Shown: piece after piece, positions 1 through 34,341 of the stretch
How positions within the stretch are numbered: position 1 is the stretch's first letter
Layout: each line of letters opens with the position of its first letter
NCBI GenBank assembly: GCA_903910645.1
Contig: CAIWAD010000182.1
Span: 1 to 34,341, forward strand
Origin: an uncultured bacterium
GTDB lineage: Bacteria; CAIWAD01
Reading direction: 5' to 3'
Length of the DNA: 34,341 nucleotides
The notes under the pieces: generated by a model
The model's database searches: none
Told to the model about the DNA's origin: nothing
Seen by the model: only the letters and a program-made list of their open reading frames with translations
Position numbers and translations under genes: made by a program

Positions 1-56
1 CTCCAGCTTTTCACTCCACCCCAGCGGCGCGTGCTGTTCACCAGAAGAATGTTCAC
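1..56 (-). CDS. Glycosyltransferase family 4-like protein, N-terminal fragment (partial)
   Basis: This is the first part of a gene that runs off the left edge on the minus strand. It starts with GTG at 56-54, overlapping the TGA of the upstream glycosyltransferase gene (55-53) in a GTGA arrangement. The 18 visible codons read MNILLVNSTRRWGGVKSW. A hydrophobic first beta strand followed by a WGGV-type glycine-rich turn is typical of the N-terminal Rossmann domain of GT-B glycosyltransferases such as family 4. Position at the end of an MsbA/GT9 operon supports a role in building LPS or another surface glycan. Only 18 residues are visible, so the family call is tentative, but the reading frame and the coupling are clear. 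Confidence 0.6.
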   Translation of the reverse strand, partial: MNILLVNSTRRWGGVKSW

Positions 57-1141
57 CGGTGGGACCCCATGAACGATGTGACCCAGACTCCCTGGGCCGT
101 GGCCAATGCTTCCACCACTTCCCACACGGCATCCACTGGAATGTCTTCCAGGGCCTGCGCCTCCGTGCAGACGCCGCGCGTGGGAACAGCCCGCGTGCGG
201 GAGGCGGTGGCCACCCAGCGCTGGGTGGAATCGTCGGGGCAGGTCCAGTTCTCCGGGTGCACATGGCCGAAGACCGCCACCGTGGGAAGACCCGCCAGGG
301 CCGCCAGATGCTTGGGTCCACCATCATTTCCCACGAACAAGGCGCAGCGGGCCAAAATCTGGGAGAGCACGGCCAGGGATGGCATGGGATAGTCGAACAG
401 GGCGTCAGGCCCCAACTCCAGAGCCACACGGCGGGCAGCCTCGCTCTCCCCGGGACCATAAACCAACAGGGGCTGCAGGCCACGGGAAGCCAGGCGACGG
501 CCAATCTCCGCCAGTTTCTCCGGCGGCCACACTTTGTATGCCTGGCGGCTGACGCCAAAAAGCGCGACCACCGGCCAGCGGAACGGACCACCGGGACGGG
601 TGGGGGGCAGGTTGGCCTTTCCCCTGAACCAGGTGTGGCAGAAATGCTCGGCGGCTTGGCGGGATTCCCCGGAAACGGGAAAGTCCAGCCCAAGATCCCG
701 GCCCGCAGGAGCGGCCCCGGCATCCAGGGCCGTGGACAGCATGCGCAGTTTGTCCAGGGCGCTGTAATCCGCGTTGTGTCGGGCATAGCGATGCGTGTAG
801 CCAAGGGCACGCCACCAGCGCCCGCCAAAGCCCACACGCACGGGGGCTCCACTCAGGCGGGCCAGCAGCACGGTCTTGGGCAAACCCTGGCAATCCACCA
901 CCCAGTCGTAGCGGCGGCGGCGCAATTCCCTGCCCATGTCCAGCAGATCCACGGCGGTGGCGTGGGTGGGCAGGACCAGGCATTCTGACACGCACGGATT
1001 GTGCTCCAGAAGCTGCAGGCCCATGCCTTCGCAAAGGAAGTCCAGGCGGGCGTCAGGAAAGGTGCGCCGCAGATGGCGCAGCAGGGGCGTGGTCATCAGG
1101 ATGTCGCCCAGGCGACGCAGCTGGATGACCAGGATGCGCAT
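53..1141 (-). CDS. Glycosyltransferase family 9 (ADP-heptose:LPS heptosyltransferase-like)
   Basis: The protein (362 aa) has the GT9 layout: an N-terminal domain opening MRILVIQLRRLGDILMTTPL, in which the RxGD turn follows the first strand as in WaaC/WaaF, and a C-terminal domain with FVGNDGGPKHLAALAGLP, the conserved donor-binding segment of heptosyltransferases. These enzymes add sugars, classically L-glycero-D-manno-heptose, to the LPS core at the inner face of the inner membrane. The exact sugar cannot be told from sequence. I start it at ATG 1141-1139, which shares one base with the TGA of the DUF6165 gene (TGATG). An in-frame TTG one codon earlier is less likely. It belongs to a minus-strand operon with an MsbA-like exporter. 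Confidence 0.9.
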   Translation of the reverse strand: MRILVIQLRRLGDILMTTPLLRHLRRTFPDARLDFLCEGMGLQLLEHNPCVSECLVLPTHATAVDLLDMGRELRRRRYDWVVDCQGLPKTVLLARLSGAPVRVGFGGRWWRALGYTHRYARHNADYSALDKLRMLSTALDAGAAPAGRDLGLDFPVSGESRQAAEHFCHTWFRGKANLPPTRPGGPFRWPVVALFGVSRQAYKVWPPEKLAEIGRRLASRGLQPLLVYGPGESEAARRVALELGPDALFDYPMPSLAVLSQILARCALFVGNDGGPKHLAALAGLPTVAVFGHVHPENWTCPDDSTQRWVATASRTRAVPTRGVCTEAQALEDIPVDAVWEVVEALATAQGVWVTSFMGSHR

Positions 1142-1539
1142 CAAGCCCTGGGCTTCCCGGCGCTGTAATCCACGTATTGTTTCTCTTCCACCAGCGTGCT
1201 GCCGAAGTGCTCGTTCAGCTGACGCTTCAGCGCGGCGCGAAGATCATTGGTGACATAAACAGCCCGGGCCAGCTCCACGAAACGGTCGCCGAAGTCCTGG
1301 CGGCTTTCCAGCACGCGAAGTTCGTCCTCCACATCCCATAGTGCGCCGTTCACTTCGTCCAGCTGTCCCTCCAGCTGCTCGTGGCGCAGACCGTCCTGGT
1401 CCGCCACCCTCTGCAGCTCCGCCAGCTCCCGCCGCACATTGGCGCGCTTGTCCTCCCGGGTGAAGCGCGCCTCCTTGATGCGCAGGATGGAGAGCTTGTC
1501 CAACAGCTCACCCACGGAGACAGGGGCCTGCACGATCAC
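1141..1539 (-). CDS. DUF6165 family protein
   Basis: A 132-residue, largely helical, charged protein. The N-terminal stretch VSVGELLDKLSILRIKEARF matches my recollection of DUF6165, a small family of unknown function often found next to LPS or glycan glycosyltransferases. The middle (about residues 25-85) is rich in Glu, Arg, Leu and Gln and looks like a coiled coil. There is no signal peptide or membrane segment, so it is probably cytoplasmic. The start is GTG at 1539-1537, overlapping the exporter stop as GTGA and preceded by a strong AGGAGG ribosome binding site. It sits between the MsbA-like flippase and a GT9 enzyme and is translationally coupled to both, suggesting a structural or regulatory role in the same glycan pathway. 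No catalytic function can be read. Confidence 0.75.
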   Translation of the reverse strand: MIVQAPVSVGELLDKLSILRIKEARFTREDKRANVRRELAELQRVADQDGLRHEQLEGQLDEVNGALWDVEDELRVLESRQDFGDRFVELARAVYVTNDLRAALKRQLNEHFGSTLVEEKQYVDYSAGKPRA

Positions 1540-3413
1540 GATTCCTCCTGCACGCTGAATTGGAGCTCGTAGAGCTTGCGGTACTCGGCGCAGCTCTCCA
1601 GCAGTTCATGGTGGGGCCCAACGCCTTCAATGCGCCCGTCCTTCAGGCACACGATGCGGTCGGCGCGGATGATGGTGCTCAAGCGGTGGGCAATCACCAG
1701 AGCCGTGCGCTGGCTGATGCTGCGTTCCAGCGCCGCCTGCACCAGCTGCTCGCTTTCCGTGTCCAGGGCGCTGGTGGCCTCGTCGAAGACCAACACACGC
1801 GGATGGCGCCACACGGCGCGGGCAATGGCCAGGCGCTGGCGCTGACCGCCGGAGAGGTTGCTGCCGCCCTCGCGCACCAGGGCTTCCGTGCCACCCATCT
1901 CCTCCACGAATGCTTCCGCGTTGGCCATGGCCAGTGCCTCCATCACGGAGGCACCATCAGGGCTGGTCTGGGGATAGGCCACATTCTCCGCCACGCTCAG
2001 CTGGAAGAGCCAGGTGTCCTGCCCCACCACGCCAAAGAGGCGGCGGTAGGACCCCAGCTCCAGCCCGCGGATGTCCCGGCCGTCCAGCAGCAGACAGCCT
2101 TCATCCGGGTCCTGCAGGCGCAGCACCAGATTGGCCAGGGTGGTCTTGCCGGAGCCGGAGGCGCCCACCAGGGCCAGCAGTTCGCCCTGACGCAGCACAA
2201 GATCCACTCCGTCCAGCGCCGTCTTGTCCTGGTAACGCACGGTGACGCCACGCAGCTCGATGCCCTGCACCAGATCCCCGGCCGGTGGCGCGTTCTCCGG
2301 TTGCGCCAGGCTGCTGCGCAGATCAAAAATCTCCATCAGGCGATCCCCGGCGCCGGTGCCGCGCTGGAGCTCATTCCATGTGCGTGCCACCAGTTTCAAC
2401 GGGTGCAGCATGGCCAGCAGGGCCGCCAGAAAGGTGAGGAAGGCGGAGCCGGAGACCACATCGCCGGAGAGCACGCGCGTGCCGCCGTACCACAGCACGA
2501 AAACCGCCACCAGAAGGGAGGCGAACTCGCCGAACGGCGCCGACAGACTGGCCACCAGCTCCAGCTTGCGCATGCGGCGGAAGTAGCTGGCGGTGGATTC
2601 CTGGAAGCGCTGGATTTCCCGATCCCGCGCGAAGAAAGCCTGCACCACACGGAAGCCCTGCAGGTTCTCCGTGAGCCGCTCGGACACGCGGGACATGTGC
2701 TCCTGGGCGCGACGGCTGTAGGTGCGCAGTTTGCGACCAATGAACTGGAAACCCATCACCGCCGGCACCAGGAAGAAGATGGAGATCAGGGTGAGGCGCC
2801 AGTCCACCAGCAGGGCCAGGGTGAAGTAGACCACGCTCTGCAGCAGGTTGGAGAGCAGCTCCGAGACCTTGGTCACCGTCAGGCTGCGCACCACCATCAC
2901 ATCGTTGATGACGCGGCTGATGAGTTCGCCCTGGCGGTAACGCTGCACGACATCCAGCGACAGGCCCTGCAAATGGCTGAACAAGTGGTCGCGCAGCCGC
3001 CGCACCAGAGTCTGCTCCACCTGCACGAAAAAGATGCGGTACAAATAGAAGGCCAGGAACTTGGCCACCGCCAACCCCACCACCACGCTGCACAGCAGCA
3101 TCAGCACCGTGGCGCGCTGGTGGCGGCCCAGGAAGCTGTCCAGCGCCCTGCCCACGGCCTCGCGCCAGGCGGGGGCGTGCACAGCCTGCAGCAAATCCTG
3201 CTTGAGCAATTGAAGGGAGGGCCCCGTGTCCATGAGCTGCGCGGGGGCGGGATCTGTTGCGCCGCCGCCGAACACGCCTTCGAAGAAAGGGTAGATGAGA
3301 CTGATGTTGGCGCCCGCCAGCAAACTGGAGATCACCATCATCACCAGGCCAAGGGCCAGGTGACGGCGCACGCCCCGCAGGTAGGGCAGGAATTGTCGGA
3401 TCAGTCGCCACAT
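1536..3413 (-). CDS. ABC exporter, MsbA-like (lipid A / glycolipid flippase)
   Basis: A 625-residue half-transporter with an N-terminal six-helix transmembrane domain (about residues 15-340) fused to an ATPase domain. The ATPase carries Walker A GASGSGKTT near residue 415, the signature LSGGQRQ near 518, and Walker B VLVFDEATSALD. A Q-loop (VVGQDTWLF) and the switch His in IAHRL are present. This is the architecture of MsbA, which flips lipid A-core across the inner membrane; other glycolipid substrates are possible. A periplasmic insertion rich in Gly, Ala and Pro follows the first helix (about residues 47-100). It is first in a minus-strand operon with DUF6165 and glycosyltransferase genes. 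No ribosome binding site precedes ATG 3413, and a TATATT lies only eight bases upstream. Confidence 0.9.
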   Translation of the reverse strand: MWRLIRQFLPYLRGVRRHLALGLVMMVISSLLAGANISLIYPFFEGVFGGGATDPAPAQLMDTGPSLQLLKQDLLQAVHAPAWREAVGRALDSFLGRHQRATVLMLLCSVVVGLAVAKFLAFYLYRIFFVQVEQTLVRRLRDHLFSHLQGLSLDVVQRYRQGELISRVINDVMVVRSLTVTKVSELLSNLLQSVVYFTLALLVDWRLTLISIFFLVPAVMGFQFIGRKLRTYSRRAQEHMSRVSERLTENLQGFRVVQAFFARDREIQRFQESTASYFRRMRKLELVASLSAPFGEFASLLVAVFVLWYGGTRVLSGDVVSGSAFLTFLAALLAMLHPLKLVARTWNELQRGTGAGDRLMEIFDLRSSLAQPENAPPAGDLVQGIELRGVTVRYQDKTALDGVDLVLRQGELLALVGASGSGKTTLANLVLRLQDPDEGCLLLDGRDIRGLELGSYRRLFGVVGQDTWLFQLSVAENVAYPQTSPDGASVMEALAMANAEAFVEEMGGTEALVREGGSNLSGGQRQRLAIARAVWRHPRVLVFDEATSALDTESEQLVQAALERSISQRTALVIAHRLSTIIRADRIVCLKDGRIEGVGPHHELLESCAEYRKLYELQFSVQEES

Positions 3414-3490
3414 GATGAATCAATATAAGTGACCTTTGGCCCCGGCGACCCGCACAGCACCCAATCCGTGAGACAGATGAGGCCTTTTCC

Positions 3491-6400
3491 ATGCATCAAG
3501 CTTCAAAACTGGCCGTCCTGGGCCTGTTTCTGGCGTCCATGGGCCTGAACCGCGCCAATGCCTCCACCTGGCTGGAGCGCTTCAACGAGCGTCCCACGCT
3601 GGAAGGCTTCACCTGCCGGCACCTCTACCTGGACAGCCAAGACCAGGTGGCGGGCGCCTGCCTAGTGCACGAGAGTGGCTTCACCCTGGATCTGCTTCCC
3701 ATGGATACGGCGCCCCAGGCTTTTGTGTGGATCCACACGCCGGTGGCCGACGATCGCGGGGAGCCCCACACCCTGGAGCACCTCCTGCTGGGCAAAGGGC
3801 GGCGCGGCCTTGCCGTGGCCAACGCCGAGGAGTTCCGCCTTAGCTCCTCCAGCGCCTTCACGGGCCAGCTGGAGACCTGCTACCACTTCAGCACCGCGCT
3901 CTCCAGCGCCGACTTCCTGGTGGAGCTGGAGGATCGCCTGGACGCCCTGTTGCACCCAGATTTCAGTGACGAGGAGATTCGCCGGGAGGTTTGCCACATC
4001 GGCCCCAAAGCCGGTCCCCAGGGCCTTGAACTGGAAGAGAAGGGCACGGTGTACACGGAGATGCTCAGCAGCTGGGACCATCCGTGGAGCCGCGCCGGGC
4101 GCAAGCTGCAGGAGTGGCTGCACGGCAATGGCCATCCCTTGGCGGTGAACCAGGGCGGCATTCCGGAGGCCATCCGGCGCATGGAGCCCGCGGACATCCG
4201 CGCCTTCCACCAACGCAGCCACTTCCTGGGCAACATGGGCGCCCAGGTGGTGTTGCCCGCCGGAGACATGACGGAGAGCCTGCTGGCGCGCCTGAACCAG
4301 AGTCTGCGCCGTCTGGAGAAGGCGGTTCCGGGCCTTGCCCCTTCGCCGCGCAGCACGCTGCCGCCCTCCCGCCCCGCGCCGGAGGCCCGCTGCGAAGTCC
4401 TGGACGTGCCCGGTGCCCGGGAGGGCGAGGCCGCGCTGGTGCTGGCGGCCTGGCCGCCGGTGAAGGACCTGGATCGGCAGGAGCAGCTGGAGGCCCAGTT
4501 CTTCCTTTCCGTGGCCGCGCAGGGGGAAAGTTCCGACCTGCACGGCCAACTGCTGGATCCACAGGTGACCACGGATCCCGTGGGCGCCGCCTATGTGAGT
4601 TGCTGGCTGGCCGAGGAGCCGGGGCATCCGGTGAACCTGTCCCTGGGCAGCGTGCCGGCGGCGCGCGTGACCGAGGAGGGTCTGAAGGCCCTGCGCGACA
4701 GAATCTGTCGACGCTTCGGCGAGGTGGCCGCCTGGCCCGCCGGGCACGCCGAGCTGGAGGCGTTGAAGACGAGGGAGCTGGCGCTGATCAGCGCGGCGCG
4801 GCGCCAGGGTCGCACCATGCTGGACCATCCGCCCGGTTTCGGCGAGCGCGGCACGGGATCCTACTGGGCCGACCACTTGCGCACCTTGCGCGAGAGTGGC
4901 GGCTTCCGTCTGCGGCTGGATCAAGAGCCGCTGCTGGCCCGCCTGGAGGCGCGCCTGAAGACGCCGGGCAATCCCTACAGCGCCTTGCTGTCCCGCCTGG
5001 GACTGGCCAACCAGCTGCCCCATGTGGTGGGCACGCGCAGCCAGCCCGCCTTGTTGGAGGAAAAGGAGAGCCAGCGGGTGGCGCGGCTGGAGGCCTTCGC
5101 CGATTCCCTGGAAAGCGCCTATGGCACCCAGGACCGTCAACAGGCCTTGCGGCGCTTCGCCGCCGACTATGAGGCCACGAGTGCCCAACTGGAGGCCCAG
5201 CGCGTGGGGCTAACCGTGCCGGAACTGCCGCGGGAGCTGCCGTTTGACCTGGATCCTGAGCTGCCAGTGGAGATGGCGGTGCTGGACTCGGGCACGCCGC
5301 TCTGCCATGGCCGCTTCGACGCCATGCAGGGCGCCCAATGGAACATGGCGGTGGATGTGGGCGAGGGGCCCTCTTCGCCCTGGATGCCGCTCTTGCCCGC
5401 CTTCCTTACTGAAACAGGCCTGCAAGGCGATGACACCCTGGATTTCCGCCAGGTGGAGGACGCCCTGCGCCGGGAGGTGGGCTGGGCTTCCTGCTGGCTG
5501 GACACGGATTTGGAGGCGGGGCGGGCCGAACTGGTGCTGGGCGCCAGCGGAGCCAGCGCCGCGGAATGCGCTCGTGGACTGCACTGGCTGCGGCGCTTCT
5601 GCCTGGATGCCAACTGGAGCGCGGCCAACCGTCCCCGCCTGCGGGAAATCGCCCGCCGGGAGCTGGCCCAGGCCCGGGAACGGCGCCAGGGCTCCGAGGA
5701 AAGTTGGGTGGAGGTCCCTGCGGCGGCCTGGCCCCAGCGCCAGCAACCCGGTCTGTTGCGAGCAGGCTGTTTCCTGACCCAGGAGCACGAGCTCTTCCGC
5801 TGTGCCTGGGCCCTTGAGCCGCGTCCTGAGGGCTTCAACGCCCTGCTGGCGCAGTTGGAAACGCGGGGCAGGAAGCCGGACTCCACCCGGGCGTGGCTGC
5901 GCACACTGTTGGACACGCCAGTCCCCCGGCGGTCCGCCAGCTGGAGCAAGGCCTTTCACCGGACGGCCGCCCTGTCCGCGCCGCAAGTCTCCGCGCTGGG
6001 CCTTGCCCTGGAAGATCTGGACGCCTTTGCCGCTGAATTGCCGGAGGTGGAGTTTCCCATGCTGTGGGACCGATTGGTGATGGAGATCCTGAGCGCGCCA
6101 CTGCTGCTTGACGAATTGGAAAAGCTGCGTCCAGCGCTGCTTCAGGGATCACGCCGGGCCTGGTTCACGGGCAGTCTGGCTGCGCGCCACGCGGTGATGG
6201 AGGAAGCCCAGCGCCTGGATGCCGCCTTTGCCCGGAAATCGGTGCTACGATCGGCGCCCATCACCCTGTGGCAGGTGCCTCTATCCCCCAACGCCCTGTG
6301 CGGCCTGGTGGACCCCGGCGGCAGCAGCGGCGTGATTCTCTCCACGGCCCCCTTGGCCTGGCAGCAGGCCTTCACCCGTCCCGACCTGGAGGATTACCTG

Positions 6401-7036
6401 GCGGGCAACCTGCTGGGGGGCGGCAGCGACCAGGGCCTCTTCATGCAGACCTGGGCGGCGGGGCTGGCCTATTCCAATGGCATCCGCCCACGGGAACGCA
6501 CGGGCCAGCTGCGCTACTACGCCGAACGCTGCCCCGACGCGGCCCAGACCTTGACTTTTGTGGAAGACAAGGTGCGGCAGGCGCCTGCGGTGGATGTCGC
6601 ACGCAGCCAGACCGCCTTCATCACCGCCATGGGTGGATCCCGTGGAGCCCTGGACCACCCGGAGCGCACGGCGCACAGGGCGCGGGAGCTTCAGCAGGTC
6701 CTGGTGGACACGCCCACGGGCCGCCGCACCCAACGCTGGCAACAGGGACCCACCGGTCTGGATGAGCTGCGCACCTTCCGTGGCGCGCTTGTGGACCTGA
6801 TGAAAGACGAAGAGCTTCCCGCACGCCTGGAGGAGCGCAAGCTTCCCGTGCATGCCCTGGTCTTTCCCGGTCTGGGCGCGCCGGATTGGCGACCCGTCCT
6901 GGGCGGCCAGTTCTTCGTCATCGGGCCGGAGCGGCAGTTCGACCTGGTGGACGCTTATCTGGCCACGCGCAGCCAGGGTCTGAAGGTGCAACGCCTGCGC
7001 CCCTGCCACTGGTGGTATCTGGAGGCCCGCCCATGA
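3491..7036 (+). CDS. Exported M16 family zinc metalloprotease (presequence protease/M16C-like)
   Basis: A 1181-residue protein with a signal peptide (hydrophobic core about 7-18, likely cleavage after ANA near 24), so probably periplasmic. The inverted zinc motif HxxEH is HTLEH at residues 93-97. The third zinc ligand is probably Glu190 in TVYTEM, spaced as in the PreP/falcilysin (M16C) branch. The length fits a single-chain M16C enzyme with active and inactive halves. The C-terminal segment GLAYSNG followed by RYYAERC resembles the substrate-binding R/Y region of the family. Such enzymes degrade peptides, for example cleaved signal or transit peptides. The gene is divergent from the MsbA operon (77-bp gap) and overlaps the next gene by ATGA. 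Family is confident, subgroup less so. Confidence 0.85.
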   Translation: MHQASKLAVLGLFLASMGLNRANASTWLERFNERPTLEGFTCRHLYLDSQDQVAGACLVHESGFTLDLLPMDTAPQAFVWIHTPVADDRGEPHTLEHLLLGKGRRGLAVANAEEFRLSSSSAFTGQLETCYHFSTALSSADFLVELEDRLDALLHPDFSDEEIRREVCHIGPKAGPQGLELEEKGTVYTEMLSSWDHPWSRAGRKLQEWLHGNGHPLAVNQGGIPEAIRRMEPADIRAFHQRSHFLGNMGAQVVLPAGDMTESLLARLNQSLRRLEKAVPGLAPSPRSTLPPSRPAPEARCEVLDVPGAREGEAALVLAAWPPVKDLDRQEQLEAQFFLSVAAQGESSDLHGQLLDPQVTTDPVGAAYVSCWLAEEPGHPVNLSLGSVPAARVTEEGLKALRDRICRRFGEVAAWPAGHAELEALKTRELALISAARRQGRTMLDHPPGFGERGTGSYWADHLRTLRESGGFRLRLDQEPLLARLEARLKTPGNPYSALLSRLGLANQLPHVVGTRSQPALLEEKESQRVARLEAFADSLESAYGTQDRQQALRRFAADYEATSAQLEAQRVGLTVPELPRELPFDLDPELPVEMAVLDSGTPLCHGRFDAMQGAQWNMAVDVGEGPSSPWMPLLPAFLTETGLQGDDTLDFRQVEDALRREVGWASCWLDTDLEAGRAELVLGASGASAAECARGLHWLRRFCLDANWSAANRPRLREIARRELAQARERRQGSEESWVEVPAAAWPQRQQPGLLRAGCFLTQEHELFRCAWALEPRPEGFNALLAQLETRGRKPDSTRAWLRTLLDTPVPRRSASWSKAFHRTAALSAPQVSALGLALEDLDAFAAELPEVEFPMLWDRLVMEILSAPLLLDELEKLRPALLQGSRRAWFTGSLAARHAVMEEAQRLDAAFARKSVLRSAPITLWQVPLSPNALCGLVDPGGSSGVILSTAPLAWQQAFTRPDLEDYLAGNLLGGGSDQGLFMQTWAAGLAYSNGIRPRERTGQLRYYAERCPDAAQTLTFVEDKVRQAPAVDVARSQTAFITAMGGSRGALDHPERTAHRARELQQVLVDTPTGRRTQRWQQGPTGLDELRTFRGALVDLMKDEELPARLEERKLPVHALVFPGLGAPDWRPVLGGQFFVIGPERQFDLVDAYLATRSQGLKVQRLRPCHWWYLEARP

Positions 7037-7644
7037 GCGCGCACCTTTTGCATGTGGCCACCGGCAACGCCCACAAGCTGGACGAGTTGCGCCATGCCCT
7101 GGAAGAGGCCTTCGGCGCGGTTGAGCTGCGCGGTCTGCGGGACTTTCCCAATCTGGAGGAACCGGTGGAGGACGGCGCCACGCTGGAGGAAAACGCCCTC
7201 ATCAAGGCCAGGGCATTGCATGTCCATGCGGGCGGCCTGTGCGTGGCGGACGACACTGGATTGATGGTGGATGCCCTGGATGGTGCGCCGGGAGTCTACA
7301 GCGCGCGCTGGGCGGGGGAAGGCTGCAGCTACGCGGACAATGTGGCCAAGCTCTGCCGGGAAATGGCGCATGTGCCCACGGAGCGCAGGCAGGCCCGTTT
7401 CGAGACCGTGCTGGCGGTGATCGAACCCAATGGCCGCGAAACCTTGCTGCGCGGAGCCTGCCACGGCTGGATCCTGGATTGCCCGCAAGGAGAGTCCGGC
7501 TTCGGCTACGACCCTGTCTTCCTGGTGCCGGAGCTGAACCGCAGCTTCGCGGAACTGAGCCTGGCGGAAAAGAATGCCATCAGCCACCGCGGACGGGCGG
7601 TGCGTGAGCTGATCAACTGGCTAAGGAGCGCGTGCCGCTGGTAA
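7033..7644 (+). CDS. rdgB: XTP/dITP pyrophosphatase (RdgB/HAM1 family)
   Basis: A 203-residue cytoplasmic enzyme that hydrolyses non-canonical purine triphosphates (dITP, XTP) to monophosphates, keeping them out of DNA and RNA. Family motifs are the N-terminal ATGNAHKLDEL (phosphate-binding T/S-x-N-x-x-K), ADDTGLMVDALDGAPGVYSARWAG, split here as the ADDTGL and PGVYSARWAG blocks, and FGYDPVF near the C-terminus, followed by SHRGRA. I start it at ATG 7033, which overlaps the protease stop by ATGA. An upstream in-frame extension to 6886 would lie wholly inside the protease gene and adds no family sequence. Length matches the usual 190-205 residues. Confidence 0.95.
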   Translation: MSAHLLHVATGNAHKLDELRHALEEAFGAVELRGLRDFPNLEEPVEDGATLEENALIKARALHVHAGGLCVADDTGLMVDALDGAPGVYSARWAGEGCSYADNVAKLCREMAHVPTERRQARFETVLAVIEPNGRETLLRGACHGWILDCPQGESGFGYDPVFLVPELNRSFAELSLAEKNAISHRGRAVRELINWLRSACRW

Positions 7645-7728
7645 ATCCCCGCCGCCAATGGGCAATGGCCCTTCACCCGCCCACTTCCTCCTGCCGGGAA
7701 GCCCTTCCCCAATTGCCACATTCGCAGC

Positions 7729-8571
7729 ATGACTTCATTAATGCTTGATCTTCCCGCCGTGCATGACCACCTGCGGCGCTTCCTGCGTGAGGCCGTCCAT
7801 GGCGCGGGCTTCCAGCGGGCCGTGCTGGGGCTGAGCGGCGGCATCGACAGCGCCCTGGTGGCCGCTTTGGCGGCGGAAGCTCTGGGCCCCGATCAGGTGC
7901 TGGGATTGCTCCTGCCCTGGCAAGGCTCCAGCCCTGCCAGTCTGGAGCATGGCCGTCTGGTGGCCGGAACGCTGGGCATTCCCACGCGGGAGATCGATAT
8001 CAGCCCCATGACCCTGGCCTTCCAGCAGGCCCTGGAGCAAGCGGCTCCCGGCGCGGCCCCGCCCGATGCCCGGCGCCTGGGCAATGTGATGGCGCGCTGC
8101 CGCATGGTGTGCATCTTCGATGCCGCCATGGCCTGGCAGGCCCTGCCCCTGGGCACATCCAACAAAAGCGAGCTGCTGCTGGGTTATGGCACCTGGCATG
8201 GCGATCTGGCCAGCGCGGTGAATCCCATTGGCGACTTGTACAAGCAGCAGGTCTTCGCACTGTCACGCCACCTGGGACTGCCTGAGGAGGTGCTGACCAA
8301 GGCGCCCAGCGCGGACCTGGAGGAAGGCCAGACGGACGAGGCCGACCTGGGCTGGAGCTACGAGCTGCTGGACCGTATCCTGGTGCGGGCCGTGGACCAG
8401 CGCCGCAGCCGTGAGAGCCTGGTGGAAGAGGGGTTCGACCGTCGTGATGTGGACGGCATCCTGGATCGGGTGGCGCGCAACCACTTCAAGCGCATGCCTC
8501 CCGTCATTGCCAAGGTGGGGCCGCGCGCCATGGGGGCCGATTGGCTCTACCAGCGGGATTGCCAACTGTGA
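7729..8571 (+). CDS. nadE: NH3-dependent NAD+ synthetase
   Basis: A 280-residue enzyme converting deamido-NAD+ to NAD+ with ATP and ammonia, the last step of NAD synthesis. The PP-loop motif LGLSGGIDSALVAALAAEA lies near residues 33-51, and the family segments GTSNKSELLLGYGTWHGD and KAPSADLEEGQTDE, the latter involved in ATP and substrate binding, are clear. There is no glutaminase (nitrilase) domain, so it should depend on free ammonia or a separate amidotransferase. The 84-bp gap before the gene holds no strong hairpin. ATG 7729 has no obvious ribosome binding site, and a second in-frame ATG lies at 7741. It overlaps rsmI at its 3' end. Confidence 0.95.
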   Translation: MTSLMLDLPAVHDHLRRFLREAVHGAGFQRAVLGLSGGIDSALVAALAAEALGPDQVLGLLLPWQGSSPASLEHGRLVAGTLGIPTREIDISPMTLAFQQALEQAAPGAAPPDARRLGNVMARCRMVCIFDAAMAWQALPLGTSNKSELLLGYGTWHGDLASAVNPIGDLYKQQVFALSRHLGLPEEVLTKAPSADLEEGQTDEADLGWSYELLDRILVRAVDQRRSRESLVEEGFDRRDVDGILDRVARNHFKRMPPVIAKVGPRAMGADWLYQRDCQL

Positions 8572-9299
8572 GCGCCCCACGCGGACGCCTGGTGCTGGTG
8601 CCCACGCCCATCGGCAACCTGGGGGACATGACCCCCCGTGCCGTGGAGGTGCTGAAGGAGGCGGACCACATTGCTGCGGAGGACACGCGCACCTCCCGCC
8701 GTCTGCTTGACCACTTCGGCATCCTGACGCCGGTGAGCAGCTACCATGATTTTTCCACGGAGCGGGAACGCCAGCGGCTGGTGGGTCGTTTGCGCGCGGG
8801 CGAAACGCTGGCGCTCATCAGCGACGCGGGCATGCCGGGCATTTCCGATCCGGCCTACCGTCTGGTGAACGCCGCGCTGGATGAAGGCTGTTCCGTGAGC
8901 GCCCTGCCAGGTCCCAGCAGCATTCTGCCGGCCCTGGCAGCCAGCGGCCTGCCCACGGACCGCTTCCGCTTCATTGGCTTTCTGCCCCGAAAGAAGGGCA
9001 GGCAGACGGCATTCGAGGAATTGGAGGCATCGGAGGAGACCATTGTGATGATGGAAGCTCCCCACCGTCTGCCGGCCACTTTGGAAGCCCTGGCTGAGCG
9101 CATGCCCCAGCGCCGCCTCTGCGTTGCCAGGGAGATCAGCAAGCTGCACGAGGAATTCGCCCGGGGCAGCACGGTGGAGATGCGCGAACACTTCGCCAGC
9201 CAGGGCGTGCGTGGCGAGTTCGTGCTGGTGCTGGAAGGCAAAAGGGCCGAAGGACGGCGCCTGCGCAACATGGACGAGGAACACGAGGACGAGGCCTGA
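8568..9299 (+). CDS. rsmI: 16S rRNA (cytidine1402-2'-O)-methyltransferase RsmI
   Basis: A 243-residue SAM-dependent methyltransferase of the tetrapyrrole-methylase fold that modifies C1402 of 16S rRNA in the ribosomal P site. Diagnostic segments are LVPTPIGNLGDMTPRAVEVL at the N-terminus, AEDTRTSRRLL, LISDAGMPGISDPAYRLV and LPGPSSILPALAASGLP. The start I prefer is GTG 8568, which overlaps the nadE TGA (GTGA) and matches the spacing style of neighbouring genes. A TTG at 8541 would add nine residues read from inside nadE. It is followed by lgt with a TGATG overlap, so it is probably co-translated with nadE and lgt. Confidence 0.93.
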   Translation: MSAPRGRLVLVPTPIGNLGDMTPRAVEVLKEADHIAAEDTRTSRRLLDHFGILTPVSSYHDFSTERERQRLVGRLRAGETLALISDAGMPGISDPAYRLVNAALDEGCSVSALPGPSSILPALAASGLPTDRFRFIGFLPRKKGRQTAFEELEASEETIVMMEAPHRLPATLEALAERMPQRRLCVAREISKLHEEFARGSTVEMREHFASQGVRGEFVLVLEGKRAEGRRLRNMDEEHEDEA

Positions 9300-10108
9300 T
9301 GTACCCCACCCTGTTTCAGATTGGCCATTTCCGCCTGTCCACATACGGACTGATGATGATGACGGCCTTCATCGCGGGCATCTGGCTGGCCGTGCGGCGC
9401 GGACGCGCCAGAGGCGTGCCGGCGGAGTTCATCCAGGACATCTCCACGGTCATCCTGCTCAGCTCGCTGCTGGGTGCGCGGGGCCTCTACATTCTGACCC
9501 ATCTGGACGAGTTCCGCGGAGACTGGTGGAGCACGGTGAATCCCATGCAGGCCGACGGCACCATCGGCATCGCCGGGCTGGTGCTGTTGGGCGGCGTGCT
9601 GGCGGCCATTCCCGCCGCCATCTGGTACACGCGCAAACGCGGACAGAATGTCCTGGAGGTCATCGACCTGCTCTCCCCCAGCCTGGCGCTGGGCATGGCG
9701 CTGGGCCGCGTGGGATGCCTGCTCAACGGCTGCTGCTACGGCAAATCCTGCGAACTGCCCTGGGCCATCACCTACCCCGAGAGCAGCCATCTCCACATGC
9801 TGGGAGCCATCCATCCCACCCAGGCCTACCTCATGCTGGGCGACCTGGGACTAATGGCCCTTCTCCTGTGGCTGGCGCGGCGTCGGCGCTTCCCCGGCCA
9901 GATCTTCGCCTCTTTCCTCATGGCCTATGCCCCCCTGCGTTTCACCGTGGAATTCCTGCGGGACTATGAAGCCAGCATGATCCTGGGCCAGGTGGGAACC
10001 TGGTCCGTCACCACCAGCCAAATGATCTCCCTGGGCATGTTCCTGGTGGGCGCCGTGCTCCACCGCATGTGGAGTGGTGGCGCGCCCACGGTGGAGGCCA
10101 AGGCATGA
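9299..10108 (+). CDS. lgt: Prolipoprotein diacylglyceryl transferase
   Basis: A 269-residue inner-membrane protein with about seven transmembrane segments. It transfers diacylglycerol from phosphatidylglycerol to the lipobox cysteine of prolipoproteins, the first step of lipoprotein maturation. The signature GMALGRVGCLLNGCCYG (about residues 136-152) corresponds to the Lgt GRxGNxxNxE-type motif in the Cys-rich form common outside Proteobacteria. The later HPTQAY and RFTVEFLRDYE segments are also typical. ATG 9299 shares one base with the rsmI stop (TGATG), and the gene overlaps tmk by ATGA. A substrate candidate in this window is the NlpC lipoprotein at 27954-28619. Confidence 0.95.
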   Translation: MYPTLFQIGHFRLSTYGLMMMTAFIAGIWLAVRRGRARGVPAEFIQDISTVILLSSLLGARGLYILTHLDEFRGDWWSTVNPMQADGTIGIAGLVLLGGVLAAIPAAIWYTRKRGQNVLEVIDLLSPSLALGMALGRVGCLLNGCCYGKSCELPWAITYPESSHLHMLGAIHPTQAYLMLGDLGLMALLLWLARRRRFPGQIFASFLMAYAPLRFTVEFLRDYEASMILGQVGTWSVTTSQMISLGMFLVGAVLHRMWSGGAPTVEAKA

Positions 10109-10734
10109 ATGGCCTGCTGCTTAGTTTCGAAGGGCTGGACGGTTGCGGAAAATCCACACAGCTGGAGCGTGCCAAGTCATGGCTGGAAGCCCGTGGCATG
10201 GCGGTTTCCACCTATCGCGAACCTGGCGGCTCGGCCATTGGCGAAGCCATCCGCGCGCTGCTGCTGAACCCGGCCCACACCGCCATGGCGGGGGAGACGG
10301 AACTGCTGCTTTACACCGCCGCCCGCGTGCAGTTGTTGAAGGAGCGCGTGCTGCCGGACCTGGAAAGTGGCCGCGTGGTGCTGTTGGACCGTTTCGCGGA
10401 CAGCACCACCGCCTACCAGGGATATGGCCGTCGTTTGAATCTGGACCTGGTGGAGTCCTTGAATGCCCAGGTGCGGGCCCTGGCCTGGCCACTGGTCACC
10501 CTGTGGCTGGATCTGCCGGTGGAGACGGCATTGTCCCGTTGCGCCGGTGAGGACCGGCTGGAGCGCAGCGGGCAGGACTTCTTCCAGCGTGTGGCGGCCG
10601 GCTATGCCACCCTTGCCGCCAGGGAGCCCGGCCGCGTGAGGCCCGTGGACGCCACGGGCGGAGCGGACGATGTCTTCCTGCGAATTGAAGTGGAACTCAA
10701 CCGCCTTGTTGAAGGCAGAAAGGATGGCGCATGA
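10105..10734 (+). CDS. tmk: Thymidylate kinase
   Basis: A 209-residue P-loop kinase converting dTMP to dTDP. It has Walker A FEGLDGCGKSTQ near the N-terminus, the DR(x)xxS motif as LLDRFADSTTAYQGYGR, and a LID region EDRLERSGQDFFQRV. The DRLE arrangement with the basic residue in the LID suggests the E. coli-like type, but that is a judgement by eye. ATG 10105 overlaps the lgt stop by ATGA. A longer reading from 10069 lies inside lgt and starts with residues not seen in the family. The 3' end overlaps the protease gene by ATGA, so lgt, tmk and the S41 protease are probably translated together. Confidence 0.95.
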   Translation: MNGLLLSFEGLDGCGKSTQLERAKSWLEARGMAVSTYREPGGSAIGEAIRALLLNPAHTAMAGETELLLYTAARVQLLKERVLPDLESGRVVLLDRFADSTTAYQGYGRRLNLDLVESLNAQVRALAWPLVTLWLDLPVETALSRCAGEDRLERSGQDFFQRVAAGYATLAAREPGRVRPVDATGGADDVFLRIEVELNRLVEGRKDGA

Positions 10735-12425
10735 GCGCTTTCCGCACCACGGCGCGCCTAGGCCGCGCGCTGACGCTTGGCCTGTTGGCCCTGTGCTTTT
10801 CCTGCGGCATCGCCCGCGCCGACGCGGAAGCCCCGCTGGATCGTGAAGCCTACATGCGCGAAGTGCACGACAACCTCATCCGCTTTGGCGAAGTCTATCG
10901 CAGCCTGGCCTTCCGCTATGTGGACCAGATTGATCCGGAGGCCGCCATGACCGCGGCCATCCACGGCCTGATGGACGAGCTGGATCCCTACACGGACTAC
11001 TACCTGGAGGACGAGGCCCAGGAGCTGGACGACATGTCCCGCGGCCAGTACGGCGGCATCGGCACCGAAGTGGGCCTGCGCGGATCAGACAAGCGCATCA
11101 CCATCATCAGTCCCTTCGAGGGCTCGCCCTCCTGGAAGGCCGGTCTTCTGCCCGGCGATGAAATTGTCACGGTGAACGGCACGGCCATGGCCGGCAAGGC
11201 GCTGAACGACGCCGTGAAACTCATCAAAGGGCCGGTGGGCTCGGAAGTGATCCTGGGCATCCGCCGGAGCGGCGCCAAAGAGGTGAAGGACTACCGCATC
11301 ACGCGGCAGCTGATCAACATCCAGGATGTGAAGCTGGCGCAGCTGGTGGATCCCGCCACGGGCACGGGCTATGTGCGACTGGTGCGCTTCACCGGACTGG
11401 CGGGTGAGAATCTGGCCGCGGCCATTGACAGCCTGAAGCGTCAGGGCCTGAAGCGACTGGTGCTGGACCTGCGTGGCAACCCGGGCGGACTCCTGCGCGA
11501 GGCGGCGGCGGTGAGCGAGCTCTTCCTGGCCAAGGGGCAGCCCATTGTGGACACGCGGGGCCGCAACGATGAGATGATCAAGGCCATCGTCAGCGAGCGC
11601 GAGCCGGTCTTCACCGGCGATCTGGTGGTGCTCATTGATCCAGGCAGCGCCAGCGCCAGCGAGATCGTGGCCGGCTGCCTGCAGGATCTGGATCGTGCCG
11701 TGCTGGTGGGGGAATCCTCATTCGGGAAGGGTCTGGTGCAAAGCGTGGTGGATCTGGACAAGGAGGCCAAGGTGAAGCTCACCACGGCCCGTTACTACCT
11801 GCCCAGCGGCCGACTCATTCAGCGCGTGGATTACTTCCAGGACAACGAGGTGTTGAACCATGTGGCCGACAGCACCCTGGCCGACACCCTGTTCCACACC
11901 GCCAAGGGCCGGGAAGTCATCAGCGGACGGGGCGTCACGCCGGATGTGGAGGTGAAGGCCCCGCGTCAACCCTGGCTGGTGCTGGAGCTGTGGCGGGGCG
12001 CGCACTTCGCCAATTATGTGGCGGATCGCGCAGCGGCGGGCAAATTGCTGGACGGCCCCGCTGGCGATGCCATGCTGAAGGACTTCCGCGCCTATTTGGA
12101 CGAGAAGGAGTTCAAGTACCAGCCGCGCGGCGGCAACCAGGCCGATGAATTGAAGAAGATCCTGGAGGAGGAGAAGGTGGGCGACGAGGGCGCCAAGGCC
12201 CTGGAGGCGCTGCTTAAAAGCCTGGGTGGCGAACTGGATCCCCAGTTCCTGTCCCATCGTGAGGACATTGCGCGCATGCTGGATCTGGAGCTGGTGAACC
12301 ACCGTCAGGGCCCGGAAGCCCGCGCCCGGGAGGCCCTGCGCCAGGACCCCGCTTATCAAAAGGCGTTGGAGCTGCTGGTCAAGGGCCACAGAGAGCTGGA
12401 GCGCGTACTGGGTTCCGTGGACTAA
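10731..12425 (+). CDS. C-terminal processing serine protease (S41 family, CtpA/Prc-type)
   Basis: A 564-residue periplasmic protease that cuts proteins near their C-termini. A signal peptide covers residues 1-30 (cleavage after ARA). A PDZ domain follows at about 108-190 (YGGIGTEVGL to the GDEIVTVNG strand). The catalytic domain has LDLRGNPGGLL at 246-255, the Ser in GSASASEI (Ser308) and the Lys in FGKG (Lys333), 25 residues apart as in known Ser-Lys dyads. After the catalytic core there is a charged C-terminal extension of about 140 residues that I do not recognise as a domain. It overlaps tmk (ATGA) and the next gene (TAATG). Family certain; substrate unknown. Confidence 0.93.
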   Translation: MSAFRTTARLGRALTLGLLALCFSCGIARADAEAPLDREAYMREVHDNLIRFGEVYRSLAFRYVDQIDPEAAMTAAIHGLMDELDPYTDYYLEDEAQELDDMSRGQYGGIGTEVGLRGSDKRITIISPFEGSPSWKAGLLPGDEIVTVNGTAMAGKALNDAVKLIKGPVGSEVILGIRRSGAKEVKDYRITRQLINIQDVKLAQLVDPATGTGYVRLVRFTGLAGENLAAAIDSLKRQGLKRLVLDLRGNPGGLLREAAAVSELFLAKGQPIVDTRGRNDEMIKAIVSEREPVFTGDLVVLIDPGSASASEIVAGCLQDLDRAVLVGESSFGKGLVQSVVDLDKEAKVKLTTARYYLPSGRLIQRVDYFQDNEVLNHVADSTLADTLFHTAKGREVISGRGVTPDVEVKAPRQPWLVLELWRGAHFANYVADRAAAGKLLDGPAGDAMLKDFRAYLDEKEFKYQPRGGNQADELKKILEEEKVGDEGAKALEALLKSLGGELDPQFLSHREDIARMLDLELVNHRQGPEARAREALRQDPAYQKALELLVKGHRELERVLGSVD

Positions 12426-13099
12426 TGAGACCCGCCCTCTTCCTGGACTTTGACGGCACGGTGACCGAGGAGGACACGCTGGTCCTGCTGCTGGACCGCT
12501 TTGGCCGCCGCCTTCCCGATGGACGGGACTGGCGCGCCATTGAATTCGATGAAAGCCTTCCGGAGCGGGTGAAACTCCAGGCGGAGATGGATCTGCTGGA
12601 AGTGAATGTGGACGCAGCGCTGGCGTGGCTGGACGGCGCCAGCCGCCTGCGCGAGGGTTTTGCCGAATTCCTGGACCACGCCACCCGGGCGGGCTGGGAG
12701 CCGGTAATCCTGAGCGGTGGACTGGAGCCCATCATCCGGCGGGCCCTGGGGCCGCTGGCCCATGGGCTGCACGCCATCCACGCCAACGGCCTGGACCAGG
12801 TGAATGGGCGCTGGGTGGTGCGGCCCGCCACCACGCCACGCATCCGCGAACAGTGCAACAACTGCAAGACCTGGCATGTGCGTCAGGCGCAGGCGGTGGG
12901 GCGTCCCGTGGTGTATGTGGGGGACGGCGCCACGGATTTCTGCCCCGCACGGGAGGCGGATCTGGTCTACGCACGCTCGTCGCTGGCTGAACAGATGTCC
13001 AGCGAGGGGCGCATGCACCTGCCCTTCACTACTTTCCACCATGTGACACAAAGCCTGCGGGAACGGTTCCCGCAGCATGCGGAAGCGCCTTCAAGATGA
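12425..13099 (+). CDS. HAD-superfamily IB phosphatase, MtnX-like
   Basis: A 224-residue cytoplasmic phosphatase. HAD motif I is FLDFDGTVT (nucleophile Asp8, general acid Asp10), motif II the Ser of ILSGG, and motif IV VGDGATD. The segment EQCNNCKTWHV between motifs II and IV is typical of the MtnX branch, whose characterised members dephosphorylate 2-hydroxy-3-keto-5-methylthiopentenyl-1-phosphate in methionine salvage. No other methionine-salvage gene is visible, although the next gene is a Cys/Met-metabolism PLP enzyme, so the substrate remains open; phosphoserine or a sugar phosphate is possible. ATG 12425 overlaps the protease stop (TAATG). Confidence 0.8.
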   Translation: MRPALFLDFDGTVTEEDTLVLLLDRFGRRLPDGRDWRAIEFDESLPERVKLQAEMDLLEVNVDAALAWLDGASRLREGFAEFLDHATRAGWEPVILSGGLEPIIRRALGPLAHGLHAIHANGLDQVNGRWVVRPATTPRIREQCNNCKTWHVRQAQAVGRPVVYVGDGATDFCPAREADLVYARSSLAEQMSSEGRMHLPFTTFHHVTQSLRERFPQHAEAPSR

Positions 13100-13100
13100 G

Positions 13101-13127
13101 GGTCCTCCGCGCCACCAAGTGAGGACC
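13101..13127 (+). promoter_or_regulatory. Inverted repeat covering the ribosome binding site of the PLP-enzyme gene
   Basis: Perfect 7-base arms GGTCCTC (13101-13107) and GAGGACC (13121-13127) flank a 13-base loop. The right arm contains GAGGA, the only good ribosome binding site before ATG 13130. In RNA the arms could pair and hide the site. No T-run follows, so it is not an intrinsic terminator. The structure is seen directly; a regulatory role is inference. Confidence 0.4.
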
Positions 13128-13129
13128 GC

Positions 13130-14269
13130 ATGCGCTTCAACACCCGCGCCATCCACGCCGGCGATCAGGTGGACGCCCTGACCGGCGCCATCTGCCAGCC
13201 CATCATCCAAAGCTCCACTTTTGTCCAGGAAGACATTGGCGTCACCCGCGGCTACGATTACAGCCGCGCCGGCAATCCCACACGCACGGCTCTGGAAGCC
13301 AATCTGGCCTCGCTGGAAGGTGCGCGCTTCGGCCACGCCTTCTCCAGCGGACTGGCCGCCCTGCAGGGGCTGATGCATCTGCTCAAGCAAGGCGACCATC
13401 TGGTGTGCTCGGCGGGAGTCTACGGCGGCACCTGGCGATTCCTCACCAAGGTGATGGCGCCCTGGGGCCTGAAGACGGACTTCGTGGACACGGCGGATGT
13501 GGAAGCCGTGCGCGCCGCCTTCACCCCTGCCACGCGCATGCTGCTGGTGGAGACTCCCACCAATCCCATGATGCGCCTGAGCGATATCCGCGCCCTGGCG
13601 GACCTGTGTCAGGCCCATGGCGTGCTGCTGGTGGTGGACAACACCTTCCTGTCACCCTATTTCCAGAACCCGCTGGATCTGGGCGCGGATGTGGTGCTGC
13701 ACTCCTGCACCAAGTACCTGGGCGGCCACAGCGACTTGATCATGGGCGCGCTCATGCACAGCCGCGAGGACCTGCACGAGGCCCTGGCCTTTGTGCAGAA
13801 GAGTGCCGGCGCGGTGCCCGGGCCTTTCGAGTGCTTCCTCCTGCTGCGTTCCACCAAGACGCTGGGCGTGCGCATGGAGCGCCACTTCGAGAATGCCCTG
13901 CGCGTGGCCCACTTCCTGGACGAAAGCGAGGCGGTGACGCGCGTGTACTATCCGGGCCTGGAAAGCCACCCGCAGTACGAGTTGGCCCATCGCCAGATGC
14001 GCGGCTTCGGCGGCATGCTCTCCTTCGAGCTGAAGGATTATCAGGCCGCCCGCACCGTGGCCACCCACCTGCAGGTGTTCAGTCTGGCGGAAAGCCTGGG
14101 CGGGGTGGAAAGCCTTATCAACCATCCGGCGGGCATGACCCACGCCAGCGTGCCCAAGGCGGAGCGTGAGGCCTACGGCCTGACCGACGCCCTGCTGCGC
14201 TTGAGCGTGGGCATCGAGGATGTGGAGGATCTGGTGGAGGATCTGGCGCTGGCCCTGGCCAAGATCTGA
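13130..14269 (+). CDS. Cys/Met metabolism PLP-dependent enzyme (cystathionine gamma-synthase/gamma-lyase-like)
   Basis: A 379-residue fold-type I PLP enzyme of the trans-sulfuration family. Diagnostic segments are YDYSRAGNPTRTALEANLA (about 43-61), the phosphate-binding FSSGLAALQGL, VVDNTFLSPYFQNPLDLGAD, and HSCTKYLGGHSD with the Schiff-base lysine at about Lys195. It lies in the subgroup that includes cystathionine gamma-synthase, cystathionine gamma-lyase, O-acetylhomoserine sulfhydrylase and methionine gamma-lyase; sequence reading alone does not choose between them. Translation starts at ATG 13130 after a GAGGA site that sits in an inverted repeat. The neighbours, an MtnX-like phosphatase before and a citryl-CoA lyase-like enzyme after, do not settle the reaction. 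Confidence 0.9.
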   Translation: MRFNTRAIHAGDQVDALTGAICQPIIQSSTFVQEDIGVTRGYDYSRAGNPTRTALEANLASLEGARFGHAFSSGLAALQGLMHLLKQGDHLVCSAGVYGGTWRFLTKVMAPWGLKTDFVDTADVEAVRAAFTPATRMLLVETPTNPMMRLSDIRALADLCQAHGVLLVVDNTFLSPYFQNPLDLGADVVLHSCTKYLGGHSDLIMGALMHSREDLHEALAFVQKSAGAVPGPFECFLLLRSTKTLGVRMERHFENALRVAHFLDESEAVTRVYYPGLESHPQYELAHRQMRGFGGMLSFELKDYQAARTVATHLQVFSLAESLGGVESLINHPAGMTHASVPKAEREAYGLTDALLRLSVGIEDVEDLVEDLALALAKI

Positions 14270-14315
14270 GCCGCCACGCGGGGCAGACGCCCTTCCAGTC
14301 CAATGGAGTGAAGGC

Positions 14316-15071
14316 ATGAGCGAGACGAACTGGACCACTTCCATCACCAAAACCGCCGCCGGCGAGTTGCGCGTGCGCGGATACGCCATCACGGATATGA
14401 TCGCGCGGCTGAGTTTCGCCCAAACGGTCTTCCTCATCCTGAAGGGCCAGCTGCCCACGGAGGCCGAGGCGCGCATGATGGAGGGCCTGCTGGTCTCCTC
14501 CATCGACCACGGCATCACGCCGCCCTCCAATCTGGCGGCACGCACGGTGCTCAGCGGCGGCAACAGCTTGAACGCCGCGGTGGCGGCGGGCATCCTCACC
14601 ATTGGCGACAGCCACGGCGGGGCCATTGAGCAATGTGCGCGCATCCTGCAGGAGGCCGTGGTGGCAGGGGAGGACGCGGCCACCCTGGTGCGGCGCCTGA
14701 AAGCCGCCGGCAAGCGCATGCCGGGCTACGGGCATCGCATCCACGCCCGTGATCCGCGCAGCAACGCGTTGCTGGAACTGGCCGACCAGTGCGGCTTCAC
14801 AGGTCCCCACATCCGCCTGGCGGCGGCATTGATGGAGGAACTGGAGCGCGGCACGGACAAGAAGCTGCCATTGAATGTGGACGGCGCCATTGCCGCTGTC
14901 ATTTCGGAGATGGGCTTCGACTGGCGCTTGGGCAAGGGCTTCTTCATCATTGCCCGCACACCCGGTCTGGTGGCCCATGTCTTCGAGGAATGGACCACGC
15001 AGAAGCCCATGCGCAAGCTGGGTCCGCTGGGTGGGGAATACGCCGGTCCGGCCGACCGCGAGATTCCTTGA
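14316..15071 (+). CDS. Citryl-CoA lyase/citrate synthase-fold protein (short form)
   Basis: A 251-residue protein about 120-200 residues shorter than citrate synthase. It keeps the catalytic layout: GDSHGGA (His100, equivalent to the first catalytic His), GYGHRIHARDPR (His140), and LNVDGAIAAV (Asp189). The NVDG-A-I block and the ARTPGLVAH tail resemble the C-terminal lyase module of ATP-citrate lyase and the stand-alone citryl-CoA lyase of Hydrogenobacter more than normal citrate synthase. It may therefore cleave citryl-CoA or a related acyl-CoA to an acetyl-CoA-type product and an oxo-acid; the actual substrate is unknown. ATG 14316 follows GGAG at seven bases. A longer reading from 14220 lies inside the preceding gene and is rejected. 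No citryl-CoA synthetase subunit is visible here. Confidence 0.75.
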   Translation: MSETNWTTSITKTAAGELRVRGYAITDMIARLSFAQTVFLILKGQLPTEAEARMMEGLLVSSIDHGITPPSNLAARTVLSGGNSLNAAVAAGILTIGDSHGGAIEQCARILQEAVVAGEDAATLVRRLKAAGKRMPGYGHRIHARDPRSNALLELADQCGFTGPHIRLAAALMEELERGTDKKLPLNVDGAIAAVISEMGFDWRLGKGFFIIARTPGLVAHVFEEWTTQKPMRKLGPLGGEYAGPADREIP

Positions 15072-15096
15072 TGAAGACCCATGCGGCGGGCGTGGC

Positions 15097-15711
15097 ATGT
15101 TGCTGAGGGCTCTCTTCCGGGGCGGTTTCATGGGAGGCCTGGTGGCCTTCCTGTGGACGGCCTTCTCCTGGTCCTCCCTGGGTTGGCACCAGGCCACGCT
15201 TCAGCCCCTGGTCGATGAGGGCGCCGCCCGGGAATTCCTGCGCACCCAGGCTCCGCGCAGCGGCGTCTACATCCTGCCCAATCCCCACCACCACCAGGCC
15301 GGGCTGGGAGCAGACTCCCTGACCGCCCGCCTGGACCGCCAGGTGAAAGCGGCGGCGGAAGGGCCGGTGGCCTTTCTGGCGGTGCGCGCCCAGGGCCAGA
15401 ACCTTCAACATCCCGCCTTCTTCCTAAACACGCTGCTCATCCATTTGCTGGGGGCCACACTGCTTACCCTGCTGGGATGGCAGTTCCGCGCCAAATCCTT
15501 CCTGGGGCGCTGGGGACTGGTGCTGTTGGCGGTGGCGGCGGGTGGGCTGGTGAATCAGCTGCCCTACTGGAACTGGTGGCACACGGGGCCGACCTGGACC
15601 TTCACCACCCTGGCGGACCTGCTGGCCTGCTGGGGCGTGGCCGGGGTGGTGATTGCCTGGGCCACCGGCGACAATCCCCGCCTGCGCGGCGCGCCGGGCT
15701 CCTCGGTCTGA
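15097..15711 (+). CDS. Small integral membrane protein of unknown function
   Basis: I do not recognise this 204-residue protein. It has an N-terminal transmembrane segment (about residues 9-26), a roughly 85-residue extramembrane domain with IYVLP-like and HHHQAG segments (PNPHHHQAGL near 62), and three more hydrophobic helices (about 108-125, 138-152 and 167-186). The N-terminal membrane anchor and external domain suggest a sensor or envelope accessory protein. Start choice is uncertain: ATG 15097 is the first in-frame ATG after the previous stop but has no clear binding site; ATG 15130, after GGGGCGG, would still keep the first helix. It is the last gene of the plus-strand run and converges with the poly-gamma-glutamate operon. 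Confidence 0.7.
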   Translation: MLLRALFRGGFMGGLVAFLWTAFSWSSLGWHQATLQPLVDEGAAREFLRTQAPRSGVYILPNPHHHQAGLGADSLTARLDRQVKAAAEGPVAFLAVRAQGQNLQHPAFFLNTLLIHLLGATLLTLLGWQFRAKSFLGRWGLVLLAVAAGGLVNQLPYWNWWHTGPTWTFTTLADLLACWGVAGVVIAWATGDNPRLRGAPGSSV

Positions 15712-15732
15712 GCGTTTCCTTCACTGAATTCC

Positions 15733-15757
15733 AAAAAAAAAGGCGCCCACCGGCGCC
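15733..15757 (-). terminator. Intrinsic terminator of the poly-gamma-glutamate operon
   Basis: Read on the minus strand, a GC-only stem (GGCGCC at 15752-15757 and 15742-15747, four-base loop) is followed directly by nine T (the A-run at 15733-15741). It lies 24 bases beyond the stop of the last minus-strand gene (15781). There is no T-run on the plus strand, so it mainly serves the minus-strand operon. Confidence 0.85.
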
Positions 15758-15780
15758 CTTGGCATTCCATTGACTGCAGC

Positions 15781-16914
15781 TCAGCGGCTGGACAACTGCC
15801 AGCGCAGGCCAAGGCCCCAACGCAGGACCGCGTAGTCCTTCACCCGACCAACACCGCCCCAGGCCGCCGTGCTCTTGCGCCACTCCCGCTCCACCAGCGG
15901 CGAAAGGGAGAGGCCGGCGCCCAGCTCCACTTTCCCGCGCAGAGTGAAAGTCCAGCGCCGGTCGTGGCGTCCGGCGTGGTAGGGATCCAGCAGCTCGCCC
16001 AATTCGCTTTGGTAATGACGATCCCGCAGCAGCAACGCGGCATTGGCGGACAGTCCCTTCAACGCCGCCGCGCCCGACCAGCCCATGTCCACGCTGACCT
16101 GGTCCTCCTGGTGGGTGGCGTCGCCGCTCTCGCTGTCCGCACCCAGATTCACCTGGCCTTCCTGGGCACCCGCAAAACCCACATTGTCCGCGGAAACAAA
16201 GGTGTAGCCCAGGCCGGCGTCCAGCCCCAGTGGCATGCGCCACCCCAGCTCGGCGCCCAATTGGGTGCTTTCCATGTCGTACTCGGTGAACCAGGCGTTG
16301 TAGTATTCCGTGGAAGTCCCGGCGCTAAGCGAAAGCCCCGGCTGCCGGAACCACGCGCACCGATCCTTCCCACGCGCCTTCAAGGTCAGGGTGCCGCCAT
16401 CGCTGTCGAAGGAGGCGCCATGCTCCTGCCCCGTGTCCCGGTCATTGAACTGGCGCAGGTCGAAGTTCTCCAGATGGCGCCAGGCCACATCCACGCCCCA
16501 ACCGGTCCGTGGCTGCCAGCCAAGCTGCAGGCGTTGGCTGTGGTTGCCCATGGCGGAGCTTTCCTCCACCTGGGTCCACTTGCCTTCCCAGGACAGGCGC
16601 AGGCGGCCCTGACCGGGCTTGCCTCCCGCCAGGCTCTGCAAGCTGCCCACGACCCCCTTGCGCTGGGTCAGGCGCAGATCCATGCTGGCCGTGGCGCGAT
16701 GCTCCAGCTTCAGCGCCTCCACTCCCTGGACATCCGTCTGGAAGGCGGGATCGTCCTCCAGACGCTGGACATCGGAATCGGAGAGGCGCAGCACATTGCC
16801 ATCGCCCAGCAGGCGTTCCTCCAGGCTGATGCTCCATTCCGGCGTGGCGGCGGAAAGCCGCGCCACCGAAAGCACGCCCAGACCAAGCAGCAGGGTGGGG
16901 AATCCAGGACGCAT
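15781..16914 (-). CDS. Predicted outer-membrane beta-barrel protein, last gene of the pgs operon
   Basis: A 377-residue exported protein of no family I recognise. A signal peptide (about 1-23, cleavage after LSA) is followed by short alternating polar/hydrophobic strands with many Gly, Trp and Tyr, for example LDAGLGYTFVSADNVGF, VSVDMGWSGAAAL and ANAALLLRDRHYQSEL. It ends in a run of strands finishing WGLGLRWQLSSR. Acidic stretches (DSDVQRLEDD near residue 45, the ESGDATHQEDQ loop) would sit outside the barrel strands. This is what a diderm outer-membrane barrel looks like, though no terminal Phe is present. It starts seven bases after the stop of the preceding gene and is followed by the operon terminator. 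Inference: it is the outer-membrane part of gamma-PGA export or attachment. Confidence 0.65.
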   Translation of the reverse strand: MRPGFPTLLLGLGVLSVARLSAATPEWSISLEERLLGDGNVLRLSDSDVQRLEDDPAFQTDVQGVEALKLEHRATASMDLRLTQRKGVVGSLQSLAGGKPGQGRLRLSWEGKWTQVEESSAMGNHSQRLQLGWQPRTGWGVDVAWRHLENFDLRQFNDRDTGQEHGASFDSDGGTLTLKARGKDRCAWFRQPGLSLSAGTSTEYYNAWFTEYDMESTQLGAELGWRMPLGLDAGLGYTFVSADNVGFAGAQEGQVNLGADSESGDATHQEDQVSVDMGWSGAAALKGLSANAALLLRDRHYQSELGELLDPYHAGRHDRRWTFTLRGKVELGAGLSLSPLVEREWRKSTAAWGGVGRVKDYAVLRWGLGLRWQLSSR

Positions 16915-16921
16915 GCGCGGA

Positions 16922-17872
16922 CTACTTCCCGTCGTTGCGCAGGCTGGCCCGGGGCACCAGCAGACGCAGATTCAACTCGCGACCGCTGTCGTCGAACTTC
17001 ACCGTGTAGCTGTGGCGGCCTTCTGGCACCTCGATGAACAGGGTCTCGCCGTGGGCCGGCGTGGTGTCCTGCTTGTCCGCGTACACGGCACCCCTGCTGT
17101 GGCGGCCGCGCAGCACCCAGGTGTTCTTCAGCTGGCCATCCTCCAGCACTTTCAGCTGGTACTTCTGCGTGCCGACCATGGAGCTGTTCCAGTCCAGGCG
17201 CGTGAGCACCTTCACGACGGTGGGGCCAACCGCCTCCACCTGAAGCTCCTGGCCGGAGCCCAGCACCTGATACGTGGCACGGGACTGTTTCACCTCCACG
17301 ATGCGCGTGCGGCCTTCCTGGCGCGGCAGCAAGTCCACCGTGCCGCCCTTGGGCATGGGGTGGATGCTCTTCACTTTCAGGCGCAGCAGGGCGCTCTCGG
17401 CGGCGCTCTGATCGGCCTTCACACGCAGGATGTGCGTGCCGAAAGGAATGCGGATCTCGTCCGTGGAAGCGGCGGACAACCGCGTCCACTTGTTGGGCGT
17501 GGCAAAGGAGGGATCGTCCTTGGCAGGACGCAGGCGTCCACCTCGGGATTTCACCAGTGGATGGGTGAAGCGCCCGCCGGGCTGCCCGTCCACCGTCCAG
17601 TCCAGCACCAGATCCTTGCCCTTCAGCTTGCTCTTCCACGGAGCACGGCTGACCAGACGCACCAGGGCCGGACCATTCACGCTGGCGCTGAAGGTGCCGT
17701 CCTTGGCCAGCAACCAGTAGGCGCGGCTTTTGCCGTCCACCTCCGCGATGACGCGCTTGGCGCCCTTGATGCTCCTCGCCGTGGTCCACGCCGCACCGGC
17801 GGCGCCCGCCAGCAGCATCAAGGCCAGGGTCCACACCAGGGCCCGCTTATGTTTCAATGCCCACTTGCCCAT
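16922..17872 (-). CDS. Basic membrane-anchored periplasmic protein of the pgs operon, unknown family
   Basis: A 316-residue protein. Residues 1-11 are basic, followed by one hydrophobic segment (about 12-27, LVWTLALMLLAGAAGAAW), then a large beta-rich domain that should face the periplasm. By my count it has about 53 Lys+Arg against about 29 Asp+Glu, giving a net charge near +24, spread along the whole domain. I recognise no family. Start ATG 17872 follows GGAGG at four bases; an in-frame ATG at 17890 and a longer frame lack such a site. The gene begins 37 bases after pgsW and ends seven bases before the barrel gene. The charge suits binding a polyanion such as poly-gamma-glutamate, which is inference from charge and context. 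Confidence 0.7.
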   Translation of the reverse strand: MGKWALKHKRALVWTLALMLLAGAAGAAWTTARSIKGAKRVIAEVDGKSRAYWLLAKDGTFSASVNGPALVRLVSRAPWKSKLKGKDLVLDWTVDGQPGGRFTHPLVKSRGGRLRPAKDDPSFATPNKWTRLSAASTDEIRIPFGTHILRVKADQSAAESALLRLKVKSIHPMPKGGTVDLLPRQEGRTRIVEVKQSRATYQVLGSGQELQVEAVGPTVVKVLTRLDWNSSMVGTQKYQLKVLEDGQLKNTWVLRGRHSRGAVYADKQDTTPAHGETLFIEVPEGRHSYTVKFDDSGRELNLRLLVPRASLRNDGK

Positions 17873-17909
17873 CGTTCCTCCATGCGCCATGCCAGCCGGC
17901 ACGGCATTC

Positions 17910-19076
17910 CTACATGTGCTCGTCCGGTCCGGCGCTGTTTTCACCCAGGCGCTGCATGCGCAGATCGTAGCGGATAACAATCAACACCAGCACGGCCATG
18001 ATGGCCACCGCCAGTCCCACAACGCGCAGGTCGTAGCGTTCCTTGGCGAACATGCTGCCCTCGCCGGGCTTGGCCACATGGTCCGGCCGCCAGGGGATGC
18101 CGTAACGCTCCAGCATGGCGGCGAAGGCACGCGGCACATACTTGAAGTTGATGATGGAAACACCGTGCTCGGAGAAATAGTGCACCACGCCCTTGGCCGG
18201 ATAATTGTCCTCCGGCAGATGCCGCGTGTAGCCCAGGGGGATCACATTGGCGTTCTCCGGGTGACCCAGGCTAACCACGCCGCCCCCGATGTTGATGTAG
18301 GCGCTGTAGCCCTTCAGGTCCTTGCTCACCGCGTCCTGATAGGTCTGCATGCGGGCATCCACGGCTGCGCTGATGTCCTCGTCCTCGGAAGATTCCAGCG
18401 AAAGGCTGTCTCCGTTCAGGCTGTGCACGCCGTTGCGGCGCATGGCCTCCAGCGCAAGGCGGCGGCCCTCCGGCGACAGGCTGCGGCCTCGGTCGTCGGC
18501 GCCACCAATGGAGGCCGCCACGCTGCGGAAGGGGATTTGCCCCTGGTCCGCCAGCACCTTCTCCATGTCCAGCCAATTGAAGTCCGGATCGGTGGCGCCG
18601 TACCAGGAGCTGCTCACGCTGGTGATCACCACCGGCTGCAGTTCCAGCACCTTGCAGGCAGCGTAGGCGGCAAGGTTCAGGCCCGGAAAGGAGCCCGTTA
18701 CCGCCAGTGCGACCTTGTCCCCTTTCTCCAGCCCCGCCTCTTTGAAGATCTGCACCATCATGGCGGCGGTGTTGGGATTGGTGGTGGCAAGCTTGGCCTG
18801 GTGGTTGCCTTCCGTGCTGGTGATGAGCGTGTGTTTCTGCCCGATGAGCAGGGTGCGCGCCGGGTCGTTCACCTCATCCACGAAAGCCGCTTCGGGGGCC
18901 TTGGCCTCCTTCAGCATGCCAATCCAGTTCTCCATCAGGCGGGCCGCAGCCAGCTTCTCGTCGTAGTGGGGCTGCTTCTGGGGCACGCGGCTGAACTCGG
19001 CCCAGTTGTAAAGACCGTAGGAGATCAGGGAGAGGACCACCAGGGTCCACACACTCTTCAGGCTTGGCTTAAACAT
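17910..19076 (-). CDS. pgsW: Poly-gamma-glutamate system protein PgsW
   Basis: A 388-residue inner-membrane protein matching my recollection of PgsW, found beside pgsB/pgsC in bacteria that lack the Firmicute PgsA/CapA. It has one N-terminal membrane helix (about 8-23), a long periplasmic domain with Rossmann-like segments (KVALAVTGSFPGLNLAAYAA, ASIGGADDRGRSLS, YINIGGGVVSLG), and one C-terminal helix (about 350-370) with a short cytoplasmic tail. Its biochemical role is not established; it may replace PgsA in the synthase complex. ATG 19076 follows GGGGAG and overlaps the pgsC end by eight bases. A longer upstream reading runs into pgsC and is not used. Confidence 0.85.
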   Translation of the reverse strand: MFKPSLKSVWTLVVLSLISYGLYNWAEFSRVPQKQPHYDEKLAAARLMENWIGMLKEAKAPEAAFVDEVNDPARTLLIGQKHTLITSTEGNHQAKLATTNPNTAAMMVQIFKEAGLEKGDKVALAVTGSFPGLNLAAYAACKVLELQPVVITSVSSSWYGATDPDFNWLDMEKVLADQGQIPFRSVAASIGGADDRGRSLSPEGRRLALEAMRRNGVHSLNGDSLSLESSEDEDISAAVDARMQTYQDAVSKDLKGYSAYINIGGGVVSLGHPENANVIPLGYTRHLPEDNYPAKGVVHYFSEHGVSIINFKYVPRAFAAMLERYGIPWRPDHVAKPGEGSMFAKERYDLRVVGLAVAIMAVLVLIVIRYDLRMQRLGENSAGPDEHM

Positions 19077-19521
19077 GGAAGATCTCCCCGCCCGTGACGA
19101 GCATGAGCAGCAGGCGCACACAGGAGGCCACCAGCAGGAGGCAGAGCAGGGTTTTCACCACGCCCTGCTTGTCCATCCAGTTGGAGATGAGGCCCGGAAT
19201 GATGAAGCCCACCGCCTGCATCTGCAGATCCACGCCGAACATGTCGTAGAACGTGCTCTGGCGCGAGGACCAGCCCAGCACAAAACCGATGAGGATGGAC
19301 AGTACAAGGCGCCGCCGCCCGTAGATGAACATGAACTTGGACAGGCCCTTGATGATGCCGAAGGTGGTGAAGCTCACCAGGAAGGTGCCCAGCAGGCGCA
19401 ACGGCTCGTGCATTTGCAGGGCCACATAGCCCGGCACCACGATGCCGCCGGCGCTGACGCCGATGACCTCCTGGAAGATCATGCTGAGGATCACGCCAAG
19501 GCCGACGCTGATTTCAATCAT
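19069..19521 (-). CDS. pgsC: Poly-gamma-glutamate synthase membrane subunit PgsC/CapC
   Basis: A 150-residue protein, matching the usual PgsC length of about 149, with four to five hydrophobic helices. The N-terminal block ISVGLGVILSMIFQEVIGVS and the following AGGIVVPGYVAL are characteristic of PgsC/CapC. It forms the membrane-embedded synthase with PgsB and is thought to take part in polymer elongation or transport. I start at ATG 19521, with AGGAG five bases upstream. It overlaps pgsB by eight bases and pgsW by eight bases, so the three subunits should be made in coupled fashion. Confidence 0.92.
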   Translation of the reverse strand: MIEISVGLGVILSMIFQEVIGVSAGGIVVPGYVALQMHEPLRLLGTFLVSFTTFGIIKGLSKFMFIYGRRRLVLSILIGFVLGWSSRQSTFYDMFGVDLQMQAVGFIIPGLISNWMDKQGVVKTLLCLLLVASCVRLLLMLVTGGEIFHV

Positions 19522-20683
19522 GGGCACTCCTGTCGCGGAAATAGTGGGCCACCTCGTGGCCGCCGCCGTGCACATTGCCAATGCCCACCACCGTCATGAT
19601 GGGATAGGACAAGGCCGCCACGGTGTTATAGGTGAGTTCGGGGGGAACCATGCCCAGGTTGATCACCTTTTCCTGGGGAAGGCCCATGCGGTAGCACACG
19701 CCAAGCAGTCTGTCCGTTACTTCTCCAATGAGCACCAGACGCTCCCAGGTGGTGTCCTGGTGCACCATCTCCACCAGCTGCTCGCTGCGCTCGAAACGGT
19801 CCTTGCGCGTGTTCAGGATGAAAATGGAGGCGCCGGCGTCGTCCGCCATGTCCGTCACGCGCTGCCAGATGGCCAGCGTGCTCTCCGGATCGTTGGCCGC
19901 CAGGGCGTTCACGAAGGTCATGTGCTTGCCCTCGTGGTCCACCTTGTAGAGCTTCAGCGCGCCACAGTCCGGCGCGGCGCGGTACATGCCCTCCAGGGCC
20001 ACTTCTCGGCCGACGCCCACTTCCCTGGCCACTGCCAGCGCCAGGGCCACATTCTCCTTGTGCTCGATGTGGTGGAAGTGGCGCATGTCCTCGTCGGTCA
20101 CCTGCTCGTCGGTCACCTCATTCAGCGTGGTGGAGCGCCGGGCGGCCACCTGTTTCATCAGGCCCACGAGCTTGTGTTCGCAGGTGTAGGCCACTTGGCC
20201 GAAAGGCAGGGTGTTGCACAGGCTGCGCGCCACATTCTCCACCGTGGGGCCCATTTCGCGCAAATGATCCGGCCGGGCGTTGGTGATGACGCCAATGGTG
20301 CTGTGGACCATTTTCTGCTCGGCGATCCACTGGTACTCCGGCTGCACGGCCATGCATTCAATGACCAGGGCACGGGGCTTGCGGGCCGCGGCATAAGCCA
20401 CCACGCGGATTTGCTCGATGATGTTGGCGCCCCGGGGACGGATGATGGGAATCTCAGAGCCGTCTTCGAGGATGACCTGGGGGGCGCTGCCCGTGGTTTT
20501 GGCAATGGTGGGCACGCCACCGGCACGCAGCGCGCCGGCGATGAGGCGCGTAACGCTGGATTTGCCCCGTGTGCCATTCACATGGATACGGATGGGAATG
20601 CTCAGGATGCGCCGCTGGTGGCGCCGGTATTCCAGCATGCCCAGAGCGATGGTCATGGCCACCAGCAAAGCTATGATGATCAT
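19514..20683 (-). CDS. pgsB: Poly-gamma-glutamate synthase PgsB/CapB (ATP-dependent ligase)
   Basis: A 389-residue Mur-ligase-like amide ligase that joins glutamate through gamma-carboxyl groups using ATP. It has an N-terminal membrane helix (residues 1-17), the P-loop HVNGTRGKSSVTRLIAG (residues 34-50, Lys41), a glycine/threonine loop AKTTGSAP, and ITNARPDHLREMG, which corresponds to the family's TN-x-x-x-DHLxxMG segment. Length is close to the 393 residues of Bacillus PgsB. Start ATG 20681-20683 follows GGGACGAG and keeps the membrane helix; the longer upstream frame adds 41 residues with no resemblance to the family. It is first in the pgs operon, about 130 bases downstream of a plausible promoter. 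Confidence 0.93.
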   Translation of the reverse strand: MIIIALLVAMTIALGMLEYRRHQRRILSIPIRIHVNGTRGKSSVTRLIAGALRAGGVPTIAKTTGSAPQVILEDGSEIPIIRPRGANIIEQIRVVAYAAARKPRALVIECMAVQPEYQWIAEQKMVHSTIGVITNARPDHLREMGPTVENVARSLCNTLPFGQVAYTCEHKLVGLMKQVAARRSTTLNEVTDEQVTDEDMRHFHHIEHKENVALALAVAREVGVGREVALEGMYRAAPDCGALKLYKVDHEGKHMTFVNALAANDPESTLAIWQRVTDMADDAGASIFILNTRKDRFERSEQLVEMVHQDTTWERLVLIGEVTDRLLGVCYRMGLPQEKVINLGMVPPELTYNTVAALSYPIMTVVGIGNVHGGGHEVAHYFRDRSAHD

Positions 20684-20821
20684 ACTCGTCCCGGCCTTGT
20701 TCCGTGAAAGCGCGTGTCCTGGTTGTGAAAAGGGGTGGACGCCGGTTGGGAGACGTCCATGCCGATGGTAACTCCGGCATCGCCAAGCAGCTACGCCAAT
20801 GCACAAATCACGCCAAAAGGC

Positions 20822-20850
20822 ATCATTCGCGCGTGACTGGAATGTGACAA
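20822..20850 (-). promoter_or_regulatory. Candidate sigma70-type promoter of the pgs operon
   Basis: On the minus strand TTGTCA (20850-20845) and AATGAT (20827-20822) are separated by exactly 17 bases and match five and four of the six consensus positions. A start near 20815 would give an untranslated leader of about 130 bases before pgsB. TGTGAC copies on the plus strand overlap the -35 (20843-20848) and lie just upstream of it (20871-20876), where a regulator could bind. The match is by eye and untested. Confidence 0.4.
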
Positions 20851-21080
20851 AGGAAGGGGGAAGTGGTTCATGTGACCAGAGAGGATTCGCCCTTGTCCGT
20901 TAAGCCTTTAACCCATTGCCTTGCGTTTTTTCGCCAATCCGTGCGTCCTGCCGAGCTTGCCACGCCCGTTCTCCACCCTGAGTCGGATGTCTGGAAAACT
21001 TGCCGAAGCGTCAATGGCATCGCGCGCGCGTGTGAAGGGCGTCACAAGACTTCCCGGCTTTGTTCCAGGGACCCTGCCTG

Positions 21081-21109
21081 ATGACTGAATGCCACGCTGG
21101 CCCTATCTT
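21081..21109 (+). promoter_or_regulatory. Candidate sigma70-type promoter of the secreted-protein operon
   Basis: ATGACT (21081-21086) and TATCTT (21104-21109) are 17 bases apart, each matching four of six consensus positions. Transcription would begin about 30 bases before ATG 21147, which has AGGAG at suitable distance. With the pgs promoter this makes 20684-21146 a divergent control region. I see no gene in that 463-bp stretch. Confidence 0.35.
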
Positions 21110-21146
21110 TGCATTGGGATCTTGGCTTGGGAACAGGAGCCGTGAA

Positions 21147-22895
21147 ATGGTGGGCAGCGTGCGCGGCAGTGCGTGGGGAGGATTGGGCGGCGCCCTGGCG
21201 CTCCTTGCCCTGTTCCTGCTTTGCTTCGCCCACACGGGACAGGCCCAGCTCCAGGCGGCGGATGACGCCCGGCCAACGCATGTCCAGGGGCTTCCACAAG
21301 GGGATTCCAACCGCGAAGACGCCCTGTTGTGCTACCACAGCGGCGCCGCCTACTTCATCAAGCTTCCGCATCCGGTCTACGGCATGCAGGATCACATCTA
21401 CCAGCGCGTCACCACCGGCGCGCCCGGCCACATGACGGGCTTCGAACTGCGCCTTTACAATGACTATCCCGGTCACACCCGCCACGCCGGCGCGCTCCAG
21501 CTAAGTGTGCATCGCCGGGTAAGCGGCTTGCCCGGTGCCCCGGAGCAGCTGGTGGAGCTGGACGCTGATACCCTGGGCAATGAGATCATCGCCGTGCCCC
21601 TGCCCATTCCCTTTCACTTCATGGAAGGCGAGGAGTTCTACCTGGGCCTTGGATTCCAGCCCGCCGCGGCCATGGACACCGTGGCCTATGTGACGGGGGC
21701 GCTGGGCAGCTATTCGGGCCACAGCTTCTATCTGGCGGATGGCCAGGTTACCTGGTGGGGCGATGGCCAGAGCACGCTCTTCGGGGACTTCCACTTCTGC
21801 GCCGATGTGTGGCTGGACAGCGCCCAGCCCTTTCTTCACTTCCCATGGACCTCCCTGGATTTGGGAAAGGGCTTGGAGGGCCGGGAACTGGAGCTGACCC
21901 TGCCCCTGGTGAATCAGGGAACGGCGCCCCTGGTCCTGCAATCCGTGACCATGGACGAAGCGGGCTGGAACTGCCATGTGGAGGGCCCGGACAGTCTGGC
22001 TCCAGCGGACACCCTGCTCCTGCATTTAAGTTGGCTGGCGGATTCGGCGGAGGCCATCTCAGAGGCGGAGCTGATTTTGCGCAGCAATGCCGCCAACGGC
22101 CCCGTGAGACGCCTGCCAGTGCGTGCGGCCTCAAGCGCGGCGGATGTGCTCATGGCGGATTGGGATGAATGGGAGCTGGCCACTCTTCAGGAGGGGGAAG
22201 TAGCGGAGGCGGGAGGCTGGCGCCTGTGGACGGGCTTGGGAAGACCGGGGCCTTTTATGGGCCACGATGCGGGCTGGGAGGCCCTGCATCTGGAGAACAT
22301 CCTGGCCCTGTGCAATTTGACGGTTGCCCAGGGCAGTCCCCTGCGCTTGCGCTGGACCCAGTATCAGCGCATGCGCCAGGACATGGTGTGGCACGCCCTG
22401 GTGTGGCGCTGCAATGCGGAATCCCCGTGGATGGCCGTGCCCGGCGCGGATCTGCATTCCCAGGAGTTGCTGGGGCCGGAGAACCTGTGGTGGCAGTTGC
22501 CCTGGATCTCCTTCCCCGCGCCTTGTTCGGGCAACCTGGAACTGGGACTGCTTTACGGTGGCCTTGGTGCTGGCGACCAGTGGTATGTGGACGATCTTGA
22601 ACTGGTGGTGGACGGCACCCCTGGCGCGCCGAAGCTGGAAATTGCCTCCCGCTGCGGCGCCATGGTGCTGTCCTGGCATGCGGTGCCTGGCGCCGACGCC
22701 TATTCCCTACGGCAGGTGGGCTCTGGTGGCGACCGTCTGCTGGCCTGGACCACTGCCACCAGCTGGACCCACTGGCGGGCCCAGCGCCTGCAGCAGGGTT
22801 GCTACCAGGTGCGCGCCTGGAAAGACGATGGCCGGGGACTTCCGGCCTTGCCGGAGCTGGAGGACGACTTTCCACAGGAGGACTCAGGCCCATGA
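21147..22895 (+). CDS. Secreted multidomain beta-sandwich protein, unknown function
   Basis: A 582-residue protein. Residues 1-33 form a signal peptide (hydrophobic run LLALFLLCFAH, cleavage after GQA). About 40-205 is a beta domain rich in Gly, Tyr and Phe. About 220-330 reads like an Ig-type ASH/choice-of-anchor domain (LTLPLVNQGTAPLVLQSVTM). About 340-490 looks like a jelly-roll carbohydrate-binding-type domain ending QWYVDDLELVVDG. The C-terminal part (VLSWHAVPGADAYSLRQV) is a fibronectin type III-like domain. No enzyme motif, LPxTG or type IX sorting tail is seen. Start ATG 21147 is chosen for its AGGAG site and because it puts the signal peptide at the N-terminus. It overlaps the dehydratase gene by ATGA, which is unusual for an exported protein. 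Confidence 0.75.
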   Translation: MVGSVRGSAWGGLGGALALLALFLLCFAHTGQAQLQAADDARPTHVQGLPQGDSNREDALLCYHSGAAYFIKLPHPVYGMQDHIYQRVTTGAPGHMTGFELRLYNDYPGHTRHAGALQLSVHRRVSGLPGAPEQLVELDADTLGNEIIAVPLPIPFHFMEGEEFYLGLGFQPAAAMDTVAYVTGALGSYSGHSFYLADGQVTWWGDGQSTLFGDFHFCADVWLDSAQPFLHFPWTSLDLGKGLEGRELELTLPLVNQGTAPLVLQSVTMDEAGWNCHVEGPDSLAPADTLLLHLSWLADSAEAISEAELILRSNAANGPVRRLPVRAASSAADVLMADWDEWELATLQEGEVAEAGGWRLWTGLGRPGPFMGHDAGWEALHLENILALCNLTVAQGSPLRLRWTQYQRMRQDMVWHALVWRCNAESPWMAVPGADLHSQELLGPENLWWQLPWISFPAPCSGNLELGLLYGGLGAGDQWYVDDLELVVDGTPGAPKLEIASRCGAMVLSWHAVPGADAYSLRQVGSGGDRLLAWTTATSWTHWRAQRLQQGCYQVRAWKDDGRGLPALPELEDDFPQEDSGP

Positions 22896-23875
22896 GTGCG
22901 TACGCGGGACGGAAAGTGCTCATCACCGGGGCGGGCGGCTTCATCGGCAGTCATCTGTGGAGTCGTCTGGTGGAGGAAGGCGCTCAGGTGGGCGTTCTCC
23001 TGCGCTACTCATCCCTGCCTCCCCATCAGCGTTTTCCGCAGAAGCTGCTGGAGCGCACGCAGGTGCATCGGGGGGATATCACGGACCGGGATCTGCTGGA
23101 CCGCGCCATGGATGGGGCGGAGGTGGTCTTCCATTTGGCCGCCCTGGTGGGCATTCCATATTCCTACGAGTGCCCGGCGGAGACCTTCCGTGTGAACGCG
23201 GGTGGTGCGCTTGCCCTGCTTGAAGCCGCCCGCAGCGCCTGTCCAGGCCGGGTGGTGATGACCTCCACCAGCGAGGTCTACGGCAGTGCCCAGCAGGTGC
23301 CCATGCCGGAGGACCATCCCCTGTGCGCCCAATCCCCCTACGCCGCCTCCAAGATTGCCGCCGACCAATTGGCCCTGGCCTGGCACCGCTCCTTTGGCAC
23401 GCCCGTGGCCGTGCTGCGGCCTTTCAACACCTATGGCCCCGGACAGAGCGCCCGGGCCGTGATTCCCACCATTCTGGGGCAGGCTCTGGCGGGCGGCCCC
23501 CTGAAGCTGGGAGATACGGGCACCACGCGGGATTTCAACTTCGTGGATGACACGGTGGAGGCCTTTCTGGCAGCCGGCCTGCGCCAGGAAGCGCTTGGCC
23601 GCGTCACGCCCTATGGCAGTGGAGTGGAAAGTCCGTTGGAAGAGGTGGTGCGCCTGGCCGCCCGCTTGGTGGGACGCGAGCTGTCGGTGGAAGAGGACGC
23701 CCGCCGCCTGCGCCCCGCCCAGAGCGAGGTGACCCGCCTGTGCTGCGATCCCGCGCCGGCGCGCCGCATCCTTGGCGTGGAAGCCCGCGTTGGCCTGGAG
23801 GAAGGGCTGGCCCGTACTTTGGAGTGGATGCGCGCCCAGCAGGGCTCCCATGGCGCCATGGACTACAATGTCTGA
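22892..23875 (+). CDS. NAD-dependent nucleotide-sugar epimerase/4,6-dehydratase, LegB-like
   Basis: A 327-residue extended short-chain dehydrogenase. The NAD-binding motif is ITGAGGFIGSHLW near residue 10, followed by FHLAALVGIPYSYECP, the TSTSEVYGSAQQVPMPEDHP block, the catalytic YAASK, and RPFNTYGPGQSARAVIPTI. These, with the TRDFNFVDDTVEAFLAA segment, resemble LegB, the UDP-GlcNAc 4,6-dehydratase of legionaminic acid synthesis, more than RmlB or GalE; the sugar is not proven. ATG 22892 overlaps the preceding stop (ATGA). The next gene, a phosphopantetheinyl transferase, starts inside its last eight bases. No other legionaminic or sialic acid gene is visible. Confidence 0.85.
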   Translation: MSAYAGRKVLITGAGGFIGSHLWSRLVEEGAQVGVLLRYSSLPPHQRFPQKLLERTQVHRGDITDRDLLDRAMDGAEVVFHLAALVGIPYSYECPAETFRVNAGGALALLEAARSACPGRVVMTSTSEVYGSAQQVPMPEDHPLCAQSPYAASKIAADQLALAWHRSFGTPVAVLRPFNTYGPGQSARAVIPTILGQALAGGPLKLGDTGTTRDFNFVDDTVEAFLAAGLRQEALGRVTPYGSGVESPLEEVVRLAARLVGRELSVEEDARRLRPAQSEVTRLCCDPAPARRILGVEARVGLEEGLARTLEWMRAQQGSHGAMDYNV

Positions 23876-24290
23876 TGAAGCTGGTGCCCACTGGCGCCTG
23901 GTGGGCGTGGGCTGCGACACGGAAGCACGCGGCCGCCTGGCCAAGGTGCTGGAGCGCCGCCCCACATTCCTTCAACGCTGGTACACGCCCCTGGAACAAG
24001 GCGCCGTGAGCTCGGCCGACGATCCCCTGGACATGGCCCTGCGCCTCTTCTGCCTGAAAGAGGCCGCCATCAAGGCCGCATGGCCACTGGTGAAACTGGG
24101 CCCGCGGAGTGTTGAGGGCGGGCTGTCGCCAACGGGCATCCAGCTGAAGGTGCCCACGAAAATGAGCCTGAACCTGCGGCTGGAAGCGGAGTGCTTCAGC
24201 GACGCCACCCATGCCTGGGCACAGGTGTTATGCTGGAAAATGGACGAAGCCCGGGAACTTGAAAGCCGCCCTGTTACTCTCCTGCCATGA
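23868..24290 (+). CDS. 4'-phosphopantetheinyl transferase superfamily protein (AcpS-like)
   Basis: A 140-residue protein with two hallmarks of AcpS/Sfp-type enzymes: the metal-binding GVGCDTE near residue 14 (Asp in place of the usual GIDIVE) and LFCLKEAAIKAAW near residue 59, the KEAxxKA motif. These enzymes move phosphopantetheine from CoA to a carrier-protein serine. The region between the motifs is compressed and the C-terminal part divergent, so it may serve a carrier other than fatty-acid ACP; no carrier protein is visible nearby. Start ATG 23868 overlaps the dehydratase stop by eight bases. The 3' end overlaps the converging pgi gene by 17 bases, with no terminator between. Confidence 0.75.
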   Translation: MSDEAGAHWRLVGVGCDTEARGRLAKVLERRPTFLQRWYTPLEQGAVSSADDPLDMALRLFCLKEAAIKAAWPLVKLGPRSVEGGLSPTGIQLKVPTKMSLNLRLEAECFSDATHAWAQVLCWKMDEARELESRPVTLLP

Positions 24291-25665
24291 AGTGCAGGCC
24301 TTCCGCCAGCTCCGTCTCCTTCACGCTGAAACCTGGACGCCCCATGCGGCCGTAGGTGAGCAGCTTGCCCGCCTCTACACCCGGTTGATCGAAGGTGTTG
24401 ATGTCCAGCAGCTCACCATTGACGAACGTCTCCAGCATGAAGAACTGGAAGAGCTGTCCCAGCCAGTAAGCGTCCAGGGAGGGGAGAATCAGCGCGCGGC
24501 TGCCGCGTCCCGCCACGCGCAGAGCCTCCGCCGTGCTCACCTGTTCCGCATTGATCAAGCTGGCCATGTCGTGGCCGGCCAGATAGGCCAGCTCTGGATC
24601 ATCCATGAAGGTCTGGGGAATGGGACTGGGGGCCTGGAACTTCTCCACGCGCACGAAGCTCACCAGTTTGTCCAGCGGCCCCTCCATGAAGAGCTGCAGC
24701 AGGCTGTGCTGGTCGGCGGCTCCCAGTGCGCCCAGGGGCGTGCTGCCGGAGTGCACCACGCGGCCCTGGCGATCCATGCGCTTGCCCAGGGATTCTCCCC
24801 AAAGCTGCACATACCAGTTGGCCACATAGCGCAGGCGACGCGCGTAGGGCATGATGACATGCACGCTGCCCAGCTGCTGGAACCACAGCCAGCTGGCGGC
24901 GGAGGCCTGCAACACGCGGTTCCGCTCCAGGGGGGCGGTGGCGGCGTCCAGGGTCAGTGCCTCGGCGCCGGCCAGCAGGGCCTTCACATCCAAGCCAAGC
25001 AAGGCGGCGGGAAAGAGGCCCACATTGGTCAACAGGGAGAAGCGTCCTCCCGTGGTGGGGGGAATGTCCAGCACGGCCACGCCTTCACGGGCAGCAATGC
25101 GCTGCAGGAGTCCCTTCCCCGCGTCGGTGGTCAGCACCAGGTGCTCGCGCCAGCCCTCCCCCAGCGCAGCTTTCAGCCAGGCGGTGGCGGCCATGAAGTT
25201 GGCGGCGCTCTCCGCCGTGGTGCCGGACTTGCTCACCACATTCACCAGGGTGCGCGCGGGATCCAGGCAGGCCAGGGCTTCACGCAGGGCGTCGGGATCG
25301 CTGTTGTCCAACACATGGAAACGCGGACGGCCGCCGCGCAGCTCGGCGCGGTCGTTCCACCAGCCGTGGCACAGGGCGGCCTGCAGAGCGATGGTGCCCC
25401 AGGTGCTGCCACCAATGCCAATCAGCAGCACATCCTCGAAGCGGCCCTCCAGGCGATGGGCCAGTTCCAGTCCCTGTGTCAGTTCCGGCTGGCGGAACAC
25501 ATTGGCGAAGGTGCCCGCCTTGTCTTCCACCATGTGGAACAGCAGGCGCTGGATTTCCCGCAGGCGATCCTGCAAAAGCTCCAGTTCCGCCAGATCCAGA
25601 CCGCGCTGTTCCGGCAGATTCCCACCCAGCATGCAGCGTGCGTCAATGCCCAGCAAGTGCGCCAT
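24274..25665 (-). CDS. pgi: Glucose-6-phosphate isomerase
   Basis: A 463-residue sugar isomerase interconverting glucose-6-phosphate and fructose-6-phosphate in glycolysis. Clear segments are LLIGIGGSTWGTIALQAAL, the phosphate-binding VVSKSGTTAESAANF, TTGGRFSLLTNVGLFPAAL, and WGESLGKR. It is at the short end of the bacterial family and carries no fused domain. Start ATG 25665 follows AGGGGGA. A reading from 25704 would run through a terminator hairpin and is rejected. The gene begins about 20 bases downstream of the terminator of the zinc-ribbon gene, so it must be expressed by read-through or from a promoter within that short gap. It overlaps the PPTase gene tail to tail. Confidence 0.93.
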   Translation of the reverse strand: MAHLLGIDARCMLGGNLPEQRGLDLAELELLQDRLREIQRLLFHMVEDKAGTFANVFRQPELTQGLELAHRLEGRFEDVLLIGIGGSTWGTIALQAALCHGWWNDRAELRGGRPRFHVLDNSDPDALREALACLDPARTLVNVVSKSGTTAESAANFMAATAWLKAALGEGWREHLVLTTDAGKGLLQRIAAREGVAVLDIPPTTGGRFSLLTNVGLFPAALLGLDVKALLAGAEALTLDAATAPLERNRVLQASAASWLWFQQLGSVHVIMPYARRLRYVANWYVQLWGESLGKRMDRQGRVVHSGSTPLGALGAADQHSLLQLFMEGPLDKLVSFVRVEKFQAPSPIPQTFMDDPELAYLAGHDMASLINAEQVSTAEALRVAGRGSRALILPSLDAYWLGQLFQFFMLETFVNGELLDINTFDQPGVEAGKLLTYGRMGRPGFSVKETELAEGLHFMAGE

Positions 25666-25685
25666 GGGATTCCCCCTTGGGTATG

Positions 25686-25717
25686 AAAAAAAGCCACCCT
25701 GCAAACAGGGTGGCTTT
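25686..25717 (-). terminator. Strong intrinsic terminator after the DUF5679 gene
   Basis: Perfect 12-base arms AAAGCCACCCTG (25690-25701) and CAGGGTGGCTTT (25706-25717) enclose a four-base loop. On the minus strand the stem runs into seven T (A-run 25686-25692). It lies 75 bases after the zinc-ribbon stop and about 20 bases before pgi. Confidence 0.9.
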
Positions 25718-25791
25718 CATGTCGACCGTTCCGTCCCCAACCTGTCCGCTTGACGGCAGGCAGGATGGGCGCAGGATCCGTTTTGCCGGAA

Positions 25792-25962
25792 TCAGCCCTG
25801 CTTGGGCGTCTTCTCTTCGGCAGGCAGGATCTTGTACATGCCGGCACCGCAGCTGTTGCAGCTGCCCTTGACGGCATTGCGTCCGTTCTTCATCGACAAC
25901 TGGACCACATCCTTCATGTCGCGATGGGCCCGGCAGCGCATGCAATAACCCGAGTGAGCCAT
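25792..25962 (-). CDS. DUF5679 zinc-ribbon protein
   Basis: A 56-residue protein with two Cys pairs: YCMRCRAHRDM near the N-terminus and GSCNSCGAGMY near the C-terminus, joined by VVQLSMKNGRNAVKG. This matches my recollection of the DUF5679 family, a short zinc ribbon of unknown role that often occurs alone or at the end of larger proteins. It probably binds one zinc and may bind nucleic acid. Start ATG 25962 follows GGGAGGGA on the minus strand; a longer frame to 26037 lacks such a site. It is monocistronic by layout, with its own strong terminator. Confidence 0.85.
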   Translation of the reverse strand: MAHSGYCMRCRAHRDMKDVVQLSMKNGRNAVKGSCNSCGAGMYKILPAEEKTPKQG

Positions 25963-26052
25963 GATTCCCTCCCTGTGTTGACAGCGTTCGCAAACTAGGG
26001 ATTTCCCGTCTGTTAGTGCAAAGCAAAAAAGCGCCAAATCAAAGCTGGGAGA

Positions 26053-26087
26053 AAGTGATCCGGCACAAGGCCATTATCACTTGTGCC
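26053..26087. repeat. Two overlapping inverted repeats between resB and the zinc-ribbon gene
   Basis: GGCACAAG (26062-26069) pairs with CTTGTGCC (26080-26087), and AAGTGAT (26053-26059) pairs with ATCACTT (26076-26082). The right arms share 26080-26082, so the two stems exclude each other. Neither is followed by a T-run on the minus strand. They may be a weak terminator for resB, an operator, or a switch; the sequence does not decide. Confidence 0.45.
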
Positions 26088-26107
26088 TCATTCCCCCCGT
26101 GCCAGAG

Positions 26108-27880
26108 CTAAGCGGCCCGCGCCGCCCGGCGCCGTTCAATGTCGATGAGCTTCTTCTTCATTGTAAAGACGATGAGCAAACCCAGCACCAGGAAGATGGA
26201 GCCCACATAAACCACCAGGTGGCCGGGATCGTTGTTCACGGACAGGATGGTGGTCTCCATGGGCGCTCCGCCCATCATGCCGCCCATCTGAGGCGCACGA
26301 CTGAAGCTGGATTGGAAGAACTTGAAGCCGCGGTGCACCAGCGTGTTGTTCATGGAGATCTCGATCTCCTTGCCCGCCACGCCCTGCTGAGGATCATCCA
26401 GCACCACAAAGGAGGCGTAGCCCGCCGCCATGGCCGTGCCCGGATAGCGATCCTCCACGAAATCCCTCAGCGTAAGATTGAATCCCAGCGGCACACGGCG
26501 CTGCTCCAGGCCCACCAACAGTGTGCGTCCACCCAACTGCACGGGTTTGCGCTGATTCAGGCGCAGCCACTTCTGCTCCACCACGCCATTCTGCTCAAAG
26601 CGCAAACGGGCGGCAGGCATGTTGCCGTCCACGCCCACACTCTTCATTTCCTGATGGCGCCAGGCCTTCTTCAACACCTGGTCCACGGCCAGCTGGAAAC
26701 CCATCCAGGGCAGGGTAAGAGGAGCGCCACCCACCTGGGCTTCCTGCTCCACCAGCTTGCCTTCCTGCAACCAGGCCACGCGTACCTGCGGGCCCACCAG
26801 GCCAAAGCGCACCATTTTCTCACCCAGGTCGCCATCGCTGAAACGCGGCTCCCAGGTGATGCCTTCCGCCATGGGCAGGGCGGGATTCTCCAGCATGTTC
26901 TTGTAGTAATCGGGCATTTGCTGGAAGAAGACATAGTGGTCTTCCTGCTCGCCCTTGTGCAGATGGAACTCCAGCGCGGGATTGGCCGCCGGGCCTGGCG
27001 TGTCGGCGTAAGCGCCCTGTTCGTTCATGCTGAAATTGCGGTAGACGCGCACCATGTGCAGGGTGAAGCCACCGCCCACTTCCACACTCTGGCCCGCCGC
27101 CGGAAGCTCAACCTCCCTGCGGGAGCCAGCCAGGTTGAAGGACATCTTGCCGGAACCGCCAGTGGTCAGGGAGGCCAGCCAGGCGGCCTGATCCGGATAC
27201 TCCACCGACTCAAAGCGCAGCAGGCCGTTGAAGTCCTGACGATCCTCTCCCTGACGACGGGGGAAAAGCCAGATCTGCTCCTTGAACATGTTGGAGCTGA
27301 ACACGGCATGCAGGCCGGGGTTCTCTTCCGGACCGTCCTCCTTCACCACCATGGTGTCCTCCGCATCCGTGTAGAAGCGGTCCATGGTGAAGGAGCCCCC
27401 GGGAAGTTCGTAGACCTTGTTCATGAATTCCTGGGGAGGACTGTCCGCCAGGGAAGTGGGAAAGCTCTGCAGGGGCGTGTCGGGATTGGCGGGATCGTAT
27501 ACCGTCAGCACCATGTCCCGCATGACGATGAAGTCCGCGGTCTGGCCCTCGTCCAGGGTCATGGTGCCTTCAAAGCCATAATGCCGGGTGATCCATGCGC
27601 CCACCAGGATGATGAGGATGGAGGCGTGAATGGTGATCACGCCCATGTGGCGCAGCTTCCAGGGCCGCAGATTCCAGGTGGCCAGCGTGAGGTTCAGGCC
27701 AAACAGGGCCATGAGCAGATCGAACCAAAAGGTTTTGTAGACATAGGCCTGCACCAGATGCGTGGAGGTGGAGGACTCGAATTTGGTTGCGAAGGCCAGG
27801 ATGAGGGCCAACAGGAAAAGCAGGGTCACGCCCAGTCCCAAGGAGGAAAGGGCTTTCACGATGCGCTTGAGCAGAATCAT
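26108..27880 (-). CDS. ResB-like cytochrome c biogenesis protein
   Basis: A 590-residue membrane protein of the ResB/Ccs1 type: three N-terminal helices (about 14-35, 50-68 and 78-98, including MGVITIHASILIILVGAWIT), a large periplasmic beta-rich domain, and a final helix (about 550-570) before a basic cytoplasmic tail. In system II ResB works with CcsA/ResC to pass heme to apocytochrome c. The histidine in ITIHAS of helix 3 fits a heme-carrying role. No CcsA gene is adjacent, so the partner must lie outside the window or be absent. The start has no strong ribosome binding site. Confidence 0.8.
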   Translation of the reverse strand: MILLKRIVKALSSLGLGVTLLFLLALILAFATKFESSTSTHLVQAYVYKTFWFDLLMALFGLNLTLATWNLRPWKLRHMGVITIHASILIILVGAWITRHYGFEGTMTLDEGQTADFIVMRDMVLTVYDPANPDTPLQSFPTSLADSPPQEFMNKVYELPGGSFTMDRFYTDAEDTMVVKEDGPEENPGLHAVFSSNMFKEQIWLFPRRQGEDRQDFNGLLRFESVEYPDQAAWLASLTTGGSGKMSFNLAGSRREVELPAAGQSVEVGGGFTLHMVRVYRNFSMNEQGAYADTPGPAANPALEFHLHKGEQEDHYVFFQQMPDYYKNMLENPALPMAEGITWEPRFSDGDLGEKMVRFGLVGPQVRVAWLQEGKLVEQEAQVGGAPLTLPWMGFQLAVDQVLKKAWRHQEMKSVGVDGNMPAARLRFEQNGVVEQKWLRLNQRKPVQLGGRTLLVGLEQRRVPLGFNLTLRDFVEDRYPGTAMAAGYASFVVLDDPQQGVAGKEIEISMNNTLVHRGFKFFQSSFSRAPQMGGMMGGAPMETTILSVNNDPGHLVVYVGSIFLVLGLLIVFTMKKKLIDIERRRAARAA

Positions 27881-27909
27881 GCGGACGGGTCTTTCTTTTT
27901 CACATCTCC

Positions 27910-27936
27910 GCCTTCAATATGCCAAAGGGTGAAGGC
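27910..27936. repeat. Inverted repeat upstream of resB
   Basis: GCCTTCA (27910-27916) and TGAAGGC (27930-27936) form seven-base arms around a 13-base loop in the 73-bp gap between resB and the NlpC gene. There is no T-run directly after it on the minus strand. It could be an operator or a poor terminator. Confidence 0.35.
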
Positions 27937-27953
27937 TGTTTTCCCATTGACAA

Positions 27954-28619
27954 TCAGTCGCTTATGGATTCCTGAGTCACCCGGCGGGCACAAACCAGCC
28001 GCCTCCTCCAGTACGAGGCATCCAGACTGGAGACCTCCACGCCATTGTTGAAGCTGGCATGGACGAATTCGCCCTCGCCCTTGTAGATGCCTACATGGGA
28101 GATGCGCCGTCGGCTGGTCGTGTAGAAGAAGACCAGGTCCCCGGGCAGCAGCTCATGTCGCGTGACGGGCATGCCCACTTCCGACATGTCCTGGGAATTG
28201 CGCGGCAGCTTCACATCCCACACATCCTCAAAGACCCGGCACACCAGCCCGCTGCAGTCGAAGCCCCTGGGCGTTTCTCCACCAAAACGATAGGGACAGC
28301 CCAGATACTTCTCCGCGGCTTGCACCAGATCGCTGTCCTCGCTGGGGAAAAGGCGGAACACGGACAGGCCTCCGCCCTTGCGGCCATCCTTGCGCCGCTT
28401 GCCGGGCTTCTCCGCCTGCTCCTTCTCCTGCTGCTCCTTGCGCTCCTTGCGTCCCGTGGCGCTGCGCTCCCGCGTCCCGGCGCCGGACTTTCCCGGTGGG
28501 CCATAGCGGGGACTGCTCTTCAGTGTGGCGCAACTGGTGGCGAGCAGCAGCGTGGCCAGGAGGAGCACCAGCAGCCCAGGCAGGCCCCTGGCGGGGCGCT
28601 TGGCGGAACTGTGGGCCAA
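27954..28619 (-). CDS. NlpC/P60 lipoprotein (cell-wall peptidase)
   Basis: A 221-residue lipoprotein. A signal sequence ends in LATSC, making Cys30 the lipidated residue. A linker at about 43-84 is made almost only of Lys, Arg, Glu, Gln and Gly. The NlpC/P60 domain then carries the catalytic Cys in FDCSGLVCRVF (Cys122) and His in RRISHVGIYKG (His175), with a second polar residue in FVHASF (His187). Such enzymes cut D-glutamyl-diaminopimelate bonds in peptidoglycan stem peptides. The only plausible start is TTG 28619, directly after the TGA of the carbonic anhydrase gene; later starts would destroy the signal sequence. Confidence 0.88.
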   Translation of the reverse strand: MAHSSAKRPARGLPGLLVLLLATLLLATSCATLKSSPRYGPPGKSGAGTRERSATGRKERKEQQEKEQAEKPGKRRKDGRKGGGLSVFRLFPSEDSDLVQAAEKYLGCPYRFGGETPRGFDCSGLVCRVFEDVWDVKLPRNSQDMSEVGMPVTRHELLPGDLVFFYTTSRRRISHVGIYKGEGEFVHASFNNGVEVSSLDASYWRRRLVCARRVTQESISD

Positions 28620-29150
28620 TCAGCGGTACCCGCTGGCGCGAAAACGCGCAACATAACCATCATAATTGGCGGCGCTGCGGCGCAGACCCGCCACTTCCTC
28701 ATCCGACAATGGGCGCTTCACCCTGGCCGGACTTCCCGCCACCAGACTGCGGGGCGGAATGATGGTGCCCTCAAGCACGGTGGAACCCGCCGCCACCAGG
28801 GATTCAGTGCCCACAATGACTCCATCCAGTACGGTGGCCTGCATGCCAATGAGGCAGCCGTCCTCCACCGTGCATCCATGCAGCATGGCCAAATGCCCAA
28901 TGGTGACTTCATTGCCGATGCGCAGGGGCGCGGTCTGGTTGGTCACATGGAGCACGGCGCCGTCCTGCACATTGGTCAGGGCGCCGATGCGGATGAAATT
29001 CACATCGCCACGCACCACGGCATTGAACCACAGGCTGCTGCCCGGGCCGATCTCCACATCCCCGATGACGATGGAGCCGTGGAGCATGACCACATCATCC
29101 GCCAATTGCGGCGTGTGGCCTTCAAAATCCAGCACTTGGCCATAACGCAT
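28620..29150 (-). CDS. Gamma-class carbonic anhydrase-like protein (left-handed beta-helix)
   Basis: A 176-residue protein of hexapeptide repeats forming a left-handed beta helix, as in Cam, CaiE and YrdA. The three zinc-ligand histidines are visible in GAVLHVTN (His68) and TIGHLAMLHGC (His86 and His91), and the VVRGDVNFIRIG segment supplies conserved Arg and Asp. It could hydrate CO2, but many YrdA-type members lack measurable activity. Start ATG 29150 follows GGGAAGAGG; the longer frame upstream lies inside the kinase gene and is a shadow. It ends directly before the NlpC lipoprotein start. Confidence 0.9.
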   Translation of the reverse strand: MRYGQVLDFEGHTPQLADDVVMLHGSIVIGDVEIGPGSSLWFNAVVRGDVNFIRIGALTNVQDGAVLHVTNQTAPLRIGNEVTIGHLAMLHGCTVEDGCLIGMQATVLDGVIVGTESLVAAGSTVLEGTIIPPRSLVAGSPARVKRPLSDEEVAGLRRSAANYDGYVARFRASGYR

Positions 29151-29167
29151 GGGCGCCTCTTCCCTTT

Positions 29168-30370
29168 TCAGGCCGACTGATTCTCCTCGCGGCGCACCGC
29201 GGGCACAAGGATGCGGAAGGTGATGCCCCGTCCCGGCCTTGTGTCGTGAACGAAAATGCGCCCCTTGTGGTAATCCTCCACAATGCGGCGCGCCAGGCTT
29301 AGGCCCAGGCCCCAGCCTCGACTCTTGGTGGTGAAGCCCGCACGGAAAATCTCTTCTTTCAGCGCCGGATCCACGCCCTTTCCCGTGTCGGACACATCCA
29401 GCACCACGCGCTGGCCCTTGCGTGCGCAACGGGCTTCCAGGCGGATGGCCCCGCCCGTAAGACTGAGCGAGTCCAGCGAATTCTTCACCAGGTTCTCAAT
29501 GACCCATTCGAACAGAAAGGCATTCAAACGGGCGGAAGGCAGCCCGGGTTCCACGACGATCTCAAATGAAATGTCCCGACCCCCACGGGGCAGGCGGTTG
29601 CCGAAATAATCCACCACCCGCTCCAGCAGTCGGGGCAGATCCACCGGACCCAGCTCCACCTCGCTGCCGATTTTATTGAAGCGACTGGCGATTTTCTCCA
29701 GGCGGCCCGTGTCCAGCTTCATCTGTTCCAGGGCTTCGGTCATGGCTGGATCCGATTCCAGCACTTCAATCCAGCCCATCAGGCTGGAGATGGGCGTGCC
29801 CAACTGGTGGGCTGTTTCCCGCGCCATGCCCACCCACACGCCGCTCTCCTCCGCGCGACGAATCTGGCGGAAGCCCAGGTAGCCCAGGAATCCCACCAGC
29901 ACGGCGGCCGCCAGGGCGTACACGGGAAAGAGCTGCACGCGCTCGATGAGCAGGCTGTCCCCGTAGTGGAAGTAGTCGGTGATGGTGTCGTACTGGAAGG
30001 GGATGGGCTCGTGGATGAGATCCATGTCCCGCACCAACTGGCGCACCACGGCGCGGTTGGAGTCCGTGTCGGCCTCCAGGGCGGGGTCCAGATTTTTCCA
30101 GAATTTTGGCTGGCCGGCCGCATCCGTGTACACCAGGGGAAAATCAATGGTCTGGATGAAGTCCAGCACGCGCTCGGGATAATGCGTGGCCAGCAGGCCG
30201 TAGTGCTCCACCCGCACTTTCAGGTTAAGGCGGGCTTCGGCGCGCAAATCCTCCACCAGGTCGCGGGCCAGGAAGAGCAGGGTGATGGACACGGCCACGC
30301 CCACCAGCAGCAACAGGCCCTTGATGGTGCCGCCGGCGCGGATCACCCGTCTGCGCCAGCTGGATCTCAC
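29168..30370 (-). CDS. Membrane sensor histidine kinase
   Basis: A 400-residue kinase. It has two membrane helices (about 18-36 and 147-166) around a roughly 110-residue periplasmic sensor domain. The H-box is ETAHQLGTPISSLMGW (His188), then the N-box NLVKNSLDSL, the G1 box VSDTGKGVDP, the F-box FRAGFTTK and the G2 box GWGLGLSLARRI. The HQLGTPISSLMGW form recalls kinases common in Bacteroidetes-type lineages. There is no HAMP domain; the H-box follows the second helix by only about 20 residues. Start GTG 30370 overlaps the methyltransferase stop (GTGA). No response regulator is adjacent. Confidence 0.88.
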   Translation of the reverse strand: MRSSWRRRVIRAGGTIKGLLLLVGVAVSITLLFLARDLVEDLRAEARLNLKVRVEHYGLLATHYPERVLDFIQTIDFPLVYTDAAGQPKFWKNLDPALEADTDSNRAVVRQLVRDMDLIHEPIPFQYDTITDYFHYGDSLLIERVQLFPVYALAAAVLVGFLGYLGFRQIRRAEESGVWVGMARETAHQLGTPISSLMGWIEVLESDPAMTEALEQMKLDTGRLEKIASRFNKIGSEVELGPVDLPRLLERVVDYFGNRLPRGGRDISFEIVVEPGLPSARLNAFLFEWVIENLVKNSLDSLSLTGGAIRLEARCARKGQRVVLDVSDTGKGVDPALKEEIFRAGFTTKSRGWGLGLSLARRIVEDYHKGRIFVHDTRPGRGITFRILVPAVRREENQSA

Positions 30371-31209
30371 AGGGTCTGGTCCACGGGACGCCGGGCCAGC
30401 ACCAGCATGCAGCCCCCCGCCGGACGCGGTGTGGGGCCACGCCCCGCCGCCACATCCAAGGAGTTGAGCAAACGCACGGGCACCAGCACGACCACCAGCC
30501 AGATCAGCACGAAAGGCAGCGTCCACAGGCCCCAGGACAGCATGCGCAAGGGCGTGCGCACCCCCAGCCTCCAGGCCAGGCCGCCAGCTCTTCCATAGGT
30601 GCTGCGCAGGAAAATCTCCTCCAGCCCCGCCTGCCGCAGACGCTGGCGCATCATGCCACGCGTGTAGCCCTCCCTGGCATGTTCACCCACGGCGGGAGTG
30701 CGAAGCAACACTTCCTCCTCGCTCAGCCCATCCTCCATGGCGGGAGTATGCAGCAACAGCAGGCCGCCGGGCGCAAGCGCGCGGGCAAAGCCATTGAACA
30801 CGCGCTGGTCGTCCTGGATGTGTTCCACCACATCCACATTCAACACCAGATCCACGGGCTCGTCCACCTGGAAATCCAGCAGATCGGCCTGGCGCGCTTT
30901 CACGCCCTGCAATCCACCTTCCCGCGTCATCACTTCCAACCGCGCCACGCATGCGGGATTGATATCCACGGACAGGATGCCGGCCTGGGGAAAATGAGCG
31001 CGCAAGGCCAGGGCGTACTGGCCATATCCCGTGCCCGCGTCCAGAATGCGACGGGGCAACAGGCCCTGGGCCGCCAGATCACCCAGGGCGCGGCGCACCT
31101 CGCGCTCCCGCAGGAAAAACTGGCGGGACAGGAGGAACATCAGGCGCATCATCCAGGGGCGACGCAGGAAAAGCCGGGACAGGCGGCTCTTGATGGGATC
31201 ATAATCCAT
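30367..31209 (-). CDS. Class I SAM-dependent methyltransferase with C-terminal membrane segment
   Basis: A 280-residue protein. The SAM-binding motif is ILDAGTGYGQYALAL (about 55-69), followed by an acidic strand end LSVDINPA and the NVDVVEHIQDD block typical of the fold. N-terminal residues 20-31 are hydrophobic and the C-terminal part (about 224-245, TLPFVLIWLVVVLVPVRLL) is one clear membrane helix, so the enzyme is probably membrane-attached. The substrate cannot be read; lipids or quinones are possible. It is the first gene of its operon and overlaps the kinase gene by GTGA. Confidence 0.82.
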   Translation of the reverse strand: MDYDPIKSRLSRLFLRRPWMMRLMFLLSRQFFLREREVRRALGDLAAQGLLPRRILDAGTGYGQYALALRAHFPQAGILSVDINPACVARLEVMTREGGLQGVKARQADLLDFQVDEPVDLVLNVDVVEHIQDDQRVFNGFARALAPGGLLLLHTPAMEDGLSEEEVLLRTPAVGEHAREGYTRGMMRQRLRQAGLEEIFLRSTYGRAGGLAWRLGVRTPLRMLSWGLWTLPFVLIWLVVVLVPVRLLNSLDVAAGRGPTPRPAGGCMLVLARRPVDQTL

Positions 31210-31718
31210 GCCGTTAACTTAGGGCCGCCCCAAGCAGGGTGCAAGCCGCGAAAGTGGAGGCGGCGGGGTGAAAGGCATGTCCAACATGTTCAAGGGCCGC
31301 CCGAACATGAACAACTGATGCCGAGAAATGGTCTATTCAATTCTCAACAATTATTGACATTCAAGCACTTAAGAATTGGAACGGGATTTGCTTTGCGCGG
31401 CTTTGCCTTAAAACCTGTCCGGTCCCATCGATCACCGATGTATCAGGCCGGGCACGTTGCATGCTTCATCCATGGTGCGAACACGCCTGCCGCGTGACCG
31501 TCCCTCGTGCGCTTCGGGCATGTGTGACGGAGCGGGCGTTGCTTCCTGCCATGGAACAGGATCTGGTTGCTGCTGTCATCCTTGCCTGTCCCGCCCCCGA
31601 CGCGGCACAGGCCTGGCGCGATCGTGGATGTCTCGGGGATGGCCTTCAGGCGATCCAGTGGCGTCAAGTGAAGTCCGGAACGCACAATCCCGCGCCGGAT
31701 ATCAGTGGCAACGAGCAG
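31210..31718. other. Long non-coding region with AT-rich island
   Basis: No convincing protein gene is seen over this 509-bp stretch. It contains a cluster of inverted ATG/CAT-type repeats (31276-31309) and an island of about 60 bp (31316-31378) far more A+T-rich than the surroundings, holding a TTGACA at 31354 without a good -10. From about 31385 onward the sequence is G+C-rich with several small potential stems, for example CATCG (31427-31431) with CGATG (31437-31441). It runs into a strong terminator. It could be a promoter region plus a non-coding RNA. Confidence 0.4.
31276..31309. repeat. Nested inverted repeats upstream of the methyltransferase gene
   Basis: CATGT (31276-31280) pairs with ACATG (31284-31288), and CATGTTC (31285-31291) pairs with GAACATG (31303-31309). 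The same bases also read as a 13-codon frame starting at ATG 31277. An operator for the divergent transcripts is the simplest reading. Confidence 0.35.
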
Positions 31719-31749
31719 GGCGGCCCGCGTGCGGGCCGCCTTCATTTTT
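31719..31749 (+). terminator. Intrinsic terminator upstream of the cupin gene
   Basis: GGCGGCCCG (31719-31727) and CGGGCCGCC (31732-31740) form a nine-base perfect GC stem with a four-base loop, followed on the plus strand by TTCATTTTT. No protein gene precedes it on this strand for more than 500 bases, so it ends either a non-coding RNA or an attenuated leader of the cupin gene 36 bases downstream. Confidence 0.75.
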
Positions 31750-31784
31750 GCCTCCTTCGGGAAAAGCGGGGCAAGGGGAGCAAG

Positions 31785-32132
31785 ATGGAACGGGAAATCG
31801 GGCACCGACCCTGGGGGCGTTACGAGGTTCTGCTGGACGATCCCCAGGTGAAGGTGAAGCGCATTGTGGTGGAGTCGGGCGCCCGCCTGTCCTTGCAGCG
31901 CCATCACCACAGGGACGAGCACTGGTTTGTGGTGGCAGGTAGAGCCACCGTGACGCTGGACCTTGAAGAGCGGACCTTGCTTCCAGGCGAGGCCGTGGAC
32001 ATTCCCCGCCTCACCTGGCACCGCGTGCTGAATGAAGGAAGCGCCGCCCTGACCTTCATCGAAGTGCAAACCGGCGACTCTTTCAGCGAAGAGGACATTG
32101 AGCGTCGGGAAGACGATTACGGCCGGGCCTGA
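31785..32132 (+). CDS. Cupin, mannose-6-phosphate isomerase type II-like
   Basis: A 115-residue single-domain cupin. HRPWGRYEVLLDD at the start and LSLQRHHHRDEHWFVVAGRA in the middle, giving the metal-binding His/Glu set, then PGEAVDIPRLTWHRVLN, match the C-terminal isomerase domain of bifunctional AlgA/ManC proteins. It probably binds a divalent metal and isomerises fructose-6-phosphate and mannose-6-phosphate, or a related sugar phosphate. The nucleotidyltransferase half found in ManC is absent. ATG 31785 follows GGGGAG. A longer upstream frame from 31461 crosses the terminator and is rejected. Confidence 0.85.
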   Translation: MEREIGHRPWGRYEVLLDDPQVKVKRIVVESGARLSLQRHHHRDEHWFVVAGRATVTLDLEERTLLPGEAVDIPRLTWHRVLNEGSAALTFIEVQTGDSFSEEDIERREDDYGRA

Positions 32133-32138
32133 CACGCA

Positions 32139-32163
32139 ACCGGCGTCCTGGGTGGACGCCGGT
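32139..32163 (+). terminator. Hairpin directly after the cupin gene, probable terminator
   Basis: Perfect ten-base arms ACCGGCGTCC (32139-32148) and GGACGCCGGT (32154-32163) with a five-base loop lie six bases beyond the cupin stop. The following bases (ACGCGCTGTGTGTTTG) are only weakly T-rich, so it may need help from Rho or act as a 3'-end stabiliser. Confidence 0.6.
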
Positions 32164-32427
32164 ACGCGCTGTGTGTTTGCAGACGACCCAAAATTCCCCC
32201 CCTGGGTCTACCCCCAAGAATGCAAAGCCCGTGCCTGTCTGAAGTTGCCGCCACTCGTGGAAGATTCAGCTTTGTCTAAATCAATCCCCCGCACACAGGG
32301 CCGCCGGCGACTGTTCGATATCCAACCATAGGCGCCGGATCCTGCACACAAGTCCTTGACCACCCTTTTTGCTTGGATTCAGTCCCAATCCTGTTCATCT
32401 TTCAACACCCAAGCAAAGGACGCCACC
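32164..32427. other. Intergenic region upstream of the SQR-like gene
   Basis: No gene seen in these 264 bases. One inverted repeat, GACCCA (32185-32190) with TGGGTC (32203-32208), brackets a C-run and may be an operator. TTGACC at 32355 could be a -35 element for the flavoprotein gene, but I find no matching -10 at normal spacing. Confidence 0.35.
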
Positions 32428-33861
32428 ATGGCCAAAGTCCTCGTCATCGGGGCCGGATTCGCCGGCCAAACCGCCGCCTTGTATCTGGGAAAGGCCCTTG
32501 GACGCGACCACGACATCACCGTGGTGAACGCCAACGACCATTTCTATTTCATTCCCTCCTTCGTGTGGGTGGGAACCGGCCGCATGAATCCCGCCAGGAC
32601 GCGTTTTCCCCTGAAGCCGGTGTACGACCGCTTCCGCGTGCGCTTCGTGCACGGCATGGCGCATACCATCAATCCAGTGGCCCGCACGGTGGGCATTGAG
32701 CGGCGCGGCCAATCGGGCAATGGCCAGCTGACCCTGGAGTACGACTACCTGCTCATCGCCACCGGGCCCAAGCTGAACTTCGAGGGCACGCCGGGCCTGG
32801 GTCCCCACGGTGGCCACAGCCAGTCCATTTGCACCCTGCCCCATGCCGAAAGCGCGCGGGATGGCTATCTGGAATGCGTGGACCGCATGACGCGCGGGCA
32901 GCGCCAGCGCCTGGTGATTGGCACGGGCCATCCCGGCGCCACCTGCCAGGGCGCGGCCTTTGAGTACATCAGCAACCTGCACAAGGACCTGGTGGCGCGG
33001 GGCATCCGCGACAAGGCCGACCTGCACTGGATTTCCAACGAGCGCGAGCTGGGTGACTTCGGCATCCGGGGCATCCGCATGCCGGTGAAGGCCCGTGGCG
33101 AAAGCAGCGCCGATTTCATGGGCGCGGCCTTCAAGGATTTCGGCATCACCTGGGAGGTGCAGAAGGGCGTCACCGGCGTGGAGGCCGGCAAGGCCCACTG
33201 GGAGGATTTTGACGGCAATGAGGGCGAGACGGCTTTCGACTTCGCCATGCTCATCCCGCAGTTCCAGGGCCAGCGCATGGCGGTGGAGGGTGGTGAAGGC
33301 CTGGCGGAGCAGATTTTCAATCCAGCCGGCTTTGTGAAAGTGGACGGCATCTACGGTCTGCCCTTCCCGGAGCTGGAGCGCACGCCGGAGGCCTGGCCCG
33401 CTGTCTACCGCAACCCCAGTTTCCCGGAAATCTTCGCGGCGGGCATCGCCTTCGCGCCTCCGGGACCCATCAGCGTGCCCCACACCAATCCGCGCGGCAC
33501 GGCCATCAGCGCGGCGCCGCCACGCACGGGCATGGTGGCGGGCATCATTGGCCGGGTGTGCGCGCTGAACATCATCGATCTGGTGCGCACGGGCAAAGCC
33601 ACGCACCAGGAGCGCATGACGGAAATGGCCGCCGCCTGCATTGCCAGCATGGGCGACAGCCTGTGGGACGGCAGCGCCGCCACCATCATGATTTATCCAG
33701 TGGTGCCCAACTACAAGGCCTATCCCACGGAAGACGGGCGGGATCCCTTCGTCACCCATCTGGAGATGGGCTTGGCCGGCGCATGGATGAAGCGCATGAT
33801 CCACTCCACCTTCATGCACAAGCTGCAGGGCCGCGTGGGCTGGCAGTTCATTCCGGAATAG
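32428..33861 (+). CDS. SQR-like FAD-dependent oxidoreductase
   Basis: A 477-residue flavoprotein of the sulfide:quinone oxidoreductase group. FAD binding is shown by VLVIGAGFAGQTAALYL at the N-terminus, the ATGPK turn (about 111-115) and PEIFAAGIA near 333-341. Cysteines at 135 (SQSICTL) and 173 (GATCQGAAFEY) sit where SQR has two of its three functional cysteines. At the third expected site, before PRTGM, the sequence is SAAPPRTGM with no Cys. Quinone-linked enzymes of this kind oxidise sulfide at the membrane; without the third cysteine the chemistry may differ. Start ATG 32428 follows AAAGGA. Its stop overlaps the binding site of the next small gene. Confidence 0.82.
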   Translation: MAKVLVIGAGFAGQTAALYLGKALGRDHDITVVNANDHFYFIPSFVWVGTGRMNPARTRFPLKPVYDRFRVRFVHGMAHTINPVARTVGIERRGQSGNGQLTLEYDYLLIATGPKLNFEGTPGLGPHGGHSQSICTLPHAESARDGYLECVDRMTRGQRQRLVIGTGHPGATCQGAAFEYISNLHKDLVARGIRDKADLHWISNERELGDFGIRGIRMPVKARGESSADFMGAAFKDFGITWEVQKGVTGVEAGKAHWEDFDGNEGETAFDFAMLIPQFQGQRMAVEGGEGLAEQIFNPAGFVKVDGIYGLPFPELERTPEAWPAVYRNPSFPEIFAAGIAFAPPGPISVPHTNPRGTAISAAPPRTGMVAGIIGRVCALNIIDLVRTGKATHQERMTEMAAACIASMGDSLWDGSAATIMIYPVVPNYKAYPTEDGRDPFVTHLEMGLAGAWMKRMIHSTFMHKLQGRVGWQFIPE

Positions 33862-33870
33862 GAGCTTTCC

Positions 33871-33987
33871 ATGGAAATCACCCCGCGCGATCGCTTCTGG
33901 ATGAACTGCAAGCTCTTTCAGTTGCTGCGTTTCATTGTGCTGAACCTGAAGATCCTCAAGGCGGTGGACCATTCGAAGCGCGCCTGA
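33871..33987 (+). CDS. 38-residue companion protein of the SQR-like enzyme
   Basis: A short gene reading MEITPRDRFWMNCKLFQLLR and then FIVLNLKILKAVDHSKRA. An AGGAG overlapping the flavoprotein stop lies six bases before ATG 33871, so translation is very likely. The peptide is amphipathic: a polar start, then a hydrophobic helix (about residues 15-32) with Lys on one face, and a basic end. That is what a monotopic membrane anchor or small subunit would look like. I do not recognise a named family. The tight coupling to the SQR-like gene suggests the two work together, for example by holding the flavoprotein on the membrane. Confidence 0.7.
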   Translation: MEITPRDRFWMNCKLFQLLRFIVLNLKILKAVDHSKRA

Positions 33988-34112
33988 GGAAAGCCGCCTC
34001 CCCAGCGAAAGCTGAAACCCTTGTCCATGAGGATTTCCGCTTGCGAAACAAGCCGCATCGGGCACGCATGCGTGACACGAGACGCGTGGGTGGCTGGGTG
34101 CTTAAAAGGGAT

Positions 34113-34341
34113 TCAGCGGGACTTGCTCAACAAATCCCACAGCAGCTTCACCACGGTGGCGGCCACCACCACGCGGAACACCACGGCCACCAGCCGGGCA
34201 TGACGGCGCATCACCAGGCGTGATCCCAGGCGGGCGCCCAGGAATTGGCCGGAGCCCATCACCAGACCAGGCAACAGCATGACATGGCCGCCCAGGGCGA
34301 AGGCTCCCAGGCTGGTGATGTTGGAAGTGAAGTTGACCACC
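34113..34341 (-). CDS. TSUP/TauE-SafE family permease, C-terminal fragment (partial)
   Basis: The last 75 or so residues of a membrane protein whose start lies beyond the right edge. Visible features are VNFTSNITSLGAFALGGHV, then MGSGQFLGARLGSRLVMR, and a last hydrophobic helix ending LLWDLLSKSR. The NFTSN, GQxxGARLGSRL and final-helix pattern is that of the sulfite exporter TauE/SafE (TSUP) family, which carries sulfite, sulfonates or other organic anions across the inner membrane. It faces the SQR-like pair tail to tail. A link to sulfur metabolism is possible but not shown. Confidence 0.8.
   Translation of the reverse strand, partial: VVNFTSNITSLGAFALGGHVMLLPGLVMGSGQFLGARLGSRLVMRRHARLVAVVFRVVVAATVVKLLWDLLSKSR

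What the first reader, a model, noticed from the sequence alone, without database searches (positions are those of the whole stretch)
15733..20850. Possible complete gamma-PGA synthesis and trans-envelope export system in a diderm bacterium
pgsB, pgsC and pgsW overlap by eight bases at each junction. They are followed in the same direction, with gaps of 37 and 7 bases, by a membrane-anchored basic periplasmic protein and a predicted outer-membrane barrel, then one strong terminator. A plausible promoter precedes pgsB. In Bacillus the polymer passes only one membrane. Here the operon encodes parts for the inner membrane, periplasm and outer membrane, which would solve the problem of getting the polymer past a second membrane. 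I know of no described mechanism for this.
Basis: partly seen in the sequence, partly recalled or inferred. Interest (0 to 1): 0.8.

Follow-up and report, generated by a model that had tools for sequence, protein, structure and literature searches.

The report
Outer-membrane exporter for poly-gamma-glutamate
Next to the genes that make poly-gamma-glutamate (a polymer some bacteria use as a capsule), this two-membraned bacterium carries two unnamed genes, one for a periplasmic protein and one for an outer-membrane pore; among 386 genomes searched, clear relatives of both turn up only in those that also have the polymer-making genes, so they are probably the missing route through the outer membrane.

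Summary
Observation confirmed to the base: a minus-strand operon pgsB-pgsC-pgsW-P4-OMB (20683 to 15781) with 8-bp overlaps, gaps of 37 and 7, and a terminator. PgsB, PgsC and PgsW pass curated models; P4 and OMB match nothing in Pfam or NCBIfam. In 386 genomes across the bacterial domain, P4 occurs in 28 and OMB in 28 (20 families each), and every one is among the 45 genomes with PgsC (Fisher p ~ 3e-31 each). In several genomes P4 and OMB are not linked to pgs, so this is co-inheritance, not just neighbourhood. OMB is predicted as a 14-strand barrel, nearest to OmpG/CymA. P4 is a secreted, usually basic tandem repeat; in six genomes of four families a P4-like domain is fused to the barrel's N-terminus. 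All 45 PgsC genomes are diderm. Best reading: a dedicated trans-envelope export path for the PgsBC polymer, working like synthase-dependent polysaccharide secretion but built from unrelated parts. Corrections: P4 has a cleavable-type signal peptide, not an anchor; its basicity is not universal; 15 diderm PgsC genomes lack both genes, so it is one solution, not the only one. That the polymer is gamma-PGA and passes through OMB is inferred. I found no published description.

The parts
19514..20683 (-). pgsB, poly-gamma-glutamate synthase ligase (389 aa; P-loop VNGTRGKSSVTR)
   Evidence: TIGR04012 8.5e-128, 426 bits against cut-off 222.7
19069..19521 (-). pgsC, polytopic inner-membrane partner (150 aa)
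   Evidence: TIGR04011 125 bits against cut-off 96; PF14102 115 bits against cut-off 27; only copy in the genome
17910..19076 (-). pgsW, N- and C-terminal TM segments with a domain between them (388 aa)
   Evidence: TIGR04332 271 bits against cut-off 100; in 41 of 386 genomes, all of them with PgsC and all diderm
16922..17872 (-). P4: secreted periplasmic protein of two tandem beta-rich repeats, net charge about +20 (316 aa)
   Evidence: no Pfam/NCBIfam/PDB match; 20 homologues aligned (A2); halves homologous, hhalign 99.8%, E 1.3e-27; co-occurs with PgsC 28/28
15781..16914 (-). OMB: outer-membrane beta-barrel with signal peptide, 14 predicted strands (377 aa)
   Evidence: AlphaFold2 pLDDT 71, pTM 0.70 from two sequences; Foldseek hits CymA and OmpG, E about 1e-7; OMP_b-brl in 6 of 17 homologues, best 4e-4; co-occurs with PgsC 28/28
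15739..15760 (-). intrinsic terminator after OMB
   Evidence: 9-pair stem, loop of 4, T run
20822..20850 (-). weak sigma-70-like promoter candidate upstream of pgsB (TTGTCA-17-AATGAT)
   Evidence: 9 of 12 consensus positions; not evidence of function

Best explanation
A dedicated trans-envelope synthesis and export system for an anionic glutamate polymer, most likely poly-gamma-glutamate. PgsB (cytoplasmic ATP-dependent ligase) and PgsC (inner membrane) elongate the chain and push it into the periplasm; PgsW, held by two TM segments with its domain on the periplasmic side, receives or trims it; P4, a soluble, usually basic tandem repeat, binds the polyanion and links synthase to outer membrane; OMB, a 14-strand barrel whose inward strand residues are net positive in 16 of 17 homologues, lets it out. 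The driving energy would be PgsB's ATP-driven elongation, as in synthase-dependent polysaccharide secretion. Shown here: gene content, conservation, exclusive co-occurrence, predicted barrel fold, P4-barrel fusion, diderm distribution. Inferred: polymer identity, polymer binding by P4, passage through OMB, topology and role of PgsW.
For: P4 and OMB were searched genome-wide without reference to pgs: strong hits in 28 genomes each, all inside the 45 PgsC genomes of 386; Fisher 3e-31 per gene, 4e-21 at family level (with about 260 families assumed). 26 genomes have both, 2 only P4 (one of them, G002, stops at a contig end), 2 only OMB. They are present although unlinked to pgs in G007, G155, G294, G244, G108 and G001. 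A P4-like domain is fused to the barrel N-terminus in G061, G072, G213, G342, G275 and in a second copy in G108. Barrel fold. Signal peptides on both; P4 basic in 17 of 20. Net positive inward strand residues. All 45 PgsC genomes have Omp85.
Against: 15 diderm PgsC genomes have neither gene, so there export is solved otherwise or not needed. The diderm with published PGA production is in Fusobacteriota (Fusobacterium nucleatum, Candela 2009, cited in PMC10897055 and PMC3815933); a Cetobacterium locus from that phylum shows no P4 or OMB within 9 kb. P4 is neutral or acidic in three of the four fusion-lineage loci among the 20 aligned. The barrel model rests on two sequences, only two of five models are good and loops are weak. 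The P4 model is poor. Inward/outward assignment is by hydropathy, with no control set of barrels.
Confidence: 0.68

Rival explanations
1. P4 and OMB attach or retain the polymer at the outer membrane, or stabilise the envelope against it, rather than conduct it; the polymer leaves by another route or stays periplasmic.
For: 15 diderm PgsC genomes lack both, so synthesis does not need them; a ~1000-aa secreted PGA_cap protein and an LVIVD lipoprotein accompany them, which could be surface retention factors.
Against: A 14-strand barrel is wide enough to be a pore and resembles OmpG/CymA; a P4-like domain fused to the barrel points to hand-over at the barrel mouth.
Confidence: 0.15
2. OMB is an uptake or diffusion porin for glutamate oligomers released by turnover of the polymer, with P4 as a periplasmic binding protein.
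For: The closest folds, CymA and OmpG, are diffusion porins (function from own knowledge); the genome has a separate GGT-PgsW2-TRAP-type permease-AstE/AspA locus that could process gamma-glutamyl material.
Against: P4 and OMB sit in the synthesis operon and track PgsC; in the loci read they were not next to the GGT/TRAP module. G010 and G158, where permease/AstE-type genes follow pgsBCW, lack P4 and OMB.
Confidence: 0.1
3. The system exports another polymer: the PgsBC homologues here make something other than gamma-PGA.
For: The related capBCA locus of Francisella has not been tied to capsule production (PMC4688374). No product is known for any P4/OMB genome.
Against: PgsB and PgsC exceed equivalog cut-offs; the ~1000-aa co-occurring protein carries a PGA_cap domain.
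Confidence: 0.15
4. P4 and OMB are unrelated genes that merely lie downstream.
For: None beyond the lack of annotation.
Against: Same order in distant lineages, exclusive co-occurrence even when unlinked.
Confidence: 0.01

Closest known systems
PgsBCA / CapBCA poly-gamma-glutamate synthase of Bacillus
   Same: PgsB and PgsC belong to the same curated families.
   Different: PgsA/CapA absent from the operon, with PgsW in its place; two further envelope genes; diderm host. A PGA_cap domain is present elsewhere in the genome as part of a ~960-aa secreted protein.
Synthase-dependent exopolysaccharide secretion (alginate AlgK/AlgE, PNAG PgaA, cellulose BcsC)
   Same: Architecture: inner-membrane synthase, periplasmic link, single outer-membrane barrel; the fusion of periplasmic domain and barrel parallels BcsC and PgaA (own knowledge).
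   Different: An amino-acid ligase instead of a glycosyltransferase; beta-rich tandem repeats instead of a TPR scaffold; 14 predicted strands against 16 to 18; no sequence similarity found.
OmpG and CymA, 14-strand monomeric barrels
   Same: Closest folds to the OMB model (E about 1e-7, TM about 0.5).
   Different: 8-9% identity and no significant PDB sequence match; larger, with conserved motifs YDDNxxRYSD, YNxxFTEYD, DPxHxGR of its own.
PGA capsule model of CapsuleFinder (PMC5542703)
   Same: Also finds CapB/CapC systems in most phyla, diderm ones included.
Fusobacterial pgsBCW loci and Francisella capBCA
   Same: PgsBC with a PgsW-type third gene in a diderm.
   Different: Cetobacterium: GGT, DUF6305, TRAP permease and AstE genes upstream instead of P4/OMB downstream. 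Francisella: a three-gene locus according to the review; not searched here.

Membership tests
gamma-PGA synthase (PgsB-PgsC) | PgsB equivalog model | tested here: met
   TIGR04012 426 bits, cut-off 222.7
gamma-PGA synthase (PgsB-PgsC) | PgsC equivalog model | tested here: met
   TIGR04011 124.8 bits, cut-off 96.45
gamma-PGA synthase (PgsB-PgsC) | PgsA/CapA (PGA_cap) in the operon | tested here: not met
   no PGA_cap match in the five proteins; found on another contig, G000:C54. Classed as accessory in PMC5542703, so not decisive
gamma-PGA synthase (PgsB-PgsC) | product is gamma-linked polyglutamate | not testable with these tools
   needs chemistry
PgsW (TIGR04332) | curated score | tested here: met
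   271 bits, cut-off 100
synthase-dependent polysaccharide secretion | outer-membrane beta-barrel in the operon | tested here: met
   AlphaFold2 and Foldseek
synthase-dependent polysaccharide secretion | glycosyltransferase synthase | tested here: not met
   the synthase is a Mur-ligase-type enzyme
synthase-dependent polysaccharide secretion | TPR periplasmic scaffold | tested here: not met
   no TPR match in P4 or 19 homologues; model almost all beta, though weak
Wza/OPX capsule export | polysaccharide export domain in the operon | tested here: not met
   no such Pfam match in the five proteins
OmpG/CymA porins | 14-strand barrel fold | tested here: met
   14 strands, top Foldseek hits
OmpG/CymA porins | detectable sequence homology | tested here: not met
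   profile search of the PDB: best E 0.27, to VDAC

The most novel reading that the evidence does not exclude
PgsW, P4, OMB, the ~1000-aa secreted PGA_cap protein and, in many lineages, an LVIVD lipoprotein form an old diderm-type trans-envelope machine for exporting a peptide polymer, a class of its own beside Wzy-, ABC- and synthase-dependent polysaccharide export.
Probability: 0.45. Interest if true: 0.88.

Novelty: new variant of a known kind. Interest (0 to 1): 0.78.

Why it matters
Polysaccharide capsules of diderms have known outer-membrane exporters; for polyglutamate none is described in what I could read, and a standard capsule-finding model has no outer-membrane part for it. Two unnamed protein families, present in at least 20 bacterial families and tied to PgsC, give that gap a testable answer. 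They also give a marker for finding such systems in diderm genomes and a handle for polymer secretion in diderm hosts.

Tried and rejected
Viral-contig scan with PgsW: nothing. Genome-contig scan with the PgsW alignment: patterns too narrow, only 2 loci, both family relatives. The first iterated P4 profile picked up barrel ORFs; this traced to the P4-barrel fusions plus profile drift, and the profile was rebuilt with barrel hits excluded. P4 fold search: no hit below 1e-3; jelly-roll/CBM-like tandem domains on top, not relied on. OMB on plasmids: none. 'P4 is always basic' rejected. 'PgsA is missing from the genome' rejected: a PGA_cap protein lies elsewhere. Papers: searches for PgsW, diderm PGA export and Gram-negative pgsBC found no export mechanism; the library holds no preprints and few subscription papers.

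Full report
Observation. PgsB, PgsC and PgsW pass NCBI's curated cut-offs; P4 and OMB have no family in NCBIfam or Pfam. The promoter candidate is weak.

Where it lives. The window is a 34-kb contig of a 2.96-Mb, 296-contig genome, from a phylum with only five genomes in the held set. Two relatives have public names: a contig labelled Acetofilamentum sp. SulCav_PC08_3_68_11 and one labelled bacterium 8_bin.8. The Bacteroidota genus name of the first is probably a label rather than a placement. In the window's family the five-gene order is kept in G003 and G004, at 58% and 39% identity for OMB; in G002 the contig ends inside P4.

Spread. A domain-wide sample of 386 genomes (the tool calls most of them 'same domain', that is, outside the window's phylum) has PgsW in 41. 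Reading 40 stretches around these PgsW genes and rebuilding profiles from the family's P4 and OMB showed P4 just downstream of PgsW in many, with OMB behind it. Alignments of 20 P4 and 17 OMB sequences were then searched through all 386 genomes with no reference to pgs. P4 was found at strong E-values in 28 genomes, OMB in 28, in 20 families each. PgsC is above its cut-off in 45. All 28 and all 28 lie within the 45 (Fisher 3.5e-31 each; P4 with OMB 7.6e-36). The only matches outside PgsC genomes are weak and partial. The profiles were made from pgs-linked sequences, so very distant relatives could be missed; but unlinked relatives were found (G007, G155, G294, G244, G108, G001), each in a PgsC genome. 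In G244, P4, OMB and pgs lie on three different contigs.

Diderm. All 45 PgsC genomes have Omp85. No monoderm PgsC holder was in the sample; the control Bacillus subtilis has PgsC but no PgsW.

OMB. AlphaFold2 on the window protein and one relative gives 14 long strands in a barrel-like arrangement, pLDDT 71, pTM 0.70, two of five models good. Foldseek against the PDB returns outer-membrane barrels, first CymA and OmpG, both 14-strand monomers. Six of 17 homologues touch the Pfam outer-membrane barrel domain, best 4e-4. Many homologues end in an aromatic-rich last strand. Residues assigned to the lumen by hydropathy are net positive in 16 of 17; this has no control and is only suggestive.

P4. 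It has a signal peptide with AxA-type ends in most homologues, not a retained anchor. It is basic (pI 9.3-10.4) in 17 of 20; the exceptions are L066, L069 and L074, all from genomes in which the barrel itself carries a P4-like domain. Its two halves are homologous (hhalign 99.8%, E 1.3e-27). In G061, G072, G213, G342 and G275, and in a second gene of G108 (four families in all), a P4-like domain is fused to the N-terminus of the barrel. That is the strongest hint of physical contact between the two. The structure of P4 is not known; the model is poor.

Further parts. A protein of about 1000 aa with a PGA_cap (CapA) domain, in some lineages with a secretion-type C-terminal sorting domain, was found in full length in 17 of 346 genomes, all of which have P4; the window's genome has it on contig C54, and in G001 and G144 it lies near pgs genes. 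An LVIVD-repeat lipoprotein follows OMB in about 12 loci, though not in the window.

How it probably works. PgsB and PgsC make the chain and drive it through the inner membrane; PgsW and P4 take it across the periplasm; OMB lets it out; the PGA_cap protein and LVIVD lipoprotein may hold or process it outside. Only the parts list, their conservation and the predicted barrel fold rest on results; the path of the polymer is inference.

Limits. Fifteen PgsC genomes have neither gene. In some of them, and in the Fusobacteriota plasmid locus L106, pgsBCW keeps company with GGT/TRAP/AstE-type genes. Fusobacterium nucleatum is the diderm with reported PGA production (Candela 2009, cited in PMC10897055 and PMC3815933). 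So the exporter is one solution, or the polymer has a different fate there. The Francisella capBCA locus, whose capA carries a PgsW-type annotation, has no proven product (PMC4688374).

Known or new. I found no paper describing an outer-membrane part for polyglutamate; the CapsuleFinder PGA model has none. The library lacks preprints and most subscription journals, so a description elsewhere is possible. I call it a new variant of a known kind: known synthase, known logic of synthase-dependent secretion, new and unrelated envelope parts.

Noticed in passing
G000:C242 12821-13726 (L013 6050-11471); L014, L015, L016; L106 2475-9882: A second PgsW paralogue, secreted and without the C-terminal TM, lies in a GGT - PgsW2 - TRAP/DctM-like permease - AstE/AspA locus conserved in four related genomes; the same kind of module precedes pgsBCW in a Cetobacterium plasmid. 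Candidate gamma-PGA turnover or uptake locus.
   Followed up: partly
L107 183-3077 (G000:C54), L046 14633-17581, L087 1342-4329: Secreted ~1000-aa PGA_cap protein with PKD, CBM-like and sorting-tail domains in some lineages; full length in 17 of 346 genomes, all with P4.
   Followed up: partly
L058 5305-6327, L051 5637-6647, L066 5412-6449, L096 13418-14488 and others: LVIVD-repeat lipoprotein directly after OMB in about 12 loci, absent from the window operon.
   Followed up: partly
L096 3986-5524; L099 4424-6043: P4-like domain plus barrel in one ORF away from pgs; in G108 as a second copy besides an adjacent P4-OMB pair.
   Followed up: partly
window 21060-22895: Divergent neighbour of pgsB, a large secreted protein without a family, kept beside pgsB in all four genomes of the window's family but not found in the other loci.
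   Followed up: partly
L097 4480-5466; G192:C62, G222:C10, G322:C35: PgsC in long or doubled form: a 328-aa PgsC after PgsB in G108, and two CapC matches inside ORFs of 817-1085 aa in three diderm genomes without PgsW.
   Followed up: no
G018:C11 (L105 4342-5466), G171:C15, G309:C26: Weak P4-like domains (E 1e-8 to 1e-9) in genomes without PgsC; in L105 at the N-terminus of a 374-aa protein.
   Followed up: partly

Follow-up and report, generated by a model that had tools for sequence, protein, structure and literature searches.

What is an easily overlooked gene of only 38 codons doing directly behind a gene for an SQR (sulfide:quinone oxidoreductase), an enzyme central to the oxidation and detoxification of sulfide? 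The question is raised by a contig of 34,341 nucleotides from an uncultured bacterium (CAIWAD010000182.1 of assembly GCA_903910645.1), which is called the window here. On the forward strand the small open reading frame runs from an ATG (33871-33873) to a TGA (33985-33987), occupying positions 33871..33987, and its product of 38 aa is MEITPRDRFWMNCKLFQLLRFIVLNLKILKAVDHSKRA; it is the short form of a family associated with SQR genes and the only copy in the window's own genome. It is preceded by a gene for an SQR-like flavoprotein of 477 aa (32428..33861, + strand, ATG...TAG). The stop codon of that gene, TAG at 33859-33861, is overlapped by an AGGAG ribosome-binding site (33860..33864, + strand), from which 6 nt (CTTTCC) lead to the ATG of the small gene. 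An earlier note on this DNA had read the correctly spaced AGGAG on the preceding stop and the clean start and stop as signs of a real small protein, and these signals are all present. Upstream of the SQR gene lies a mannose-6-phosphate isomerase C-terminal cupin domain (31461-32132, + strand; PF01050) with no obvious link to SQR. Beyond the small gene, and facing the pair, there is a fragment of a TauE/SafE-type sulfite exporter (34116-34340, - strand) which is cut by the contig end and scores 30.3 bits against a cut-off of 32.6. It is possibly a neighbour from sulfur metabolism.

The partner gene encodes an SQR, as judged from its predicted fold and from the presence of all three catalytic cysteines. 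Its best match in the PDB is the SQR of Acidithiobacillus ferrooxidans (E 4.6e-45), and it matches Pyr_redox_2 with an E-value of 5.2e-12. The predicted fold of the window SQR superimposes on 3t2y with a Z-score of 42.2 and an rmsd of 1.9 over 399 aligned residues, and the model of a second member, L053, matches 3hyv_A in Foldseek with an E-value of 4.9e-38. The codons of Cys135 (32830..32832), Cys173 (32944..32946) and Cys404 (33637..33639), all on the + strand, align with the cysteines of the motifs QSICT, GASC and NAVCFADMGD, respectively, in the A. ferrooxidans chain, and each cysteine is invariant (48/48). The C-terminal tail, residues 463-477 (33814..33858, + strand), ends in GWxxIPE, and within it K465, G471, W472, I475, P476 and E477 are invariant in 15/15 and 48/48 homologues. 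The best NCBIfam model for the window SQR, that of type III SQR, gives 52 bits where 525 would be required, and the protein is thus covered by no curated equivalog. The clade to which it belongs is well separated: in a sample of 150 genomes its members scored at least 597 bits against a profile of the clade, and the homologues that came next reached 88.5 bits at most. PMC4584964 gives types II, IV and VI as the usual epsilonproteobacterial SQR types; from its distribution we would guess that the clade is type VI (SqrF).

When a genome collection was scanned with patterns derived from SQR only, 80 loci were obtained, giving 81 SQR loci together with the window, and a homologous small open reading frame was found downstream of the SQR in every one of them. 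The 81 loci are partly non-independent, as L011 is apparently identical to the relative G002 (same protein) and L021 and L032 are nearly identical. The records name Chloroflexi, Actinobacteria, Bacteroidetes, Ignavibacteriales, Krumholzibacteriia, Calditrichia, Phycisphaerales, Desulforudis and Fervidibacillus. Start codons, which were picked by a script and of which that of L074 is doubtful, are ATG in 77 and GTG in four cases. The proteins fall into a short form of 33-49 aa and a long form of 48-67 aa with the common core Q-x3-F-x3-N-x-K. An alignment of 52 of the 81 members gave the consensus MEITxxxRFWMNxKLxQLWRFIVLNLKILKAVDHSKRS; the C-terminal end is constant and the family as a whole is strongly conserved. 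In the long form the core reads WQ-(I/F)-x-(R/K)-F-x3-N-x-K, and this form stands behind remoter SQRs ending GHWIK...PGWxxIPE. Directly after SQR it is labelled 'hypothetical protein' on plasmids of Thiodictyon (WP_172965425.1), Sulfurovum (WP_229937370.1) and Marivivens (WP_197498098.1). Two unusual arrangements were also seen: on G233:C123 (L104 1456-1605, L095 1456-1605) one SQR is followed by two different long-form proteins in tandem, and in the Desulforudis record (L088 4412-4735) the small frame lacks its stop and extends to 107 aa. The window peptide had no match in Pfam or NCBIfam (E up to 1) or in PHROGs (E up to 0.1), eight other members gave only two sub-threshold matches in Pfam and NCBIfam (PF25658, E 0.059; NF008527, E 0.15), and a search of BFVD returned low-quality matches only. 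Neither the short nor the long form is covered by a curated family.

The small open reading frame is co-inherited with this SQR clade, just downstream of it and on the same strand. Among 336 relatives the SQR was present in 12 (E up to 1e-60), and 11 of these carry the small frame behind it, including one recognised by eye only (G163) and one that stands behind an SQR broken by stops (G237). In the twelfth, G003, repeated sequence truncates the SQR at residue 462 and the small frame is absent, so that the C-terminal tail of the SQR and the small gene were lost together. The repeat in this genome of the same family (G003:C83; L173/L009) is a dispersed one (CGTAAGGGTCGATCGCGATCGACCC...) that shortens the SQR by 15 residues and recurs several times downstream. 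A phylum sampled separately through G322 is taken to be the Campylobacterota because its peptides resemble the small protein of Sulfurovum. There, 34 of 150 genomes possess the SQR clade, the identical 34 possess the small frame and the other 116 possess neither, 39 of the latter having weaker Pyr_redox or SQR-like flavoprotein homologues. The profile match to the small frame starts 46-206 nt downstream of the SQR on the same strand in the 34 genomes. The earlier note had held that a real gene should keep its frame behind related SQR genes, without stops in close relatives; the 81 loci and the exact co-occurrence in this separate sample bear that out. In the phylum of G063 the SQR occurs in 8 of 201 genomes, all eight with the small frame, and two further genomes, G462 and G551, gave peptide matches without an SQR at that threshold. 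The sample around G116 had peptide-profile matches in 8 of 145 genomes, as counted by profile. In G654 a second SQR copy is followed by a 60-aa frame that resembles the family by eye, not by profile. Several candidates were discarded: the match in G551 runs through a stop, and its surroundings showed no SQR; weak single-sequence matches in G057, G014 and G018 are due to chance, as they sit within other genes in the wrong frame or on the opposite strand, or run across a stop; and weaker profile matches lie inside or across unrelated frames (G106, G225) or span stops (G096). Over 80 loci the identity of the SQRs correlates with that of the small proteins (r 0.59, Mantel p about 0.001), a correlation that shared descent alone could yield.

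What kind of protein is it? The earlier note called the peptide amphipathic, hydrophobic and basic. The last two attributes hold for the family, which is hydrophobic with a mean net charge of +5.4 (80 members), but an amphipathic helix had to be rejected, because 17-40% of permuted orders gave a helical hydrophobic moment as high as that of the family mean, which is not above chance. None of 80 short forms reaches a 19-residue Kyte-Doolittle mean of 1.6, as a transmembrane helix would, and one of the two long forms tested passes it (2.02). The membrane anchor suggested in the earlier note remains plausible as a role. AlphaFold2 was run on the natural readthrough chain (SQR, linker and small protein), a fusion which favours placement near the C-terminus, and predicted that roughly residues 14-37 of the small protein form a helix. 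In the window model, whose linker has 4 residues, the helix has a pLDDT of 40-50 and its placement is not confident; in the L053 model, with a linker of 16 residues, the helix spans 508-531 in a block of pLDDT 64-75, falling to 50 at the last residues. In both fused models the range aligned to the Aquifex aeolicus SQR extends to the final residue of the small protein: 1..532 of the L053 model, aligned to 2..418 of that SQR (415 residues, rmsd 1.8), and 1..519 of the window model (rmsd 1.9). Alignments to 3t2z_A and to several human SQOR entries end inside the small protein, and those to most other A. ferrooxidans entries get no further than the linker or the SQR tail, short of it. Such models, whose aligned ranges are known by their two end residues only, give a hint that the helix of the small protein replaces the C-terminal helix of single-chain SQRs. 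Sequence similarity of the small protein to the C-termini of type I SQRs was not found.

The explanation for these observations probably lies in an SQR that is built from two gene products. As the same tiny protein stands behind SQR in many distantly related bacteria, it is probably an undescribed small second subunit of this enzyme class; the suggestion of a small subunit, made in the earlier note, is now the best reading on the strength of the 81 loci and the co-occurrence within phyla. Its parts are not equally secure. That the small protein is a functional partner of this SQR we consider very probable, and that it is physically bound as a subunit we consider probable. That it serves as a helix on the membrane or quinone side, supplied in trans, seems to us to fall slightly short of an even chance. 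More tentative still is the proposal that throughout the clade, across many phyla, the SQR consists of two subunits, the membrane- and quinone-facing helix having been split off as a separate protein of 33-67 aa. The proposed sequence of events is as follows. The small protein would be made from the SQR transcript via its own ribosome-binding site, and the helix that it forms over roughly residues 14-37, which is basic and hydrophobic, would bind the SQR beside the conserved C-terminal tail. There it would complete the membrane-facing side at the quinone entrance and do in trans the job of the last C-terminal helix of single-chain SQRs. If it were missing, the flavoprotein would still be made but would be poorly seated in the membrane or transfer electrons poorly to quinone. 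The small protein would thus be the obligate small subunit of a two-gene SQR, with a mode of action like that of CydX in cytochrome bd.

Co-occurrence and shared transcription are equally compatible with a protein that acts on the SQR without being a stable part of it, such as an assembly factor, a helper in FAD loading or membrane delivery, or a regulator that binds briefly. The low confidence of the docked position leaves room for such a role, and so does the arrangement of one transcript. Terminator-like hairpins were found within 120 nt past the small frame in 17 of 79 loci (3 of 79 under stricter criteria), the rate in dinucleotide-shuffled sequence being 0.3%, and between SQR and the small frame in only one of 25 gaps of at least 40 nt, so the SQR transcript most likely ends with the small gene. 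The L013 locus has a strong hairpin with a run of T between the two genes (6438-6540); it could reduce the output of the small gene or make the SQR message more stable, and unequal amounts of the two products would suit a helper. However, strict 1:1 pairing, near-universal adjacency, the constant C-terminal end and strong conservation are more simply explained by a stoichiometric part, and we regard a helper of this kind as unlikely.

A different membrane enzyme might also be the true partner of the small protein, its association with SQR being one of linkage only. Two relatives carry an intact small frame and a broken SQR, namely G237 and G001. In the latter, a genome of the same genus (G001:C78; L172/L003), the SQR has a deletion between residues 43 and 211, a frame change and an in-frame TAG, and the small frame beside it starts with GTG. 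Recent decay or assembly error could account for both. A possible lone copy exists in G462 (L169 2381-2548), where a 56-aa frame with a long-form-like core (LPWQLVRFVWINFKMIDMI) matched with an E-value of 4e-6 and no SQR lay within the 5 kb fetched; this frame is possibly a lone paralogue or a chance match. Against another enzyme stands the absence of the small frame from all 116 genomes without the SQR clade in one of the phyla sampled, and the genomes of 50 of the 79 loci L012-L090 each have exactly one peptide-profile match (50/50), at the SQR locus. Mere linkage is very improbable.

In the window the small frame is in frame with the SQR behind its TAG, as it would be if it were a C-terminal extension of the SQR reached by stop-codon readthrough or frameshifting. 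As a general mechanism this is refuted by the frames relative to SQR, which are distributed 29/25/27 over the 81 loci so that only 29 are in frame, and by the gaps, which range from an overlap up to 270 nt with 9-12 nt as the commonest. In addition, 78 of the 81 small-frame starts have 4-6 bases matching AGGAGG in front of them, and several of the in-frame linkers contain further stops. The variation in gap and frame implies that the small frame is translated separately and is no readthrough tail, and we give an extension of the SQR next to no credence.

The small frame is under purifying selection and evolves as protein. Pairwise differences per site at codon positions 1/2/3 are 0.27/0.17/0.57 for the 45 members whose length is exactly 38 codons, and between the window and its nearest relative, L011, dN is 0.16 and dS 0.76 (NG86); in the 60 bases past both stop codons the same two sequences have, by eye, no obvious similarity. 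A conserved stretch that always lies just behind SQR could in principle be a structured RNA element or a terminator whose reading frame is incidental, but this idea has practically nothing left to recommend it, being refuted by third codon positions that are the most variable and dN below dS, by the conservation of protein rather than DNA across many phyla and codon usages, and by terminator-like hairpins that stand after the frame. With a homologous frame at all 81 loci and the codon pattern of protein evolution, the small protein proposed in the earlier note is almost certainly real and translated.

The nearest functional parallel to the proposed small subunit is CydX. As described in part of PMC4325964, CydX is a bound subunit of 37 aa that is needed for cytochrome bd activity and is tied to one class of CydA, and CydX, CydY and CydZ are small proteins of cytochrome bd oxidase operons that annotation often misses; PMC6005532 describes CydX as a single transmembrane, hydrophobic helix. 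Like CydX as portrayed there (PMC4325964), the small protein has about 37 aa, is encoded downstream of the catalytic gene of a quinone-linked respiratory enzyme and is tied to a class of the large subunit. Unlike CydX, it stands behind SQR at each of the 81 loci and not with cydAB, its short form lacks the hydrophobicity of a transmembrane helix (0/80), and its partner is a monotopic flavoprotein while that of CydX is an integral oxidase. By context and hydropathy it is thus not a CydX. The small protein had no sequence match at E up to 5 among the PDB chains, a collection which presumably includes CydX-containing oxidases.

Known single-chain SQRs have no partner, and their C-terminal membrane helices are part of the chain itself. 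The window SQR has the same fold and the three cysteines of the enzymes from Acidithiobacillus ferrooxidans and Aquifex aeolicus (3kpk, 3hyv and others); unlike them, the SQR of this clade has a longer chain with GWxxIPE at its end, and a separate small gene goes with it. Flavocytochrome c sulfide dehydrogenase (1fcd, 3vrd) shares the fold of a sulfide-oxidising flavoprotein (Z 30.4 to 1fcd_A) and the possession of a second subunit. In flavocytochrome c that subunit is a c-type cytochrome, whereas the peptides of all 81 loci lack the haem motif CXXCH and have almost no cysteine.

To our knowledge, SQRs have so far been described and assayed as products of single genes. A small protein paired with SQR was not found described in the open-access literature searched, which included parts of PMC4584964 and PMC10205796. 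On the best reading, what is new is the obligate small partner gene of one SQR clade; the SQR itself is a known kind of enzyme. If the clade needs the partner, present annotations are incomplete, and clones without it may appear weak or inactive. How the different SQR types bind quinone is a question raised in PMC4584964, and under the same premise expression of both genes together would make that question testable. If the membrane- and quinone-facing helix has indeed been split off, the clade would represent a third SQR architecture beside the single-chain enzymes and the cytochrome-bearing flavocytochrome c, and any heterologous expression of its SQRs on their own would have assayed only part of the enzyme. 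The pairing also adds a strong case that respiratory enzymes rely on overlooked proteins of less than 50 aa.
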